64,000 bases of DNA from Cliona cf. orientalis (Eukaryota; Porifera; Demospongiae; Clionaida; Clionaidae), in assembly GCA_963930775.1 (NCBI GenBank), contig OZ005692.1, positions 6,310,135-6,374,134 on the forward strand, written 5' to 3'. The notes beneath the pieces are model-generated. The model saw only the letters and a list, made by a program, of their open reading frames with translations, made no database searches and had not been told where the DNA came from. The translations under genes and the position numbers were made by a program. Shown in pieces: positions 1 to 64,000 of the stretch. The stretch's first letter is position 1; the number at the start of each line of letters is the position of its first letter.

Positions 1-764
1 ATTTCTTAGGAATAATAGTGACAATTAGAGCTCTAAGAGCATGTACCCTGCACATGCCTGAAGCTTGCACAACGCATGTCACATCTGCAGTATCTTACAA
101 CTCCAATCTATGCTGTCGACGACCTGTACCTACGCGTACACCATTGAACTATAATTACAGACAGTTAAGGCTATTCAGTCTTTAAAGTACCCAATCCATT
201 CTGTCGTTTTGTGCTCAAAAATTATGCCTTAATTCATTTTCATCATCCCTCTCACATACTCTGGATGTATAAACGTTAGCCAAGCTCGACTGGAATGACC
301 TCACTTGGCTTCCTACACAAGTCATCTGTAGCTATGAAGGTAGCTATTACCGTACAGCAGGAAGCTTTCAAGGGAGAAAACTTTTGTGGATCTATTAGAG
401 TGACTATTTCACAGAGAACTTTCATAGAATGTCAAACCTAACATAGGTGCATGGGTACAGCATGCCTAAATTTCATGGAGAAACTTTTGCAGGTGGTTCT
501 AAAACTGCGAAAATCATGCATGAATCTTTTCTCCCTGAAAAATTTTTTCTCCCTACTTTCAACTATGATCTTTTAAGTTCCACTAATTCCAGAAGTCAAA
601 GAGTATAGTCTAAGAGTGAATGATATACATAGTATGCTAGTCTAGCCTGCTAGACCCACTACACCTCTCCTATTCACTATATTCAGGGAGAGGACGACAT
701 GGCAGTTATGGCGCCTATTAGCAACTAAGACCAACTGTATGATTAATAGGTAATCACACATACT

Positions 765-935
765 GTAGTGTCCCTGATAAGCACCCAGGTACCAAATTTC
801 AAGGGGTTGACTGTTGTAGCTTCCATACAAACATACGGAATTTATGTCCTGGGTAAGCACCCATACTGGCAGAAATCACAAATTATAATATACTTATTAA
901 TAAGCGCCCATGGATGCTTACCCAGGACGCTACAG
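765..935. repeat. MITE, GTAGTGTCC terminal inverted repeat family
   Basis: The left end reads GTAGTGTCCCTGATAAGC and the right end GCTTACCCAGGACGCTAC, which are inverted copies. Internally the AAGCACCCA motif recurs. Related copies lie at about 15716-15866, 40240-40412 and 63086-63254, so this is a dispersed non-autonomous family. Confidence 0.7.
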
Positions 936-1068
936 TATTCTCATCGAATTCATCAAATAATTTTACACGCTATTAAATTTTTTTAATCATACTCAGTTTC
1001 ATGCATTTTTAAATTGCTTAGTACAATAATTCCCAATCAGACTTAAATGCATGAATACCGTATTGTCG

Positions 1069-1255
1069 GAAATATTGGCGGGAATTAAATTTGGTGGTTG
1101 AGCCCCAAATTGCTATTATAAGAATACTGGCGGATTTAAATTTGGCGGTTCGGTACGGGATTGCCATATGTATAATATGCGAGTAGGAAATTTTGGCGGA
1201 TTTTAATTTGGCAGTTGTAATATAGACTGCCAAACCGCTAGATTTAATTCCCCAC
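1069..1255. repeat. TTGGCGG/AATTTGG repeat family
   Basis: Three short copies of a TGGCGGATTTAAATTTGGCGG-like phrase alternate in this stretch, and the end reads as its inverse (GACTGCCAAACCGC). A second, more decayed member lies at about 23957-24100. Origin unknown; it is probably a decayed inverted-repeat element. Confidence 0.45.
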
Positions 1256-2315
1256 CAAATTTTCCGGCTATAATATTATGGTATATTATAATTTTATTCA
1301 CATAATATTATTATGTGAATTCGTCAAAACGGGCCTCTTGATAAAATTAATATACGATTTTCAGAAATCTATGCATTGTAATGTATGGCACTATAAAAAT
1401 TTACATGTATGCAACTGGCGCTTGACTCATTGTATAAAATGTCGCACATAATTTGTCTTGTTGTGGTACCAATATTGAATGAATATTTTAGTCTACCTAC
1501 AGGATAAGAAGTAGATGTATAAGGTACTACCTCGTAAGGTGTCAAGTAACTGTTGGTTATTATTAGCTGTTAACACACATCAGCACTGCATTAGTTGAGG
1601 GCAACTGATAATATTATAGATGTCATCTATAGTATCGCGAGTGGATTAAGAGAGTACACCACTGCCGTGTAAAGGCTAGCTCAATGATTCGAAAATAGTG
1701 TCATCATCTTCTGTGGGTTAGCCTTACCCTGATGCATAGCTATTCAAGTATCATGTTTAGTGAACATACATGTACTTGTGCTATTGTGGTTGCAGGTGTA
1801 ATAGCACAGAGCTATCCCCACCAGGGGAATGCCCTACAGTACTACTCATAGGCTTGTGGCCACACAGTTTTCAGTAGTGTACATGTGCCAGTACAGCATT
1901 TGTCTGGTATCTATATATGTACATGTGTACTACTTGCTCTGACACCACCTATCACTAATTTACAATCAGGAGTTCCATATACTTCTTAATCCAATCTTAT
2001 AGATCAGAAGAACATGAGACCATTGGTAGTTTGTTTCTTGCGATAGCCAATTGTAGATCAAAAGGTGATTAGCTCTCAGACTGACTTGTAGCTATAATCT
2101 TGTAAGAAAGAGAACAAGCATTTCAATATCTTATGGCCATAATTATATCTACATGCATAGTTCATGTCACTTGACATGCATAGATTTGGGTCCAAGTGTG
2201 CATATCATACGAAGAATAATATTATGTAAAGTGTGCATAGAATAAAAATCGAGTGCTCAAGTTTTAATTATTTTGACAATTCAGAATGAATATCTACATG
2301 TATGATGTAGTGTAG

Positions 2316-2650
2316 CAGTGGCGTAGCTATACCAGGGCATACCAGGGCCTACCAGGGTACAGGCACAGGCCAAACTGGCCTTTGGCCTGGTAAAAAAGCC
2401 AATTCACAGATCAAGTACCTCAAAGCAAAAACAAGTTGATCACGTTAATTTGTAATGAGGGTTACTTCAGTTGCATCCACTTTTTAATTCACCCATGATA
2501 GTTCTCAACATAATCCAGTTAATCATAGTAATTAACGCAGTGTTCACTCTATCACACATAATAATTATGTCAAGCATGCAGCCAGTCTGGCACATACTTC
2601 TTGTCCAGTCTTGAAAACTATCATGGGACAATTAAGTAGTAAGTGTAAGT
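2316..2650 (+). repeat. dispersed ~340-bp repeat, copy 1
   Basis: It begins CAGTGGCGTAGCTATACC, then GGCCAAACTGGCCT, and contains ACTTCTTGTCCAGTCTTG and ACTATCATGGGACAATT. A second copy in the same orientation starts at 5044. The CAGTGGCGTAGC start is typical of hAT-like non-autonomous elements (established knowledge), but I did not find clear terminal inverted repeats. Confidence 0.7.
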
Positions 2651-5043
2651 AATATTATGCTGGATCATTGGTATTGCTCAATCATGGCTGCTTGAGGCGG
2701 TTGATTATTATGTAGGTATGTAATTGATTTGTTGGTAGTTGACCTCTGTTCATCACTGACATACTTTGTGATGACCCACCCCCTTCCCAAGCCTGCAAAT
2801 TACCTATAAAAACTTTGGTTGCTAAGCAACTACCAACAAATAAAGATGTGAGAGAATTATGGAGGTATAAACCTATGTGCAACTCAGAGACGATGGTGTG
2901 ATTAAGACTTGTCTGAGAGATAGGGATATATATGTAGCACTGCACTTCTACAGTACTCACACTAGCACGACATTGTGGTAACCACTACTACAGCCACCTT
3001 TGACACCAAGCGGTTTGCTAGGGAGTGTTGTGGTTTCACACCTAATTGTGTTATCATAACATATAACTTGCCTGGGCCTGTTTTGTACACACTGGAATAA
3101 CTACATGTGCACATGTACAAGACCTTAGAACATAGTACAAAAACAAGGCAAATAAGAATTAAGATACTACTACTTCCTGTAAGCCTTGGTCTATTTTTTG
3201 TATAGCTTACCTAGCTTAGGAACTTTTGGCCCAACTGAATTAGATCCTGAGCTAAGTTATGAGTGACACTGCATGTACTGTAGCTAGCTACAGCTAGTGT
3301 GTATCCTACTTGTATACATGAATTTTTCACATGTACAAATATGCATTTAAAACCACAGTCAGGAACTTATGGAGCCATGCACCCCTAGTAATATTTTTCT
3401 GAGGCTAAATATTGTTCATAAGGGTCTGAATTTGTCAGCTATGCATCATCATAAGAGTGTACTTGCTCTTGCATGGACAGCAATTAGCTTTTCAAAAATT
3501 TTATTACATATATACAATTATAATTGCTGGGCTTTTTTAGGAAGCTGGATTAGATATATACCACTAGCTATGGGCAGTGACCCTGACCTTTTGCTCACCA
3601 TCTTGAGACTCTGCCAGGCCCTTAGCCAGTCACAGTGAAAGGTAGAGTGCATGTGTAAAATACATATATGCAGGCCATAGGATATAATATGTGTACAACC
3701 AGGAGTGTCTTTGGGAGAGGATGCAAAGAACATAGCAGTAACTGTTACAGTAGCTAACTGATTCAAGTACATACATCAAGTGCAAGGCGATGGACGTGAA
3801 CAACTATTATTAATTTTAGAAGGGCAACCAACGTACTATATTATTATAATTACATCTTTAATAATTTTATGATTACCGTAGCTAATAGGCTATTAGCATC
3901 TAAGTGACGCTGTACCATGGTCACGGTAACATTCTGACCAATTAGACTGCTCCCTAGAAGGTGGCTAAATCACTTAATTATTCACCTCATACATTACCTT
4001 ACTTGTCCGGCCTAGCTGAGGGATGATTTAGAGCTAAGTTAGTTGGCCTAAGAGATAACTCAGAGACCTACTAGTAGGCTTCTAAGTTATCCGTCATCAG
4101 GCAGTGTTGCCATGGCATAGCTATAACATCATAGTCCAAGTTGGTTACACACACCGATTGGTTCAGTCTCTATGCTTATTAAGGTTGAGTTGATAAGTTA
4201 TCCACCTCAGGCCTGTGACCCTTAGTAGTGTAAATCGCAGAGAGATCTACACTTCAGCGTGTAACCTACATGTATACTATCATCAGTCTTCACTACAGCA
4301 TTCATAATAATTATATTCAAATAAGTGTAGACTACCATAGTAACAATAGATGATTTCCAACTTCAGCGCTAGTGGAGATCATCCAGCATGGAATATTGCT
4401 ATTTTCATCCACTGACTATGCTTAGGTGCAGTTTGAGCTTAAGTGCTCTAAGGTACACACAGCTTGGCTTAATAATAATTATTATTAGCCATTATCATCT
4501 CTGTATGACAAAGTTACCGACATCGATATCTCACATTTTACACATACAATAGCTAGATAATTTCTGATTGCATGGTGCAATCAGTTGCAGAGGAGGTGGA
4601 AATACCAATACTCCACCACATAAGCACTGAATACGCTGTATAATGTACAGGCAACCTTGCATCCACCCCGTAAGTAGCATATGCATAGCTGGTCAGCTAG
4701 CTGTACCCTTTTACCAATGCACCCCCTACCCCAATTTTGATTATGCCCACCAACTATGATTAAGGATTGAGGTAGATAACCGTTTTGGTACAGTACCTTG
4801 GATTACCGTTTTAAGGGAAACGGGCAATCATTAACTTTGATGTTCCTAACGTTGCAGTTCAGTAATTCTTAATGATGTATTCGATCTTCTTTTACACATC
4901 AAACTCCTTGAAATCTTCCTTCAGTGATTATCTGGCTCTAGCTGAACAAAGTAATCCCCCAATTACCAAACCATGAATGTGAGTGCATGATTAGTGTGAT
5001 GGGGTGTTTCAGTGATGTATTCCAGTAGCAGCAAAGTGCCAGG

Positions 5044-5400
5044 CAGTGGGATAGCTACACCAGAGCCTACCAGCTAGGTACAGGCCCAGGCCAAACTGGC
5101 CTGTGCCCTGTAAAATGGCCAATTTAAGGATCAAGTGCCTCAAAGCAAAACAAGTGGATCATGTTAGCCTATAATGAGGCCGTATAATACTTCAGTATCA
5201 CACACGTTTTAATTCTCCCGTGATAGTTCTTAACATAATTCAGATAATCAACACAGTATTCGAATTCACTCCACTATATTATAATTATGTCAAGTGTGCA
5301 AGCCAATCTGGCATATTTGCACATACTTCTTGTCCAGTCTTGAAAACTATCATGGGACAATTTCTCAAGTAGTTACAGTGCAAGTAATATATTATTATGC
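5044..5400 (+). repeat. dispersed ~340-bp repeat, copy 2
   Basis: Colinear with the copy at 2316-2650: the same GGCCAAACTGGCC core, the same TTGTCCAGTCTTGAAAACTA block and the same ending around AAGTAATAT. Divergence is visible as many substitutions and small indels. Confidence 0.7.
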
Positions 5401-5546
5401 CAGTTTATTATTGATAAACTCGTATGCTTGACAATAGTGTCGAGTATAAATAGTTCATTAATCACTACGATTAACTGAGTTAGTTTGAGAACCATCACGG
5501 GAGAAGGTAGTGCATGTATGCATGCAACTTAGGCAACCCACATTAT

Positions 5547-5675
5547 GTGAAAAAATTCTTATTACATTTGCAACAGCTATAATACCTCATGGCCAAAACA
5601 AGGGAGTTATTAACCCATGCGTGTTTTGGCCATGAGGTATTATAGCTGTTGCAAATGTAATAAGAATTTTTTCAC
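5547..5675. repeat. perfect hairpin, 54-bp arms
   Basis: Left arm 5547-5600 and right arm 5622-5675 are exact reverse complements, separated by a 21-bp loop. The outer ends are GTGAAAAAATTC and GAATTTTTTCAC. Perfect arms suggest a very young foldback insertion or recent gene conversion. Confidence 0.85.
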
Positions 5676-6195
5676 TGGGTTGGGAGAGATCAAGGTCTCA
5701 ACTTCTCAAGTAACTACTGGGTCCACCAAGTGCCCTGGTAACTTTACAAGTCTAGATACGCCACTGGTGCCAGGTGGCACGTGTACACTATTAGAGCATA
5801 AAAATACCTATTACGACAAGTTGGCATGCAAAATTTGTACACAAAAGTATAGGGGTGCATTTAAATAGTGTAAATGGTGCACTTCAGGCCAAGGTGGTCC
5901 ATCTATCACGGGCATATTATTTAGATCAGCTACGGTAATCCTTCAACCCAATTAATTATTACAGAGTGACCGTACCCCAAGTACACAAATTACTTCAGTA
6001 TGGATGACCCTCTAAACTCAATTAATTCTTGGCATATTACCCCTCAGTACAATAATTGAATTTTGAGAAATCAACCCCTCAATACTTAATCAACTTCCTC
6101 CATAGGGGTGTATCCTTATTAACTGGAATAGCCCATTTGCTGCTTTTTTGCTGTTCAATACTCCAGATCAGTCATGACAATTGTCCACAGTGCTC

Positions 6196-6300
6196 TATTT
6201 TCCCTAATTGGCATGACAGTGCTCTATTTTCCAACCACAGTGCTCTATTTTCCCTAATTGGGAAAATAGAGCACTGTGGTTGGAAAATAGAGCACTGTGG
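6196..6300. repeat. inverted repeat built on GTGCTCTATTTTCC
   Basis: The phrase CAGTGCTCTATTTTCC occurs three times forward, then twice as GGAAAATAGAGCACTG, forming a long stem. No coding character. Confidence 0.75.
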
Positions 6301-6507
6301 TTTTACATGTAGTACAGTATGGCATTTAGAGTAACAGTTTTTCCTTTCATGTGTATGGCTTCCATACTACAAGTGACAATAATACCCGGTAATATTATAC
6401 AATGTCATGTATACAGGATTTTACATCAATTGTTTCTTAATTAAGTGTTCTGTGGCAATGGTGTGAGATGGTTCTATGGTATGAAGTTTTTATGGTGCGA
6501 TCAAGAT

Positions 6508-9500
6508 TCATGAGTCCTTGTAGGTTGAATAAGCATCCCTGAAAGCAGCTTTGGTCTCTTGGACAAAAGTCTCTAAACTGATCTTGTCAAATTCACTGCC
6601 AGCTGGTTTCTGGTTGAACTTATTCAGTCTAAGAACATCCATGACTAGGAGATATTGGTTTAGAGAAATGTAGCCTTTCTTATTCAGGTCTAGCATAAAG
6701 AAAACTGACTTGATATTCGACTCCTCAAACATACACGGTGGGTCCATATTATCTGGGTCTGCTTTGGCCTTCAAAAGCCGCTTGATGTACTCCCTGATGA
6801 ACGCCTTGGGGTCTTCTGGTCTTTTGATGAACATTTCTGACAATATATTGTTAAAGAGCTCGATAATTTTGTGTTCCTTTAGATACTTGACCGCTTTCTC
6901 CTCAGGTGAGATGTACATGTCCGTGCTACTGGCTGGTGTGCTGTGCTCTTGTTCATCGGCACCTTCCTTGTCCATTTCTTTTCTCATGTTTACTGATAAT
7001 AATATTTCTCTCTTTTGGTGCTTGCCATGGTTACCCTTTGAAACTGTGTTAGCGCCTGTGCATGCGTTGGAGTTTTTTTCCAAATATGATGGCGGGTGAG
7101 AGGTTACGCTCAGCAGGCTTCTCTGAAGCTTGCCCATCAGGGCCAGTGGTGTCTGGTGCGTAAAGAGGAGGTGAGGCTCGATGGCAAAACCGTACTCTGA
7201 CTGGAGGCACTGGCTGAGCTGAACGGCTTTGACAGAGTTGCAGCCATACTCCCAGATGTTGGAATCGGGCTGTAGCTGTATTCCAAGCACGTCACTCATT
7301 CTGTCAGTTATTGTGTGAAGGCTCTTGCGATGCATCGGAACAGGCGATGTTGAGCTTTTTTGGGGTTTCAGCATCATTTGGTCCCTTCTTGGTGGGTGGA
7401 CTTTCTCTTCATCTTTTGGTTTAGGTGGCGATGTGTCGGAAGCAGCACTGGCTTGGATTTCATCCACTGTTGCCACTGCCGTTGCCCTGGACCAGTGGTA
7501 CACTACTTTCAGTGTTTTGTTGAGCAGCATGTGTTTACAGAGTGTGCGTTGCCTCTTTCCCAAGGTGGTGAGTGGTAGAGTACAAGGTTGAATAAAGACA
7601 ACTGCTTCCACTTGAACTTGAAAATCAAGGCTTATGATGGATGCAATCTTCATGGCCAGTGACTGAAACTCAACTGTAGAAAAGCCCTTTGGGTATCTCA
7701 GTTCAGCAACGTATGTGATTTGCATTTTGCTCCCACCTTTCAGCTGGCGTGCTTTCAACTGACATGCAACAGTTTTACCACATCTGAGTGCATAGAAGGA
7801 AGACTCTATTCTCATTTCAATATCGTTTGGGTGGATCTTTCTGCCATTGAATATGATAAGATCATGCAGTTGGCCTGAAATAAATACTTCTCCATTCTTG
7901 ATGAAGCCAAGGTCTCCTGTCCTCAGGTATGTCAAATTGGAGAAGTTATCAAGCCTAGCTTCAAATACCTTTTGTGTCTCTTCCTTCTTCTCCCAATATC
8001 CTATCGCTTTAGACTCAGAACTGACCCAAATCTCTCCCTCCTCACCAACTGGCACCTCCTTGAGTGAGTCAGGGTCCACAACATTGACTGTGACACCTGC
8101 AGTGGGCTGTCCACAGCTGATCCTCCCATTGGCGACAGTGGGGTCCTCCTTGTCCCACACTCCACACAGGTACATTGTGTGCTCTGCCAGCTCATATCCT
8201 GCATGTACAGTGTTCCTCTTTAAACCATATGGAGCCAGTGCAGATTCAAATCTCTGGATTGTCTCGGCATAGGCTGGCTCGGAGCCATTGACCAAGTAGT
8301 GGGCAGAGCTGAGATCCAGATTATCAGGAAATCCTTTCTTGAGGACCAACTCGAATGCATAGTTTGGAGCTTTTGCGTGTGTCCCCTTGTACATAGAGAA
8401 TACCTTCAGCCACAGTCCTGGGTTCTCTATGAATGTTGAAGGGGACATGAAGTAGCCAGTTCCTCCATGGTAGAGAGGTTGGAGGTAGCTGCAGATGAGA
8501 CCCATGTCGTGGAAATGAGGCAAGAAGCTGATTTCGACCATTGAACTATCGGTTTTCATGATCTTCTTCATCATTTCAAGGTTGTGAAGCAAAGAATTGT
8601 AACTCGGCATTACACCTTTTGGAGTACCTGACATGGTGTGTGTGTATGTGCGTATAATAATAATTGTGTGATCAAATTCCATACAAGACATTAATAAGGC
8701 TACGGGATAGTATTCCGCCCACACACTGAAATTATCACACACACCCATACAAGTGCAATACGTTTTATGCATGCGACCAATAAAGATTGTACCATGTTGG
8801 ACCGGAGATGGTCAAAAATAGTTGAACCGTGCATAAATCTTAGAGCCAAGAAAATTTTGCTGTGAGTTTCTTATCATAGCACTACTATTAGTCTAAGAGC
8901 AGTGCTCCACGTAGCGTCTTTTCCTGAAAAACTGTAGTTCTGTCTCGTGGTACAAGCTTTTGTACCTATTAGTTACCACTTTTTGAGCTACTCAAAGCTG
9001 TCCAACGTTTGCTTGCCTTTCAGCTAATCCACCGAATGAAAAACGCTCCATGCTGTGGCCCTGCACCATTGTGAAACCTATCGTTTTGATAGCGATGGTA
9101 TTTAGTAGCTCTATATATGCCTTTAGTTGGTATAAATAGATTTGGTTTTTGTCACGAATATTGAATTTCTTACCCAACCAAGAACCTCAACAATCCTAAC
9201 CTTAATGTACACAATCATCGTCGTCTGTTGTGTGTAGAGCGATAGTATGATCTTCTGTGTGTGTGAGTGTGTGTGTGTGTGCATTCTTGCATCTGCTTAT
9301 AATATTATAATTGAAAATTGGATATCCCCTGTCCAGAGTCCCAGCATAAAGGTCAAGCTTTGTTGTCCCCAGCTAGGGTGAATATGATATTATAGAAGAG
9401 GGCATATTGCAAAATATGTCCTACTAGTGGTAAGAACTTTGTACGGTGGCCGAGAAGGCTTTGTGTAGTTAAGTTATTTCTGTAGTCGTATTGATCACGT

Positions 9501-10838
9501 AAGTTTGTATATCCATTTGTATTTAGCTATAATATTATGCAGTATAGGTGCCCTCGCCTTATAGCTAGAATTTGATTGCACCTACTTATTGACAAATGTA
9601 TTTGCAAGCCCATGCATCTACCTACCTGTGGAGTCCGATGTGTACTGCAGAAATGGGACGTGTTCGGGCTTAGCCATGTCCAGCTCAATATCACTGTTAC
9701 TGTATCCCTCTCCCACACCCAGCTGGTCTGTGAAGATTTCACTGTTGCTGCCTCCCTCTTTAGCTCCCAGCTGGTCTGTGAAGATCTCAGTGGCTACTTC
9801 ACAGTGCCATGGCACAGTACTCTTTTTGATCAGCTTGATGATGCTTTTGTCGTTGGCAAATTGCTTGCTGGTAAGCACAAAGGTAGCCCCACAGTCGTGG
9901 ATGATGCGTAAGAGGGTCTCTGAGGTGTAGGCATTCTGGTTCGGGTTGGGAGGGCTCACAGGCACTGCAATAATGTCAAGAATGCAAAGCATAGAATTGA
10001 CTTGTATTAATTTTTTATAGGCGTAATGTGTGTATATGAATGGGCAGTGTGTGTAGATGTATTGCACACACAATTTTGTACCTACATTGCGATCTTAATT
10101 GCTTCCAGACATGATGACCCTGGATGACTCTTTTGTCACAAGCCCTGGTCAGACTCCACTAGATACTGGCTACTCCCTCTAACTTGAATAGGGCAATGAT
10201 GCTTAATTAGGAACAATTAAAGGCTCAGTTACAGACATAGGTCATGCTTTGAGGTTGCAAGGCTGAAAGTTCCACACACAGATACAGGATTTTATGCTTT
10301 CCTGAAATTTTTTGGCGCGTGTGTGCATTCCTCTGGATCAACTATTTGTTGAGTGAATATACAGAAAATTGTTCTCGCACGACTGTGAGCAGATCTGAGC
10401 TACACAATGTGCATACTTACTAGTTAAGCATTATGAAATATGTATACATGCATGCAATAATTACCAATTTCGCATGCACTGACTCTCACCAGCTATGATC
10501 CCAGCTCTGAGGCAGGCCAGAAATGTGAGTAGAAACTCGAGTCCTGGAGGGTAGCACAGCACTGCCCTCTTCCTCATCTCCATCACAGCTGCACTGCTGC
10601 CACTGTGGCTGACTGCCTTCTCCTTTCTCTGAGAATGGACTAGTTCCAACAGTCCACGTGCCAGCTCTCTGCTGCGATACTCCACCTCTTCATAGGTGTA
10701 CTTCTCTGTGACTTTGCAGTTCATGTTGAGCCAGTGCAGAGCAGGCTTGGCTGAGTATTGCTCACAGTTCCTAAGGATGATATGGAGGGCTGTTCGTTCT
10801 TGCTGCTGCTGCTGCTGGGAGTGTTCTCCTGTGTCCAT
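6508..10838 (-). CDS. fatty-acyl-AMP ligase / acyl carrier / RIIa-EF-hand fusion protein
   Basis: Three exons on the minus strand: 10838-10490, 9964-9626 and 8627-6508 (349+339+2120 = 2808 nt, 935 aa). Donors GTGAGA and GTAGGT and both CAG acceptors restore the adenylation core LQYTSDSTG-TPKGV across intron 2. Residues 1-600 are an ANL-superfamily adenylating domain of fatty-acyl-AMP ligase type: YELAEHTM (A5), LRTGDLGF (A7) and TLGKRQR with the catalytic-type Lys587 (A10). Residues about 665-735 are a phosphopantetheine carrier domain with attachment Ser694 in YGCNSVKAV. After a charged linker, residues 805-851 match the RIIa/Dpy-30-like dimerisation helix pair of EFCAB10, then comes an EF-hand-like loop at 876-887 (D-x-N-x-x-G, position 12 Gln rather than Glu). 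Expected chemistry: ATP-dependent acyl-AMP formation and loading onto its own carrier. Oddities: the first Gly of the TSGSTG loop is Asp, exon 2 carries a duplicated segment, and the last exon is 2.1 kb in an intron-dense locus. The partner that would use the acyl group is unknown. Confidence 0.85.
9693..9801 (-). repeat. in-frame tandem duplication within exon 2 of the acyl-AMP ligase gene
   Basis: EIFTDQLG followed by a glycine/serine-rich stretch ending SNS occurs twice in a row (unit about 51 nt). It lies between the A2-like segment (IIHDCGATFVLTS) and the ATP-loop segment (LQYTSDSTG). The frame is kept. Confidence 0.75.
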
Positions 10839-11053
10839 TTTTCACTAGTCACTCTTAGCTTATTTAGCTAGTGGGGATTATCCAAGATCATATACACCTT
10901 GCTTGATACAAGTGCCAACTGTGTATATTTGAGAAATTTTTTGACTGAATTTAATATTATACTACCGGTATACTTAGCAGGTATACATGTGTATTTTTCT
11001 GCGATTTTTTAATGCGGAAATGGTACAGGGTCGACATATCGTAGTGCGCTAGC

Positions 11054-11100
11054 TAGTCTCGCGAGCCACCCTGCTATATAGGGGCTGGCTCGCGAGACTA
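11054..11100. mobile_element. MITE, TAGTCTCG family, short hairpin copy
   Basis: Ends TAGTCTCGCGAGCC and GGCTCGCGAGACTA form a hairpin. Flanks TGCGCTAGC and AGCGCTAAC match at 7 of 9 positions, consistent with an old 9-bp target duplication as seen at the younger copies. Confidence 0.7.
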
Positions 11101-12715
11101 AGCGCTAACGTATACAGGTCAACCCGCATATCGGTATACCCATTTCTAGTAGGCATGTCAGAATCACAAAAAATTGCCTATAAAAAACCTGCACACATTT
11201 AAATATTATGAAGTTTCAGGGATCATAACTACTCACTACAATGTGCTACGAACACCAAATTTGCACCACAGGCTTCAGCAAAGATAGCACTACACTGCAG
11301 TATCCAACGTGTTGGGTTGTAACCACTTCCGGCATTGCAGGGCTTCAGGAAAACTCCATAAAATACCACATACTCAACTACTGTGGCACACAAATATTGC
11401 TAATGGATAACTTCAACTTGCTCCATGCTGCTCACTTTTCCAGGGCATTTTATGCTTCTAGGGGTACTTTAAGGTGCTGATTTCAAATTTTTTAGTAGTT
11501 TCAACCATTTTTGAAGTGTTCGGTTGAAAAGAGCTCAATCAGCATTTTACTTCGTGTAAAATAGCATGTGTACATATGAGAAAATGCGTTGAAAATATGA
11601 AAAATGAAATTTTTGGCTCAAACTACCCCTAGCTAGACTATTTCTGCCAAAAAATATGCTACATAGAAAGTTCACGCACTTTAAACTCTTTATTGCTTCT
11701 AAGGAACTCGGGCTTGTCTTATACTTTAAGAATAGATTCCACTTCAGAAAACAAAATTAATATGTGCATAATGTGCATGTACATGTGTGAACATGTGTGT
11801 GTACCACTGTGAGAGTTTATGTATGTGTTTGAACGGACGTCTAAACTAGAAATTTCAAAAAATCATGCATGAAGTCAGCTTCTGGAATTCTGAGGCAGTG
11901 AAGTATTAGCTACAATAGCAATCAACCGGTATGCACACCAAATTTTTTTTATTCATTAATGCATGTTAAATTCATTAGTAGAATAAGCAGAGAGGTACTT
12001 ACATGCTATATTTTAAGTTTGGAGTCAATCAGTAGTGTAATTTTTGAGTTATAGGCCTCTAAAGCAATCAATATGTTACGTGCCATACCCCTATTGGAAT
12101 AGTACACACAAGCCTGGCAGAAAAATTATGATGTTTAGAAATATTAAAACAGCCGTATCTCCGCAACCACTCAATGAAATTTTACGGAACAAAGACTGAA
12201 TTGTATCTTGAAGCCTCCTTTATTATTATATGTAGCAAAGAAAGTGTAAGGGATAATCTAAAATTTTGATGTAATATGCCTATTTCTAGTCCGTTGCCAT
12301 GCTCTTGCTTATGTCAGATACAATAATTATAATAATATATTATAGTGATAATACAGCTTATACTGTATACAGCCTTGTGAGTGGGTTAAATGCTTTGATG
12401 TTCTCATTAGCACACGTACACAGCCCCGAATAATTATGCACACATGTACATATACATTCAGTGTAAATTTAATAGGTCACTTTTAAATTCATCAGTCTAG
12501 AACAACAATAATAATTATTATTAAAAGTGGAGGTGTATAGTGACTTTGATTTACACTTTAATACATCTGGTTAATTTGTGCAACTAGCTATAGGTGTTGT
12601 TATTCTAAAATGTAATTATTAGTAGTGTGTTAATGTGTTTAGTTATTTTCGTGATGTAACTTTGATTGATTTTTGCCTAGATTAACAGGTTAAAGTATCT
12701 TGCTATGAATAAACT

Positions 12716-13475
12716 AGAGCTCATAGAGCACACACCACGTGCCATGGCAATATCATAGATAATTAAGACTGGTTACGCAGTCTTAATTATCTATGGCAAT
12801 ATCACCCATGGCCATGCCTCTTGTTAGAGACCTCTATTCTTTGAAGTTTAATCTCTTGCTACTCATGAACTTTTTCGTTCCCTTCTGAGATCCATGATCA
12901 TAAATGACATTAATTTTGCGCTAGAAGTATGCTGTAGAGCAGATCGAGCGTGCACAGTAGACTCCCTAGATTAGCTCGAGTATATATGAGCAATAGACTT
13001 CATGTGGTACTACTACCCTAGTAGGTGGGCGTGTCCGATATACTCGCACGATTTGTAGCTTCTCTGGATCTCTTGCTACTCATGAACTTTGTCGTTCCCT
13101 TCTGAGGTCCACGATCACAAATTTTGAGCTGGAAGAGCCGTTCGAGCATGCGTAGTAGACTCCCTGGAAATGGAGAGCAGCTCGAGCATGCGCAATAGAC
13201 TTTAGGAGGTACTAGGTGGGCGTGTCCGAAGTAGGCGTGTCCGACATACTCGCACGATTTGTAGCTTCCCTGGGTATTGCCTAGTGTAAAGAATGAGACA
13301 GAAGGTGTTTTTTCGCTGTCTTACATCATTTTATCCCATTTATTGATCCTACTTTTGCCTAAATGTTGAGATTTTCCGATTTTTGTGCTGATAGACAACA
13401 GACAATAGGCAACAGACGACAGACAAACCGATTGCTTTACCCCCTGCTGCGCATGCGCGCACGCGGGGTAAAAAA
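12716..13475. mobile_element. non-autonomous element, TACCCC...GGGGTA family
   Basis: The left end has the GAGCTCATAGAGCACA motif and the right end GCGCACGCGGGGTA. The middle carries a repeated block (TCTTGCTACTCATGAAC, twice; CTCGCACGATTTGTAGCTTC, twice). Related ends occur at 15130-15202, 28311-28450, 48430-48826, 58552-58625 and 59445-59475. Confidence 0.5.
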
Positions 13476-13484
13476 AAAGATATA

Positions 13485-13686
13485 CAGGCGCTGATCAAAT
13501 TTGGCGTGGAAGGTGACTCATGGGGTGGCTACCCACAGTACACTGGCTGGGCACGAGACTACAGTACACCATACTGGTGCAAGAGGGATAGCTGGTTAAT
13601 TAATAATAGCAGATGTCTCCTATACCACCCCATAAAAGAACTGGTGAAGGGAGATGGCTAACCACCCTATTCACCTGAGCCCCTGA
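13485..13686. repeat. CAGGCGCTGATC dispersed element, copy 1
   Basis: It shares the blocks GGTGGCTACCCA-like, TAAAAGAACTGGTGAAGG and GCTAACCACCCTAT with the copy at 60374-60559, whose ends CAGGCGCTGATCCAG and CTGGATCAGCCCCTG are inverted repeats. This copy is more decayed. Confidence 0.6.
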
Positions 13687-15715
13687 GACACCACAATTAT
13701 TGATGATGAGGACGTGACAGACTACGATTAATGTTATGGAGGGCAAATTGATGCCAGATGCGGAGGATCTAAATGTTGGAAAAAATCATCTCACTCTATC
13801 TTCATGGATGGCAAAACAAATGGCAAAAAAGGATCTGGGGCAATCACTTTTGTATCCGATCATAATAATTCGGGGCGAGCCCGAATACACGAGGTACAGG
13901 AAGCGGTGGTCATTTCAGTGTAAGGTAATTGTCGTCATGCGCATGCGCATACGCCCGCACTGCACAATCGATCTGAGAGACAACTCGAGTGTAGGCAAGG
14001 CATAAAACTGGAAAGGTGAGTGCTGTACCACTCTGGCAAGGCTCAGATCCACGATTAACATCACTGGTAGACTCCACTTTCCTATAGTCTCGTCCCCAGA
14101 CCCTCCAGTGCGCGAGAGGGTGACTGCATGGAGGCTTATCCCCTGAGGGCCTGTACTTGGACTCATGGTCATGGCATGTAGACTACTAAATATAGTATAG
14201 GTGATCAATATTATTGGACTATAGCTATTATACTAGCAATCTGTGATACTTTCACTGTCATGGTAGCTTCTCAGGCCTATATAGCTATTGGGGTACCAAC
14301 CCCATGTCATTGTGTGCATGCATGCCTGTGTGCTTTCAAAGAAATTTTGTGACTTTTGCGAAGGCTCGCCCCGCACAGATGATTTTCATCACCACTAATA
14401 TATCTGGTGATGTATGAGCCTATACAGGGCCAAATTTGACTGGGCACAGATTGCAGCATGCAGTGACAGCTGAGCTAACTCCAGTGTCCGCACCCTCCAA
14501 CCTTCTATCTGAAAATGTTTTTCCTTTGCATGTTGATTGCCTGGCTTCAATAAATCAAACCTTGATCCAAGAAACAATGATGCTCAGCTGGTATGCTATA
14601 ATACTAGTTGTAGAATGATTGGAATTGTACGATATGTTAGCAGAAAATTTCCATTCTATAGATCACGTGAGTTATGCCAGCTCTTTAAGCATTATATTTG
14701 GGTGCTGGTGAATATACACGGCAAGCTCCAAGTTAATTAGACCTACCATTCTGCTGGCTTTCATTGATTGTTTTGAAAGTTTGTGCAAATCTTTCCACTG
14801 TTGACTTCGTGTTATTATTACTGCTAATAATAGCTGCAAGTGTATGCAATATTGCTGTAATTAACTTGGAGCTTGGCCTTGCATAATGTAATCATTCCTA
14901 ATTCGTCCCTGAATTCAAAATTTTTTCCTCATGCTTTAACTCTTTGATGTTAAAGAAGGTTCATTCTGATCTGACCGTGGTTTAATACGTTAGCCAACAG
15001 AAAGGCACTCTTTGTGACACCCGTGGACTGTGTCCATCGATTTGATGCACAATGAAGCCAGTTTTTCGCTCTCGGAATTCGATTGATTCGTTGCGCTTAC
15101 GAGTTGCTTAGATGCCTACATCTCGAGATATGGCGATTTTTGTGCTCACAACTACGACACAACCGATTACTTCACTCCTTGCGCATGCATGCGGGGTAAA
15201 AATACAGTGGAACCTCGTTACAATCTTGCATGGGGGACCCTATTATCATAATACCAGACATAATAATTATATGCAATAATATCATGATACAATACCGGTA
15301 TATACCATAATTGACACCCATATTATATTATTGACAATAGAATAAAATTTAATTATTAACTAGGTGGTGAGACATATTTCACAACTGGCCAGTCCTGCAG
15401 CGACATAACATAATTATAGCAACGATAATTACTGTAACTGCACTGGCCATACCTTTGTCTCTGTTAGCTGTTTCTCTGCTGAGATGGAACAATCAGTCGA
15501 CCCTGGCTGATTGTAGTTCAACATAGCCAGGCACTTATCCCATTCCAGTGTTCGATTTACAGATACCAGGATCTGCTTTCTACAATTAATAGATAAGAAT
15601 TCAGTTTACTATAGCCGAAAATTTTATATCACTATTGAACTTCTTATTGGTATACTCTGCAGCTATGTTTGCCTCAAAAATTCACCAGAGAAACCTTAAG
15701 TTCATGCAGCCATAC

Positions 15716-15866
15716 TCTGATCCATGAAGAAAATTTGTCCTGGGTATGCACACTTACAGAAAAGTTGCCATTTTGGCCCACATGGGCACTTACCCAGGAT
15801 TGTATGGAAGGTGATATGTTGACCCCTTGAAATGTACCAAACTGGGTGCTTGCCTGGGACACTACA
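15716..15866. repeat. GTAGTGTCC-family element, partial copy
   Basis: It contains TGTCCTGGGTATGCAC at the left and GCTTGCCTGGGACACTAC at the right, matching the terminal inverted repeat of the family at 765-935. The left terminus is decayed. Confidence 0.6.
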
Positions 15867-15949
15867 TTATGGTGTACAGACTGACAAGTACATCTTGGAA
15901 ACAAAAAGATCTAAGGTATTGGTGTTTTAATAAACTGCAGTACATTCCC

Positions 15950-18900
15950 TCAATACCTGATAGGTAAAATGAAGGTGACTGACTCATTGATTGTGGTTCC
16001 TAGATGTTGGAATGTCATGAACTCAAGCTTATAGATGGAAGTCTGCTTGACTTCCATCTTTGGTCGGCTACAGTGCAGTGATCGACCAGTCTTGCAGCGA
16101 CCTCGAGTGGCAAAATATGATGATTGTTCGTTCTCTTTGCCATTTGAAAGGATTGAGCTTGTGAGCAGACCTCCATGTTCCTCTGATGCGGTGCTCTCTA
16201 GAATGGTGCTCCTTCTTTGTCTCATTCTTCGTTTGCTTCTTTCGTTAGCTAGTGCTTTGATGGTTGCTTCCGGATCAGCCACGCTGGCCTCAACATGAAA
16301 CTGGATCACTTCACCTCCTCCATTTCCAACGTATAGCACTTCACCATCAGCAAGTATGCTGGTTATTCGACACCTGGAAGTCACGCTACTCTGTGTAATA
16401 GATTTGAATAAAGAGTAAAAGAGAGGTAGTTTGTGGGGGTGGGGGATGAATTCCTTATTGGTAACTATATACATGCAGTCATTTCTGAGAGTGCAGCAAA
16501 GAAAGAATACATGTTATATAAAGTGATATCGTTCTCAGTTGCTATCTGCATAAAAAATAAAGATTCTCTGCGGACAACTTAACTGTTTGGCAAAACCTGC
16601 CGACGTTTCGACTAGATGCTCTAGTCATCCTTTTGCCTTGAGGATGACTAGTGGAAATGTCGGCAAGTTTTACCGAACAGTTAAGTTGTCCACAGAGAAT
16701 CTTCATTTATTTCACATGTTGTATAAATGGGAATAATCGGGATTGGGTGGTGGCCCACAGCACAATAGTTTTACCTGTACCCCCAGATTTAAGATATCCT
16801 AGGAAAGGCTGAATAATTAAAGAGAAGTTTTCTCAGTATACATGTACAGATTTTCATCTCTCAAAATATCTCCAGAGAGGCACTGAGCATGTACTACCTC
16901 ATAGATTATCTAAAGGTTACTATCATAACCATAGACAAGCAAATTACTACTAGGCATCTAAAGTAATGGAGCCAAGAGCACAGCACTCATTGATAAGCAT
17001 GTATACTCTCATGGACCATAGTAGTTTTCACTCAACTCATAATTGGCTAATAGTAGCCAAATACTGATAGCATAATACTGCATAGTCAAATTTTTAAGGC
17101 ATCTACAGATAAAGTGATTGGCAGTAATAGATCTGCCACAAAAATTATCTTATGAAATATCCCAATTAGCAACAGTATTAGAATGTACCTCAGTGCTGCT
17201 AATGACTGTGGGTGAGGGGGAAAATGTTGTGTAGTCGACTTCAAGCAGTTTGATATAGGTGGCAGGGTGATAGAGGCAGAGCTTGGTTGACGATCGGAAG
17301 GAAATCCACACTCCCTGCAATCCACAGCACATCCTGTTCACGTTACCACTGACAGTCAGCGTGTGAACTGCCTCAAGAGTACTGAATAGAAACCAAACAC
17401 ATTCCCTTAGATGCAGCATAATTCAAGGAATCATCATGCAACAACATGCAAAAATGAATCCTCAAAATTTTCAACTATGCAGTGATACATTTGCATATTT
17501 CAGGCCTTACTCCAATCTGACAGCTGTGATGGTCTTCCCAGTACCACACCATACAGTCTCTCCACTAGGGATGACCAACGTACTAACGGAGTTGGAATTA
17601 ATGTAAAGCTGCCACACTTCATCTTCCACACAGAAATTGTCAGTGCTCTATCAGGAGAGTGTGTATAAAGTACCATGATGCAAAAAAGTCCTAGCTACCA
17701 TGAGGCGATATGAGCACTGTACATGGAACTCGAATATTATTCGAGTTCCATGTAATATTCGAGTTCCATGTACAGCATATGATTAAAATGCGAGATTGGC
17801 TCAAACTCATCAATCCACTTTATCACTGATACTATAGCAATTTGCATATCACACCTTAATCAATGAGATGGTTCCATTAGCAAGGCCCATGACTATTTTT
17901 CCTGATTGTGTACCAACGATGTCCAAAATTGAATCTTGGAACTTATGAGACCAAATAAGGTTTCTATACAAAAAGTTACAGCATTAACCTAAACTTTAAA
18001 TTTGTGGTAGATAATATTCCTTAACCTCTGCTTGCAGTCAAAGGCCTGGAGGACAAAATCCATTGAACCAACCAGGAGGACATCAGTGGAAAGATCATGG
18101 TACACCACTGTCACACTTGTAGATACCTGCATCATTATCATTAAATGCGTGTTCAGATAATCATGAATAATACTTGTAAATCCCTTGCATTGGTTTATAG
18201 TCAGTGCGTGTGTACCTATACTATAACTACTATTATGATGTTTCAAGTTTAAAAAATCACCAACACCATAATAGCATATCAGTGAGACATTTGCCATAAT
18301 AATTTCAATGCACAGTAAAGTTTCCCACTATAATTTACACTGCATGTACATGTACTACCTCACAAGATGTGATGTCAAGGTTGTGGTTGGCATCGTCATC
18401 AAGGCTTACTACTCCCAATCTGCTGTGGCCTTTTTCATCACAACACATCCATGCCTCATTGCCCTGTCTAGTGCAGCCATAGTTCCACTGGAGGTGCCGC
18501 AAAGCTGAAGCTGATTCCATGCTACTTCCTAGTGCAATGGATGCTAGGAGATTTAATTCCTGCAGCAGTTCATACAATGCAATGCTCAATAATTATCCAA
18601 ATAATAGGCATAAAGCCCTTGTCCCTCCCGGCCCCATCTCTCCCTCCCTCTCCCTGCTCTCTCTCTCTCTTACCTTTCTCCTCCATCCCCGCCCCACTCT
18701 CCATGTGAGTAACATACCTGTAACTGCTGCTGCTGCTTTTGTTGCTTGAATGCTTGCCTTTTCTTTTCCTTTTTATTCCACTCCTTCTTCACAACAACAA
18801 AGTTGGCATGATGCCAGCTTGCTAGCTGACCACGTCTTGGGAATGGTTTCAGTTGAGAAAAGGCCACCTGGAAAATAAAAATCAACTAATAATTCAACTA

Positions 18901-21900
18901 CATTGTATACATGTCAGATAACATACATCCAGCAGTTCATCTATATGAAAGGTGTGCCGAGTGATCTCCTTCAAGAACACTAGCATGGATACTTGCTCAG
19001 AGATGTCCAGAATATGCTGCTCATTCATCTTGAGAATGGCTAAGCTCACCCGGAAAAGAATTTTGTGACCTTCCAGCAGGTAGCAGTCCAGAATTCTAAG
19101 AACCGACTGAGAGAAGAGTAGAGTGATTGATACAGGAGTGAATGAGATTCGTGAAGTAACACTGTGATAATGTTACTTGGAAACTTTGAGGGATTCATTT
19201 CGTTTTTGTGGAATATGTATACACACAATTAAGTATTGAAGTTTAATACATGCAGATCAATAGCATAAGAAAATAGACTCTATACAAGATCCCTGCTCTA
19301 TACATACAGACTCACTTCAGTTGGTAAAGCATCAGTGAATAATGTCAGAAACCAGCTGAAAGTGACCAGAGTGACATCAACAAAGTATTCTTGCAGGTGA
19401 GCATTTAGTCTTGGAAGTTTACTAGCAACGAGTTTCTTTACAACTCCCTAAAATTTCAAAAACAGATGAATATGAACGAGCACAGCTTTCATTTGCTTTG
19501 AACACAGCAGTAGCATGCAACTAGTTAAGCTAGATTTACTAATTAATTCTGGCCTAAATGTTTGCAGTAGCCTATCACTGTCTCCTAGTTGAATCAATGG
19601 CGATACTGGTGGCCATGCATTAAATATGTCATGCAACCATGCAATTATCTTATACGAGATCTGCCAGTGCTCCGAGTAGTCCTGAGCTGTAGTAGTCAGC
19701 AGGCATCAGCTTCTCAATGACCATCACAAGAAACCTACACGCCAGTCAAATTCAATGGGAACTAGTCTGAAGTGAATGAATCTCACCAAAAAGCAGTTTC
19801 CTCATCGAGAAATAGAAGACCAGTAGCAACTATCATATTCATACTCTGATATGATAGGAATAAATTACAGCAGATCAATAATCACAGCATTATATCCTGT
19901 TGCTATGTTGTTACAAATTAAAATATAGAAGTAGTGACGGTTGCTTCAATGCCCTATATACATCCCTCATTCAAGTGATATACCGCGGGTTATTTAACTT
20001 GATTGGCTACACTGTTGTGCAGGAGGCTACCGAATATTCACTTTTTGTTGCAGAAACACTTGCAGTAGAGGTCAGTGCATTCTGTATGCTAAACTCACTA
20101 ATGCATAAGAAATTATGTGGATAAAAGTTTAGCATGTGCGGTAAAATTGGTAATGCAAACATAAATTATAAAAAATTCTGGCTCTATGGTACACATATTA
20201 TATCTAAATGATTCTTGGTCACATGCAACTATTTGCATGTATTATATCTAAATGATTCTTGGTCACATGCAACTATTTGCATTACCTGACAATAGCCCAC
20301 TTTCTCATTGTGAATGCTGTATGCAAGCAACACTCTCTCAAGCTTTTCAATCTGCATTTAATGAAAGGAAAAATTAATCAAATAATTGTGAGTTCCATTC
20401 AAGTAGTGATGGTCAAAACTTCAGTATTCATTGAAGATATATTATATAAGTATCAGGTTGTAGAATTTACCCCTACTCCTCCAGATTTGAAATGGCGATT
20501 ATTTGGCAGTGTTCGATGAAGGTCCTTCTTGACCTCTCTCATTGCTGTGGAATCAACCTGTAGAGCACAGCAGAACAAAAATTGTGACACACTACAAGGT
20601 TATATAGCTATTTATACAATAATGCCAGTCTCTCAATTCTATACTCAGAAATAATGATAATAATTGTTATATACTATGTTCGGTTTCTAGTTTATACAAC
20701 CATTCAATGTTTAAGTAAACCGAGTGGCAGCTACGATCATGCCACTGCATGATCATGCACACTTACACTGTATGCTTTCTTCACTAAAGACTGGTAGTAG
20801 GTCATGTTGTCAGGAGCAGCTCGGTCTCTGGCCTCTTTTAGTCTACCAATGCTTTGATGTACAAGGCTGTCACAAATAGAGATAAGGGAATACAGGTCAT
20901 ACATTGTTTATAAATCAAGGAGCATTATTATTATTATGAAAGGTGCTCAAACTAACCTAGACCAGACGTGGGTTCGGAGTTCTAGTGGTATTCCTCTTCG
21001 AAGGAGATTCCTCAACTATTAAGGTATACATTTAGAGAGGAGAATTGGTGGATAATTATTACGTTTATACCTTTAACTTGTCAGTGCTTGTGCCACCAAG
21101 CTGATACATACTCTTGTTTTCTCCTTGTAGAAGCTTCAATTGAGAGAGATAGTCATCCCAGTCTTGCAAGAGCATCTCCTGCTTCTAGAGTGTATGATTA
21201 TGAGATATCTGCTTATCATAACAGTCATTCACAAACTACTTAACCGCATAATACCAAAGTAATATTTATTTTTAAGGGAGTATGTTCACACAACAAATAC
21301 TTGTTGATTGTAGTGAGCATTGACCATCCAGCAGATGTAACGCTGAGTGATTGTGTCTTCTTCCCAGTCATACTGATCTCCATACAGATCTTCAAATGCT
21401 GAGCAGTATGTCTCAAACTCAGGATTTTGTTTGCTCTCTTGTTTCAGTATAGCTACCAGTTCCATGTTGTACTTGTCCTCATTCCTGTGACCCCTATTGG
21501 CTACAGGAAATCGAGTTTATGAATACGACAGAATCTTGACCTCCATCATACATACACATACACATCACCATTATTAATGCCTCCTTGTAAACAGGATACG
21601 GTCAGCAACAAACAGATATCTTTCATCTAATTCTACTTTGTGCATAACACACCATGCAATCCCACACCAACACATTCTCAATAAAATATAATTGGGCATT
21701 CATTTGCTTCATAGCTGTTTGCTCTCTTAGCATGCGTGGTCAATACAGAAATATTTGGTGGAATAAACTTTGCCAATTAATTTGCCATACCAGGTAACCT
21801 AGCTACAATGTAATAATTATTATCAATATTATAGGACAAAAAAGTTGCCAATGAGAGCTACGTAGCAGGTGGTGAAATTAGCACACTTAATTAGCATTGG

Positions 21901-24900
21901 AAAAATTCTTACATACCTGGCAGAATGACCTTGAACTGGTCGCTAAGAAGTCTCACATATTTACTCTTTGTGCATCTTAACTCCTCTTCCAATTTTAACA
22001 CTTTCCTGAAATTTAATGATTAAACTCTGAATAGTAGTGTGCTATGATGATTAATCCAAGCCTATTAATACATGCGATAAGATGTAATACTTATTCTTCC
22101 CAGGAAGACAAGGCAGCCAGGCTCTTTTGCATGGGATCTTGGACACAATCCACTCACCGTCTTTCTTTCTGTATCTTTTCTTCAAGACCTCTGTAAAAAT
22201 AGTGAGTATAAAAATTAGTCTGAATAGGACTGCTAAGTTGAGTACAAGAGAGTGCAAGTCTCTGGAATCGATATCATCACCAGACCAGCTTGGGGAAGAT
22301 GGTGAGGCATGCTCATACACACTCAGCTATTACCACAGATATGACAAATTGAAAAGTATTTGTAGGAACAACCCCATACCATCGAAGATACCACATTAAT
22401 ATTAACAGTGCACAAGTTTTCTTAAGATTAATAGTTTTCATAGCTGCCATAGACTATGAAGATATCTTTGTGATAAAAACTTCCAGATACATAATATGAT
22501 AGATATCACAACTTAGCCCGCTATGCTCAGTACTCGTATCTAACTTAAGAATTTCTGAATTAAGCTATACAGTATCAGGAGTACATTACAAGGTGTATGC
22601 AATGCACATAGTAGTATATAGCTCTTTCCAGATTTGACGTCACAGATATGCAACCACTAAAACCATGAAGCCATGAATGTTGTGTGTGCACTGTCCTATC
22701 ACTGTTTTGATAGTAACTAGCTGCAGCTATACAGAATGTAACTCAGTGGTTGCAACTTGAATATATTCAGGCCCATGTACACAGTAACAAGGGTGGTTGT
22801 GATATCAAATCTGGAAAGAAATGTTTGTACTACTACCGCATGCGTTGCACACTCCTTGTAATGTACTCGTGACACTATATACTATAATATCACGCTGACT
22901 ATAACTACTTCATTTTGATTGCCAATGGTAGCTACAATGTCATATATATAACTCACAGTTTTTCCTTTTGAATCTGCTCATCCAGTGCTCCCCGGCTCAG
23001 CTTATGGAGCTCAATTTCATTGTCCAGGCTCTTCACACTTCTCTTGTACTGATCAATGATGTTCTTCAGGCTTTCATTCTCCATCTGAAGATCACTCTTA
23101 GGAACATTTCTGTAATTCAGGATACATGTAGTTCCATCTCAAGAAAAAAAAACACATTTAGCTAAACCTCAAAATAAGCTCCTCCTTGAGAATATCAATT
23201 TCCTCCTTGAGTTCCAGAATCTCACTGTCCCTTTTTTGAAGTTCATCTGTTAGGTGTAGAATGTCCTTCTTCAAATTAACAACCTCGTTCCTTGATGCAA
23301 GTAAGTGTGCTTCAAGCTGAAACAATGATATTCTCACAATAACGTATGTGAGTGGGACTATTAGTGCACTCTTGATTCTAATGCTATGTACCTTTGCTCT
23401 CTCATCAGGGATAAGGACATCTTGAAGGCTTTAATATTATTATAGAGCATCGTAACAATTAACTGTGTAATTAATGAATGATATTATTGTACTTTGTATC
23501 ATCCTTGATAGTAGCAGCATCTGATGAAGTGCATGTATGCTCAGCAGATAAGAAGGAGTTGGGAGTATATGCTATAGTTGCTGAACGTTTCAGAGTACAT
23601 TGTTTGACAGTTTGCTGCAATTCCTCAAGTAACATAAGTTTATCCACACTTCTATCATGGATTTTACTTGAAATGGTGAAGAGTACATAGTATAAATTAT
23701 TGTCTCACCTGTTTCCTCCATCTTCAAATTTAGCAAAGGAACCGAGTGTCATCCTACTGGATAGCCGTGAACGCTTCAGGTCATCATTACCTTAATTAGA
23801 GTACAATCAAGCATGTGGCTAAGCATGTGATATATGTAACCACTAATACTGGTAATAGAGGCAACATTAACTTTGTATTACTACTATGAATGCATCTTTA
23901 TTACTACTGTTATTTTAACTAGCATCTACATAAATACAGTAATTGTTCTTCACAATGGTGGTTGGGCCCCAAATTAGTGGACTGGTAGGTAGTGGACTGG
24001 TATAGGGTACACTATGTGTGTGAATATACAATTTAATTATGGCAAACTTTAATTTGGTAGTTGTAAAAGCAGACAATCAAACTGCTAAATTAATTCTAGC
24101 AGTACTGAGGCAATCAGTGCTGCATTAGTAAAAGACAACAACCATAGTAGCATGCATGATTCTCTTTTTGGATTCAAGGTCAAGGCTAGCTATGCTTGTA
24201 ATAGGCTATGAATCTTGATAACTGCAGCATTACTGTATCAACCGTAATCTCTGTCAAGATATTGCGAATGCACACTTGATGCGGTATACACTAGCATGTA
24301 GACATCATATTGTAATGACCAGCCCATAACAGTGATAATAGCAAATCACTGCCGATGATACTTGTACATGTAGTGATCACTTGCAAATTTGCATATTACT
24401 GAGCCGGAGTTAATGCTGTACCGTGCAGTTTCTGCTTGATAGATACTGGTAATGTTCTGTGTTTGCCAGGGCCAAGGGAGTCTTCAGCCTTTGCCACTAA
24501 CCTTGCCTTAATAAACTCTCCACGCTTTTCCTGTTAGAATATTATTGAGATTTGCATGCACTATGAGAGAGCACATTAGAGTTGTTCATAACATACTTGA
24601 AGTTTTTCTATCCATTTTATGGCAGAACTGTTATCTTTTGCAGCTAGTACATACACCTGATTGTCGACACTGTATATACAATGGTAATTTCAGGTACCAT
24701 TCATGCAACTTCAATACATATGCCCATATAGGAGACAATGTGTGCTGATACACTAATCCTTATCAGGTCACGGCTAGCTTACTCAATATGAAAAGCATTG
24801 CTAGCTTGATCTTCTTTGGCACCTGTGAGTCCTGGTGTCACTTTGGCATATTGAAGATCAATGCAACTGAAAACAAATTAATAAGCAATGTTGAGATTCA

Positions 24901-25345
24901 GCTAAAATTAAAACTTACCCAATAGGTTCATGAACGCCATGCAAGTAGGTTTCTTGATTTTTGTAGTACTTTAAACAGCAGGTTTGCTCATCAAACCAAA
25001 ACCAGAACTGTTTGTACTGGCCTTTAAATACTGTATGCATGAATGTCACGAGTATGAATGTGGGAGGAAGAGATGGTCAGTGCTTTGCAGTGGATCATTA
25101 GGCTACATGGTAAAATTTATATGTGTGGCTCTGAGCTCATGGCTGCAGGCTAAAACCTCTAATAGTATTAAACATAGGAGCACACCATGGCATCATGTAT
25201 ATATAGGGGCTGAGTCAAAGGCACACAAAACAAGCTATTATATAGCCAACATTCCTATATAGATCTATAAATCTAGAACTATACATGCAAACTTACATCC
25301 TTTTTGATAGAGATCAAGGGCACCTGTCAAACTCAGAAGACTCAT
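15950..25345 (-). CDS. PH / coiled-coil / TBC RabGAP with C-terminal beta-propeller (TBC1D2-like)
   Basis: I assembled 28 exons (25345-25297, 25021-24919, 24866-24783 ... 17381-17189, 16390-15950), all GT-AG, totalling 3375 nt (1124 aa). Residues 1-90 are a PH domain (FWFWFDEQ, LKYYKNQE, NAFHIE). Residues about 190-330 are heptad-rich coiled coil. Residues 428 to about 690 are a TBC GTPase-activating domain: LLRRGIPLELRTHVW, arginine-finger motif VKKDLHR (Arg about 495) with RTLPNN, and glutamine-finger motif VGYCQ (Gln531). This order matches TBC1D2/Armus, a Rab7-type GAP acting on endosomes. A Gln-rich linker leads to residues 732-1124, blades such as VWCGTGKTITAVRL, GVWISFRSSTKLCLYH and VLYVGNGGGEVIQFHV. 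These resemble the WD40-like propeller of ARHGEF10 and JIP3/4, which vertebrate TBC1D2 does not have. Start: Met at 25345; the frame stays open up to 25519, so a longer N-terminus is possible. The exon 4 and exon 8 donors (GTTAGT, GTTTAG) are the least certain. Confidence 0.85.
16556..16708. repeat. inverted repeat in terminal intron of RabGAP gene
   Basis: Arms AAGATTCTCTGCGGACAACT and its imperfect reverse complement GTTGTCCACAGAGAATCTT lie about 150 bp apart, with further pairing of ACTAG/CTAGT and CCGAC/GTCGG inside. Foldback-type element, not coding. Confidence 0.75.
20197..20282. repeat. 44-bp tandem duplication next to a splice donor
   Basis: A 44-bp unit beginning ATTATATCTAAATG and ending TTTGCATGT occurs twice (20197-20240, 20241-20282). 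On the sense (minus) strand it starts just inside the intron, a few bases after the donor that follows the GYCQ-coding exon. Confidence 0.85.
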
Positions 25346-25786
25346 CTGCCAAGTTGGAGCATACGAAATGGCTATGAAACACGCTGTTTGTTCAACACTA
25401 GCTAGGCCATAAATACCTGGCTTTTGCCTTGGTTTTGAGCATGCGCGTGCAGCACGTTCACAGACCCCGCCCTTGAAGGTGGGGTCTGGGTTCCCGCGCG
25501 GCCCGGGGGGTGCGACCACAACCGCGCGCTATGGGCGAACATCTGCTTTTTACCCGCATAGGTGGCGGAAGCAGGGCTAGGGACCTACAGGGGGCACCAG
25601 GAGCACGTGCCCCCCCCCCCCGAGGGCTCGTCAGCCTGAAGTAGGGATAGTGCCACGAAGCGCGCGCAATAATTTACGACGAATTCCGTTATGTACCGAG
25701 AAACCCGCGCGCCATAGGCGCACGGCCCAGCCCCCGTAGGGGGCTGGGCTAAATTGCATAGTATTATATGAACGGCTAAGGGTAGG

Positions 25787-25865
25787 TAGCCTCGTCCCCA
25801 GCCGCTCCCCGATCTTTTTCTCTCGCGTGCGTTGAAAAAGATCGGGGAGGCTGGGGACGAGGCTA
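25787..25865. mobile_element. MITE, TAGTCTCG family (TAGCCTCG variant)
   Basis: Ends TAGCCTCGTCCCCAGCC and GGCTGGGGACGAGGCTA are inverted repeats. The 9-bp sequence AAGGGTAGG flanks both sides, a perfect target-site duplication. Confidence 0.85.
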
Positions 25866-27153
25866 AAGGGTAGGTAGGGTTTTGGTTTAGGGTAGGGTTT
25901 GACACACAAGGGTTAATAGTACCTATTCTTCAATTTTTTTTCCCTTACACTCTGGAAATTTTCTAAGTGAGGGAGGCGCGCGCCACACGTGATCAAGAAC
26001 GTCATCTTGACGCGCGGGTTTCTCGGTACATAACGTGGGATTCATTGATTTACGACCACGTCCACTTTTTTGTCAACCCTGCACGATCGCGGCTGCTATC
26101 ACGAGTTTCTCAATGAAAAACACACTAGCTATAAGTTAAGTGGAATAAATTTGACAGCTATTGAAACACATTTACTCATAATCATGTCTGGTAAATGTTT
26201 AGAAATCTATGGTACAACAATACTGCCATGGGCTGGAGGGCTCTGCCCCCTTCCTACGCGTATGATATTACCTAGATATCCAGCTAGATTCATCTGATTA
26301 TTTTCTGACAAATGCAGTCACTGTGTGCATGTTTTATATATATTTATTAAAAGTACCCTTTATGCATGTGGGGTATTAAACCATTAATGTGGGAGACTGA
26401 TTTGTATTTCCCCCCGGCTATGCAGCAGTATTCATGAATGCACAGAATAGCAAGTTAAAGAAAGAATATGTATACCCAGGTAAATAACTTGATTAAACAT
26501 GAACCTGTCTTAAAACTGGACTACTGTACCTAATCACCTCTGATCGGCGACAATGCACCCTCTCTCTGGTGGCCACTTACCTAAGAGTCACCTTGGTCCC
26601 AACTGCATCACCATAATGTAATAAATAATATAACCCTGAGATAAGGCCACCGCTTTATAGTGGCCAAATCTTCTCCAATTATGGCCACTATAATTTTGGT
26701 TCCACGAGGTGCATGATGCAATAATGTTGTTGCTTCCCTAGCATTCGTCTACAAGGAAAAAGGGATTGTGAGGAGTGACCAGTTAATTCCCTGAGTATTA
26801 TGTTGTTTCATATACCATGCAGATAAGGTTGCCAGTTTATATCTGCCATGGTACTGAGTTATTGCAATGAGTCCATAATGGCCATAGTTCTATCAAGGCA
26901 TCTCATTTATACCCTATAGCGATTAGCTAATTACCAATCATTTACACAAATCTAATCTTGCAGACAAATTTTTGAACTCACTCTAGTATAGCATAATATT
27001 TAAGATTTGGGCGAATAATTGTGAGATAGAGAATTTTGATTGTACCATATATTATTATATAGCTAGGTCTCCTTTGAGATTCCTTAATGTGGACAATCAA
27101 TGCCATTAGTATATCCACTAACTCTTAGACTGATAGTGAGTCTAATATGAGGA

Positions 27154-27521
27154 CAAGTATGAATAAAATTGAAGGATGAAGTAGGGATGGCAGGGTCAAA
27201 AAGTATACACAAACAAGATTTGTAAGGGATGATTGCATCTACTATATATCCCTATGCTTGCTTTTTTTTTTATTATTATGCACCTAATTATGTTGACATA
27301 TTTGTCAAGTGTGGTATGTGGGAGACATTCAGGTCAGTGTTCCCTAGTTGTCACGATGGTTCAGAATGGTCAGTTTTGAGCATTGTTACTGATTATTTTT
27401 GCACCCCTCAAAAAGCAAGCGTAGGGATGTAGTAGATGCGATCATCCCTTATAAATCTTGTACTTTGACCCTGCCATCCTTACTTAATCCTTCAATTCTA
27501 TTCAACTGTTTTTATACTTGT
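27154..27521. mobile_element. MITE, GAAGTAGGGATGG inverted-repeat family, copy A
   Basis: Left arm contains AATAAAATTGAAGGATGAAG and GCATCTACTATATATCCCTA. The right arm repeats these in inverse (GTAGTAGATGCGATCATCCC, TAATCCTTCAATTCTATTC). Other copies are at 37049-37373 (full) and 62870-62995 (one arm). Confidence 0.8.
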
Positions 27522-28682
27522 TTCTGCTTTTTTTTTATTGCATTTGTGTAATTTTATCAATGCCATCTTACATGGTTTGCTCACAACTTCTGTCCAGTAT
27601 AATTAAGCGGAAGATGGGAGGTGCCGAATTTTGTAGCCACGCCTCTCATTAACTTGCATTCATGTGATGAAGCAGGCTGACAAAGAAGACTGCTTTAGGT
27701 GGCCCAAGTAGTGTTGAGACTCTTCCGTTTAAGGAGAAAACCAAGTTCTAAGTTTCATTGTTGGCAGCAGCATAAATTATATATTGATTGGCATGCATAG
27801 AGAGGAGCTAGGTGCTCATCATAAAGACCAGTTCTTCCTACAGACATTAAATTTTAGCCCAAATTTCTGGATCTTTTTGAGTCGTTCTATGTCCTTGGTG
27901 AGGTAGGGATCCCAAATGGTATCATAAAGCCTGCATGGCGTGACTACAGTTTAACATGATTTTAGTTTACCATACAGCTATAGGTTTAGTCTATAATATT
28001 GTATATATTAATTATTTTTATTATGATACACACAAGTATAAATTATTCTAACAAACTACTTTACACTCCCATCTGATTCTGTAGTTGATCCAAGCATTAT
28101 TTTAGCTAACTGACTGGTAAACATGTTTTTGCATCACTCATGACATCTGCTACATTTCCCAAAATGTTGATGCATGGTTACAGCAGTACTCCAGACAAAG
28201 GATACATGCAACTGCTGGCTGGTTGTGCACTCATGTAAAATTTTGGTGCAGCATGCCTATTAGTCGCTTGGGTCTTAGATGGATGTATTGGGAACAGCAG
28301 GGAGTAACTAGAGCTCTCTAGAGCACATACCCCAAGTGCATTGCATGTGTATCTATGATGTGCATTGCTTGCGTAGTCATCAACAACTTGTGTGCATGCA
28401 TGAGCAGAAAGCATGTGGTCAGCTGTAGGTGTTGTTGACAGGGCTGTGTTTTCAATCTCTCACAAGACTATACCATATCTTGATTCAATGAAGGATAGAT
28501 GATTCAGTATAGTCTAAGACTTCATAATATTATATGCCAAGCACATCAAATCTTGTTTTAAGCAAGTGTACTGGTATAATATAGTTATCCTCTAAACACT
28601 GAATTGGATAATAATATTATAGCTACAGAATGCAATATAATATTATATTGGATGCAGACCAACTTAGGTCATTAAAATAAAT

Positions 28683-29030
28683 AATAGTAGGAGGTTTCTA
28701 TGTGTTTAGAAGACAGAAGGGTTCTGTGTAGAATCCCGAGCAAAGCGAGGGTTCTCTACTAAACCCTGAGGTCTTCTAAATTACGTAGAAACCCACTAAA
28801 TGGTGTTTAACTACTTTAGATCCTATAGCAATGATGCCTAAAAGCTTTGTATATAAACAATTGCCTAGCAACAAACTAGCCATATATAGGCAAACAAAAT
28901 TTACCAGGTTTTTTACGGAGCTTACAAGGTTTTTTATGGGGCTTACAAGGTATTTTATGAAGGATAGATACAGTAACTGCAGTTTAATCAATCAGATCAC
29001 TGTATTTGTTACAAGTAGGATCCAACGTCA
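28683..29030. repeat. dispersed repeat, inverse copy at 47995-48300
   Basis: Shared landmarks in opposite orientation are AGGAGGTTTCTA, GAAGACAGAAGGGTTCTGT/ACAGAGCCCTTCAGTCTTC, AGCGAGGGTTCT/AGAACCCTCGCT and the TTGCCTAGCAAC-type block. No coding character. Confidence 0.65.
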
Positions 29031-29753
29031 TTTAGTAGTGTACCGTCAAGAAAAGTGTAAAGGACCAATGCAAGACTATGTGATAATATATTTAAAGCCC
29101 TGACCTGCAGCTATATTATGTGGCGTACCAGATATGACTGCATTATATTATATACTGACCCCCACACCGTATTATACATGTATGACTGTCACATTGTGTC
29201 TGGCAGGGAGGCTGCATTGGCCCACACAATAAAAAAAAATACTGATCAGCTAGCCTGAAATCATGCATGTGCAAGTGACACTGCATGTAGCAAGCTAAAG
29301 TGAATGCATGCATGGTATAATCATCCCATAGAATAGCTGTTACAGTATAATAATATTATTATAGCATCCTGTATGGTATAGTACCTGAGTAATGTCATGA
29401 TGCAATTTTCCACTTAAACTTAGTAGTGGTATCAGTATAATATAATGGCATATGTACAGGAATTGCCAAAAACCTATGCGCATAGCATGATACAGTTGTA
29501 GACATTAATCATGATTCATGCTGAGAGATGGCATATTAATTCAATTATGATTGTATGCAATACAAGTATTATTGTGATCTCCAAAGAGGATAATAATAAT
29601 TATGCAATTTTAATATTTTTATTAATTATAGGAACACATCAAGTGTATAATATAGCTATACTGAATCAGATACATAAGACAGCAATAGTATATTATTGTC
29701 ATTATAGACTACAAAGTTAGGAAAGAGTTCTATTCAGTATTGTTAGTATAAAG

Positions 29754-32732
<2,979 letters not shown>

Positions 32733-32800
32733 TGTGTGGATTGCCAAACTAGTAGCTACGATAGTGAAATTAGCGTTTTTAGCACGCTCTATATATTGGC

Positions 32801-32820
32801 AGGGACTATACATTATCTTT
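32801..32820 (-). promoter_or_regulatory. candidate core promoter of R1, duplicated at R2
   Basis: The plus strand reads AGGGACTATACATTATCTTT. Its exact reverse complement occurs at 35010-35029 upstream of R2, so the element has the same orientation relative to each gene. A GTTTCC block lies further upstream in both. Distance to the start codon is about 70 bp here and 190 bp at R2. A core-promoter role is inferred from conservation and position. Confidence 0.55.
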
Positions 32821-33453
32821 CAGATGGACTGGAAACGCGCGCGCCGCCCTATTACAAAGTACACATTTCCGCATCGTTACGGGTAAAAAATATCGCGAGC
32901 GGTAAGAAGCTACAAAGGCTGCTTGGAAACACCAACGGTGGTCGACCTGACAACGGAGTCAGCGTATGTGATGGCGTCTACAGTAGACTATAGTCGTAAT
33001 ACAATGTGCTGAAAGCCACTTTGTGGTGAGTGTGCTTCTGAGTGCGCTCTCTATGAGTGAAAAAGTTCAGTATGGCTACTTTTCATGTCCTGGCAATACT
33101 TTGTGCTGGATTAGCTCAGAAAGTGAAGCTCTCATAGGATTCTACACAGCGCCAGTAGTAAGCCTCAATCTTGCTTTACTGGGTGCACAGTATTCTTTTG
33201 AGCTGGAAGGTACTCTAGGAGCACAAGACCCCCTAAGTTTAAATTTACTTGACAAAGATGGACACCTTTTGTGCTGGATAATCTCACGAACTAAAACAGA
33301 CATGAGCATTGTTCAAACGTAAAAAGTAAGTTTACCCGTTGCTTCACTGGGTAAACAACATTTGGTGTGTTAAACATTATCTAAGAGTTTCCTACAAGCC
33401 TTCATAGAAGTACTAGACAGCCATATTGACTGTCATGGCACCCTAGTCCAGTA

Positions 33454-33584
33454 TAGTCTCGCGGAGCCAGACCCTTACGCGGGGGGAGAGGGTCTGGTGA
33501 CTTGCAGGGCGCCGGAACAACTCCGTGTATAGCAAGTCACCAGACCCTCTCCCCCCCGCGTAAGGGTCTGGCTCCGCGAGACTA
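33454..33584. mobile_element. MITE, TAGTCTCG family
   Basis: Ends TAGTCTCGCGGAGCCAGACC and GGTCTGGCTCCGCGAGACTA are inverted repeats around a GGAGAGGGTCTGGTGACTTG stem. Both sides are flanked by AGTCCAGTA, a perfect 9-bp target-site duplication. Confidence 0.9.
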
Positions 33585-33659
33585 AGTCCAGTATAGTAGC
33601 AGTACTGTCAGACATTTCCGGGTACACTTGTACTTCCGGGCGTAACGATGATTGACTTA

Positions 33660-34961
33660 GGATCCGCAAAGTGAAAATTCGACCTCTGAATTTCGGACAA
33701 ATTACAACCGGTGCATCAAGGGCTCATCGGTACTTAATAAACCGCACCCCAATCCCCGTCCTTAGTGCTCCCTTTGGGGGAGAATTGCACGATTTGCCAC
33801 CGATCCGAGATTGAAGTGGGCGTGGTCATGGGACGGCGCAACACAAATTTATTCTAATTAAGCCAGCAGCTAGCCTAGGTACTAGCGCTGCAAATGTGCC
33901 CCTGTGTACCAGCAAAGCCCTTCGTTTCTGGTGCTGGTAGGGCTGTTTTATCTGTAGGTAAGTGAGAAATGGATAGATCTGGGGGGCATTGCGGTTAAAT
34001 GGGTGTGGCCTTTCGATCCCTACCACTTGCGTTTTATGGGATGTGGTCCACACATTGCATGTAGTGGATAAAATGAGATTCAGTGAATCCTTGCCATCTG
34101 GCTGGGAGTACTCTAGTTCTGTCTACTGATAGCGATGTCAAACCAATATTGAAACCTTAGAAATGCACTTCACTCTTGCATCTTACAGAGCCGAAAATTT
34201 CTGTAGATCATTTTGGTGAAAGTTTCATCTTTATATCTTGTTCCTGAGTGAAGTTATGATGTGAAGTATGTGTTGAATTCCCATGACTGGCCTTGTCAAT
34301 TCTTTATAGGAGTCCCTGCTATTGGTGTTCCGTGATAAAATTCCAGATTTCATTGTAAACTTTGCATCATAACTTCACTCAGGAAGAAGATATGAAGATG
34401 AAACTTTCACCAAAATGATCTGCAGAAATTTTCGGTTCCGTGAGATATGAGTGAAGTGCATTTCTAAGGTTTCAATGTTGGTTAAACATCACTTTCAATA
34501 GACAGAACTAGAGTGCTCCCAGCCAGATGGCAAGGGTTCACCGAATCTCATCTCATCTGCTACATGCAATATGTGGACCATATCCCATAAAACGCAAGTG
34601 GTAGGGATCGAATCGCCACACCCATTTAACCGCAACGCCCCCAGATCTCTCCATTTCTCACTTACCTACAGATAAAACTGCACTGCCAGCACCGAAAACG
34701 AAGGCTTTGCTGGTTCACAGGGGCGCATTTGTAGCGCTAGTACCTAGGCTAGGTGCTCGCTTAATTAGAACAAATTTGTGGTGTGTTGTCTCGTGACCAC
34801 GCCCACTTTATTCTCAGATCGGCGGCAAATCACGCAATTCTCCCGCAAAGGAAGATCTAAGGAGGGATTTGGGGTGCAGTTGATTAAGTACCGATGAGCT
34901 CTTGATGCGCCAATTATAATTTATCCGAAATTCGGAGGTCAAATTTTCACCTTGCGGACCC
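33660..34961. mobile_element. 1.3-kb foldback element with ~600-bp arms
   Basis: Left arm about 33660-34265 and right arm about 34366-34961 are imperfect reverse complements over their whole length: GGATCCGCAA with TTGCGGACC, TGAGTGAAGTTATGAT with ATCATAACTTCACTCA, and CATCTGGCTGGGAG with CTCCCAGCCAGATG. The spacer is about 100 bp. No transposase frame. It sits between the divergent promoters of R1 and R2. Confidence 0.88.
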
Positions 34962-35009
34962 TATCTGATTGTAGAATTTTCGCGAGCGTAATAATGTAGC
35001 GTTTCCATG

Positions 35010-35029
35010 AAAGATAATGTATAGTCCCT
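35010..35029 (+). promoter_or_regulatory. candidate core promoter of R2, duplicated at R1
   Basis: The plus strand reads AAAGATAATGTATAGTCCCT, the exact reverse complement of 32801-32820. GCGTTTCCATG lies just upstream, as GGAAACGCGC does in the R1 copy. Confidence 0.55.
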
Positions 35030-35219
35030 GATATTGGGCAATACAAAATTTCGCGGTGGCGCGAATTAAAAAAATATATTTATGCGACCCGGAAACACCG
35101 TATCTCTTTCGTCCTCTTGGTGGCTACGCTATACGTACGGTACCAGACTTCATCAGGACATCGCGGTAGCACGATTGATGAGTGACGCCGACTTGCATTG
35201 ATAAAGTTTACTGGCGAAG

Positions 35220-36318
35220 ATGATGTCATTTACACGGGTTCTAGTTCTGTTTTTGTGCTACATTCAAGCAGGTACGTCGGCATAATATAAATTTCTATTG
35301 TGAGCTAGAGCTTATCTGCATGGTTGAATGATTTCTTGACGTGAATCAGGGAGCATAATAGTAGCTCCCAGGCATTAAATAGCGCCATAATATACGCAAT
35401 AGCTAGCTATGAGCAGTAGCTACCCTTTAATTGGATAATCCAATAATATTATGTACTATAATGATCTACTGTAACAGTACTATAGTGTTTGGAAACCCTC
35501 CATCCCCTTAGCCTTGAATACCCTTGCTCAGATGTCATAGGGACACTGGAATTTTGTTTATCTATAGCATAATGTCTAGCTAGTCAATTATTACATGATA
35601 TCAATATCGATGCATGACATGTACTACCGGTAGTATGTATACTCCTCAGCCATGCATGGAGAAGTCGAAGCTTATCAATGATAATGATTGAGTTCATGAT
35701 CATCAGAATTAATTATTGTGGTACTATCATCTTTTGATAATGAATTAAGCACTGGTGTAATATGCATTTGTGATCAATGACAACACAAAAAGGGGTGGAT
35801 ATTTGCCGCAGTTGGAATTCATACTATTAATTTTTGTGAGTAAAATTAATATTCATAATGCAAGACTATTATTCAGTGATAGTGTACATGGAATTCTAAT
35901 TCTATTCATCCTAACTTAGTAAGTCTATAAATTTTGTATTATTTGCGGATAGAAGTCCCCAGCGAGTTCATATTATTATAATGAATGAACACTTGACCAT
36001 CTCCCCAGTAGCTGCACAGTGTAATGGTGCATGTGGTAAAAGGTCGTCAATAGAATGCGTACACATCGATCGATGCTCGCCCCAGACATCATGGAGATGG
36101 CGTCTAAGATCGACTCTCAACCTTGATAGCGACAAGTTTCGATGCTTAAATCACAGAGACAAACTCGACAACACAGTATTCCTTCCGAAGTTCAGGTTGG
36201 TCACGCTGCTGCAGTCGCGCGCGGGCCAGCCCCTTGTGGCATCTAACAAGACCAAGATCATCCATCAATTCAATTGTATATGCCAGAACCAGATGTTCAA
36301 AAAAATGGCCATTTATCA

Positions 36319-36350
<32 letters not shown>

Positions 36351-39300
36351 AGTTTCCAGGGCTAGCTCGAGATTGCCTTGACCTCTCATCTTAGTTTAAG
36401 TATAAATCCATTCCATTTAGTAGCGCGCATTGCAGTGGCACGCTAATATTGCGTTATCTTGACAGTTACGTGATAGTGGGTGTGTACGGGTGCATTGTGA
36501 CAGTAATCAGATACGCCATTTTGTGATCTAATGCGCATGCTCAGAATGTGTTGCCATGGTGAAGTCATGTGATAGCGCCCTGGGCCCTAAGGCCCTCGAG
36601 GCCTCGGCGATTGCCATGCCTAGCCCTAGCGCTAGTCTAGCGCTCTGTTGGATCGATCAAGGATATGAAAGTGCAAGGCTCGAGGAACAGTAAGGCGCTA
36701 GTCATAAGCGAGCTACTCGCTAGCGCGTGCAGTGCTAGTGATCCGCTGGATAGATCATGGATATGAAGCCTGCGCAAGGCTCGAGGAGCTCAGCGGTAAC
36801 GTACAGATTAGCTGCTGCCAGAACTTGGTTTTCTCCCTAAACGAAAGAGTCTCATTGCTACATCGATATCGGCCGCCTAACGCTGCCTTCTTTGTCAACC
36901 TCCTCATAGGCATAGGAACGTAAGCCTTTAACGAGGGACGTGGCTAAGATTTTTGCGAAGATATGATCTTCATTCTTCTACACTGGAATATTGACAGCGA
37001 ATCATGTAAGATGAATTATTCTGAGAGCAATAAAAAAAAGAACAGAAACAAGTATAAAAACAATTGAATAAAATTGAAGGATGAAGTAGGGATGGTAGGA
37101 ACAAAAAGTACATAAACAAGATTTGTAGGGATAATCACATCCACTATACATCCCTACACTTGCTTTTGAGGGATGCAAGAACAGTAATATTATCTTTCAT
37201 ATGCAAGTCAAGAGTGCTTAACGAACAATTGAAGTTAGGTGCATGATAGTCGAGAAAAGCAAGTGTACGGATGTATAGTGGATGTGATTATCCCTACAAA
37301 TCTTGTTTATGTACTTTTTGTTCCTGCCATCCCTACTTCATCCTTCAATTTTATTCAATTGTTTTTATACTTGTATTATTATAAAACACAGTTATTACGA
37401 GAAGTCCCAGGTAGCACTATAAATAGGAGCATACAAGCTGTGAAATATAATACTTGTTGGCAATTATTTGTCACATACATAAGCATAATATTCATTGTTA
37501 TTCATAGGTTTCACTATAGATGGTAATCTTACAGTTCTTGATGACTGTGTTTGCAATGGAGGGAACGTGACATTCAGGTGTTCCGTTAGTGGTGGACTAT
37601 TTACTGTATGGAAGGGGAACCTCTTAGCCAGTGAATGTCAGGGATCAGGGATTACTTTGCGTCACTATGATTTTCCGTTTGGGAATGCAACAATGACATG
37701 TGGAAATGCCAAAGCTGTTGGTATTAGCGGTGGAGAAAGTAGCAATGTTTCTGAATTAACATTGACAGCAATTTCTGAAATATCTAATGGAAGATATATA
37801 CAGTGTGTTGTTGATGATGGAGAAATTTCAGTACCTGTAGGCAATGTCACATTAAACTTCTCAAAAGGTAAGTGTACAACAAGTTGATGAAATACATTGT
37901 CTGATCTACGTTTATTATGTATGCTGAGCAACTGCTAAATTTTATCTAGCAGATACTGCATCCTTGCCAGCACCAAATGATGTACGCTTATTTAAGGCTA
38001 ATCAAGGATCACTGATATTTAACTGGACTTCGCCATTCATGCACTGTTTGTCACTTAGCTATCATCTTGATGCAAACAATTGTGGTATATGTGAGGCCAA
38101 TTCAGATTTAACAGCTATTTGCCAAAATTTTACGTTACCAATGGTTTGTTCCTTTCAAATCCATTCTGTTGTCTGTGGGAATCTAACATCTGAAAATGCA
38201 AGCAAGCCAGTGAATATTATGATCAAAGGTTTGTCTGAGAATGCACTACTAAATTTCAGAGCCTCTCAGGAGTTATTTTGAGATAATTATGAAATTCTGC
38301 ACATGATGTACAAAAACTTGCTCTTTAATTCAGTGAATATATTAGAAGCTGCCTTTCTCTTTCTCTAATAAGATATATATAATAATATTATATAGACACG
38401 CACACAGAGTCCTTCCCTTTCCTTAATGCAGTTCCTGATGCTCCAAGTATTGAATGCAGAGCTCACTATCTACAAAAGAATGCAGAACTTATTGGACTGA
38501 CAACTACATTCTATCTTGAGGTTAGTTGTTAATGCCTAGGAAAGGGAGAAATTACACTAAGTCTTGTAATCATTCAGAGTGAATACAATATCTCCAATGA
38601 TCTTGGTGATTTTACCACTACTTCATACTTCATCAACATCTGCGATACTGCTGAGGTTCCACTTTCAGCTTGTCAAGATGGGGTTTGTAGCCACTATTTC
38701 AATGTATCATCATCTCCATGTTCTTTCTCTGTTACTGATGACATTACCGTATCAGTATTTGCAACAAATATGTTTGGTAGTAGTCCAAGATCATCAAAAA
38801 TTATTAAAGGTTAGTGGTAAACTGTTTAGAGTTTGCAGTATATATGTCTTTCCAAACCCTTTCTCAGGGAAAAATATTTTTGTAAGAGTTGACTTTCATT
38901 CGGATACGAGAACACTATCTTGCAAGTTTCTAGAGCCATTTAAGGATGGTCAGCTTTCCTGTTTTGCCAACATATTCTATGGTGAAAGCTGTCAGCAATA
39001 TCTAGGGAAATTTAGTGGCCAAGTAATTGAAGATACAAGTGCTATTGTTCTAAAATTAGAAGATGATATCGTTGATTACTGCTACAATATCACTGCTAGC
39101 ACTAGTAATAGCAATCTATCTTTGTCTATTAAGGGATTCTTCACTTACCGCAATGGTATGTTTGAGTCATTGTGTAGTGAGCTGCTTATAATGATATACC
39201 ACCTCTATAGCTCGCGGATCAAATACTGGGTTAATCACTGGAGTGACCATCACTGCACTTGTGGTGCTCGTGATGACTATAATTTGTGCAGCAATGCTTA

Positions 39301-42300
39301 TTTTATGCTACAGGAAGAAAAAAACTAAGGTCTGCTAGTTATATAACATAACAAATGGTACTTGGCAACTTGCACATTATTTTTACATGCTAGATTTTCC
39401 ATGCACATAATTTTATAACATTTAATAGATACTTATAACAAAAACAATGTATGCAGACTTTAAATTCATTAGTACTCATTCCGATATTTTTACTCAGGAA
39501 TCTGTGGACATAACTTTATCGGAAGCACTCCCTCATGTTAGCTAATTTGCAATTCTGGAGTCTAATACGATAATTTTTTTTACCCTTTTTCCCTCAGAAC
39601 GGAGTAGAAGATCCACAGAGTCTGACTGGTAATACACAAGATAGTGACAATTCTGTCGTGTAAGATATAGTTAAGGCCAATCCTTTTTTATACTTTTGCG
39701 CTGATTATGAGATTGTATTTTTATATTCTTAATTTTATTTCCCCAGTAATATGGATGACCTAAATGAAGTCACACACAGTTGCAAGTTGCATGACATTGA
39801 AGAAGATTGCTTTGTGATTGAATATGCAAGAAGAAAGTTTGGAAACCTTAATGTTCAGACAGGATGTGGATACTTTGAATTCACAAAATCTGAGTACATA
39901 CCACCAGAAGCACAAATTATTTTGATGAGTGAGGTACAATTAACATTACTAACATGAATTTTGGTGGCATAAAACATGCCATAACTATTCATTATTGATT
40001 TCAGGACAGCAAGTTTTATACCGGTTCAGGTGCTCGCCAACTGTTAGGAAACTATGATGATAAGGTCGAAGTATCTCCTCCAGATTTAGATGGTACTAAG
40101 TGGCAGAAAGTGTTCATTCAAACAAAACTAGACAACAAGAAGCTACTCAAAGACACAAAGTTCCTACATAATTGTAAGTTTCATCAGATTCTTATGCACC
40201 AACTAAATGGGAATTATCCATATCCTATCATGGTATTATTATAGTGCAATAGCACCTGCTCACGAGTAATGAAGCACCCATGTACCAATTTTCAAGGGTT
40301 GATGTGAGAACTTCCATACATTTTGTATCCTTGATATTAAGTGGCTGTAATCATGGGTCATGTTTAAGTGTCCATTAGCTAATGATTACCTGGGAGACTA
40401 CTGAGTATACATATACTATTCTGATTTTGAAGGTGAAGTCCTGGAACCATTTGATCTGAAGTTTCAAGTATATGACGTACATAAGGACTGTACAACACTT
40501 GAACTTGGAAAAAAGGAAATTCCTGGTTACAATCCATCGGTGGGACTAGGGTACTATGAATTCACTCAAGCTGAATACATATCTCTTAAGGCTAAAGTAA
40601 TGCTGATGAATCAGGTATGTACTGTACAAGCATAGCAAGCGTATAAACTAGCTATACTGTATTATTATACCTCTATTTAGTGTTATAGCACAGTACAGAT
40701 TTAGCATGGGACTATGCCCTGCTCACCCATAGACCTAGAGGTTACATCAAAGAAAAAATCAATGGCCAGGTCCAACTTCATAGCCATGGTAATGGGATTA
40801 ACCTCTAGGCCAACTCCCCCCACTTCACATTAATTTACTTGCCCAAGCCTAGGCCTGAGGGGCCAATCCTGATCGAAGCTAATTCTCGCTAACTATTATG
40901 GAGTACTGTAGATTTAAAATTGCTACGCAGATTGCCTTGACCCCACACACTTGTTTTGCAGCATGCAAGCTAGAGTATAGGCTTGGGGGAAAAAATCTGT
41001 CCTCTAGATTTATGAATAGACAATTTTTGTCATGCATGCTTCCTGCAATACAAACAATGATAATAATTATGATAATGGAAATTATCATCCCACGGACTCA
41101 AAATTCTAATTGTAGCGTGGACAATTATTCACTGGAAATGGTGCTCGGCACTTCATCAAAGCATGTGAAGGTGAGTATAGGGAGAATGAAAGAGTCAGCC
41201 CACCACTACTGGAAGGCACGCCATGGAAGCACGTGTTCATACAGACTGAGAATTATAACCGACACTTAATTGAAGGCACTAAATTCTTATATTGTAAGTG
41301 CAATAATACTTAATCAGCATTACAATTGATGTCGTATAAATAATAGGTGGAAAACACTTGGAAGTGGTTAATGACCAATTTGAAATGCTGGATGTGCCTA
41401 GTGACTGCAATGTAATGGATTTCGTGAGAGTTCATATCCCTGGATACCGTGCAGAATCAGGATATGGTTATCACGAATTCAAGAACAAAATGTACCTATT
41501 ACCAGATACAAAGCTAATGCTAATGGATAAGGTATGTTTGGAATGTTGTCACTAATTTGCTTGTAGGGTGTGGACATACGTATACAACTAGTCGTAAGTG
41601 TGTCATGATTAAATTTTATTATAGGATGGCAAAGTTTACAGTGGACCTGGCGCTCATCATGCCATTGGTATATCAGATTATTCACATGAAGTTGAGCCAC
41701 CAACATTGGAAAACTGGAAGCACATATTTGTCCAGATAAAATTTTCAGATACGAAGCTCCTTGAAGGCAGCAAGTTTCTGTATCGTGAGTAGTAATAGTT
41801 GCACGACCTTATTGGGGTGTATGAGATGCATAACATTATACTTCATTTTGGACCTTAATTGGCCATTGCCTAGCAATTAAGTTTTTTTAGGCATTTGATC
41901 ATGTATTTCATGCATCCCAATTAAGTCTTGCAACTACTTTATTGGCCCATGATGCCATTGGCCTACCCTATGATTATACCCACATCCCTCTGATTGCTGG
42001 TAATTTACCTTAAAACTTCGGTTGCTAGCAACTACTACTAAATTTTAAGTGTAGATAACAAGCACACTAAGTCTTAATTCTTGCCAGATTTACATAGTGA
42101 TCGATGTTTTATAGGTTATCGACCATTACGTAAAGTACCAAGTTCAATGTCAACTATTGTTGAGGTGAAAGGAACTGAAAAATGTAATCTACCCGATTTC
42201 ATACGTAAGGAAGCAGCTTTGCAAAATTTTAAACCTTCTCTGGGATATGGGTATCACCAATTCACAAAACCAGAGTTAATTTCACCAAATACTGAAGTAG

Positions 42301-43928
42301 TGCTGAAGAAAAAGGTATATGCCATAATATAACTGACTAAATTTAATATGCAGCTACACGATACTATACAGCATGTGTGTAAGTCCTGTTTCTAGCTTCA
42401 TTCCCAGGTTCTATTCCTAATTTTTTCAATGTTGCATGTTGAAAGTTCAATATTGGAAAAAGATCTGGAGATAAGAATTATTATAAAGGGCCCAGCTTGC
42501 ATAATAGCTATATTGAGTGATGTGTCAAGCTCAGTGAGTACTAATCACAGCCACATTTAAACACACAGAATGGTGAATTTGTAACTGGTCCTGGTGCTCG
42601 TCAGTTTCTTGGGCTGGGGAATGACGGCAAGGAAATCGCTCCACCCAATTTGAGCCAAACCGAGTATGAAAAAGTGTTTATTCAGTCCAGATCTTATGAT
42701 CAAAAACTAGACCCAGAAACAGAATTTTTATTACGTAAGTTTCGTACATGCAATAAAACAGCTTTCACGATTATACTTATGCTATTGTACTGCAGTAAAT
42801 TCAGGTGATTTTGAAGAAATTACTGACTATAAACTATTTGATGTTGAGGAAGACTGCTCTGTGGTCGAGTTTGGGAGTAAGATCATCACACCAGACTATC
42901 AAGTAAAATCTGGTTATGGTTTTTATGAGTTTGTTGTTCCAGAATACATTGCAAAAAATAAAAGAGTGATTCTGATTGACAAGGTATGCTCAAGCCTAAA
43001 AGTATTACACATATCTAAGAGGGACTGAATGTATTAACTCATTTTGGACCTGCAGGAGAATAAAATGTTTACCGGTATTGGTGCTCGCCGTTTCATTGGA
43101 GCTGTAGAGGAATATGATCAATTGGAAAAAATTAAGCCCCCTATAATGGATGCAACTTGTGAATGGAAGCATGTCTTTATCCAGAGCAACAGCTATAATC
43201 GAAAACTAAAAAAAGGAACCAAATTTCTTTACTGTAAGTTCTTAGTCATATTCTCAGCAACCATACATAACTGAAAGTAAAAGTGATGGCTGACGAGAGA
43301 AAGAGAGAGGGAGGGAGGGAGAGAGAGTACGTCTCAGATCTAGAGAGAGAGAGAGAGAGAGAATCGTCAGATTTTTCATTACCCAGGCTTTCTGCAGGAT
43401 AGGATAATGATTGTTATGTATTTCACATGCATGCAGGTACTACTTATCTTGATCAAGTCGATAATACAGCATCTGTACCGGAATATCATACAATAAATCA
43501 AGACATTGAAGTAATTAACTTCTTGAAACATCAATTGAATTTGACTCGCTACAGTCCTGAGGATGGTTGTGGATTTTATGAATTTTCCCAACCTGAACAT
43601 GTTTCAAAAGATAAAATGGTGATGCTATTGGACAAGGTAATTTGTTACTATCAAAGCTGCATGATTGTTGATATTTGTGTGCACAGCATGTACTGAAAGA
43701 TGTATTATAATGTTTTAATTACTTTAGAAGGATAAATTGTTCACTGGTCCTGGTGCTCGTCACTTCATAGGAGCAAAGCATGGATATGATGATCACAAAC
43801 AAATAGACCCACCAAATCTAATTGGTACAAGGTGGAAATGTGTGTTTATTCAAAGCAAAAGTTATGACAGGACTCTCAAAAGTGGAACAGTGTTTCTATT
43901 CTTTAGAAATGAGGTTTCTACTATGTAA
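35220..43928 (+). CDS. receptor R2: Ig/FN3 membrane protein with six tandem cytoplasmic modules
   Basis: Twenty exons, beginning 35220-35271, 37508-37867, 37953-38228, 38432-38520, 38578-38809, 38868-39155, 39211-39329, 39598-39659, then twelve module exons 39747-43928; 3672 nt, 1223 aa, all junctions in frame. Residues 1-17 are a signal peptide (VLVLFLCYIQA). 18-137 are Ig-like (CVCNGGNVTFRC), 138-229 FN3-like (LIFNWTSPFMHC), 230-336 a second FN3-like domain ending ITVSVFATNMFG, and 337-432 a further beta domain. The transmembrane helix (GVTITALVVLVMTIICAAM) is followed by YRKKKTK as stop-transfer. Residues about 494-1223 are six A+B modules; consensus features are GYGYxEF, VxLMxK, FTGPGARxFIG, PP, WKxVFIQ and GTKFLY. 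Exon 4 is 89 bp in both R1 and R2 and early phases match. R2 has no sushi exon. The module matches no domain I know; an adaptor or signalling scaffold is conceivable but not shown. Alternatives: a terminal exon at 39498-39545 and a NAGNAG acceptor at exon 3. Confidence 0.85.
36321..36352. repeat. (TTTC)n microsatellite in R2 intron 1
   Basis: Consecutive TTTC units within the 2.2-kb first intron of R2. An open frame at 35981-36352 runs into it and is not considered a gene. Confidence 0.85.
36637..36790. repeat. degenerate duplicated segment in R2 intron 1
   Basis: GGATCGATCAAGGATATGAA with CAAGGCTCGAGGA, and GGATAGATCATGGATATGAA with CAAGGCTCGAGGA, are two diverged direct copies about 85 bp apart. 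Origin unknown. Confidence 0.6.
37049..37373. mobile_element. MITE, GAAGTAGGGATGG inverted-repeat family, copy B
   Basis: Arms of about 130 bp: ACAAGTATAAAAACAATTG at the left and CAATTGTTTTTATACTTGT at the right, with ATCACATCCACTATACATCC and GGATGTATAGTGGATGTGAT inside. It lies in R2 intron 1, about 130 bp before the Ig exon. Confidence 0.9.
39498..39545 (+). other. candidate alternative terminal exon of R2
   Basis: A TTTTTACTCAG acceptor is followed, in phase 0 with the transmembrane exon, by codons for ESVDITLSEALPHVS and a TAA stop. Splicing to it instead of 39598 would give a short-tailed receptor without the six modules. It is purely predicted; the frame agreement could be chance. Confidence 0.35.
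39747..43928 (+). repeat. six-unit cytoplasmic module array of R2, each unit two exons
   Basis: A exons: 39747-39933, 40433-40614, 41347-41531, 42115-42314, 42796-42983, 43437-43636. B exons: 40005-40173, 41116-41293, 41625-41784, 42569-42734, 43056-43233, 43728-43928. A exons carry EEDC/PSDC-like, GYGYHEF or GCGYFEF and LMxK motifs; B exons carry FTGxGARxFIG, PP, VFIQ and KFLY. Every A ends in phase 0 and every B but the last ends in phase 1, so A+B pairs are frame-neutral units that can be gained or lost. Confidence 0.9.
43294..43363. repeat. purine-rich GA/GGGA simple repeat
   Basis: GAGA and GGGAGGGA runs in the R2 intron between module 5 and module 6. No other content. Confidence 0.85.
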
Positions 43929-44845
43929 GGGTGGTTAACTAAACTCTGAATAATAGTTAGCTCACAGTAGCAGACAAAATATAAACTTTATACATACAAT
44001 AATTATGACTAGCTGGACATGTTGCATTGCTTTGATTGTATTCTTAATTTTTGAGTACATAGCTGCATAATTGTGTACATTCATTGATATGTTACGTCAC
44101 ATGACAGTCAATCAAATTTAGCCTCAACATTAATTTTGACATGCATAATTTTTGCGTGGATAATCAATTCCACCATTAACACTGAAGTGCCTCAGTGACA
44201 AAAGAAAATTGACTGAGAATGAGAGTGCATATTGATCATCGTTTGCCAACACCACTTAGACTGCTGTCATGAAATTTAAAATCAGGAAAGCTATTTCTAA
44301 GGGCTCTCTGATCATGATTTTCCACGAAAATTAGCCCCCCTGAAAATTACCTACCATATAGTATTACATCAAATGCAACATGACTCAATAAGTGCTATAT
44401 ATCCATTTTTAATTATTCTTACATAAGGTGTTAAAAGATAATATTATATATGCTGTTGTCACTGTGTCACTATTACCTTTGATACACAGTAACTATTGGC
44501 TTTTTATCAGGTATATATTATATATAGATATCCCCTCCCATCCCAATAACATTATGACTAGATATGAACTATCCCCTCCCATCCCAATAACATTGTGACT
44601 AGATATGAACTATCAATTTAAGTTGACTATGAAAGTTTGTTATAACTATACATTGTGTGAAGAAGACAAAGCAAATGATTGTACTACAAACACTAACTTA
44701 TTTCATGGCTCTTATGTGCACAATGGCAATTATAAAATTCAGCCAAATTACAATGTCATGATTTGAACATATTGTATTATAGCTATCACTGACTCATTCA
44801 AATTAAGGAGAATAGCCACCAAATCAGAGGAGAATAATTAAGATA
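43929..44845. other. intergenic, 41-bp tandem duplication
   Basis: No gene seen. A 41-bp unit starting ATCCCCTCCCATCCC occurs twice at 44530-44611. The rest is AT-rich and would include the 3' UTR of R2 and the promoter of the following small gene. Confidence 0.7.
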
Positions 44846-45244
44846 ATGGCATCTCTCATCACCTGGGTTGTATTGTGTGTGTTTCTCATCGGCACAATCA
44901 GTGCTGCTCCTGTCAACTTGAAGGATCAAAACAGTCTCGACTGGCATACTGGAGCCAAACTGCAGTCAAATGAGATGCAGTCAGCAGAAACTAGCACTAT
45001 GCTTCGCAATTTGTTTTCATCATTTGGACCTACTCATCAGGAACACAATCTGCATTCTAAACTTCAGTCAAATGATGTAGAATTTAGTGACAGTATTTTG
45101 AAGGACCTCCTTGGTTACCTGATCTCAGCCAACAATGAAGAGAATATGCAGACTGGACTTGTCAATAAAGGTGCTATGATTGAAACCATTAATAATCTTC
45201 CCACTGAACTGCAAGCAAAGTTCTTTGAGAATCTCTTTGGTTGA
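44846..45244 (+). CDS. small secreted protein, intronless, unknown function
   Basis: 132 codons in one frame. Residues 1-21 form a clear signal peptide (LITWVVLCVFLIGTISAA) with a likely cleavage site before PVN. The mature part of about 110 residues is Cys-free, Gln/Asn/Ser-rich and contains the phrase KLQSN twice (GAKLQSNEMQS, HSKLQSNDVEF), suggesting an internal duplication. The last third (LKDLLGYLI, TELQAKFFENLFG) looks amphipathic helical. No transmembrane helix. I do not recognise a family. It lies 0.9 kb downstream of R2 on the same strand. It could be a secreted peptide precursor, though no dibasic cleavage sites are evident. The ORF alone does not prove it is a gene. Confidence 0.55.
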   Translation: MASLITWVVLCVFLIGTISAAPVNLKDQNSLDWHTGAKLQSNEMQSAETSTMLRNLFSSFGPTHQEHNLHSKLQSNDVEFSDSILKDLLGYLISANNEENMQTGLVNKGAMIETINNLPTELQAKFFENLFG

Positions 45245-45605
45245 ATCATAACAAACTTACAGTGATAACCGTGTAGCTAGCTATAATACGGACCAGACAT
45301 TAATGCTTTATTTGTTATGCATAATTATTATGTTATCGGTGTATTAGTTCTTTTCATTTCTTATGTGATAATGATGTATTGCCTTAGCAAAGTTTTTTTT
45401 CCCAGAAAACGAGCTTCACACATGTACACTTCAATAATTATTATTATCATTATTGTGTAGATCAAAGAAGGTAGTCTGCGTGATTGACACATATATACAG
45501 GTGCTTGACTGTTACTGTTTGCTACTTGTTACTGGATTACAGTATGCTACTACAATAATACTACGATAGTAATTATCATGGAATAAAAATTATTAAATTT
45601 CAAGA

Positions 45606-48600
45606 TTATAAAAAATTACTGGTGGGTAATCCCTCTTCAAATGAGGTTTCCACATCTGCTGAGGCCTTTCTTCGAATCATTGATTGTTCACTGTTCTCCT
45701 CCTCTCCACTGGAGTCCTGACTTGATGCTAGCTGTGTGGGTACCAACTGCATTTTGATGTAGTGTAACGCCAAGGACTGACGCTTTAGAACTTGATTCAA
45801 CACTATTGCTGGTACACCTTTGACATCTGACTGAAAGCACATGCATTGTGGAATAGCACCAATTTAATAGCTGTGTAATATACTGACTCGTTACCGTACT
45901 GATTACTTTTGGTGGTTGGTGTAGTGTGCATGTTGAGAATGCCGGCCTAACTCACTCCAAGAGGCACCATTGGCCAGTGTATGTATAGGGTATCTAAGTT
46001 AGGAATCATGGCGATTTTTGTGCTGATGATAGTCTAAGACAGATAAATCGATTGTCTGCAGGCAATAATCTTTTTCAGGTAACACAGCAATAGCCTCTGT
46101 CTTTTCCTAGTACATGTACAGTGGCTACCAGCTAGCAGCAACATGTTAGCAGGTTCTCATATCAGTGCACGTGGGCATCTAAAGAGCTTTAAATTAATAT
46201 ATTAATTTGTGGCCAATATTTCTTCTATAGGCTTTATCAACATTATTCATGCATGGCATGTTCACAAGAATTGTTGAAACACTTGTACTACAGTTCCTGT
46301 TTAAACAGGAAGTTATAAAAATACCAATATCACAGTTGCCAACTCACATTTACAACATAGGTGACCAAAGTCTTTGATGGATTTCCAGCATACGGCTCTA
46401 GAACCCAACCTGAACCAAGCCTTATCTATATATGAGAAAAGAATAAATAACTAAACAGTAATAATTATTAATAACTAACTTACGTCAATACGTTTTATTC
46501 CTTGGGAACAAGGATAATCTGGATCATCTATTGATAACCCTACTTTAATAAAAGTGCCTCCCTGTGACACAACATTTAGGGATAGTGGGCAAATATTCGA
46601 GATAGTATATATATAATTATTATACCTTATACTGGCACCGAGCAAAACACAGTACCTCTCGAATGAATGATACAATACAAGATGTATGTTCAAACCTCAT
46701 ATAAGCTGCAGATAAATTATTGTGTAGAGTATGATAATACAGTAGCAGTCAAATAAAAGTTTACTTAGCATATTATTATGTACATGTATACTGTGTACAT
46801 AGGTAGGTTGCCCACACAGCCGCAGTGTACCAACACTGTAGAACAAACATAGCAGCTGTACGCACACTTTTGATTAGGACTGTGACATTATGGGCAGAAA
46901 TTGAACATGCCTCATTCACTCCTCTTGTTTTGTCAGAAACTGGTGGAATGGCACAACAAGGCTACTGCGTTCTTGCATCTTGCTTGGTAACCAAAAGGAA
47001 TCAGCCCTACGGCTCAACAATGTCTGGCTACGCTGCTGACTTACTTTCTTCCTACTTTGGTCAGCGATTCAGTGCATAAGGGCACTCCTCCAGACTCCCC
47101 CATGGTAATGCAGGTAAAGGCTCTATAGCAACTGTTGCAACTGCAATAGCAATAGTTAGAGACTGAGTCCAAGGTCTGTATGCATTTTAAGAGACCCAAA
47201 GGCCCAAGGCTGTAGCATCCCGAGCGAAGTGAGGGTGCTATTATGACGCAAATGCAAACCGCCAAAACTTATAAAATATTTGACAGGGAAAAAAAGGCAA
47301 AGTAGATTTGAAACCGTTCCATTCCATTCCACACATACATAAGAGCCCAAGCACTCAGCCAACACCATTGTTGCTGCTGGCAGCTGTTATTTTATAGACA
47401 AACCCTACACAACCAAGCCCCTCCTACACTAAGTTAGCCCTTCTAACCATTCATAATCCAGCCCCTCCCTTCCATACAGTCAACGTAGAGACTAACCATT
47501 CGCATCCCATCCCCTGACCTCCCAGCCCCTCCCATCCATACAGTCCAGCGATCGCAGTGGCGTACATGTACGTACCAGCGTATCGCAATCGGATCGGGAT
47601 CGCATTTGCATTGTTATAAGTGCTACTAAGGGCCTGAGGATCTCTTATAAAAGCGTAGAGACCATTGGACGAGGACTCTAACTGATTTAGAATATACGTA
47701 GCATGGTAGTTGACCTGAGGACTAGGCTACTGTTGCACTGTGCATCTTTCTTTGCCCTTGGTTACACTTGTAGGTCTCTATGAAAACTTGTAGGTCTCTA
47801 AAATTAGAGACCTCTGAGTGACCAATCAGATCACAGTATTAATTTTGTTACAATTATATTATGTGATCACAATCTACAATTATATTATGTGATCACAATC
47901 CTTCCAACAATGATGGGCCTGACCACTTCAAATTTAATTGCTTCCTACGTAGGAAGTGGTATAGGTACAATGTACCTACTTATTCTCTTATCATTCTTAG
48001 ATCCTACTTGTAACAAATACCGTGATATGATTGGTTAAACTGAAGTATCTAGAAAGTCATGTGAGCTCTGTAGAAAATCTTCTTGCCTATGGTTAGGGTT
48101 ATTGCTAGGCAGCAGTTTATGTGTTTAGCTTTTGGGCATTGTTGCTAGGATCTAAATACGTTAGATACTGCTTAGTCGGTTTCTATGTGATTTCGAAGAG
48201 CGAAGGGCGCAGTAGAACCCTCGCTTCACTCAGGATTCTATACAGAGCCCTTCAGTCTTCTAAATCATGTAGAAACCTCCTACTATTGTTTAGAAATACT
48301 ATTACAATCCTAGTGTGAGGCAATTTCCAATCACATCGATTTTTACCTGACGCTAGCCTACACTACTAGCTATATACTACAATGCTTTTAGGTCCAAAAT
48401 GTTTATGAAACCACCTTCAGAACACAATACTAGAGCTCTGTAGAGCACATACCCCACGTGCTCTGTAGCCACTGTAGCACACTCTGAGGCATAGCTGTTT
48501 CATGACGTGACGACCCTTTCCAACACAGAGCTTGAGCATGCGCAGTCGCATCAGTATACTATTATGCAAAAAGAGTGGGTGTGGTCGATAAACCACAGGC

Positions 48601-51600
48601 ATGCTGCATAGAAAATGCATGATTTGTAGCACTAGTAAGCTTACCTTTTTGAGCAATTTGAAGCACGTACAAACCAGTTTTTCATGGTTGTGCTTACAGC
48701 ACGTACAGATGCCTAGAATGCGAGTTGTGGCGATTTTCGTGCCGACAACAACGACGATGACAACAACAACAACAGACAGACAAAACTGATTGCTTTACCC
48801 CTTGCGCATGCACGTGGGGTAATAATACCGGTACATCATAGGCTGCAGGGTATAGGGTATGGACACATGCATAACTGTTAATAATAAACTGCAATAGTCA
48901 TTGCAAGAACTATTACTACCGTAATTCTTTCTAAGCTGCCTGAAAGCTTTAGTTGATAGTGTACACGTATTTTGCATCCTGATGTAGACAGCAAATTAAA
49001 CAAGGAACAAAAAATTATGGGCTTACCTATAGTATCTAGAGGATTGCTGGACTCAGGAGAAAGCGTCTTCATAGTACTGGCTTCCTAATAAATACGAGAC
49101 ATTGTAATAATATTATACTGCACACAATTAATTCTTGAATGCAATAGGTGTATATACTCACAACGAGATACTTATCCCAGGTTATGTTATTCTCAGTGAG
49201 CTTGAGAAACTCTGCCACCTCTTGCAGGGGAAGATCAATGACTCCTCGTCCAGCCCAACTATAAAGAACAGGTAAGAGTAGTGACGTGTATGCACGTATT
49301 TGGACAAGATTACATGTGGTTGTGGTATATGGACGCTGCAGGTCTCATCCCCAACTGCAGGTCGTTCCTAGCTAGAGAAACTTACGTTATGCTTACCATG
49401 TTAAAGGTGAACCCAAATACAATTTCTTTCGGAACACCATGATATCACGTTTGCAATGTTCATATCTGAAAAACATGACATTGTACATCTTCATTCATGA
49501 TAAACACATCATAAAGATTCACCCCAATGAGGATATATTATAAATTTGCATATGTATCAGCTTGAATATTTTGGTCCTACACTGATAACTTTTTGGTAGT
49601 GATGGGGCTTGAGTTGTCATGCCCATTTTTGTGACTATGCCTACTATCGCCACGTGGGCCATGGCAGTGGCAACAGAGAAAATGATCTAATCTTGCACCT
49701 GAACACTCTGGTATCAATGAATGGTGGATGGGTATTACATAAGTTAAGTCCATATGGTGTTAGCTCCCCCTCCCCCAGTTATCTACACCTTTGCTGAGTG
49801 AGGCATGCAGAATGTGTTGCATCCAGTACACCATGCTTTAGTATTGAGCTTTCCTGTGTTTGCAGATTCACAAGCTTGGCATGCAGGTAATGTGATAATA
49901 TGATACAGGGTTGATCATTGCTTTGTAATTTGCGTGTTTAATAATTTAATTATCAAACCATGCCACTCAAGTTGCTATAGTATACTGACAGAGAAGTAAC
50001 ATCTAACCAAGAGATGTCTCATTAAATCGATATACCGGATATTTATGTGTGACAGCTACTATAACAATGAGTTGGCTGGCCCTTACACAGTGATCACTAT
50101 ATACAGGTTTGATAGTATTGTGTCCAACAGTAATAGATACATGTATATGTACTATAATATACGTACAATGTGTGACATCATTGGCTAAGCACACTGACTA
50201 GTGCAACAACCATTATATCCACTCTTGAATATGTACATTTGTTGGTAGTTGCCTAGCAACCAAAGTTTTTTTATAGGCAATTTGCCGGCTATGGGAAGGG
50301 GTTAGGTCATCATAAAGTAGGCCAATGATGAATAGAGGTCAACTATCAACCAAATAGTTATCTGACAGTAATTGGGCCATGCATCTCATGCACCCCAATT
50401 ACTGTCAGATAACTGTTATGTGTGTAATTCTCTAATTTGTTTAGACAGCAGAAACACCCTGTTCACACTAGATTGTGAGGGGTGCAGACATGATTGAGAA
50501 CTCTCTGGTGCAACAAATTGGCATTGAATCAGTGCCTATAATGTTTAATATGCATGATACAGTAACTTGTGCTTATTCAGTATGCTATTTTCCATAATAG
50601 TACAATGTCATGAGCAATGTGTTCATCTTAATGCTCCACTCAATTTGTACTGCAGTATCATGATCACAAGACTCTTAACGTATATGAACAATTACATTCT
50701 CGCACAAAATTAATATCCTATAACAAGATCCAAAGTGAAATTGTGTCCTTTTCCTCTAGATCTGCTGACACACGTACTCACACACACACACACACACACA
50801 TCAACAATTACATTCGACAATGCATACGCATCTCTATGGCATGAGGCATTAATATGGAGTGGTATTAGTGTCAAAAATAAAATTTGATATGCACAGTAAC
50901 ATGCTCTGCAAAGCGATTGGCAAAATGTGAAATTGTTCTGCAATTCAATCTGCAAGTTGGCTGACTCAGCAAATCAATCTGCATTTTGATCTACTGACTC
51001 AGCAAATCGATCTGCAAGTTGCACTGACTCAGCAAATCGATCTGCACTTTGATTTGCATTTCGATCTGCAATTTGTTCTAGTCTAACATGAGTGCATGCC
51101 CAGGCTCCTATTCTTGCTCAAAACGTATATACTTGTTCTGTATTTCAATTTGCGAGTCAATTCGCTCTGGGGTTAAGCTATTTATGCAGTCATTATTATT
51201 AGCAGAGAATTATGCAGTGAATGCAGTCCCAGTATAATTAAGACTATTATAGTGTTTTTAACTACACATGCATACTCTAATTTAGCATTGGTTGTCTAAC
51301 TAGTAAGTGAAGAAAGTATAGCTAAATGCCATAAGCACTCCATGTAATTATTATGGTATAATACCTATAATAGCTACATGTACTTTCAGTTGAGTATTCA
51401 ATCATTTAGGACTTGCTCTTAATTACATATTATGTGTAGCTATACTACACAGTTACAGCGTATTGGTATATTATTGTCACTAGTGACCTGATATTGAATT
51501 TGTCAATCTCATAGCTGCCATCCTATTAGGCAGATAATTGTTGTAATTAAAATTAACCTGCAGATCAATTTACAGAACCAACCTGCAGATCAAAATGCAA

Positions 51601-53174
51601 ATCAAAAGTGCAAATCGATTTGCTGAGTCAGCACAACTTGCAGATCAAAATGCAGATCGATTTGCTGAGTCAGCGCAACTTGCAGAACGATTCCACATTT
51701 TGCCAATCGCTTTGCAGAGCATGTTACTATGCATATCAAATATTTTTTTTGACACTAATACCACTCCATACATTAAGGCCACTCTTCTTTGTGCACACGG
51801 TCCTACAGTTCAGACTTCTGACCAATCCTAAGCCTTGTAATGTGGATTGATTTTCTCTCTGCCCGCGCGGTTACTGCCAAGCTACTGGGCGCATCCAAGA
51901 CACATATCCATCCCCTCATGCATTGACATGGATTATATAAAAAATGATCATCTGAAAATATTTTGTTGCATAGTATAATTATTATACAAACTTACTCCCA
52001 CTGAAGCTCTCGTTTGGAACTGTTCTTTTTCTCACGACTGTCCTCAGTACCATACTTAAAATCAACCTGGGCAACTTGAGCAACCTAATACAATAATGGT
52101 CTGATCATATAGCATGTTACATGCAGCGTACATAATGGACGGAGACAGTTTATATTTATGGTGCAACACACTGAGAGTTTTGAAGTTAAAGCAGTGACTA
52201 TTATGATTGCATGAACATGGTTCATGATAACATAAGTAATTATAACAAACCTCATCCTCTAAGTACTTGGTGGTGATATTTCCCACTGTATCCCAGTCCA
52301 AGTCTTTACCAGCATCCTTCTCTGGCAATGCTGTAATACCAAGCACAATTACTATTTAAAATAATTGAACATGGAGAAACATAATATACATAATATATGA
52401 AGAATTATCCGTAATTTAAATCATTCTTGCGTGTATTGGTTTGGATTTGGGATTGGGAATTATTTAATGGAGTGTTGCTGGTTTTTATCAATAGCTACCC
52501 AATGATAGAACTCTTTGGGAAGAATTACATATGAATATAACACTAGCTGTGCCTTTAGATTGAAACTAATAAGATCAGTAATCTCCATCCACATAATATA
52601 ATTATTATTTCGCTCCCTGAGCCTTATGTAAGTATGCATTCAGAGACCAGGTCAGTACTAAGTCAGAAATAGGTACATGTACTTCAACGTGACAATTGAT
52701 GGCCTGGAAATAAATTTCCAGCTCTGTGTAGTAGGTGCCCCTGATCCAAATTATACACCCACAAAAGCCGTAAGCGTGTGTTGTGAGTAGTGAAGTATAG
52801 CAATACATATAAATTAAATAGCCTTCTGTAGGCTAATTACCCCGAGCAAATACTGCCACGTGATTGTAACAGCAACTCGGCGATCATCACTAGCTATTAT
52901 GCTTGTTACTGATAGAGTCGATGCACAATTGTGCTAATCGTCAGCCACAAGTTACATTCGATGGATGTACATTGATATCAATGCATACATGCCAGCATGC
53001 TCGGCACTTGCCATAATCATAGATTATATAATATTATTCCTGGGATAAAAATATTATTATATCTATGCCATAATTATGTGATGATCTACGTAGCCTAGTC
53101 AGTTTCCATTCATATGCAGCAAAAACAAACACCTACCAGGCTGGCTGCTTACCAAAGAGTTGCCCGCGACACAT
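45606..53174 (-). CDS. START-domain lipid-transfer protein
   Basis: Nine exons on the minus strand: 53174-53153, 52330-52251, 52084-51996, 49258-49162, 49084-49027, 46705-46626, 46561-46484, 46425-46348, 45830-45606 (807 nt, 268 aa). Residues about 30-225 read as one START fold: WAGRGVIDLPLQEVAEFL, NNITWDKYLV, AYMRFEHTSC, GGTFIKVGLSIDDPDYP, LGSGWVLEPY, LVTYVVN, then a C-terminal helix region VKGVPAIVLNQVLKRQ. START domains carry a single lipid or sterol between membranes; the ligand cannot be told from sequence here. There is no signal peptide or membrane helix, so it is likely cytosolic. The C-terminal 40 residues are acidic and Ser-rich with RRKAS, a possible basophilic kinase site. Introns 3 (2.7 kb) and 5 (2.3 kb) are large and full of repeats, unlike the rest. 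The 22-bp first coding exon is the weakest part of the model. Confidence 0.8.
47995..48300. repeat. dispersed repeat in START-gene intron 5, inverse of 28683-29030
   Basis: It carries the inverse of the 28.7-kb copy, ending TAGAAACCTCCTACTATT. Just upstream, 47850-47900 is a 26-bp unit (ACAATTATATTATGTGATCA...) repeated twice. Confidence 0.65.
48430..48826. mobile_element. non-autonomous element, TACCCC...GGGGTA family, best copy
   Basis: The left end has GAGCTCTGTAGAGCACATAC then CCCACGTGC; the right end has GCGCATGCACGTGGGGTAAT. TACCCCACGTGC and GCACGTGGGGTA are terminal inverted repeats. The interior contains GGCGATTTTCGTGCCGACAA, also seen in the copies near 13370 and 15130. Confidence 0.7.
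50849..51776. mobile_element. inverted-repeat element with internal tandem arrays, START-gene intron 3
   Basis: Left arm starts TTAATATGGAGTGGTATTAG and right arm ends CTAATACCACTCCATACAT. Both arms pass through a CTCTGCAAAGCGATTGGCAA block and then an array of GCAGATCGATTTGCTGAGTC-like units (left arm inverse). The central 440 bp is unrelated. No transposase frame. Confidence 0.85.
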
Positions 53175-54572
53175 GGTACGCGGAACGTGTTATCGAAGAT
53201 AACCGCATCATTATAAATGCACTTAGGGTACACGTCCCAGTTATGAGACACTAAACTTATGACTACTTTTACACAATTGTTTTAGGAATAATTTAAATGG
53301 TACATTTTTTAAGGACTGCCTATGGCCTCTAATACATATCAACTTCACTACTAATTTGCTATCATTAGTACTGAACATGTTATGGGACGCCTGTCCCTAT
53401 TATGAGATACCACCTTCCCACTGAAAAAGGCAGTTATCATGAGGTGTTTTAAGATGACGTCTTACCCAAGTTGGCATGCTTAAAGTGAGGCTTGAGTGTT
53501 AACCTCAAAAAAATAAGTAGTTTGATGTAACAAATTAGCAAATTCATAAAGCTGATATGCCAAAAACCGAAAATCATTGTTTCACTACATTTTTAAGCAA
53601 CGAAAACGTAAACCCATATCAAAATAAGGTGGATAGCAAATTCAACTTAGCCGGTAATAGTTCTAATTAATAGGCACTATATAAATATAATGACCCCCAA
53701 ACCAGAAACTTCCATCTTCGTTAATATGGATGTCCCATAATACCAACTGTCTCACAATACCTACATATACCCTATGTACCTTGCCCGATGTTCACGCTGC
53801 AGCTTGTCCCGCTGATCCTAGTCTATTGGGAACCAAATTCAATAGTACAACACTGTCAAGCGTAACTTTTGAGCCAACTCGATGGTCTCACCGTTGGAAA
53901 CTTCGTTGCTGCACGTCTGGTTAAACCTGCCATTCCCTCTGGCTCTGCTTTTCTATTAGAGAGTAGAGTTATGGTATGGATCAGCCGCTGCCTTTTATGT
54001 TGATATACGACCTGGAGTGCAATGTGCAAGTCTACCCTCGAGCCACACCCTTTAAAATTAGAATGGAAGGGTATGGCGTTGTGCGTGGGAAGCCATAATA
54101 ATTATAATTAGCGTGCAATCGGTTTTTAATTAATCAGGCGAGATTGACTCAGATTATCGTTTGGCTTTTGAATAAATGTCGGCCGGGGGAGGGGAGGAGG
54201 CTAGCCTCGCAACTCACAAACACAAACTGTAGTGGATCTACCGTATCTGCGCAGCGATATGCTTATTATTGACTACCATTACCGTCAGATTTACTACTCT
54301 CGCGTGTTCTGATCTGAGACCGAGATCGATCGGGCGATAGACGATGGACTTTCTACTCGAGCTCATGCACGCACGGGCACGGGGTCACCATGACACCATG
54401 GCCATGGAACCATAACAGGATGTGGTTAATTTGGGCTGGGCATCGTGCACGCTGATATGCACCATGCATGCACGGTTGCTCTTGCTTGACACCTGCCATT
54501 AATTTTGACTGACGAATGACTTCGGTCAAAGTGGAGCTGCTGAACTCTTCAGGGACTATAGCAAATTAGAGT
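53175..54572. other. intergenic region between divergent START and Notum-like genes
   Basis: No gene found. It would contain both 5' regions. Phrases such as TATGAGATAC, CAGTTATGAGACAC and CCCATAATACC recur, perhaps a decayed repeat. The frame at 53730-53924 has no recognised similarity. Confidence 0.6.
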
Positions 54573-57500
54573 ATGAAAGCAATAAATGTGGTAACTATAA
54601 TGCTGATGGTGGGCTTACCATGTCTATCATGGCTACCAATTGGTGATGGCCAGCAAGGAGAGGTTCCTCGAGCTCGGCGGCCCACCAGTGCAAAGATGAT
54701 ATGGGTATCTGCCTCCAACTCTACTGCTCTCTGCAATGATTTCACTAGAGCCGGCTTCTTCATACGTCGAAACACGGCCTCCAACAATTGGATAGTGTTT
54801 CTGGAGGGAGGAGGACTCTGCTACAACACAAACACGTGCAACAAAAGATTCTTTGTCAGCAAGGTAGGATTTAAGTATATTTTTCTGTGGTTAATATATT
54901 TCATATCCAGATTCGCAAGCAATTCACACTTCAAAATAGATCATTTTCTGCTTCCATGGCATGGGATGAAACTGTTCTGCAAGGGCAAGATCCAGCAAAA
55001 GTAATCTCACCACTCATGTCATCTATGCAGTGTTTCGATAATGTTCTTGAATACTTTCCGAGTGGACTTAGTTCATCAATTGAAGGAAGGGACATCCTGG
55101 ATATTGATCCTGTGAAGAATCCACTCTTTTATGACTACAACCACGTGGTAGTGCCTTACTGTAGTAGTGATGTTTGGCTAGGAGAAACAAGCAACACAGA
55201 AGCTGTCAAGGATGGCACTTCCCAGTGTGACTGTTTAACACCAGCTTCTGTTTCAAATCCTTGTTTCCACTTCAATCCCCGAAGTCCAAACCTTCAATTC
55301 ACCTTTCGTGGCAAGATCATCTATCAGAGTGTAATTGAGCAGCTGTTGACTGATCATGACATGAGTGAAGCCGGGAGAGTGATCCTAGCTGGATCTAGCA
55401 GTGGTGGAGTTGGAGTCATCAACCATGCCCAGTGGACTCGTGATAAATTCGCTGATTCAAGTATCCAACTGATGGTAGTGTCAGACTCCTCTTGGTTCAT
55501 TAATTTTCAAGGTGGTATTGATGAAGTGTTCAATGGTGGGATGGTGAAGTCTCCTACTTCTACTTCTCCAAGTTTGTTTGAAATTTTGCAGTCTCAGAAT
55601 ATTGCTTGTAATGACACAAGTCGATTGGGTTATCCTTGTTGCGTCTCAGCTCAGTGCATCTTAACACAGCAAGGTAGTGATGGAGAATTGCAGTACTACC
55701 CTAAAGATACTCCAACATTTGCTCTGTTTAGCATCTACGATATCTATCTGCTGGCCCCAGCATTACAAACAGCAGCTGATATTAATTCCGCACAACAGTC
55801 AGTGAACATGGGAAACTTTGATGCTGGAATTGATGTAGTGATAGACTTCCTGAGGGTTTCTGGTGAGTATGGAGGAACGATGAACTACACACTGGATGTG
55901 GTCACTGCCCAGGTGGGTATAGATTTGCATGTGTATTTTAAGAAGATCCAAAGAAGATTACTATGGGGGGTGGATAGTGTCAAAAGTACAGTCAGTGTCA
56001 ACTGGAGGGGGTACTTTTCTGTTGGAGGATACCAGTTTTTGTGGAGGAGTGCGTTTCGATCTCGAGGAGGGGGTCTAGTGCATCCGTAGTAGGGGTGCAT
56101 TTTTGATCTCGAGGAGGGGGTCAACCTCATCTGCAGTAGGGGGTCATACTTCGCTGGGGGAGGGGTGGATTTTGATCTCGAGGAGGGGGTCTACCTCATC
56201 TGGAGTAGGGGGGGGGTCACACACTTTTGCTGGAGGATCAAGGAGGGGTGTGTTTTGATCTCAAGGAGGGCTCTAGTTCATCTGAAGTAGGGGGTGATAC
56301 TCTGGTTGGACGAGGATGCATTTGATATCGAGGGGCCGACTACTGAACGGAATATTATTGTGGGTGTGGCACATTTTTTACGCATGCGCAAATCCGTTAA
56401 CATTATTAATTTTTAGTCTTCGCGCTACGTGCTGGAACCATGACGGTACGGAACGTGTGCTGGGAAGCAAGTCGCTTGAAAATGAGTTGTTATGGACTAG
56501 TATAAATGTGCTGGTGGTGTCTCCTGTCGTACAAATTAAAGGTTCAATAATTGTATGTGCTACGAACAATTTTAATGTCAAATTACCAATTAATATCTGT
56601 GCTTCATTGAATAAATGTAGCACCTTTGTACAAGAGACACCAGTAATACATCTACAGCAGTCCAGAATCACGCCACTACGTAGCTTCCCAGCCTATAGAC
56701 CCATTGCACGTGACGTCATCATTGAGTTTTATTGCAGTATACGGAAAATTAACGCCCACGCTTGGAGGACAACGCGGATTTTGTCTATGGCAAAATGTAC
56801 AGAGGTCGTGTTTGCAGCTAGTTTGTCGACAAACGAAGGCTCCGCTCACTTGCGCCTTACAGTATGTTAAATAGTACCGGGTGCGCTATGACATATTTCT
56901 GTGATAGCTGGAACTCTGCTGGAGGGATGGCATAAACGGTGAGAAACACTGCTGATTAGTACAATCCTCCATAGTGGTTGTCCTCCAATGCGGCTTTTGC
57001 GCGCGCCGCCGAGTAACGTAACCGGAGTTATACGGATTCGTGCAACGGGTCTCAAATTCAAAGTAGTCTCGTCCCCAGACCCCACCTCCTTTTGGGGGTG
57101 GGGTCTGGGGACGAGACTAAATTCAAAGCTAGCTCACAGGCCATGCCACGTGATGCGAGGAATTTTTATGCGCATGCACGAAATGTGCCACACCCACATA
57201 ATTATAATACACACAAACGGCATCTATCGGCAACTGCTAGCTCCACTCCATTGCTTCGAATATGCCCCTCCTCCAGTGGAGGTAGCAGACCCCTCGAGAT
57301 CAAAATGTACCCCTTGTCCAGCGAAAGTATGATCCCCTCTTCGCGATCAAAACACACCCCTCCTCCAGCAGAGTATGACCCCCTACTCCAGATGAGCTAC
57401 ACCCCCTCCTCGAGATCAAAACGCACCCCTCCTCCACAAAAAGCGGTATCCTCCAACTGAAAAGCACCCCCTCCAGTCGAAACCACCCCCCTCCTCAGAG

Positions 57501-60500
57501 AAGTCACCCTCCTCCAAAACAGTGACTGTACTTTTGACACTATCCACCCCCCATAGATTACATGGCAGGGTCTTCATGAATCATGGTATCTGCAATTGGG
57601 AGGCTGGAGTCTGACTTACGCCCTGTTTACACATACAAGCTGACTTAGACTAAACTGCTTTGGAATGTGCTTAACTGTGTTTGTACCACTGAAGCCATAG
57701 AGATCAAAGGCACCACCATTGCAATAAATCGCTTATAGTTCTAGTAGACTGCAGCTAGTTTGCTGATTAGAGCAGTAGCTACATTAAGTAGTAATGATTA
57801 CAGCCACAGAGTGGAAGTATAGGCCTAGCTAGTGTGCAAACCTGCATGTTGGCCTCAAGATTAGTGTGAGAGGATCCTAGTTGATTTGTGCTCCGCATAC
57901 TGTCGTGGACTATACCATGATGTTTATACTTTTTTATAGTAATACCCACTTTAATTGAACTTTTGACCTAATAAGAAGTAATTACACCTTATGTATGGAC
58001 ACAATGCCTTTTGGAAGATGAAGCTATTTCTCTAGCTTATTCTGTGGTGACATGGAGCCAGCTGGTTTAAAAGTGATGATGGCTGGTCATTCAAAACACT
58101 AGTATCAAGTATGCAGAAAATTACTTTCATTGATGCTATGGGTGCCGCTACGGCCTGGATTGCTAGTTGGCTAGACGTTTATGAGGGTGGAGTTAAGAGA
58201 AGCATGCAATCTATGGTTGTACAATGTAGACTGCTAAAGAGTAAGAAAGTATTGAGAGCCTACATGATCCCTAGAAAGCTAACGCCTACCAGAGTAAGCC
58301 TCAGTGGGCAGATTTGAATGTATACGTGAACTTATCAGCCCATCGCCCAGTACTCATTATCAGCGTGGGTGCATGCAGTTTCAATTAGCAGGCAATAAGT
58401 ACTTATAGCATGACACAATGTTTTTAATTCCGCTTACGTAAGCGCCTTAAGCCAGCTTAGAGCATTTACACGTGACAGTTTGTATAGCAACATAATATTA
58501 TTATGCTAAACCGGTTTTCAAACCACCTCCCAGATGTGGTTGTTCCCCCCCCCCCCTTGCACGCATGCGCAGCAAGGGGTAAAGCAATCAGTTTGCCTCT
58601 GTCAGCATAGAAATTGGCAAATCTCAACGTTTATGTGAATGTATGATCAATAAGTGGGACAAAATGAAAAAAAACACCTATCCCTTTCTTAACCCTAGGC
58701 AATCGCCAGGGGAGCTGCAAATTGTGCAAGTATGTCGGACACACCTACATCGAACATGCCCACCTAGCCTAGCAGGGTTTCATCTAGCGACAAAAATTTG
58801 GGGTGGAAGCGTGATAAATGAGTGGGCGTATTTAGCACGCCAAGTTCTTGGGACGTATTTATAGGAGAATTTCTTTATTCTTCCAGATAGTTTCAAGTAG
58901 TTTTTGATCAAAAACAAATGCTAGTGGTTTGATTTGGTGACTTATTGTGATATTTTGATGCTTAATTTGATTAAAGTCAAATTCTTAGGGGGGGGGGGGA
59001 AGCTAGGGAGTTTGGGGGGAAGCTTCCCCCCTGTCCCCCCCACTGGATGAAACCCTGCCTAGTACCTATGAACTAGGGAATCTACTGCGCATGCTCGAGA
59101 TTCTCTAAGTACTAGGGAGTCTGCTGCGCATGCTCCAAAATTAATGTGATTTTAATAATCGAGAGTGTACCCAAAATAAGCAGTAAGGATGTGAATAGAA
59201 GTACATGTAATACTGACAACATAAACTACATTTAAATGTATGAACTGAAGAAACTGAAATGCATTCATCTGGAAGTGAATTCCAGAGTGATGTGGTGTGT
59301 GGAACAATAGAATAATATTATAAATTTTGTATAGGCAATGGAACAACATAGCTTATGGATAGTCTTGAATAAAAGACCAAAAGTTTTGTATGTACATGTA
59401 CCCTACGTTCCTGGTGATATTGGTGATAATAATATATTTCCATGGCACGTGGGGTATGTGTTCTATGAGCTCTAGTTTAGAAAGCGACTTGTAAAGTGGT
59501 TTAGCGCATTTAAAGGAAGACAGCTTAAACTAAGCTGGCTTTCAAGGTGGTTTAAAGGCCTATGTGTAGACAGGGCTTTAGGGTAGCTGGAAGTGTATTG
59601 GTTTTACCCTGGTCTTGGGTAAGAGAGGGTCCACTCTGGATATCTGCGCGTCAGTCAGTTTGCATCAACTTCCTATATTATCAATCAAAATTTATTTGAA
59701 GGAGTACCCACCTACATGTATAATATTATAGCTAGTGCAAGCGTTGCAAAGTACTGGTCATTGTCTGGCTAACCTATGGATGTGGTAATATACGCAAGCT
59801 GTAAATCATACTAGCTGGTGCACTGTGGTTTATACTAGTACACGGTCAGGATGTCCCACATTATTTACATCAGTATAGTAAAACATATACATACTCCACA
59901 CAGGATACAGCCTTGAGGTCGTACTCTGCCCCCAGATCAGTGCCACACCCCTCAAATTCGAACCAAATCAGCTTGAAGCGGGGCGGCTGAGCAGAATGTG
60001 GGCACTGATGCTAAACTTTAATGTAGTTTGCTTGGCCTTAGCAGTGATAGCTGGAATATCACCTCAACCCCACCCTCTCCCTCAGCTAGAGTCCCAGCTC
60101 TTTATTGTGGGACTACGGTATCCTGTGCACGCATTGGAAATGCAATTAGTTTTATGTGTTTGTCAGCACAAAAATCGCTAGATCTCGAGGTATAGGCATC
60201 TAAGTGACTCGTAAGCACAACGAATCTGTTGAAATAAAAAAAAAAAAACACTCCATCATGCTTTGAATTGTGTGGTAAGGCATCGTTAAATAACGTTTTT
60301 TATTGGCCACACCTTTCAACTGCACCCCTTGTGCTTTGTGCTCATGCACACAACCTGGCATAGTATGCAGGTAACAGGCGCTGATCCAGTAAATTTGCAT
60401 GGAAGGTGGCTGGCGGAGTGGCTACCCATAGTAAACTATACTGGTACAAAGGGGGTGGCTGGTTAATAATGGTGGATATCTCTTATACTACGTTGCATAA

Positions 60501-63363
60501 AAGAACTGGTGAAGGGGGGTGGCTAGCCACCCTATCCACCCCCCTGGATCAGCCCCTGGGTAAGGTCATCAACAAGCATCTGAGCAGATAGATGCATTGG
60601 ATGCAGGTGCAGCGCATAGGGTACATGTCAGGCCCGTAGGGAGGGGGGGGTGCAGGGGGGTGCACGTGCACCCCCCTTTTTTCAGTCTAATAATTGCATA
60701 TCATTTCACACCAAGTTCTTAATTGCATGAGCAATAGATTGAGGCTGCATGCTATCCTCTCTATCAGCTTGACAAAACCACACTTAGTGCAGCTAATTAA
60801 CATCACACCTCAATCAATAAGCAATACATGCATAATTATTATAGTAGTCACTTCTGTGATTGTCATGTGACTGAGCAGCTGTGAGTTAACATTACAATAG
60901 CCCAGCTAGTGTCTATAGCTATATACTGTAAAGATTATGGTATGAAGCGACAGCGTCATTGTAATATTGAAATTGTACAGTACAACAGCAAGAAATTACG
61001 GTGGCCGAGAAGGACACTACCACGGCGGCCAAAGCCGCTGTGGGCCACCCGAAAGCCGCCATTGGCCGCCAAATGGCCGCCCATCGGCTGCGGCTGGCCG
61101 CCGCTGGCCGTCGCGGCTCAGCCGCACCAGCCAATCTGTTTGAAAATTGATTCTCTAGCTTACGACTGGTTAACTATTATCCCGCACGCATGCTCAAGGG
61201 GTCTCTGTCTTTGTCATCGTCCGCACGATACACATAGGCATCTGGGCACGGTAGACTGTAACGGCGATCAAATACAACAAAGAAACAGACTCGGCCTCGT
61301 TTGATACTAGCTGGCTACAGGGGCTAAAATGTTTATTAATCACGTCTATCAACCGCGTGCTTTCTGCCCATACGCACGCAGTACTAACTTATCAGACCAC
61401 GCCCACCACAGCGTTTAAGCGTACGAGAACGATCACCACTGTTAAAGAAAGGGTGGTATACGACACATAAACCTTTCCCACTCGATACTCCCACCGCAGC
61501 GTTTAGTTATTTTCTGACGAACACGCTGAGGGCTGAATTCCAGAGAAAACTCGATCAACGATCATATTAAAGGTCTAGACCACACCTAACGTTGTCCAGT
61601 TAACCATTCGTGAACTGAATAACGATTTAAAAGTTTTGGCGGGCGCGGCTGAACCGCAGTGGCCAGCCACAGCCGATGGGCGGCCCTAACGGCGACTTTC
61701 GGGCGGCCCCAACGCGGCTTGGACCGCCGCGGCAGTGTCCTTCTCGGCCACCGTAAGAAATATTCCAACCCTTGTTGTGAGTACATTATAGTAATTAAAC
61801 CCATACACATGTGCACCCCCTTTTAAAAAGTCTGGCTACGGGCCTGCATGTATGTGCTTTTGAGAGCTCTAGTTGCAGTCCTGCATTATTGGAATAATAT
61901 TCCTTTTCGTAGGAGTCATTCTTGAGCTACTATGTAACTCAATGCTTTCAACATACCTACCTGGCTACCTCTACACTCTGGGGAGAAGATGGCCACAGTC
62001 TTTTTGGCTCCAATCCTGTTGATTTGGCTGGAGGATCAACTTCTTTTAGGTAAGTTTAGAATGTTACTGCCACTTCCCTGTAATCTGATTGGTCTATAGG
62101 AGATAACTAAGTAGCTTAGTTACTTGTAAATTTTACTTAGTTACTTGTAAAATTAATATTGACCAATAGGATCCATGGTATTATGAAAGCTCCAAGGCAA
62201 ATAGCTGTACTACTATAGCAGCAGTTGTAAAACTCTAAATAACTTAGCTCACCTCGGCACACCCTTGCTATGCTCGGGTGTCACAGCTCGGGGCCATCAG
62301 GATGCTGAATACTGTAGATCCCTTGGCCTGGTTATCTAACTATTATTTAGCTATTTTTATTCTGGGTGTTTAGATCATAATTTTATTATTGAAATGTAGG
62401 CATTCAGTTGCCTCTGATCGCTGGAGAACTCTCCATCTTGCTTCAAATGAATCAAAGAACCCAATCACAATTCTTGATGCCCTTACCTCCTGGGTAGTCA
62501 TGAATGGATCTGGACAAGCTAAGTACACTGACACATGCCATGGTATGAGATGAGTGCTGTAACTAATTGATGTTCCAATGAGCTCATGGACTTTTATCAC
62601 ACCTGCAGGTGTACTCTGCAACCCTCAGTGCCCTGATCAGGTTCTTTTTGGAGAGCTTACCTCCAACAACTGGCACTTAGGTGTTAAAATTTTCATCATC
62701 GCTCTAGTCGTAGGCATTGCAGTCATCTGTGTGATTGTGAAGCTTCAATTTGATACCTGGCTATATGTGCTGGAGACGAAGTTGAACAGGTATCTAGACT
62801 CACTCGACAATAAGCAAGAGAACCCAGCCCATGCAAGGCCACAGGTAAGGTATTAATAAATTATTATTTATAAAAAACAATTGAATAAAATTGAAGGTGA
62901 AGTAGGGATGGCAGTGCCAAAAAATACACAAACAAGGTTTGTAGGGATAACGTATCACATCCACTATACATCCCTACACTTGCTTTTCTCGATAATTTGG
63001 GATGCTAAATACGTCTAATAGACTGAATGACTGTTTATTTCTACACTAATGTGTTTGTAATGCATCTATAATGTGTCTATAACCATAGTGTCCCGGGCAA
63101 GCTCCCACTCCCAGGTAAGCGCCCACGTGTGTACCGCATTTTAAGGGGCCAATGTAGCAGCTTCTATAGGAATTTTGATCCCGGGTAAGCATCCATGCGG
63201 CCCAAAATGGCAAGTTATGTTTTAGTAGCCATGGGTGCTTACCCGGGACACTACAATAATGTCCATGTTCTCTGTATAGGTTACATCACGAGGTGGAGGT
63301 CTCTACAGGATTTACACACTGAGGGCTGGAGGTCCGAGGCTGTGTAAATCGTGTAGAGACTGA
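54573..63363 (+). CDS. Notum-like carboxylesterase with C-terminal membrane anchor
   Basis: Exons 54573-54863, 54911-55912, 61913-62049, 62400-62542, 62609-62844 (603 codons, all in frame) and a doubtful terminal exon 63280-63363. Notum removes palmitoleate from Wnt proteins outside the cell; pectin acetylesterases share the fold. Seen here: signal peptide (VVTIMLMVGLPCLSW), oxyanion segment WIVFLEGGG, PYCSSDVWLG, nucleophile elbow LAGSSSGGVGV (Ser about 260), SIYD (Asp about 374), CFQH (His about 445, the position of the CxxH in Notum) and a terminal CHGVLCNPQCP knot like the CNPxCP end of Notum. After it, unlike secreted Notum, comes a strong transmembrane helix (KIFIIALVVGIAVICVIVK) and a cytoplasmic tail of about 40 residues. 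Intron 2 is 6.0 kb and packed with elements. The family call is firm; Wnt as substrate is inference. Confidence 0.85.
55961..57556. mobile_element. 1.6-kb DNA transposon-like element with long inverted repeats
   Basis: Ends CTATGGGGGGTGGATAGTGT and ACACTATCCACCCCCCATAG are inverted repeats, flanked by ATTA on both sides (target duplication). Each arm continues as an array of degenerate CGAGGAGGGGGT...GTAGGGGGT units (left 56000-56330, right, inverted, 57280-57500). The middle includes a 184-codon frame (56316-56870) without recognised similarity. It lies inside intron 2 of the Notum-like gene. Confidence 0.88.
57064..57119. mobile_element. MITE, TAGTCTCG family, nested
   Basis: TAGTCTCGTCCCCAGACC pairs with GGTCTGGGGACGAGACTA around a TTTTGG loop. 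The flanks are AATTCAAAG on both sides, a perfect 9-bp duplication. It is inserted into the 1.6-kb element at 55961-57556. Confidence 0.92.
58773..59057. mobile_element. MITE, CAGGGTTTCATC ends
   Basis: CAGGGTTTCATC at the left and GATGAAACCCTG at the right, flanked by CCTAG on both sides. The interior has poly-G/poly-C tracts (around 58990 and 59030). It lies inside the large intron of the Notum-like gene. Confidence 0.82.
60374..60559. mobile_element. CAGGCGCTGATC dispersed element, copy 2
   Basis: Ends CAGGCGCTGATCCAG and CTGGATCAGCCCCTG are inverted repeats. The interior matches 13485-13686. Confidence 0.75.
60629..61846. mobile_element. outer element with CAGGCCCGTAG ends, host of a nested insertion
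   Basis: CAGGCCCGTAG at the left and CTACGGGCCTG at the right, with CATGT on both flanks. Both inner ends carry GTGCACCCCC-type sequence. The stretch 60998-61754 is a second element inserted within it. Confidence 0.72.
60998..61754. mobile_element. hAT-like non-autonomous element nested in 60629-61846
   Basis: ACGGTGGCCGAGAAGGACAC at the left and GTGTCCTTCTCGGCCACCGT at the right, flanked by AAGAAATT and AAGAAATA (7 of 8 matching), the 8-bp duplication expected for hAT elements. Sub-terminal arrays of GGCCGCC-type repeats make it locally GC-rich. A solo GGTGGCCGAGAAGG end occurs at about 9445. Confidence 0.83.
62870..62995. mobile_element. MITE, GAAGTAGGGATGG family, one arm
   Basis: It matches one arm of 37049-37373 (CAATTGAATAAAATTGAAGG, CACATCCACTATACATCCCT, CTTGCTTTTCTCGATAA). 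The second arm is missing. Confidence 0.75.
63086..63254. mobile_element. MITE, GTAGTGTCC family, well-preserved copy
   Basis: TAGTGTCCCGGGCAAGC at the left and GCTTACCCGGGACACTA at the right are inverted repeats. The interior AAGCATCCATG and GGCCCAAAATGGC are shared with the other copies. Confidence 0.82.
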
Positions 63364-63380
63364 ACCGAGTGATGTAACCG
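63279..63380. repeat. inverted repeat overlapping candidate last exon of Notum-like gene
   Basis: GGTTACATCAC with GTGATGTAACC, GGTCTCTACA with TGTAGAGAC and GATTTACACA with TGTGTAAATC form a stem over about 100 bp. The phase-0 open frame 63280-63363 after a TAG acceptor lies wholly inside it. Confidence 0.75.
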
Positions 63381-64000
63381 ACTTGTACCATAGGCTACGT
63401 GGTCCTGACAACGTATCGACGGCCTAGCAACTACAGCGCCGGCCATAAAAGGCTCACCTAGCAACAGTTCAAACCATCAAGTCGACGCTGGTGACATCAA
63501 TGCATAGTGAGCCGGTGCCGTTTTCTGTCCAACTCAAGCTTCTTCCTTGACATTCAGAACCACAATACTATTGTCGCTGCGTACAAAAGGCTGGCCATGT
63601 CGTCGCTGTCTTGATTTCAACTCGAGGTAGTAATTAAGAGTGCAGCTCAGTTTTTACTACCGCTGACTTGGCAATCATTCGCTCCACCCATTCAATTAAT
63701 GCAGCAAGATCTGCCCACTAATCATCTGCATACAGTACTCTGCATAGCACTAGAGCTCTGTACTTGATCTCTTTCACTAACAAAAGATGTTGTAACTACC
63801 CTAGCAGGCATGATCATATAAAATTTCATAGCCTCAGAGGTAGGTGTCTATCTAGATAGACACCTCCTAGGAGGTGTCTATTTTATTTAGACACCTCCTA
63901 TAAATCAATCTGATTGGTCAGAATGTTACAACCATGGTACAAATTGTAGCTAATTTACATGTATGTCTCACCATCTCTATGCCCCTTACATACTATAAGG
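63381..64000. other. no gene recognised; palindrome at 63840-63900
   Basis: Apart from a GGTGTCTATCTAGATAGACACC palindrome-like cluster, in which GGTGTCTA and TAGACACC alternate, I see nothing. The Notum-like gene's 3' end may extend here. Confidence 0.5.

Follow-up and report, generated by a model that had tools for sequence, protein, structure and literature searches.

A candidate sponge receptor gene whose cytoplasmic tail repeats a domain related to the C-terminal part of bacterial vWA proteins

Animal recognition receptors usually signal through a few inside domains, namely kinase, TIR, death-fold and ITAM. Among described systems, the sponge immunoglobulin-TIR receptors described in PMC6208332 resemble the gene reported here, R2, in combining an Ig-type ectodomain, a membrane pass and a protein domain on the inside. 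They differ from it in that the R2 tail carries repeated vWA-partner modules and no TIR. The genome studied here gave 36 TIR matches, none of them at a module locus. The MoxR-vWA ternary conflict systems (PMC7159879) involve bacterial vWA proteins, many of them from multicellular bacteria, and the relatives of the R2 module are likewise vWA proteins; the portions of that account dealing with MoxR-vWA systems do not mention this module. No MoxR gene was annotated beside the vWA gene in four phage and plasmid neighbourhoods, where the genes are mostly hypothetical; the check comprised these four, with the chromosomal surroundings of 80 genome loci lying outside it. A conflict operon was also considered and rejected, as no common neighbour was seen across the four vWA neighbourhoods.

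The window, a 64,000-nucleotide stretch of contig OZ005692.1, lies on chromosome 4 of Cliona cf. orientalis. R2 occupies positions 35220-43928 of the forward strand and consists of 20 exons that form one open frame of 1,224 amino acids with a single terminal stop, and all 19 introns have GT-AG borders. The claim of the initial annotation that the frame is kept over all 20 exons was thereby confirmed, and we infer that the exons are expressed as one transcript. The end of exon 8 was placed by hand, and the weakest part of the model is exon 1, separated from exon 2 by 2.2 kb on its upstream side. The features are as follows.

35220..35271, forward strand: exon 1, start codon and signal peptide, the least certain exon (gene model; hydropathy peak at residue 3)
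37508..37867, forward strand: exon 2, Ig-like ectodomain (gene model; sub-threshold Ig_2, E 0.14; blastp homology to R1 and other receptor ORFs)
37950..38228, forward strand: exon 3, FN3-like ectodomain (gene model; blastp against receptor ORFs)
38432..38520, forward strand: exon 4, ectodomain (gene model)
38578..38809, forward strand: exon 5, ectodomain, FN3-like by eye (gene model; blastp)
38868..39155, forward strand: exon 6, ectodomain (gene model; blastp)
39211..39329, forward strand: exon 7, transmembrane helix and RKKKTK stop-transfer (19-residue hydropathy peak of 2.95 from residue 447)
39598..39659, forward strand: exon 8, juxtamembrane linker (gene model; the following intron, if retained, gives TAA at once)
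39747..40173, forward strand: module unit 1 (exon 9, 39747-39933; exon 10, 40005-40173)
40433..41293, forward strand: module unit 2 (exon 11, 40433-40614; exon 12, 41116-41293)
41347..41784, forward strand: module unit 3 (exon 13, 41347-41531; exon 14, 41625-41784)
42115..42734, forward strand: module unit 4 (exon 15, 42115-42314; exon 16, 42569-42734)
42796..43233, forward strand: module unit 5, matches phrog_26613 (exon 17, 42796-42983; exon 18, 43056-43233)
43437..43928, forward strand: module unit 6 (exon 19, 43437-43636; exon 20, 43728-43928 including the stop)

Exons 9-20 (39747-43928, forward strand) translate into six homologous units of about 115 residues, each made of an A and a B exon. 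The other units are 32-42% identical to unit 1, and 14 columns are invariant. When each unit in turn was held out and scored against a profile of the other five, it obtained 91-128 bits, while 1,000 shuffled versions per unit, made for all six, reached 10.0 bits at best. The repeat is thus far above chance, and the proposal of six repeats of about 115 residues from twelve exons was borne out. The further proposal that A+B pairs are frame-neutral held for units 2-5 (360, 345, 366 and 366 nt), but not for unit 1, which has 356 nt and is entered in phase 2, nor for unit 6, which holds the last coding exon. In units 2-6 the entry phase is 1 and the A/B intron is in phase 0. Within the window the module was matched only in R2.

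A signal-peptide-like hydropathy peak at residue 3, a transmembrane hydropathy peak at residue 447 and the RKKKTK motif after the helix define the predicted topology. The ectodomain of 423 aa contains 21 Cys and 14 N-glycosylation sequons, against 14 Cys and 2 sequons in the tail of 757 aa; this split and the RKKKTK motif fit a type I orientation. For the Ig/FN3 label of the initial annotation, all Pfam signals stayed below threshold (Ig_2, E 0.14, in an R2 stretch; fn3, E 0.032, in a paralogue stretch), and blastp showed homology of the R2 ectodomain to other sponge receptor ORFs of this putative type. The ectodomain ORFs of R1, a divergent neighbouring receptor (about 29757-32527, reverse strand), are also homologous to those of R2, with E values down to 2e-11. 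Unlike R2, R1 has a Sushi-like domain, a short tail with tyrosine motifs and no module match. In the R2 tail (731 aa) no Pfam family was found at E≤1, TIR included, nor did any part of R2 match a Pfam vWA family at the same threshold. Nothing in the tail thus points to TIR, death-fold, kinase, SH2, Ig or vault repeats, in agreement with the initial annotation. The placement of the module downstream of a membrane helix was likewise supported, both by the type I statistics and by a similar layout at ten further loci (two of them less clear).

The same annotation had called the module unrecognised, which did not hold. Unit 5 matched the PHROG family phrog_26613 with an E value of 6.5e-10 (residues 10-122 against profile positions 240-343 of 345), and the unit profile retrieved bacterial vWA proteins through their C-terminal domain. 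The family phrog_26613 is listed as of unknown function. Cyanobacteria, myxobacteria and phages have vWA proteins of ~354 aa whose last ~110 residues are homologous to the R2 module. A profile of the six units gave 26 matches among 428 candidates, five of which were judged by eye to be of the bacterial vWA-tail type. A wider profile gave 1,668 matches among 3,272 candidates, some of which are perhaps not proved by the module alone because the first row of this profile takes in part of the vWA C-terminus. Homology extends over the whole unit both to phrog_26613 and to the C-terminal domain of bacterial VWA_4 proteins such as P0108 (listed as a hypothetical protein from Kalymmatonema gypsitolerans NIES-4073), and the core motifs GxGFYEF, VFIQS and L..GT.FLY are common to the bacterial module and the R2 units. 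The bacterial and phage proteins have one module copy after the vWA domain and no membrane helix was noted in them, whereas R2 shows no vWA match and places its six copies behind a membrane receptor. No named family for the module was found in Pfam, NCBIfam, PADLOC or the PDB sequences. DUF7123 and DUF6386 (two homologues) and NF011497 (unit 5) fell below the cut-off and were set aside, and two PDB rows obtained with the full-length bacterial profile (E 0.69 and 0.82) were not accepted. The literature covered, which excludes subscription papers, yielded no description of the module. Judged by the phrog_26613 match and the profile matches to the vWA C-terminus, the module is an ancient and widespread domain without a name.

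Chromosome 8 of the same genome contains an intron-bearing gene of the vWA-plus-module type (5041154 down to 5030656, reverse strand). Six matched stretches cover residues 5-350 of the cyanobacterial query, except for 224-234, and the motif DTTGS is kept; unlike R2, this gene has a vWA domain with a MIDAS in one polypeptide with the module. Exon A of its module is entered in phase 1 and the A/B intron is in phase 0, aligned with that of the receptor units; R2 units 2-6 have the same two phases, and unit 1, with its entry phase of 2, departs from this pattern. In a module tree (73 rows, 119 columns, midpoint root, 21 open forks) all 35 receptor modules, assembled from aligned half-stretches and not from full exons, were split from the rest by a 98/88 branch, across which the sponge vWA module came first. 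Nine of 113 HMM stretches had no fitting partner and were left out beforehand (six in L086, L088, L089 and L090, plus P0015, P0022 and P0026). The row L092, tagged 'vir', is a Streptomyces plasmid. The shared intron phases and the neighbouring tree position suggest that the module reached the receptors by exon shuffling from the resident vWA gene.

On balance we favour reading R2 as a demosponge type I receptor with a shuffled-in six-unit tail that serves as a multivalent, non-enzymatic docking array. In the sponge lineage, the two module exons of the resident vWA gene would have been copied to a receptor gene of the Ig/FN3 type; this direction of copying is the one we consider probable. The copied exons would then have multiplied and spread along with the receptor family. 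The resulting protein would have six tandem copies of a beta-rich domain of ~110 residues as its cytoplasmic tail. The ectodomain may recognise a partner (self, symbiont or microbe). Inside the cell, the units of the tail may bind one common cytosolic partner in parallel, so that clustering of R2 would build a high-avidity signalling assembly on the tails.

A different and rather unlikely role for the tail is that the module is the receptor's private site for the chromosome 8 protein itself, the tail copies engaging its vWA domain in trans to release or recruit it. In this reading the module would pack on the vWA domain within that protein. The model of a full-length cyanobacterial vWA-module protein (pLDDT 92, pTM 0.90) is what a fixed arrangement of the two domains would give, and both the retained DTTGS and the adjoining tree positions are in line with such a role. 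However, pTM by itself does not prove a specific interface, the model is of a single protein and not of a complex, and the receptors lack some of the residues that vWA-type modules conserve.

Conservation was tabulated for 58 of the 73 tree rows, excluding 14 phage and plasmid rows and the lone C8 module. K45 and N103 are nearly fixed in vWA-type modules and lost in receptor units, and K53 is lost in the subfamily of R2, so that an ancestral activity may not persist. Gln98, Arg104 and Glu42/Glu47 remain common in both module types and could mark a site, as would be expected if the tail were an enzyme or a ligand-binding (for example nucleotide-binding) array and not a docking scaffold. We regard this as improbable: no enzyme family was matched and a structure model of the bacterial module gave only weak Foldseek matches, a result that is still compatible with a novel enzyme.

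The module family at E≤0.01 comprised at least 72 matched stretches in at least 29 loci with a joining gap of 3 or 4 kb, and at least 27 loci with a gap of 6 kb. From these sequence matches there seem to be about two dozen receptor genes of the R2 type in Cliona cf. orientalis, with two to six modules detected per tail among the paralogues; the number may also vary between alleles, as the initial annotation proposed. At all ten further loci that were read, the top hydrophobic segment lies 157-332 bases upstream of the first module, with a nearly equal rival segment at two of them (2.46 versus 2.50 at L089; 2.61 versus 2.66 at L097). R2-like ectodomain ORFs were found upstream of the modules at nine of these ten; blastp of the upstream ORFs of the C10:7768k paralogue gave no such match. 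This recurrent arrangement, together with the frame held over exons 7, 8 and 9, argues against the module exons being a separate cytosolic gene just downstream of a short receptor, which we consider very unlikely. Such a gene could start with MDDLNEV, as an in-frame ATG lies two codons into exon 9, and read-through from exon 8 meets a TAA directly, which makes a short-tailed receptor possible.

Recent horizontal transfer from a bacterium directly into a receptor gene is disfavoured and hardly credible, since despite the abundance of the module in bacteria and phages, the receptor units have an internal phase-0 intron whose aligned position is the same in the sponge vWA gene, and that gene adjoins them in the tree.

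Conservation outside this genome was compared for 18 of 21 sponge-like ORFs from other assemblies (P0002, P0004 and P0019 were excluded as more distant). In these, 972 of 1130 residues matched R2 exons and 96 of 189 matched the translation of flanking introns, a comparison biased towards exons because the ORFs had been picked by module likeness. In two of the 18 the intron flank was conserved about as well as the exon (28/34 in P0001, 22/22 in P0014). A profile of the tandem tail gave no match in the protein database at E≤0.001 with 7,997 candidates scored, which is no proof of absence in other animals.

Returning to the docking array, a bolder and less probable reading is that sponges have a private intracellular signalling route beside those of TIR and kinase receptors, in which a large clustered receptor family with arrays of a domain from an ancient vWA partner protein would act via that vWA protein and the number of units would tune avidity. 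The findings point to vWA-partner-domain tails as an undescribed kind of animal receptor tail, borne by a clustered family of sponge receptors with about two dozen loci, whose repeated domain has relatives that end bacterial and phage vWA proteins. They open a way into a domain for which one search gave up to 1,668 relatives and which has no name in the family libraries searched. They also suggest that, within one genome, a soluble protein of bacterial type was the source from which the domain reached a receptor tail, with the intron phases as witnesses, and they supply specific genes for the study of sponge recognition and allorecognition.

R2, the receptor gene under study, was modeled as 20 exons with GT-AG joins. 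As the initial annotation had stated, the frame is kept throughout, giving a protein of 1,224 aa with no inner stops. The genome searched comprised 216.8 Mb in 149 contigs, with the window on chromosome 4 (C4, 6310135-6374134). The odCliOrie1.1 assembly of Cliona cf. orientalis is described as 217.17 Mb in 307 scaffolds (PMC12639293), so the searched copy lacks some small pieces. The window features are:

6511-8811, minus strand: 767-codon ORF, which we take from its motifs to resemble an adenylate-forming enzyme and to include a carrier-like region
29757-32527, minus strand: R1, divergent neighbor receptor gene with ectodomain ORFs homologous to R2
31400-31730: long (CT/GA)n microsatellite within R1, adjoining an exon
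34000-34630: fold-back repeat, MITE-like by eye, between R1 and R2 (one of two)
35220-43928, plus strand: R2
37120-37380: second such fold-back repeat, in R2 intron 1
39598-39760: R2 exon 8, intron 8 and the start of exon 9
54570-56086, plus strand: ORFs presumably resembling, by motifs, a Notum/pectin-acetylesterase-type hydrolase

Besides the N-terminal signal, the sole strong hydrophobic stretch of R2 lies at residues ~447-465 and is followed by RKKKTK. The 423 aa before this helix contain 21 Cys and 14 N-glycosylation sequons, versus 14 Cys and 2 sequons in the 757 aa after it. The layout is that of a transmembrane protein with homologous repeat modules behind the helix; the exons probably form one transcript, and the modules would lie on the cytoplasmic side. 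Since read-through from exon 8 into intron 8 meets an immediate stop (TAA), a short-tailed isoform produced by retention of this intron is conceivable.

R1 and R2 lie head to head as a pair of receptor genes whose tails differ. The short R1 tail carries the tyrosine motifs YEEINL and AYGPV. A Sushi-like stretch in R1 scored 20.9 bits against a cut-off of 20.7, and an HRM match stayed below cut-off. Length changes of the R1 microsatellite could affect splicing.

The six-fold repeat proposed for exons 9-20 was confirmed. When each unit was scored with a profile from which it had been held out, scores were 91-128 bits compared to at most 10.0 in 1,000 shuffles per unit, showing that the units are real repeats. 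The suggestion that each pair of exons A and B is frame-neutral holds for units 2-5 (outer intron phase 1, inner phase 0), but not for unit 1, which is entered in phase 2, or for unit 6 at the gene end.

The module had been considered unmatched. Searches of Pfam, NCBIfam and PDB sequence families with a unit indeed gave no match, but it is homologous to the C-termini of vWA proteins and to the phage family phrog_26613. The six-unit profile matched 26 of 428 candidate proteins; by eye, 21 of these resemble sponge exon ORFs of other assemblies and five are of a second type. A second-round profile seeded with these five and two R2 units gave 1,668 matches among 3,272 candidates. Many of the 120 matches listed of these 1,668 are ~354 aa long and carry a vWA domain (PF00092/PF25106) N-terminal of the module. 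Where listed matches had a source name it was mostly 'hypothetical protein' or vWA protein, and the organisms included cyanobacteria, one Myxococcaceae bacterium and, in one record of putative nematode origin, Aphelenchoides avenae. Unit 5 alone matched the C-terminal third of phrog_26613 (E 6.5e-10), a match that stands apart from the wider alignments built here.

Of 143 pattern matches in bacterial genomes, 109 could be confirmed. The 80 top-ranked of these 109 loci (66 cyanobacteria, 12 myxobacteria, one Planctomycetota and one labeled Comamonas) were sorted by likeness to a Rivularia query, and their taxon make-up is therefore biased. Viral contigs yielded 42 loci from 113 stretches. Furthermore, matches were found in 47 annotated phage records, most of the 40 listed matching the vWA part only, and in 19 plasmid records, some with a match in the module part only.

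The sponge also has a resident vWA relative. On chromosome 8 (C8), a row of stretches from 5041154 down to 5030656 (minus strand; L084, L085) was matched by a cyanobacterial vWA protein over query residues 5-350, with a gap at 224-234. The metal-site motif DTTGS is kept; the MIDAS function of such motifs is described in PMC7159879. Over almost its whole length this gene is near the cyanobacterial proteins in sequence. By eye, exon A of its module is entered in phase 1 and the A/B intron is in phase 0, as in R2 units 2-6. The A/B introns of the vWA gene and of R2 occupy corresponding alignment positions; the residue preceding the intron is Lys in the vWA gene and four of six R2 units, Glu in unit 1 and Gln in unit 2.

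In a tree of 73 modules, based on a short alignment and with many forks open, a starred branch (98/88) has all 35 receptor modules to one side; across it the sponge vWA module comes first, and the following fork (87/78) contains bacterial and phage modules along with a lone sponge one, C8:5044k. The latter is a single-exon, 140-codon ORF close to the vWA gene (L085:7768-8187; C8:5044683-5045036, minus strand) and may represent either a retrocopy or a gene of its own; its grouping with phage and bacterial modules is weak (84/82). The R2 units and the C4:801k and C10:7768k receptors form one subfamily (100/98) with no starred inner forks. Because units of the three genes are intermixed, the tree hints that the array is older than their split.

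Conservation was compared among 23 vWA-type, 12 R2-subfamily and 23 other receptor rows, numbered by the module of the cyanobacterial vWA protein P0108. Gly37, Phe43, Phe96, Gln98, Leu106 and Leu113 are common to all three sets, and Glu42, Glu47 and Arg104 are frequent across them. In contrast, Lys45 and Asn103, near-fixed in vWA-type modules, are missing from most receptor units, and Lys53 is kept in a fraction of 0.42 of R2-subfamily rows versus 0.74 of other receptor rows. From these shared residues and losses, the fold seems to be kept while part of the receptor-module surface may have changed.

R2 belongs to a clustered family. Genome searches with four module queries plus the full-length bacterial protein detected at least 72 module stretches in at least 29 loci (E<=0.01, R2 counted; lower bounds). 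Two of the 29 are the C8 vWA gene and the lone module. A cluster lies at 3.19-3.33 Mb on chromosome 1, where the first module is often single-exon, with more loci up to 4.43 Mb. Besides R2, ten receptor stretches were read (L080, L082, L086-L090, L095-L097), with ORFs printed for L080, L082, L086, L090 and L095-L097. In all ten, the top hydrophobic segment in the 1.5 kb scanned (19-residue mean 2.5-3.9) lies 157-332 bases upstream of the first module; L089 and L097 are less clear because a second segment is nearly as hydrophobic. Upstream ORFs resemble the R2 ectodomain in nine of ten (E<=0.01). None was found at this threshold at C10:7768k, where Ig-like upstream ORFs are discernible by eye. 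Three paired modules each occur in L080, L082, L095 and L096, five in L097, and two or three in L086-L090, where unpaired halves are left and L088 and L089 each comprise two genes. The six of R2 are the highest count seen.

Sponges are described as having Ig-TIR receptors (PMC6208332), and homologous immune domains as common to bacteria and animals (PMC8195603). None of the 36 TIR matches found in the genome lies at a module locus. Fifteen TIR-domain matches cluster at C8:245391-733196, perhaps a separate TIR gene array of the same sponge. Like known animal receptors, R2 has a tail domain with bacterial relatives, but its domain and repeated layout were not named in our literature searches, and this receptor tail was not described there.

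The main alternative is that the partner docked by the tail is the vWA protein itself. The best reading of the sequences is that the tail would act as a non-enzymatic multivalent array, which we prefer because it shows no enzyme family match and unit number differs among paralogues. The R2 ectodomain would perform recognition, and several tail units would dock a shared partner at once.
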